Both the position numbers and the translations under genes were made by a program. Positions 1-11,234 of a DNA stretch of 11,234 bases are shown here, piece after piece. Under the pieces are notes generated by a model. That model saw nothing but the letters and a program-made list of their open reading frames with translations, did not search any database and had not been told where the DNA came from. Numbering within the stretch: the first letter of the stretch is position 1; the number at the start of each line of letters is the position of its first letter. This DNA is from Pseudomonadota bacterium (GTDB lineage: Bacteria; Myxococcota; Polyangia; GCA-2747355; JACKDQ01): NCBI GenBank assembly GCA_030591195.1, contig JAUVBO010000032.1, positions 1 through 11,234 on the forward strand, read 5' to 3'.

Positions 1-795
1 GCCAACGTCGACCAGTCGGTCGGGCCGCTGCTGCAGCGCGAGTTCTGCCAGGTCGACAAGGGCGGAGAGCTGTTCTACGCCACGATCGACGAGGGGCTCG
101 AGGCCTCGCGCTTCGCCCCGATCATCTACGAGATCTTCTACTTCTGCCTCGCGGTCGGCTTCGGCGGCAAGCACAGCGGCAACGAGGAGCAGATCGCGGC
201 CTACATGCGAAAGCTCGGCGCCAAGCTCGAGCTCTCGGCGAGCGAGGAGGTCGAGACCACCGACGTCACGGCGACCGGGTCGATCCGGCCGACGTGGTCG
301 CATTGGTGGTATTACCTGGCCGCGACGCTCTTCGTCGTCGCGATCTACGCGCTGCTCTCGGCGCTGTCGGACGAGCCGCCGGCTGACGATCTGGCGGGCT
401 CCGGTGCGGACCAGATCGCAGCGGTGGTGTTTTCACCCTGGCCCGGGACCACGCCCATGGTAGCGGTCGCTGCCCGGCCGGCTGAGGGCGAGGATGACGA
501 CGAGGCGGACGACGACGAGGCGGACGACGACGAGGCGGACGACGACGAGGCGGACGAGCCTGCGTCGGAGGAAGACGCTGAGGGGCATGCTGGCAACCGG
601 CGGGGCGATGATGCTCCGTTCGTTCGGCGCGGCTCCGCGGATCGTCGGCAAGCCGACGGTGCTGCTGGGGGACATGCCGGTGCGGACCCACGACAGCAAG
701 CTGATCTGCTCCTCGGGCGGGGAGGTCCAGCTCACCCTCCCTGGGCAGCTCACTGTCCAGACCTGACCTCGTGTGCAGGGGCGCCGAGAGGGTGA
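1..795 (+). CDS. tssL: TssL/DotU-family T6SS inner-membrane subunit, C-terminal part (5' truncated by window)
   Basis: The frame is open from base 1, so the N-terminus lies outside the window. Window residues 44-58 (EIFYFCLAVGFGGKH) match the DotU/TssL signature of an aromatic helix followed by a C-L-x-x-G-F-x-G-K/R motif. One transmembrane segment follows at about residues 102-122 (WWYYLAATLFVVAIYALLSA), the C-terminal anchor position expected for TssL. In the T6SS, TssL forms the envelope-spanning complex with TssM and TssJ; most of the protein is cytoplasmic. After the membrane segment comes a short tail with four DDDEA repeats and further acidic residues. Third-position G/C bias in this frame is lost after about base 580, although the frame stays open to TGA at 793-795. 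The last ~70 codons are therefore probably not native and overlap a better coding frame. A TGA in frame 3 at 579-581 would be a natural end if one indel were present. Family assignment is fairly secure; the C-terminal boundary is not. Confidence 0.8.
   Translation, partial: ANVDQSVGPLLQREFCQVDKGGELFYATIDEGLEASRFAPIIYEIFYFCLAVGFGGKHSGNEEQIAAYMRKLGAKLELSASEEVETTDVTATGSIRPTWSHWWYYLAATLFVVAIYALLSALSDEPPADDLAGSGADQIAAVVFSPWPGTTPMVAVAARPAEGEDDDEADDDEADDDEADDDEADEPASEEDAEGHAGNRRGDDAPFVRRGSADRRQADGAAGGHAGADPRQQADLLLGRGGPAHPPWAAHCPDLTSCAGAPRG
493..552 (+). repeat. 15-bp tandem repeat encoding DDDEA, four copies
   Basis: Four consecutive copies of the unit GACGACGACGAGGCG (the first begins GAT) encode an acidic Asp/Glu tract in the tssL tail. 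The unit is a multiple of three, so copy-number change would not shift the tssL frame. In frame 2 the same tract reads Thr/Arg-rich, which explains a spurious upstream extension of the small gene that follows. Confidence 0.9.
587..766 (+). CDS. miniature DUF4280/PAAR-like T6SS spike-tip candidate (59 aa)
   Basis: This reading frame lies inside the overrunning 3' end of the tssL frame, shifted by one base. Codons are strongly G/C-ending, unlike the overlapping tssL frame. The start is chosen at ATG 587, with GGAGGAAG at 567-574 about 12 nt upstream; a frame-2 extension back to ATG 494 only translates the acidic repeat as Thr/Arg and is rejected. Residues 6-17 (GAMMLRSFGAAP) resemble the opening of DUF4280 proteins (GA-x-x-x-C-S-F-G-x-A-P). 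Residues 21-55 (GKPTVLLGDMPV, then SKLIC, GGEVQL and PGQ) resemble its closing motif (G-x-PTV-x-x-G, SK-x-x-C, GG-x-I, PGQ). The usual middle of the domain is absent. DUF4280/PAAR-like proteins cap the VgrG spike and carry effectors, which fits the tssL neighbour. Assignment rests on recalled motifs. It could be a compact functional tip or a remnant with an internal deletion. Confidence 0.6.
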   Translation: MLATGGAMMLRSFGAAPRIVGKPTVLLGDMPVRTHDSKLICSSGGEVQLTLPGQLTVQT

Positions 796-802
796 CGAGC
801 CG

Positions 803-1294
803 GTGAGCGACGAAGCGACCGATGCAGCTGGTGAGGAGGGCGACGCTGCGCTCGACGTGACGCTCGCCGCCCGGGTCGACGAGATCCCCGCGCTCCACGC
901 GCAGGTCGAGGCCTTCGGCGAGGAGCACGCGGTTCCCTTCGCGGTGGTTAACGCGATCAACCTCGCGCTCGACGAGGTGCTGACCAACATCGCGACCCAC
1001 GGCGTTCGCGAGGATGGTCGAGGCGCCGGCACGATCGACGTGCGCGTCGCGCTGGTGGCAGCCGAGGGTGAGCGCGGGACGCCGTGCCTGCGCGTCGAGG
1101 TCGAGGATGACAGCGGCGCCTTCGACATCCTCGCCGCCAAGGAGCCCGACACCCTCGCGCCGGTGGAGGAGCGCACCGTCGGCGGGCTGGGCATCTTCCT
1201 GGTCAAGCGGATGATGGATCGGCTAGCATACGAGCGGCGCGGCGGTCGCAACCTGCTGGTGATGGAGAAGAACATCCCCGGCGCCGCTGGTTGA
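803..1294 (+). CDS. RsbW-like anti-sigma factor / GHKL serine protein kinase
   Basis: A 163-residue single-domain GHKL ATPase. Visible boxes: N-box at about residues 50-66 (NAINLALDEVLTNIATHG, with Glu58 and Asn62 as the expected catalytic base and Mg2+ ligand); G1-like box at 101-106 (EDDSGAF); and G2 box at 126-134 (VGGLGIFLV). This is the HATPase_c_2/RsbW-SpoIIAB layout without a dimerisation or sensor domain. Such proteins bind a sigma factor or other partner and phosphorylate a cognate STAS antagonist on Ser. The next gene, 40 nt downstream, is exactly such a STAS protein, so the two form a partner-switch pair. The frame extends to GTG 773, but GTG 803 is preferred because AGAGGG at 787-792 lies 10 nt before it and no site precedes 773. 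No sigma factor lies in the window, so the target may be off-window or a T6SS component. Confidence 0.85.
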   Translation: MSDEATDAAGEEGDAALDVTLAARVDEIPALHAQVEAFGEEHAVPFAVVNAINLALDEVLTNIATHGVREDGRGAGTIDVRVALVAAEGERGTPCLRVEVEDDSGAFDILAAKEPDTLAPVEERTVGGLGIFLVKRMMDRLAYERRGGRNLLVMEKNIPGAAG

Positions 1295-1334
1295 GCGCCC
1301 GGCAGCACCTGCACCCCTCCGACGGAAGGCAGTC

Positions 1335-1664
1335 ATGGAGATCAGCGAAGAGAAGCTAGAGGACGGGACGGTGGTGGTGGGCCTCGATGGCAGGCTCGAT
1401 CCGATGACCGTGACCAGCGTCCAGGATCGGCTCTCGGGGCTGATTGCGCAGGGCCCGCCGCGGCTGGTGCTCGACCTGTCCCAGCTGAGCTACGTCAGCA
1501 GCGCGGGGCTGCGCGTGCTGCTGACCACCGCCAAGCAGGTCAGCGCTGGCCAGGGCAAGCTGATCCTCTGCGCCCCTCAACCCCACGTCAAAGAGGTCTT
1601 CGACATCTCTGGGTTCTCCGCGATCCTCAACATCTGCGAGACCCGCGAGCAGGCCACCGCCTAG
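1335..1664 (+). CDS. STAS-domain anti-sigma factor antagonist (RsbV/SpoIIAA-like)
   Basis: The protein is 109 residues, the usual length for a stand-alone STAS antagonist. The start is supported by GGAAGG at 1324-1329, five nt before ATG. The N-terminal strands read GTVVVGLDGRLD (residues 11-22), with the usual G-x-L/R-D turn. The phosphorylation loop is LSYVSSAGLRVLL (residues 51-63); aligned with SpoIIAA, Ser56 corresponds to phosphorylated Ser58, and Ser55 replaces the common Asp. The C-terminal helix region FDISGFSAIL (residues 89-98) is also typical. The unphosphorylated form would sequester the upstream kinase and release its partner; phosphorylation by that kinase would reverse this. 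It is the last gene of the left + strand block. A reversing PP2C phosphatase would be expected but is not seen here. Confidence 0.9.
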   Translation: MEISEEKLEDGTVVVGLDGRLDPMTVTSVQDRLSGLIAQGPPRLVLDLSQLSYVSSAGLRVLLTTAKQVSAGQGKLILCAPQPHVKEVFDISGFSAILNICETREQATA

Positions 1665-1708
1665 CCGATCAACGCGCGCGGGGAGCTCACTTTCCGCCGC
1701 TGGCAGGC

Positions 1709-1736
1709 CTGACCAAAACACATCAGTATGTATAGT
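1709..1736 (+). promoter_or_regulatory. candidate sigma70-type promoter for the Cys-rich lipoprotein gene
   Basis: A -10-like TATAGT at 1731-1736 lies 16 nt after a -35-like CTGACC at 1709-1714, within an unusually A/T-rich patch (1711-1736) of an otherwise very G/C-rich window. It sits about 40 nt upstream of the ATG at 1777. The rest of the 1665-1776 gap shows no gene and no clear terminator. Confidence 0.5.
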
Positions 1737-1776
1737 GCCGGTGTACCTGTTGGGTGACATCGACTCGGAGGCGCTA

Positions 1777-2433
1777 ATGCTAAGGAGCCGACTCGCCGGC
1801 TGCGGCTGGTGTGTCTTGATGCCGATACTGGCCGGGTGTCCGGGCGAAGCGCCGGTGATCTCCCAGGCGGACCCGGACGTTGGGGTGAGCGCAGACGTCG
1901 GGGTGAGCGCAGACGGTCGCGACCTTTCCCACCTGTGCGCCCCCTGTACGTCGGATGACCAGTGCGGTGGCGCGGGCAACTACTGCCTCGAGTTCGATGA
2001 GGGAGCTGCCTGCGGCGTCTACTGCGAGCAGGACTGTCCGAGCCCCTACGAGTGCTTGAGCGTGCGAACCAGCGCCGGGTTCAAGCCCCAGTGTGTTCCG
2101 CCCGAGGGCCACTGCCTCGACCGCGCGCCCCCGGACTCCGGTGTCAGCGGTGAAGCCGGGACTCAGCAGGACGCGGGGACCGCGCCGACGTGCGAGGATT
2201 GGTCGGCCTGGGTCTGTACCGCAGCGGTGTCGACGTCGCTGTGTCGGGCGACCTGCGGCGCGATGGTCGTCGCCTGCACGACCCAGGGCGAGTGTGCCTG
2301 CGCTATCGGCGGCCCGGGCGGCGGTGGGGGTGGTGGCAAGGCCCCGGCTACCCCCTGCGGCGTCTTCGAGGGGGCCGCGCCCTGCGACGTCTGCAGCGCC
2401 GCGGTCGTCGCTGGCTGCTGCGATGCTCCCTGA
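1777..2433 (+). CDS. cysteine-rich lipoprotein, unknown function (218 aa)
   Basis: ATG 1777 is chosen because GGAGG at 1767-1771 is spaced 5 nt from it and because the product then begins with a signal peptide; an in-frame GTG at 1735 overlaps the predicted -10 element. The lipobox is LAG-C with lipidated Cys21. About 22 further cysteines follow, including a C-x2-C-x5-C-x6-C cluster at residues 54-70 of the 'CxxDxxC' type common in secreted proteins of myxobacteria and relatives. A second cluster lies at 139-175 and a third at 194-215, separated by a seven-Gly run (181-187). Residues 34-45 hold two copies of DVGVSA. The many cysteines suggest a disulfide-stabilised extracytoplasmic protein. 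The downstream Kazal-type lipoprotein has the same general style but is not visibly a paralogue. No enzymatic motif was recognised. Confidence 0.8.
   Translation: MLRSRLAGCGWCVLMPILAGCPGEAPVISQADPDVGVSADVGVSADGRDLSHLCAPCTSDDQCGGAGNYCLEFDEGAACGVYCEQDCPSPYECLSVRTSAGFKPQCVPPEGHCLDRAPPDSGVSGEAGTQQDAGTAPTCEDWSAWVCTAAVSTSLCRATCGAMVVACTTQGECACAIGGPGGGGGGGKAPATPCGVFEGAAPCDVCSAAVVAGCCDAP
1876..1911 (+). repeat. 18-bp tandem duplication encoding DVGVSA twice
   Basis: Two adjacent 18-bp copies differ at a single base (GACGTT versus GACGTC at the start of the unit). The duplication lies in the linker just after the lipidated Cys, where length change is tolerated. Confidence 0.85.
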
Positions 2434-2460
2434 CAGACGATTTCCTTGCTCGCGCGAGGC

Positions 2461-2487
2461 TGTTCCACAGTACCCTGTTCCGCGGTA
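2461..2487 (+). repeat. 12-bp direct repeat upstream of a micro-ORF
   Basis: TGTTCCACAGTA (2461-2472) and TGTTCCGCGGTA (2476-2487) match at 10 of 12 positions with a 15-bp period. An overlapping inverted repeat pairs AGTACC (2469-2474) with GGTACT (2488-2493). The element ends about 9 nt before the ribosome binding site of the 26-codon ORF at 2507. It could be an operator or a chance remnant. The rest of the 2434-2506 gap shows nothing else. Confidence 0.45.
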
Positions 2488-2506
2488 GGTACTCCGGGAG
2501 CTTCGC

Positions 2507-2587
2507 ATGGAAGGCGAGCTGGCAAGCTCACTTGGCTGGCTGTCGATCGCGCTCGGGCTGTTCACGATCTGCGCGCTGGTGCTGTGA
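2507..2587 (+). CDS. 26-aa hydrophobic micro-ORF, possible small membrane protein
   Basis: ATG 2507 follows GGGAG at 2496-2500 with 6-nt spacing. The product reads MEGELASSLGWLSIALGLFT followed by ICALVL: a short polar start, then a single hydrophobic segment of about 18 residues long enough to span a membrane. Codons are mostly G/C-ending. TGA at 2585-2587 lies 3 nt from the end of the convergent minus-strand lipoprotein gene. The GWLSIALGL stretch resembles the first membrane helix of small integral membrane proteins and of the membrane-anchored SRPBCC-type family, so a truncated remnant of a longer gene is an alternative. Too short for confident assignment without conservation. Confidence 0.4.
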   Translation: MEGELASSLGWLSIALGLFTICALVL

Positions 2588-2590
2588 GGG

Positions 2591-3049
2591 CTATCTGCGA
2601 GCGGGCGGAGCCTCGGCGGCCTGGCGCTGCAGGTCGCGTCTCATCGCCCGCATGATCGCCTTGAGCAGCTCCTTGGCGTCCTTGTTCTTGGAGACCTTCT
2701 CGAGGCCGTCGACGAGCATCCGGTCGAGCCGCTTCTGCAGCTCGGGGTTCATCGGCGTGGCGCGTCCTGGCGCCGGCTTGGTGGTGAGCTTGAAGTTGCC
2801 CTTGCTCAGCTGACCGAGCAGGCCGGTAATGCCAGCGAGGGGATCGTTGGCGCGCCCGGCGCTCGGCTGCTGCAGCGCCGCGACTTGGCGCTCGAGCGCG
2901 GCGTTTTTATGCTGCAGCGCCTTGATCTGCTCGCGCATCGCCTGGCGCTCGGATCGGCCCGGGTCGCAGCCAGCCAGGATGATCGGCGCCGCGAGCAATA
3001 CCAGCGCCACCGAAGATGAAGAGATCGTGGGGACCGACCGGCAGGACAT
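2591..3049 (-). CDS. coiled-coil lipoprotein, unknown function (152 aa)
   Basis: The start is set at the ATG whose complement is 3047-3049, preceded on the minus strand by AAGGTGA with 5-nt spacing; this start gives a complete signal peptide. A hydrophobic stretch at residues 13-26 ends in the lipobox LAG-C (Cys28). Asp29 follows the Cys, which in the enterobacterial Lol rule favours inner-membrane retention; whether this holds here is inference. Residues 33-61 form a heptad-rich helix (REQIKALQHKN, then ALERQVAALQQ) predicted to be a coiled coil. The C-terminal third (102-147) is rich in Lys/Arg and helical, with LDRMLVDGLEKVS and AIMRAMRRDL. No enzymatic motif was recognised. It is transcribed divergently from the propeller lipoprotein gene and converges with the micro-ORF. 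A periplasmic scaffolding or adaptor role is possible but not shown. Confidence 0.75.
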   Translation of the reverse strand: MSCRSVPTISSSSVALVLLAAPIILAGCDPGRSERQAMREQIKALQHKNAALERQVAALQQPSAGRANDPLAGITGLLGQLSKGNFKLTTKPAPGRATPMNPELQKRLDRMLVDGLEKVSKNKDAKELLKAIMRAMRRDLQRQAAEAPPARR

Positions 3050-3260
3050 GGCGTCACCTTGTTTCGCTGCGACCTGGAGACCTCTCGACCTGGATACCAC
3101 GATTCGAGCCACGGGGCAGCCGGACAGCGGTCGACCGGTTGCACACGAGCGGTGGCTCGAGGGCCTGGTCGGCAGCAAAACCGGAAGGATTCCGGCCCGG
3201 CCCGGCTGGTATGACCGTTGCACTCCCGACCGTGTGTTCAATCCACGCCGAGGAGGAATG
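3050..3260. promoter_or_regulatory. divergent intergenic region between two lipoprotein genes
   Basis: This 211-bp stretch separates the minus-strand coiled-coil lipoprotein from the plus-strand propeller lipoprotein and must hold both promoters. I see no strong -35/-10 pair. AGGAGG at 3251-3256 is a near-consensus ribosome binding site. It abuts the ATG at 3258 and is spaced 4 nt from the ATG at 3261, which favours the second ATG. Open frames crossing the region in both directions lack coding character. Confidence 0.5.
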
Positions 3261-4328
3261 ATGCGCGCGACCGCAGCGAAGGTTGTCCTGGTTTGTCTCG
3301 GAGCGATGTTCGCTATCGCCTGTGGCGGTGGTCAGGCCGGGCCGTCGATCTACCAGCCCGGCTCCGCGCCGACCCAGCCCGGCGCCACGCCGACCGAGCC
3401 TGGCGCCACACCGACCGAGCCCGGCGTTACGCCGACCCAGCCCGGCGCCACGCCGACCCAGCCCGGCGCCACGCCGACCCAGCCCGCCAACCCGAACGGA
3501 ACCTGGACCCAGTCGATGTCGCCGATCACCGCCGCGCTCTACGCGCTGTGGAAGAGCGCGCCAAGCGACGTCTGGGCCGTGGGCAACCTGGGCTTGATCC
3601 TGCGCTACCAGGGTGGCGGCTGGGCGGTCAACGACCAGATTGCGGGCAGCTTCCAGGCGATCTGGGGCAGTGGGCCGAGCGACATCTGGGCCGCGGGAGG
3701 CGGCAGCTACTCCTGCACCCTGTACCACTTCGACGGGGTGGGCTGGAGCAAGGTGGACTGCCCCGAGGGCCAGAAGCAGGGCATCTTCGGGCTCTGGGGC
3801 ACCTCGGCTGACAACATCTGGGCCGTGGGTGCCAAGGGCACGATCCTGCATCGCACGTCGGGCGGCTGGAGCAAGGTTCCAAGCGGCGTCGACGTCGACC
3901 TCACCGCGATCTGGGGCGCTGGCAACCGGGTCTGGACCGTCGGCAAGGAGGGCACGATCCTCGCCTACGACGGCAGCGGCTGGACGAGCCAGGTCTCTGG
4001 CACCGAGCAGAGCCTGCGCGCGATCTGGGGCACCTCGGCGACGGACATCACGGTCGGCGGCGAGGCGATCGTGCTCGTCGGCGACGGCGCGAGCTGGCGC
4101 GAGGACAGCCAGGCGACGGGCTTCGTCAACCGCCGCGCCCGGGCCGTCGGTGGCGCCGGCACCAACGTCTGGGTCGGCTCGAGCAAGGGCACGATCATGC
4201 GCCGCACCGGCTCCAGCTGGAGCGTCGACATCGCGCCGATCGACGCGGCGATCTTCGACTTCATCGACGACGGCGGCGGTGGCCTGTGGGCCGTCGGTGA
4301 CCGGGGCACGATCCTCCGCTACCAGTAG
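3261..4328 (+). CDS. lipoprotein with seven-bladed beta-propeller (355 aa)
   Basis: The start is ATG 3261 (ATG 3258 is possible but touches the ribosome binding site). A signal peptide ends in the lipobox FAIA-C with Cys21, followed by GGG. Residues 36-75 are a Pro/Thr linker of six near-identical units of the type ATPTQPG. The rest is built from repeats of about 40 residues with the pattern IWG-x-S-x-x-D-I/V-W-A-V-G-x-x-G-T-I-L-x-x-x-G-x-x-W. Repeat strands (GLILRY, CTLYHF, GTILHR, GTILAY, AIVLVG, GTIMRR, GTILRY) occur seven times. The N-terminal TWTQS (81-85) resembles the outer strand missing from the last repeat, so ring closure by an N-terminal strand is likely. Such proteins are common surface or periplasmic lipoproteins of myxobacteria and relatives; the role is probably binding of a protein or glycan. 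No catalytic residues were recognised. It ends 10 nt from the convergent phosphoesterase gene. Confidence 0.85.
   Translation: MRATAAKVVLVCLGAMFAIACGGGQAGPSIYQPGSAPTQPGATPTEPGATPTEPGVTPTQPGATPTQPGATPTQPANPNGTWTQSMSPITAALYALWKSAPSDVWAVGNLGLILRYQGGGWAVNDQIAGSFQAIWGSGPSDIWAAGGGSYSCTLYHFDGVGWSKVDCPEGQKQGIFGLWGTSADNIWAVGAKGTILHRTSGGWSKVPSGVDVDLTAIWGAGNRVWTVGKEGTILAYDGSGWTSQVSGTEQSLRAIWGTSATDITVGGEAIVLVGDGASWREDSQATGFVNRRARAVGGAGTNVWVGSSKGTIMRRTGSSWSVDIAPIDAAIFDFIDDGGGGLWAVGDRGTILRYQ
3366..3485 (+). repeat. 21-bp tandem repeats encoding (A/V)TPT(Q/E)PG
   Basis: Six in-frame copies of a unit like GCCACGCCGACCCAGCCCGG plus one base, the first and last slightly shortened, encode a Pro/Thr-rich spacer between the lipid anchor and the propeller. 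Gln/Glu and Ala/Val substitutions between copies show limited divergence, so copy number may vary between strains. Confidence 0.9.
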
Positions 4329-4338
4329 CCCGACGCGC

Positions 4339-5532
<1,194 letters not shown>

Positions 5533-5544
5533 CGACCCTAGATT

Positions 5545-6366
5545 CTATCGTCGACCCCGCCGGCCCGCCATCGCTTCGACTGGGGATTCGACGAAAACGC
5601 CGTCGGCCGCCGCTGGAATCACCTGACGGATGCCGAGCTGCAGCCGAATCGCTCGTACCAGGCGCGGGTCTGGCTCCATCCCTTGGAGGCGAGACAAGGT
5701 CTCGCGCGTGGTGCCGAGCAGGTTGGCGATGCCAGCCACGGAGAGGTGGCCCTGCAACAGCGCCATCACGGCTCTCCAGGCCGCGCGCGTCGTGGCGCTT
5801 CGCGGGACGAGTCTGTTCAGGCCGAGGGCCGCGAGGGTCGCTGGAACCACCTGCACCAGCGGCCCGGTGGATTCCGGGAGGCTGTCGACGCCGAGCAGTC
5901 CGAGGAGCTGGGCCCGATGAACGCGGGGAAGCTGGCTACGCACGTGGGCCGCGGTGTGCTGGCCGATCAACCTCATGCCGAGCAGATCGGGCAGGTTGCT
6001 CGCGTCGTGGTAGGGATCCCAGAGCAGCTCGTGGTGGGGCTGCTGGCGCAGGATGTAGTCGAAGGTCTTCAGCAGATGGCCCTGATGTCGAATCGCCTTG
6101 TGGGTGGCTTGAGCGAAGCCGACGGGGAGGCCGAGGCGTCGTCGAATCGAGATCTGCACCCGCCGGACCAGCTTTCCGCTGGTGGCACGGTTCTCGAGGT
6201 GCTCCAGGTGCAGGTGGGTGTCCGGGGCGTTGAACGCCAGCAGGCGGTGTCCCCGGCTCATCTCCAGGACGATCCGGGCGATCTGGCGCCGTTGCTCGCG
6301 GGTCGGGGCGATCACGCGGCTGTCCGTCAGCCGGCAAATGACATGGTATCCGATCGGCTCGTTCAT
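5545..6366 (-). CDS. Y1 (HUH) REP-associated tyrosine transposase-like protein with C-terminal HTH extension
   Basis: Residues 6-110 have the Y1_Tnp layout: strand GYHVICRLTD, a helix, then APDTHLHLE with the HUH metal motif His51-x-His53, a following helix, and FDYILRQ with candidate nucleophile Tyr104. RAYT proteins of this class bind and cleave REP hairpins in single-stranded DNA. Typical RAYTs are about 150-200 residues; this one is 273. The extra part ends with AVMALLQGHL, SVAGIANLLG and TTRETLSRL (199-227), which looks like a helix-turn-helix and could add sequence-specific duplex binding. All catalytic residues look intact and no frameshift is seen. The start has no clear ribosome binding site; GATAAC just upstream on the minus strand could be a -10 for near-leaderless transcription. 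The array of related repeats upstream (6451-6620) fits a RAYT/REP pairing. A domesticated DNA-binding protein is the main alternative. Confidence 0.75.
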   Translation of the reverse strand: MNEPIGYHVICRLTDSRVIAPTREQRRQIARIVLEMSRGHRLLAFNAPDTHLHLEHLENRATSGKLVRRVQISIRRRLGLPVGFAQATHKAIRHQGHLLKTFDYILRQQPHHELLWDPYHDASNLPDLLGMRLIGQHTAAHVRSQLPRVHRAQLLGLLGVDSLPESTGPLVQVVPATLAALGLNRLVPRSATTRAAWRAVMALLQGHLSVAGIANLLGTTRETLSRLQGMEPDPRLVRAIRLQLGIRQVIPAAADGVFVESPVEAMAGRRGRR

Positions 6367-6726
6367 CGGCCGTGTTATCGGCTCGGTTGCGGTGATGTTG
6401 CGAAAAGGATGACTCAGGAGGACGATTCACGCGCGATTTCTTCGGAGGGCGTGACGCTCGAGGCGAAGTTCCAAAAACTCGAGGCTGTGCGTCACGGCAG
6501 ATGTGGCGCTCGAGGCGAGGATTCGGGCGCTCGAGGCGAGGATCCTGGAACTCGAGGCTGAGCATCACGGCAGGCGTGACGCTCGAGGCAAAGTTCTCAA
6601 AACTCGAGGCTGCGCGTCACGGTCGACGGCGGTCGCGGTGATGATCGTGAAACGGTCCAGCGGGGCTCTGCAGTGTGGCTGCTTCCGAAGTTGATCACGG
6701 CCACGCAGGCGGGCGAGGGTTGCCGG
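6367..6726. other. 360-bp gene-free region holding a repeat array
   Basis: Between the divergent transposase-like gene and the TerB-like gene, no open frame has convincing coding character throughout. Bases 6367-6450 flank the transposase start and presumably contain its promoter. Bases 6451-6620 are the repeat array described separately. Bases 6621-6714 show nothing recognisable. GAGGG at 6715-6719 is the ribosome binding site for the next gene. Confidence 0.6.
6451..6620 (+). repeat. three-unit REP-like repeat array with helically phased CTCGAG sites
   Basis: Unit 1 (6451-6495) and unit 3 (6576-6620) are both 45 bp and match at 41 positions. Unit 2 (6503-6568) is the same plus a 21-bp internal duplication (6506-6526 repeated from 6527). 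The spacers between units are 7 bp and nearly identical (GGCAGAT, GGCAGGC). Units 1 and 3 begin GTGACGC and end GCGTCAC, a perfect 7-bp inverted terminus. CTCGAG occurs at 6457, 6478, 6509, 6530, 6551, 6582 and 6603, with spacings 21, 31, 21, 21, 31, 21. Each unit can fold: GTGACG pairs with CGTCAC, and the two CTCGAG sites pair with each other, leaving a 6-nt bulge. Position beside a Y1 transposase gene suggests REP elements. An operator array or decayed coding repeat are alternatives. Confidence 0.8.
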
Positions 6727-7122
6727 ATGAGCGACCGCGAACCGGCCCAGGAGGCCTACAGCCTCGACGAGTTCTCGCCCGAGTCTCTCAGCTCCTGCGC
6801 TGTGCTGGCCTGGGAGTTGCTCCGCCGTGACCGCGTCGCGCCGCCCGACGTCAAGGCGCTGATCGCGGCGGCCGAGGGCGCGGCCTTCGAGCAGCGGCTC
6901 GGATCGATCATCCGCCCGTTCGACGCGATGATCGAGGCCGAGAAGGATCGCAGCCGCTGGGATCGGCTGGTCGCCGAGCAGATCGACAAGACCAGCGAGC
7001 CGCGCGAGCGAGAGGTGATCTTTGCCTTCCTCTTCGACCTCGCGGCGATCGCCACCATCGACCCCGCCGAGGCGGCGTTCCTCGATCAGCTCCGCCGGGC
7101 CTGGAACGTGGTCGACCGTTGA
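6727..7122 (+). CDS. small TerB-like hypothetical protein (131 aa)
   Basis: ATG 6727 is preceded by GAGGG at 6715-6719 with 7-nt spacing; an upstream in-frame ATG at 6673 lacks a site. The product is helical and acidic, with no signal peptide or membrane segment, so it is probably cytoplasmic. The C-terminal part (EREVIFAFLF, then DLAAIATIDPAEAAFLDQLR, residues 95-124) resembles the end of TerB-like all-helical domains, where a hydrophobic helix is followed by D-x-x-E-x-x-F-L. The acidic metal-binding cluster of true TerB is not obvious, so this is a fold-level suggestion only. Codon usage matches neighbouring genes. It stands alone between the repeat array and a hairpin. Confidence 0.65.
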   Translation: MSDREPAQEAYSLDEFSPESLSSCAVLAWELLRRDRVAPPDVKALIAAAEGAAFEQRLGSIIRPFDAMIEAEKDRSRWDRLVAEQIDKTSEPREREVIFAFLFDLAAIATIDPAEAAFLDQLRRAWNVVDR

Positions 7123-7146
7123 GGGCGCGCTGGTGGTGTCAAATAA

Positions 7147-7190
7147 CCATGGCAGTGTGCCTGGGATCGTGGGAAGTGGCACATCCATGG
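7147..7190 (+). repeat. interrupted inverted repeat (hairpin) 25 nt after the TerB-like gene
   Basis: CCATGG (7147-7152) pairs with CCATGG (7185-7190), and TGTGCC (7156-7161) pairs with GGCACA (7178-7183). Internal asymmetry is CAG against T, and the loop is 16 nt. It is immediately followed by GGGC-TAGATC-GCCC (from 7189), a second small stem. No T-run follows, so this is not a canonical intrinsic terminator, but the position after a stop codon and before the next promoter fits termination or a protein-binding site. Confidence 0.5.
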
Positions 7191-7208
7191 GCTAGATCGC
7201 CCAGCCGC

Positions 7209-7246
7209 TGGCATGCTACGCTAAACAGTTGATATCTTGACTTTTG
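7209..7246 (+). promoter_or_regulatory. A/T-rich candidate promoter before the dikinase-like lipoprotein
   Basis: CTGGCA at 7209-7214 and GATATC at 7231-7236 are separated by 16 nt and weakly resemble a -35/-10 pair. The patch 7221-7246 (CTAAACAGTTGATATCTTGA and following) is A/T-rich compared with the surroundings. The remaining bases up to 7312 contain no gene. Confidence 0.3.
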
Positions 7247-7312
7247 GCGCGGTGCCGGCGCTCGAAAGCAGACTGAGCGATGTTGGCACGTCTCCTGCTG
7301 TATTCGAGAGCG

Positions 7313-10171
7313 ATGCGACGCCGGACCCCACTGTTCCGTTTCCATCTGTTGCTGCTGCTGGCCGTCGGCTGCGGCGGTGGCCCGCCAGGCGGTGATGCGG
7401 GGACCGGCGGCTCGGCCTTCGAGGACCACACCGAGGCCCGGCTGGCGAGCGTCGCGACTTTCCAGGCGCTGGCCCAGCAGTCGGGGCGGCTGGCCACGGT
7501 GAAGTTCACCATCACCGCCTTCGGCGACGACGAGCAGCGGGGGATCGTTTTTTATGATGGTCGCTTCTACCGGCTGCACGACGAGTGGTACTGGTTCCGG
7601 TTGCTCGGCGGTCAGCCGATGCCCGGCGACGACGGGGTGGATCCTCACCAGGGCCTCGAGCTGTCGACCCTGCGCGAGATCTACGCCTGGGCCGTGGTCC
7701 AGTCCGTCTTGCCCCTCGACCTCGAGTTTTCCGACAAGCGGCTCTACTCGCGGCGGTTCTACCGTGAGGCGCTCGAGGTCTTCCCCAAGCGCTACGGTCT
7801 CGGCTCGCTGATCGAGATCGACGCTGACCAGGACCACCCGCAAGCACGGTGGGCGTTTCAGCTCGAGTACAGCGACCGCATCTCCCACGCCGAGCTCGTG
7901 ACCTTCTTCGAGACCCTCGTCGCGGCCGTGCCCGAGCAGATCGGCAGCGACCTGCTCTGGCTGGTGCGCTCGCCCAAGCAGGAGGTGTTGGCCCAGCAGA
8001 TGGCCCAGCAGCAGCTGCCCTACGGCGACCGGATCCTGCGTTACTCAGACCTCAGCAGGCCCGGCGAGGTGGAGGTCTACAACCCCGGGCTGACCGCGGG
8101 GCGGGTGTTGATCGTCAACGACGGGGCAGATCTCGCGCGCGCCAACGACGAGTCGATCCTCGTGCTGCCCGACATCCCCGACGAGCTGCCGGCGGCCACC
8201 GCGGTGATCTCGGCTGTGCCCCAGACGCCCCTGGCTCACATCAACCTGCTGGCCCAGAACCGCGGCATCCCCAACCTCTACCTCGGCGACGCGCTGGTGC
8301 ACCCTGAGCTGCAGAAGCTCGACGCCTCCTACAGCTGGGCGATCGTTCGCGCCGAGGCGCCCGACCGGATGACCCTGGCGCCGATCAGCGGCGCCGAGTA
8401 CGCCCGCTACAAGCAGCTGAGCACCACCACCCCGGTGAAGCTCCCGCCGCTGGATCTGCAGAGCGTGCCCTACACGATCGCCATCACCGAGCTCCCCGTG
8501 TCGGCGATGGCGGCCCAGCGCCCGCTGATCGGCGGCAAGGCAACGGGCTTCGTCGCGCTGCTCGCCACCCCGTCGGTCGACACCCCCGACCTGCCGTTGG
8601 CGTTGACCGTGCGGCCGTACCTCGAGCACCTCGCCGAGCTCAGGCCGCTGATCGAGATAATGCTCGTCGAGGATATCTTTGGCACCGACGCGCGGATCCG
8701 CTTTCTGCTGCTCGAAGGTCGCGCCGCCTTCGACCAGACCCACCTCGAGCCGTCGGACCAGGCGGCGGCCGATTCCTTCGTCACCGCCCGGCCGGTCGGC
8801 GATCCGCTCGGCGACCTGGTGCGCGACGGCGGGCTGAAGCGGGTGATCCGCGACAAGCCGATCGCGGCCTCGACCCTGGCCCAGCTGACCGCCGCGTTGA
8901 AGGAGCGCTTCGCTTCGCTGTCGCCCGAGCAGGGGCTGCGCTTTCGCTCCTCGAGCACGGTGGAGGACGTCGAGGGGTTCAACGGCGCCGGGCTCTACGA
9001 CTCGAACACTGGCTTCGTCGACCCGACAGGCCGGCCCGACAAGGGCGAGCGGAAGAAGACCTTCGCCTGGGCGATCAAGAAGACCTGGGCCTCCTACTGG
9101 GCCTTCGCCGCCTTCGAGGAGCGGCGTCGCGAGCGGATCGACCACCTCAGCGGGGCGATGGCGCTGCTGGTCCACCCGCGCTTCGCCGACTCGCTCGAGC
9201 TGGCCAACGGCGTCTTCACCCTGACGGTGATGCCACCGGGCAGCGAGCTCGAGGCGGTGATGGAGCTCAACGTGCAACAGGGGGCGCTGAGCGTGACCAA
9301 CCCGCCGGGCGCGACCCACCTGCCCGAGGTCGTCCGGGTGACCCTCGCCGCTGGCGCGGGCTCGCCCGGGGTGACGCGGGTTCGCAGCTCGACGGTGGCC
9401 CAGCCCGGCGAAGAGGTGCTGTCGGACGAGCAGCTGGTCGAGATCTTTGGCCAGGCTCGCGCGGTCACCGACGCCTGGCTGGCCCAGGCCAACCTTGGCG
9501 TGGCCAAGGTTCAGCAGGCGCGCAGCCTGACGCTGGACTTCGAGTTTCGTTGGATGGAGGCCGGCTGGCCGGCGCGCGTCAGCGGCCCGGCTACCAGCCG
9601 GCGGATGGTGCTAAAGCAGGCGCGCCCGCTCGAGCCGGGGCTACGCCACGGCTTCGCCGCCAAGGTGCGGCAGCTGCCGGTGCCCCGCGACCTGCTGTCG
9701 CGCTCGCGCCGGGTGGAGCGCCGCAGCTGCTCGGCCGACGGGCTGCGCTTCAGCTTGACCGAGGTGCTGACCGATCCGGCGGCCAAGCCAGACCTCGGCC
9801 ACGCCGAGGTGCCCTTCGTCGCCTGGATCCGGATCGAGGTCACCGCCGACCAGACCGAGCTCGGCTGGCAGCAGGGCGAGCTGTTCGACCTCTATCATCC
9901 ACACTTCACCGCCGTCAGCCACGGCGGCCCGGCCTGTGTGCCAGGGAGCTACTGCGAGGTCGGGGTGACCATCGCCGCCGAGGGTCAGCCCATGGCGCCC
10001 ACCGGCTTCGGGCTGGCCACTGACGGTAGCTATCGCATCGAGCGCGACGGCCAGGTCGTCTCGGGCGCCCTGGCGGGTTGCTCCACCGAGGTGCTGCGCA
10101 GCAGCCCCACCGACTACCTGCTGAGCTTGCTGGCGAACCGGCAGGCGAGCGAGGACGAGGGGAAGAAATGA
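7313..10171 (+). CDS. lipoprotein with phosphohistidine and PEP-synthase/PPDK-like ATP-grasp domains (952 aa)
   Basis: Starting at ATG 7313 gives a signal peptide with lipobox LAVG-C (Cys20) and a GGGPPGG linker; ATG 7280 is an alternative adding 11 residues, and neither has a strong ribosome binding site. Residues 36-255 form an unrecognised N-terminal domain. Residues 256-330 resemble the swivelling PEP-utiliser domain, with TPLAHINLLAQNRGIPN placing His309 as the phosphocarrier. From about 400 the PPDK/PEP-synthase ATP-grasp fold follows: IGGKATGFVALL (Lys409), LRFRSSSTVEDVEG (Arg545 and Glu551-Asp552), LDFEF (742-744) and LKQARPLEP (Gln769, Arg771). The His domain precedes the ATP-grasp domain, the order found in glucan water dikinases rather than PEP synthase. 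Residues 805-952 are a C-terminal extension with an H-F-T-A-V-S-H segment and three Cys. Such enzymes transfer the beta-phosphate of ATP via His to an acceptor. The substrate here is unknown. An export signal on an ATP-using enzyme is odd. The gene overlaps the next by ATGA. Confidence 0.8.
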   Translation: MRRRTPLFRFHLLLLLAVGCGGGPPGGDAGTGGSAFEDHTEARLASVATFQALAQQSGRLATVKFTITAFGDDEQRGIVFYDGRFYRLHDEWYWFRLLGGQPMPGDDGVDPHQGLELSTLREIYAWAVVQSVLPLDLEFSDKRLYSRRFYREALEVFPKRYGLGSLIEIDADQDHPQARWAFQLEYSDRISHAELVTFFETLVAAVPEQIGSDLLWLVRSPKQEVLAQQMAQQQLPYGDRILRYSDLSRPGEVEVYNPGLTAGRVLIVNDGADLARANDESILVLPDIPDELPAATAVISAVPQTPLAHINLLAQNRGIPNLYLGDALVHPELQKLDASYSWAIVRAEAPDRMTLAPISGAEYARYKQLSTTTPVKLPPLDLQSVPYTIAITELPVSAMAAQRPLIGGKATGFVALLATPSVDTPDLPLALTVRPYLEHLAELRPLIEIMLVEDIFGTDARIRFLLLEGRAAFDQTHLEPSDQAAADSFVTARPVGDPLGDLVRDGGLKRVIRDKPIAASTLAQLTAALKERFASLSPEQGLRFRSSSTVEDVEGFNGAGLYDSNTGFVDPTGRPDKGERKKTFAWAIKKTWASYWAFAAFEERRRERIDHLSGAMALLVHPRFADSLELANGVFTLTVMPPGSELEAVMELNVQQGALSVTNPPGATHLPEVVRVTLAAGAGSPGVTRVRSSTVAQPGEEVLSDEQLVEIFGQARAVTDAWLAQANLGVAKVQQARSLTLDFEFRWMEAGWPARVSGPATSRRMVLKQARPLEPGLRHGFAAKVRQLPVPRDLLSRSRRVERRSCSADGLRFSLTEVLTDPAAKPDLGHAEVPFVAWIRIEVTADQTELGWQQGELFDLYHPHFTAVSHGGPACVPGSYCEVGVTIAAEGQPMAPTGFGLATDGSYRIERDGQVVSGALAGCSTEVLRSSPTDYLLSLLANRQASEDEGKK

Positions 10172-11234
10172 CGAGTGCCTTGACGAGATCGTTGCTGCTG
10201 GTGGCCGTGGGTGCGTTGCTCTCGACCACCGGCTGTGACTCGCGGGCCGTGTCGAACAGCGACGCTGGCCCAGGTGTCACCGACGGATCCGTCGTCGACA
10301 GTGGCCCGAGCTGCACCCTCCCGGCAGGCACCTGCCGCACCAGCGCCGACTGCAGCGGCGGGGCGCGGTGTCTGCCGCATGACGGGACCGGGGATTGCGT
10401 GCCCGACCCGTGTGACTGGGGCGATGGCACCCCGTCCGGCAGCAGCGGCGTGGGCACCGACCGAAAGCCGCTCGTCCCCTTCCCCATGCCCTGCCTGGGA
10501 CGCTGCGAGGTGCCGAGCTGCGACAGCAACGAGGCGTGCGGCGTCGGCTGGTACTGCGACTTCGGCGCTGCCTGCGTCGGCACCGGCACCTGTCGCCAGC
10601 GGCCCACCAGCTGCGACGGAGACAGCACCCCTGGCGGAGAGAGCGACAGCGATGAAGCTCCCGGCTTCGCGCCGCAGCCGGTCGACGCGGGCTCGGCCAA
10701 GCGCGTGCCCGACAGCGGCACGGGAGCGCCGATGCCCCCGCCGCCGCCGTTGCCCCCCGACGCTGGCGTTGCCGATCCGCCCGTGGGTGGCGTCTGTGGC
10801 TGCAACGGCCAGACCTACTACGACGCGTGTCACGCCGCGGCCGCGGGGACCTCGGTGGCCTACCCTGGCATCTGCGAGCCGCCGGACATCGACATGTTCT
10901 GCAACAGCCACGACCAGTGCACCGGAGCCGAGGGGCCTGGCTATTACTGCAAGATGGACGGCTTCTGCGTCGCCACCGGCGCGAAGATGGGGATCTGCAC
11001 GCCGCGGCCTGATGGCTGCCCGCTGCTAGCCAACCCCGACTGGCACTGTGGCTGCGATGGACTGTCCTACTCTTCGGCCTGCGAGGCGGCCCGCCACGGG
11101 GTAAACGTCGACTACCAGGGCCAGTGCGCCCCGGCGCCCTCGGCCTGCGCCGTGATCGACGACTGTTGCGACTGCCGGGCGATGTCGATGTCGAGCAGCC
11201 AGCCGGCTCCCCCGCCGTGTCCGGTGCTCTGCGC
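10168..11234 (+). CDS. cysteine-rich lipoprotein with two Kazal-like domains (3' truncated by window)
   Basis: ATG 10168 overlaps the TGA of the dikinase-like gene (ATGA); GGGGAAG just upstream can serve as ribosome binding site. The frame stays open for 355 codons to the window edge. A hydrophobic signal (residues 8-20) ends in STTG-C, a slightly atypical lipobox with Cys23 followed by Asp24. Cys-rich C-x-x-S/N-x-x-x-C clusters occur at 56-68 (CRTSADCSGGARC), 118-142 and 245-277. Two Kazal-type units are visible: GCNGQTYYDACHAAAAG to Cys236 and GCDGLSYSSACEAARHG to Cys320, both with the C-G-C-D/N-G-x-x-Y-x-x-x-C core common in bacterial Kazal proteins. A Pro-rich stretch with DAG motifs (188-200) links the parts. 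Kazal domains classically inhibit serine proteases, so a protective or surface role is plausible but unproven. Translational coupling suggests it works with the dikinase-like lipoprotein. Confidence 0.85.
   Translation, partial: MTSALTRSLLLVAVGALLSTTGCDSRAVSNSDAGPGVTDGSVVDSGPSCTLPAGTCRTSADCSGGARCLPHDGTGDCVPDPCDWGDGTPSGSSGVGTDRKPLVPFPMPCLGRCEVPSCDSNEACGVGWYCDFGAACVGTGTCRQRPTSCDGDSTPGGESDSDEAPGFAPQPVDAGSAKRVPDSGTGAPMPPPPPLPPDAGVADPPVGGVCGCNGQTYYDACHAAAAGTSVAYPGICEPPDIDMFCNSHDQCTGAEGPGYYCKMDGFCVATGAKMGICTPRPDGCPLLANPDWHCGCDGLSYSSACEAARHGVNVDYQGQCAPAPSACAVIDDCCDCRAMSMSSSQPAPPPCPVLC

What the first reader, a model, noticed from the sequence alone, without database searches (positions are those of the whole stretch)
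6451..6620. Repeat array whose seven CTCGAG sites are spaced only by 21 or 31 bp, next to a Y1 transposase gene
Seen: seven CTCGAG palindromes at 6457, 6478, 6509, 6530, 6551, 6582, 6603, with intervals 21, 31, 21, 21, 31, 21. These are close to two and three turns of B-DNA, so all sites lie on about one face. Units have matched 7-bp inverted ends and constant 7-bp spacers. Inference: either REP elements mobilised by the adjacent RAYT-like protein, or a cooperative operator bound by its HTH domain. REPs normally form one compact hairpin with a conserved foot tetranucleotide; this array does not look like that.
Basis: partly seen in the sequence, partly recalled or inferred. Interest (0 to 1): 0.75.

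Follow-up and report, generated by a model that had tools for sequence, protein, structure and literature searches.

The report
Helically spaced repeats beside transposase-like gene
The repeats are a small cluster of inverted-repeat DNA units next to a divergent transposase-like gene; many related genes carry such clusters, copies of the units lie elsewhere in the genomes that could be tested, and the distance from unit to unit tends to keep to whole turns of the DNA helix.

The parts
6451..6495 (.). Unit A, 45-bp inverted repeat (GTGACGC...GCGTCAC), CTCGAG at 6457 and 6478
   Evidence: sequence; direct-repeat families; fold z -3.2 on +, -2.8 on -
6496..6502 (.). 7-bp spacer GGCAGAT
   Evidence: sequence
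6503..6568 (.). Middle unit, 66 bp, diverged ends (GTGGCGC / GCATCAC) and one extra 21-bp CTCGAG stretch
   Evidence: sequence; no fold beyond shuffles; start 52 bp after that of unit A
6569..6575 (.). 7-bp spacer GGCAGGC
   Evidence: sequence
6576..6620 (.). Unit C, 45-bp inverted repeat, near copy of unit A
   Evidence: 91% identity to unit A over 35 nt; fold z -3.2 on +, -2.7 on -; start 73 bp after that of the middle unit
5545..6366 (-). 273-aa divergent Y1/HUH-type protein with a likely C-terminal HTH; 84 bp lie between its start codon and the array
6208..6222 (-). HUH motif DTHLH (residues 49-53)
   Evidence: alignment A1
6055..6057 (-). putative catalytic Tyr104
   Evidence: invariant in 41 of 41; opposite the Tyr of the RAYT-like motif in the profile alignment

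Best explanation
The array is the cognate repeat cluster of a divergent Y1/HUH protein with an HTH domain: a REPtron-like system. Shown: the protein family with conserved HxH and Tyr, its predicted RAYT/IS200-like fold, repeat units beside many of its genes, copies of the units away from any detected family gene in four relatives, and unit pitches near whole helical turns. Inferred: the HTH domains recognise the unit arms in duplex DNA, neighbouring protomers assemble on one face of the helix, and the HUH/Tyr domain cuts and joins units in single-stranded or extruded hairpin form, so that arrays, often of three units, spread. In the window the CTCGAG hexamers can pair as the inner stem of each outer unit; the extra 21 bp of the middle unit would add two turns.
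Against: No binding, cleavage or movement was observed. The one empty-site test gave only short stretches in 8 of 38 other genomes, none spanning the locus. Several sites away from the gene share flanks (77-98 bp left and 313-403 bp right in one group, 106 and 254 bp in another), so the mobile unit is not settled. 43 of 65 discovery genes show no upstream array by the tightened detector. In G004 the 10-bp pitch steps seem to come from 10-bp repeats within the spacer (by eye). Pitch values are not independent: 51 bp recurs in the second subfamily, 102, 124 and 146 are doubles, and the genomes are related. A1 against the RAYT-like set directly is weak (probability 20%, E 0.001) and against E. 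coli RayT alone not significant; no Foldseek match reaches E 0.001.
Confidence: 0.7

Rival explanations
1. Cooperative operator: the protein's HTH represses its own promoter through the phased units; the array is regulatory and not mobile.
For: Array 84 bp upstream of the start codon, HTH hits in the family, helical phasing.
Against: Arrays without a detected family gene at 12 of 14 sites in G001 and in three further genomes; arrays also lie downstream of genes (4 of 25; 11 of 49).
Confidence: 0.12
2. The arrays are passengers spread by another element or by larger duplications, and the link to the gene is incidental.
For: Two groups of sites share flanks beyond the array (L093/L095/L097; L088/L094).
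Against: Arrays sit beside the gene in many genomes with unrelated unit sequences, and most genes within one genome have their own unit type.
Confidence: 0.1
3. Remnant of a coding heptad repeat (LEAxxxx, 21 bp = 7 codons).
For: 21-bp period; CTC GAG GCG reads Leu-Glu-Ala in a + strand ORF.
Against: Pitches of 52 and 73 bp shift the frame; relatives' units have unrelated sequences.
Confidence: 0.02
4. Structured RNA or transcript-end element rather than DNA sites.
For: 42 of 53 units fold with z below -2 on the gene strand, though chosen for inverted arms; in L087, L090 and L091 the array begins 32-34 bases after the stop codon of a long ORF not shown to be a gene.
Against: No Rfam match in the window; both strands fold about equally (median z -3.5 and -3.5); helical-turn spacing has no evident reason in RNA.
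Confidence: 0.06

Closest known systems
REPtron: TnpA-REP (RAYT) with REP/BIME repeats
   Same: Y1/HUH fold, repeats beside the gene, copies elsewhere in the genome, imperfect palindromes, a repeat family of its own for each gene type (for REPtrons: Quentin 2018, PMC6006769, section 12 read)
   Different: Units mostly 42-55 bp with no GT[AG]G foot; same-strand triplets in G001 (units are near-palindromes and L099 is ambiguous) whereas 29 of 30 neighbouring REP pairs in 300 kb of E. coli alternate; window protein without PF01797 match up to E 10; pitch near whole helical turns
TnpA-Y1 subclass 2.1 / TIRYT (TIRtrons)
   Same: C-terminal HTH_23/HTH_28-type domain (PMC6006769, section 20 read); some TIR repeats are self-complementary and occur in dimers or clusters (PMC3733652, passages)
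   Different: Quentin 2018 report no REP-like sequences beside subclass 2.1 genes; many TIRs there share GGGGWSAS, which is not enriched here (9 of 65 upstream regions, 8 of 65 shuffled); long TIRs on both sides were not tested for
IS200/IS605 TnpA (IS608, ISDra2)
   Same: HUH plus Tyr, similar fold
   Different: Extra C-terminal HTH and multi-unit arrays; no TnpB-like Pfam hit among the seven window proteins scanned; IS ends were not looked for

Membership tests
REPtron (RAYT/TnpA-REP) | HUH motif and catalytic Tyr | tested here: met
   D49 x H51 x H53 and Y104 invariant in 41 of 41; catalysis itself not tested
REPtron (RAYT/TnpA-REP) | Y1 transposase fold | tested here: met
REPtron (RAYT/TnpA-REP) | PF01797 match | tested here: not met
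   window protein none up to E 10; not among the 25 of 41 families shown for the 41 members; two second-subfamily genes pass the cut-off
REPtron (RAYT/TnpA-REP) | Repeats beside the gene | tested here: met
   window; family
REPtron (RAYT/TnpA-REP) | Repeat family dispersed in the host genome | tested here: inconclusive
   seen in 4 of 4 relatives tested; some sites in G004 lie at contig ends; window's own genome not held
REPtron (RAYT/TnpA-REP) | GT[AG]G foot at the hairpin | tested here: not met
   4 of 55 units, 4.6 expected
REPtron (RAYT/TnpA-REP) | Cleavage of single-stranded cognate repeat | not testable with these tools
   needs purified protein
TIRYT / subclass 2.1 | C-terminal HTH | tested here: met
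   HTH_23 in 22 of 41 members at E up to 0.1; the window protein's own hits are below cut-off
TIRYT / subclass 2.1 | GGGGWSAS motif of many TIRs | tested here: not met
   9 of 65 upstream regions against 8 of 65 after shuffling
TIRYT / subclass 2.1 | Long terminal inverted repeats on both sides of the gene | not tested
   only repeated IR units were looked for

The most novel reading that the evidence does not exclude
A Y1/HUH transposase lineage that recognises its repeat arrays as phased duplex DNA: HTH-Y1 protomers bind neighbouring units on one face of the helix, selection or targeting keeps unit pitch to whole helical turns, and the multi-unit array is what moves. That would be a mode of REP-type recognition different from the single-stranded hairpin plus foot used by the RAYTs studied so far.
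Probability: 0.45. Interest if true: 0.78.

Novelty: new variant of a known kind. Interest (0 to 1): 0.62.

Why it matters
REP elements are thought to be processed by their transposases as single-stranded hairpins (Corneloup 2021, PMC8266576, abstract seen). Arrays whose spacing follows the duplex helix over many unrelated unit sequences would show that a duplex stage matters, and this has a simple test: 5-bp against 10-bp spacer changes. It also adds a family of Y1 proteins that Pfam mostly does not flag; at E up to 1e-20 it was found in 23 of 282 genomes sampled from the phylum of one relative (at most 9 candidates scored per genome).

Tried and rejected
CTCGAG as the conserved element: rejected (0 or 1 in 27 of 28 upstream stretches of up to 500 bases, 3 in one). 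Literal 21/31 spacing: not seen in relatives. Coding heptads: rejected by frame. Rfam: no match. PADLOC: no match for the four proteins given. Empty-site search with one site away from the gene: 9 of 39 genomes matched, the source included; the other eight only over short stretches, so nothing was learned. First genome scan with the single protein found nothing. Same arm downstream in the discovery set: seen in plausible form only at the G003 C368 tandem pair among the 27 families (downstream stretches there were 4-400 bases), but in the new genomes 5 of 52 genes have similar units on both sides, and one search shows units downstream of G012 C86. Arm motif GNC[AG][CT]AAC: 6.7 bits against at most 5.76 in 30 shuffles, but the 30 arms were picked by hand and the real set had 60 starts against 15, so a lead only. 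E. coli REPs as a phasing comparison: one kind of facing pair (76, 83, 99 bases, n 14) shows no common phase (R 0.36, p 0.17), the other (15-37 bases, n 15) does cluster (R 0.77, p 1.5e-4; five distinct values p 0.11), so regular spacing in classical BIMEs is not excluded. Literature: the listings of searches (open PMC papers; only the top rows of long lists were seen; the term Myxococc as a whole word could not match) showed no report of this family or of helical phasing of REP-type arrays. The RAYT groups of Bertels and colleagues are recalled, not seen.

In one search I had in fact tightened the detector (unit length 38-62, length difference 6, complexity filter, 700 bases on both sides) before seeing the new data. 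Run later with the detector on 600 bases, the replicate gives R 0.81 (n 25). Collapsing equal pitches within a genome was decided, where the uncollapsed values gave R 0.84 (n 33).

Full report
Observation. They belong to three units at 6451-6495, 6503-6568 and 6576-6620 with 7-bp spacers; start-to-start pitch is 52 and 73 bp. The outer units are near copies; the middle one has diverged ends and one extra 21-bp stretch. In the minus-strand fold of the outer units an 8-bp outer stem is followed by a 6-nt bulge and a 5-bp inner stem made of the two CTCGAG copies, so the 21/31 intervals follow from the unit plan.

Relatives. A genome scan with A1 gave 28 loci, 24 of them titled Deltaproteobacteria, Myxococcota/Myxococcales or Polyangiaceae. 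Upstream of many of these genes lie two to five copies, in one case eleven, of an inverted-repeat unit, mostly 42-55 bp, whose sequence differs from gene to gene. Two or more IR units sharing arms: 27 of 65 upstream regions against 2 of 325 dinucleotide shuffles (the G009 C341 and G010 C107 hits look like low complexity). Positional control in the 28 loci: 10 of 25 just upstream (one of them, L014, low complexity), 4 of 25 just downstream, 7 of 271 in the other bins (Fisher 4e-8). Tightened detector: discovery 22 of 65 upstream and 6 of 32 downstream; new genomes 16 of 52 and 11 of 49. Triplets recur, and in several the middle unit is diverged or missed by the detector, as in the window.

Dispersal. 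In G001 the L001 unit has 34 matches below E 1e-3 (36 below 10) at 14 sites; family genes of that genome adjoin two. Thirteen of the 14 sites hold exactly three units on one strand at 62-bp pitch, one holds one (units are near-palindromes and the strand of L099 is ambiguous). Units of G004, G009 and G012 are dispersed too; over the 24 stretches inspected three units is the commonest number (10 of 24 by my reading, leaving out evident spurious hits), with one to four seen; several G004 sites lie at contig ends. Some sites share flanks: L093/L095/L097 77-98 bp left and 313-403 bp right, L088/L094 106 and 254 bp. The window's genome is not held, so the test could not be made there.

Spacing. The pitches suggested whole helical turns. 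The period (10.5 bp) and the new genomes were noted before fetching (fetches 71-73, all 52 new-genome rows). The detector was tightened between note and test, so both versions are given. Detector: discovery n 25, R 0.64, p 4e-5; replicate n 25, R 0.81, p 9e-8. Tightened: discovery n 25, R 0.69, p 7e-6; replicate n 24, R 0.80, p 2e-7; together n 49, R 0.73, p 4e-12, best period between 7 and 14 10.45. Distinct values are 50-53, 62-65, 73, 74, 83, 93, 94, 102, 116, 124, 126, 127, 136, 137, 145-148, 157, 166, 168, 175 and 177 (29; p 1e-7); without doubles 20 values, p 7e-6; as 13 clusters p 1e-4. Exact direct repeats elsewhere in L001-L028 show nothing (n 51, R 0.16, p 0.27). Caveats: shared ancestry, and in G004 (pitches 72, 73, 83, 93, 103) the steps seem to come from 10-bp repeats in the spacer (by eye). 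The window's 52 and 73 fit.

Reading. HTH and helical spacing point to recognition of duplex DNA; the HUH/Tyr core and hairpin potential (42 of 53 units with z below -2, chosen for inverted arms) point to single-strand chemistry. Both steps are inferred.

Literature seen: Quentin 2018 PMC6006769 (outline and abstract, sections 6, 12, 20, passages), Di Nocera 2013 PMC3733652 (passages), Nunvar 2010 PMC2817692 (one passage), Corneloup 2021 PMC8266576 (outline and abstract). Host: the first named homologues of the neighbouring phosphoesterase are Deltaproteobacteria and Myxococcota.

Noticed in passing
L093, L095, L097 (G001): Three arrays away from the gene sit in a larger repeated stretch, with 77-98 bp left and 313-403 bp right flank in common.
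   Followed up: partly
L180, L182 (G004): Spacers between units look built of 10-bp repeats; pitches are 93 and 103 bp there, 72-83 bp at other G004 sites.
   Followed up: partly
L004:4201-4706 and L010:4526-4610: Other short tandem arrays (22-, 20- and 17-bp periods) lie near family genes in G001.
   Followed up: no
window 205-795 and 2829-4328: ORFs with acidic DDEADDDEA repeats and PTEPGATPTQPGA repeats; not shown to be genes.
   Followed up: no
window 7280-10171: 963-aa ORF with a partial PPDK_N match (E 8.6e-6, 25.7 bits, below the cut-off of 27).
   Followed up: no
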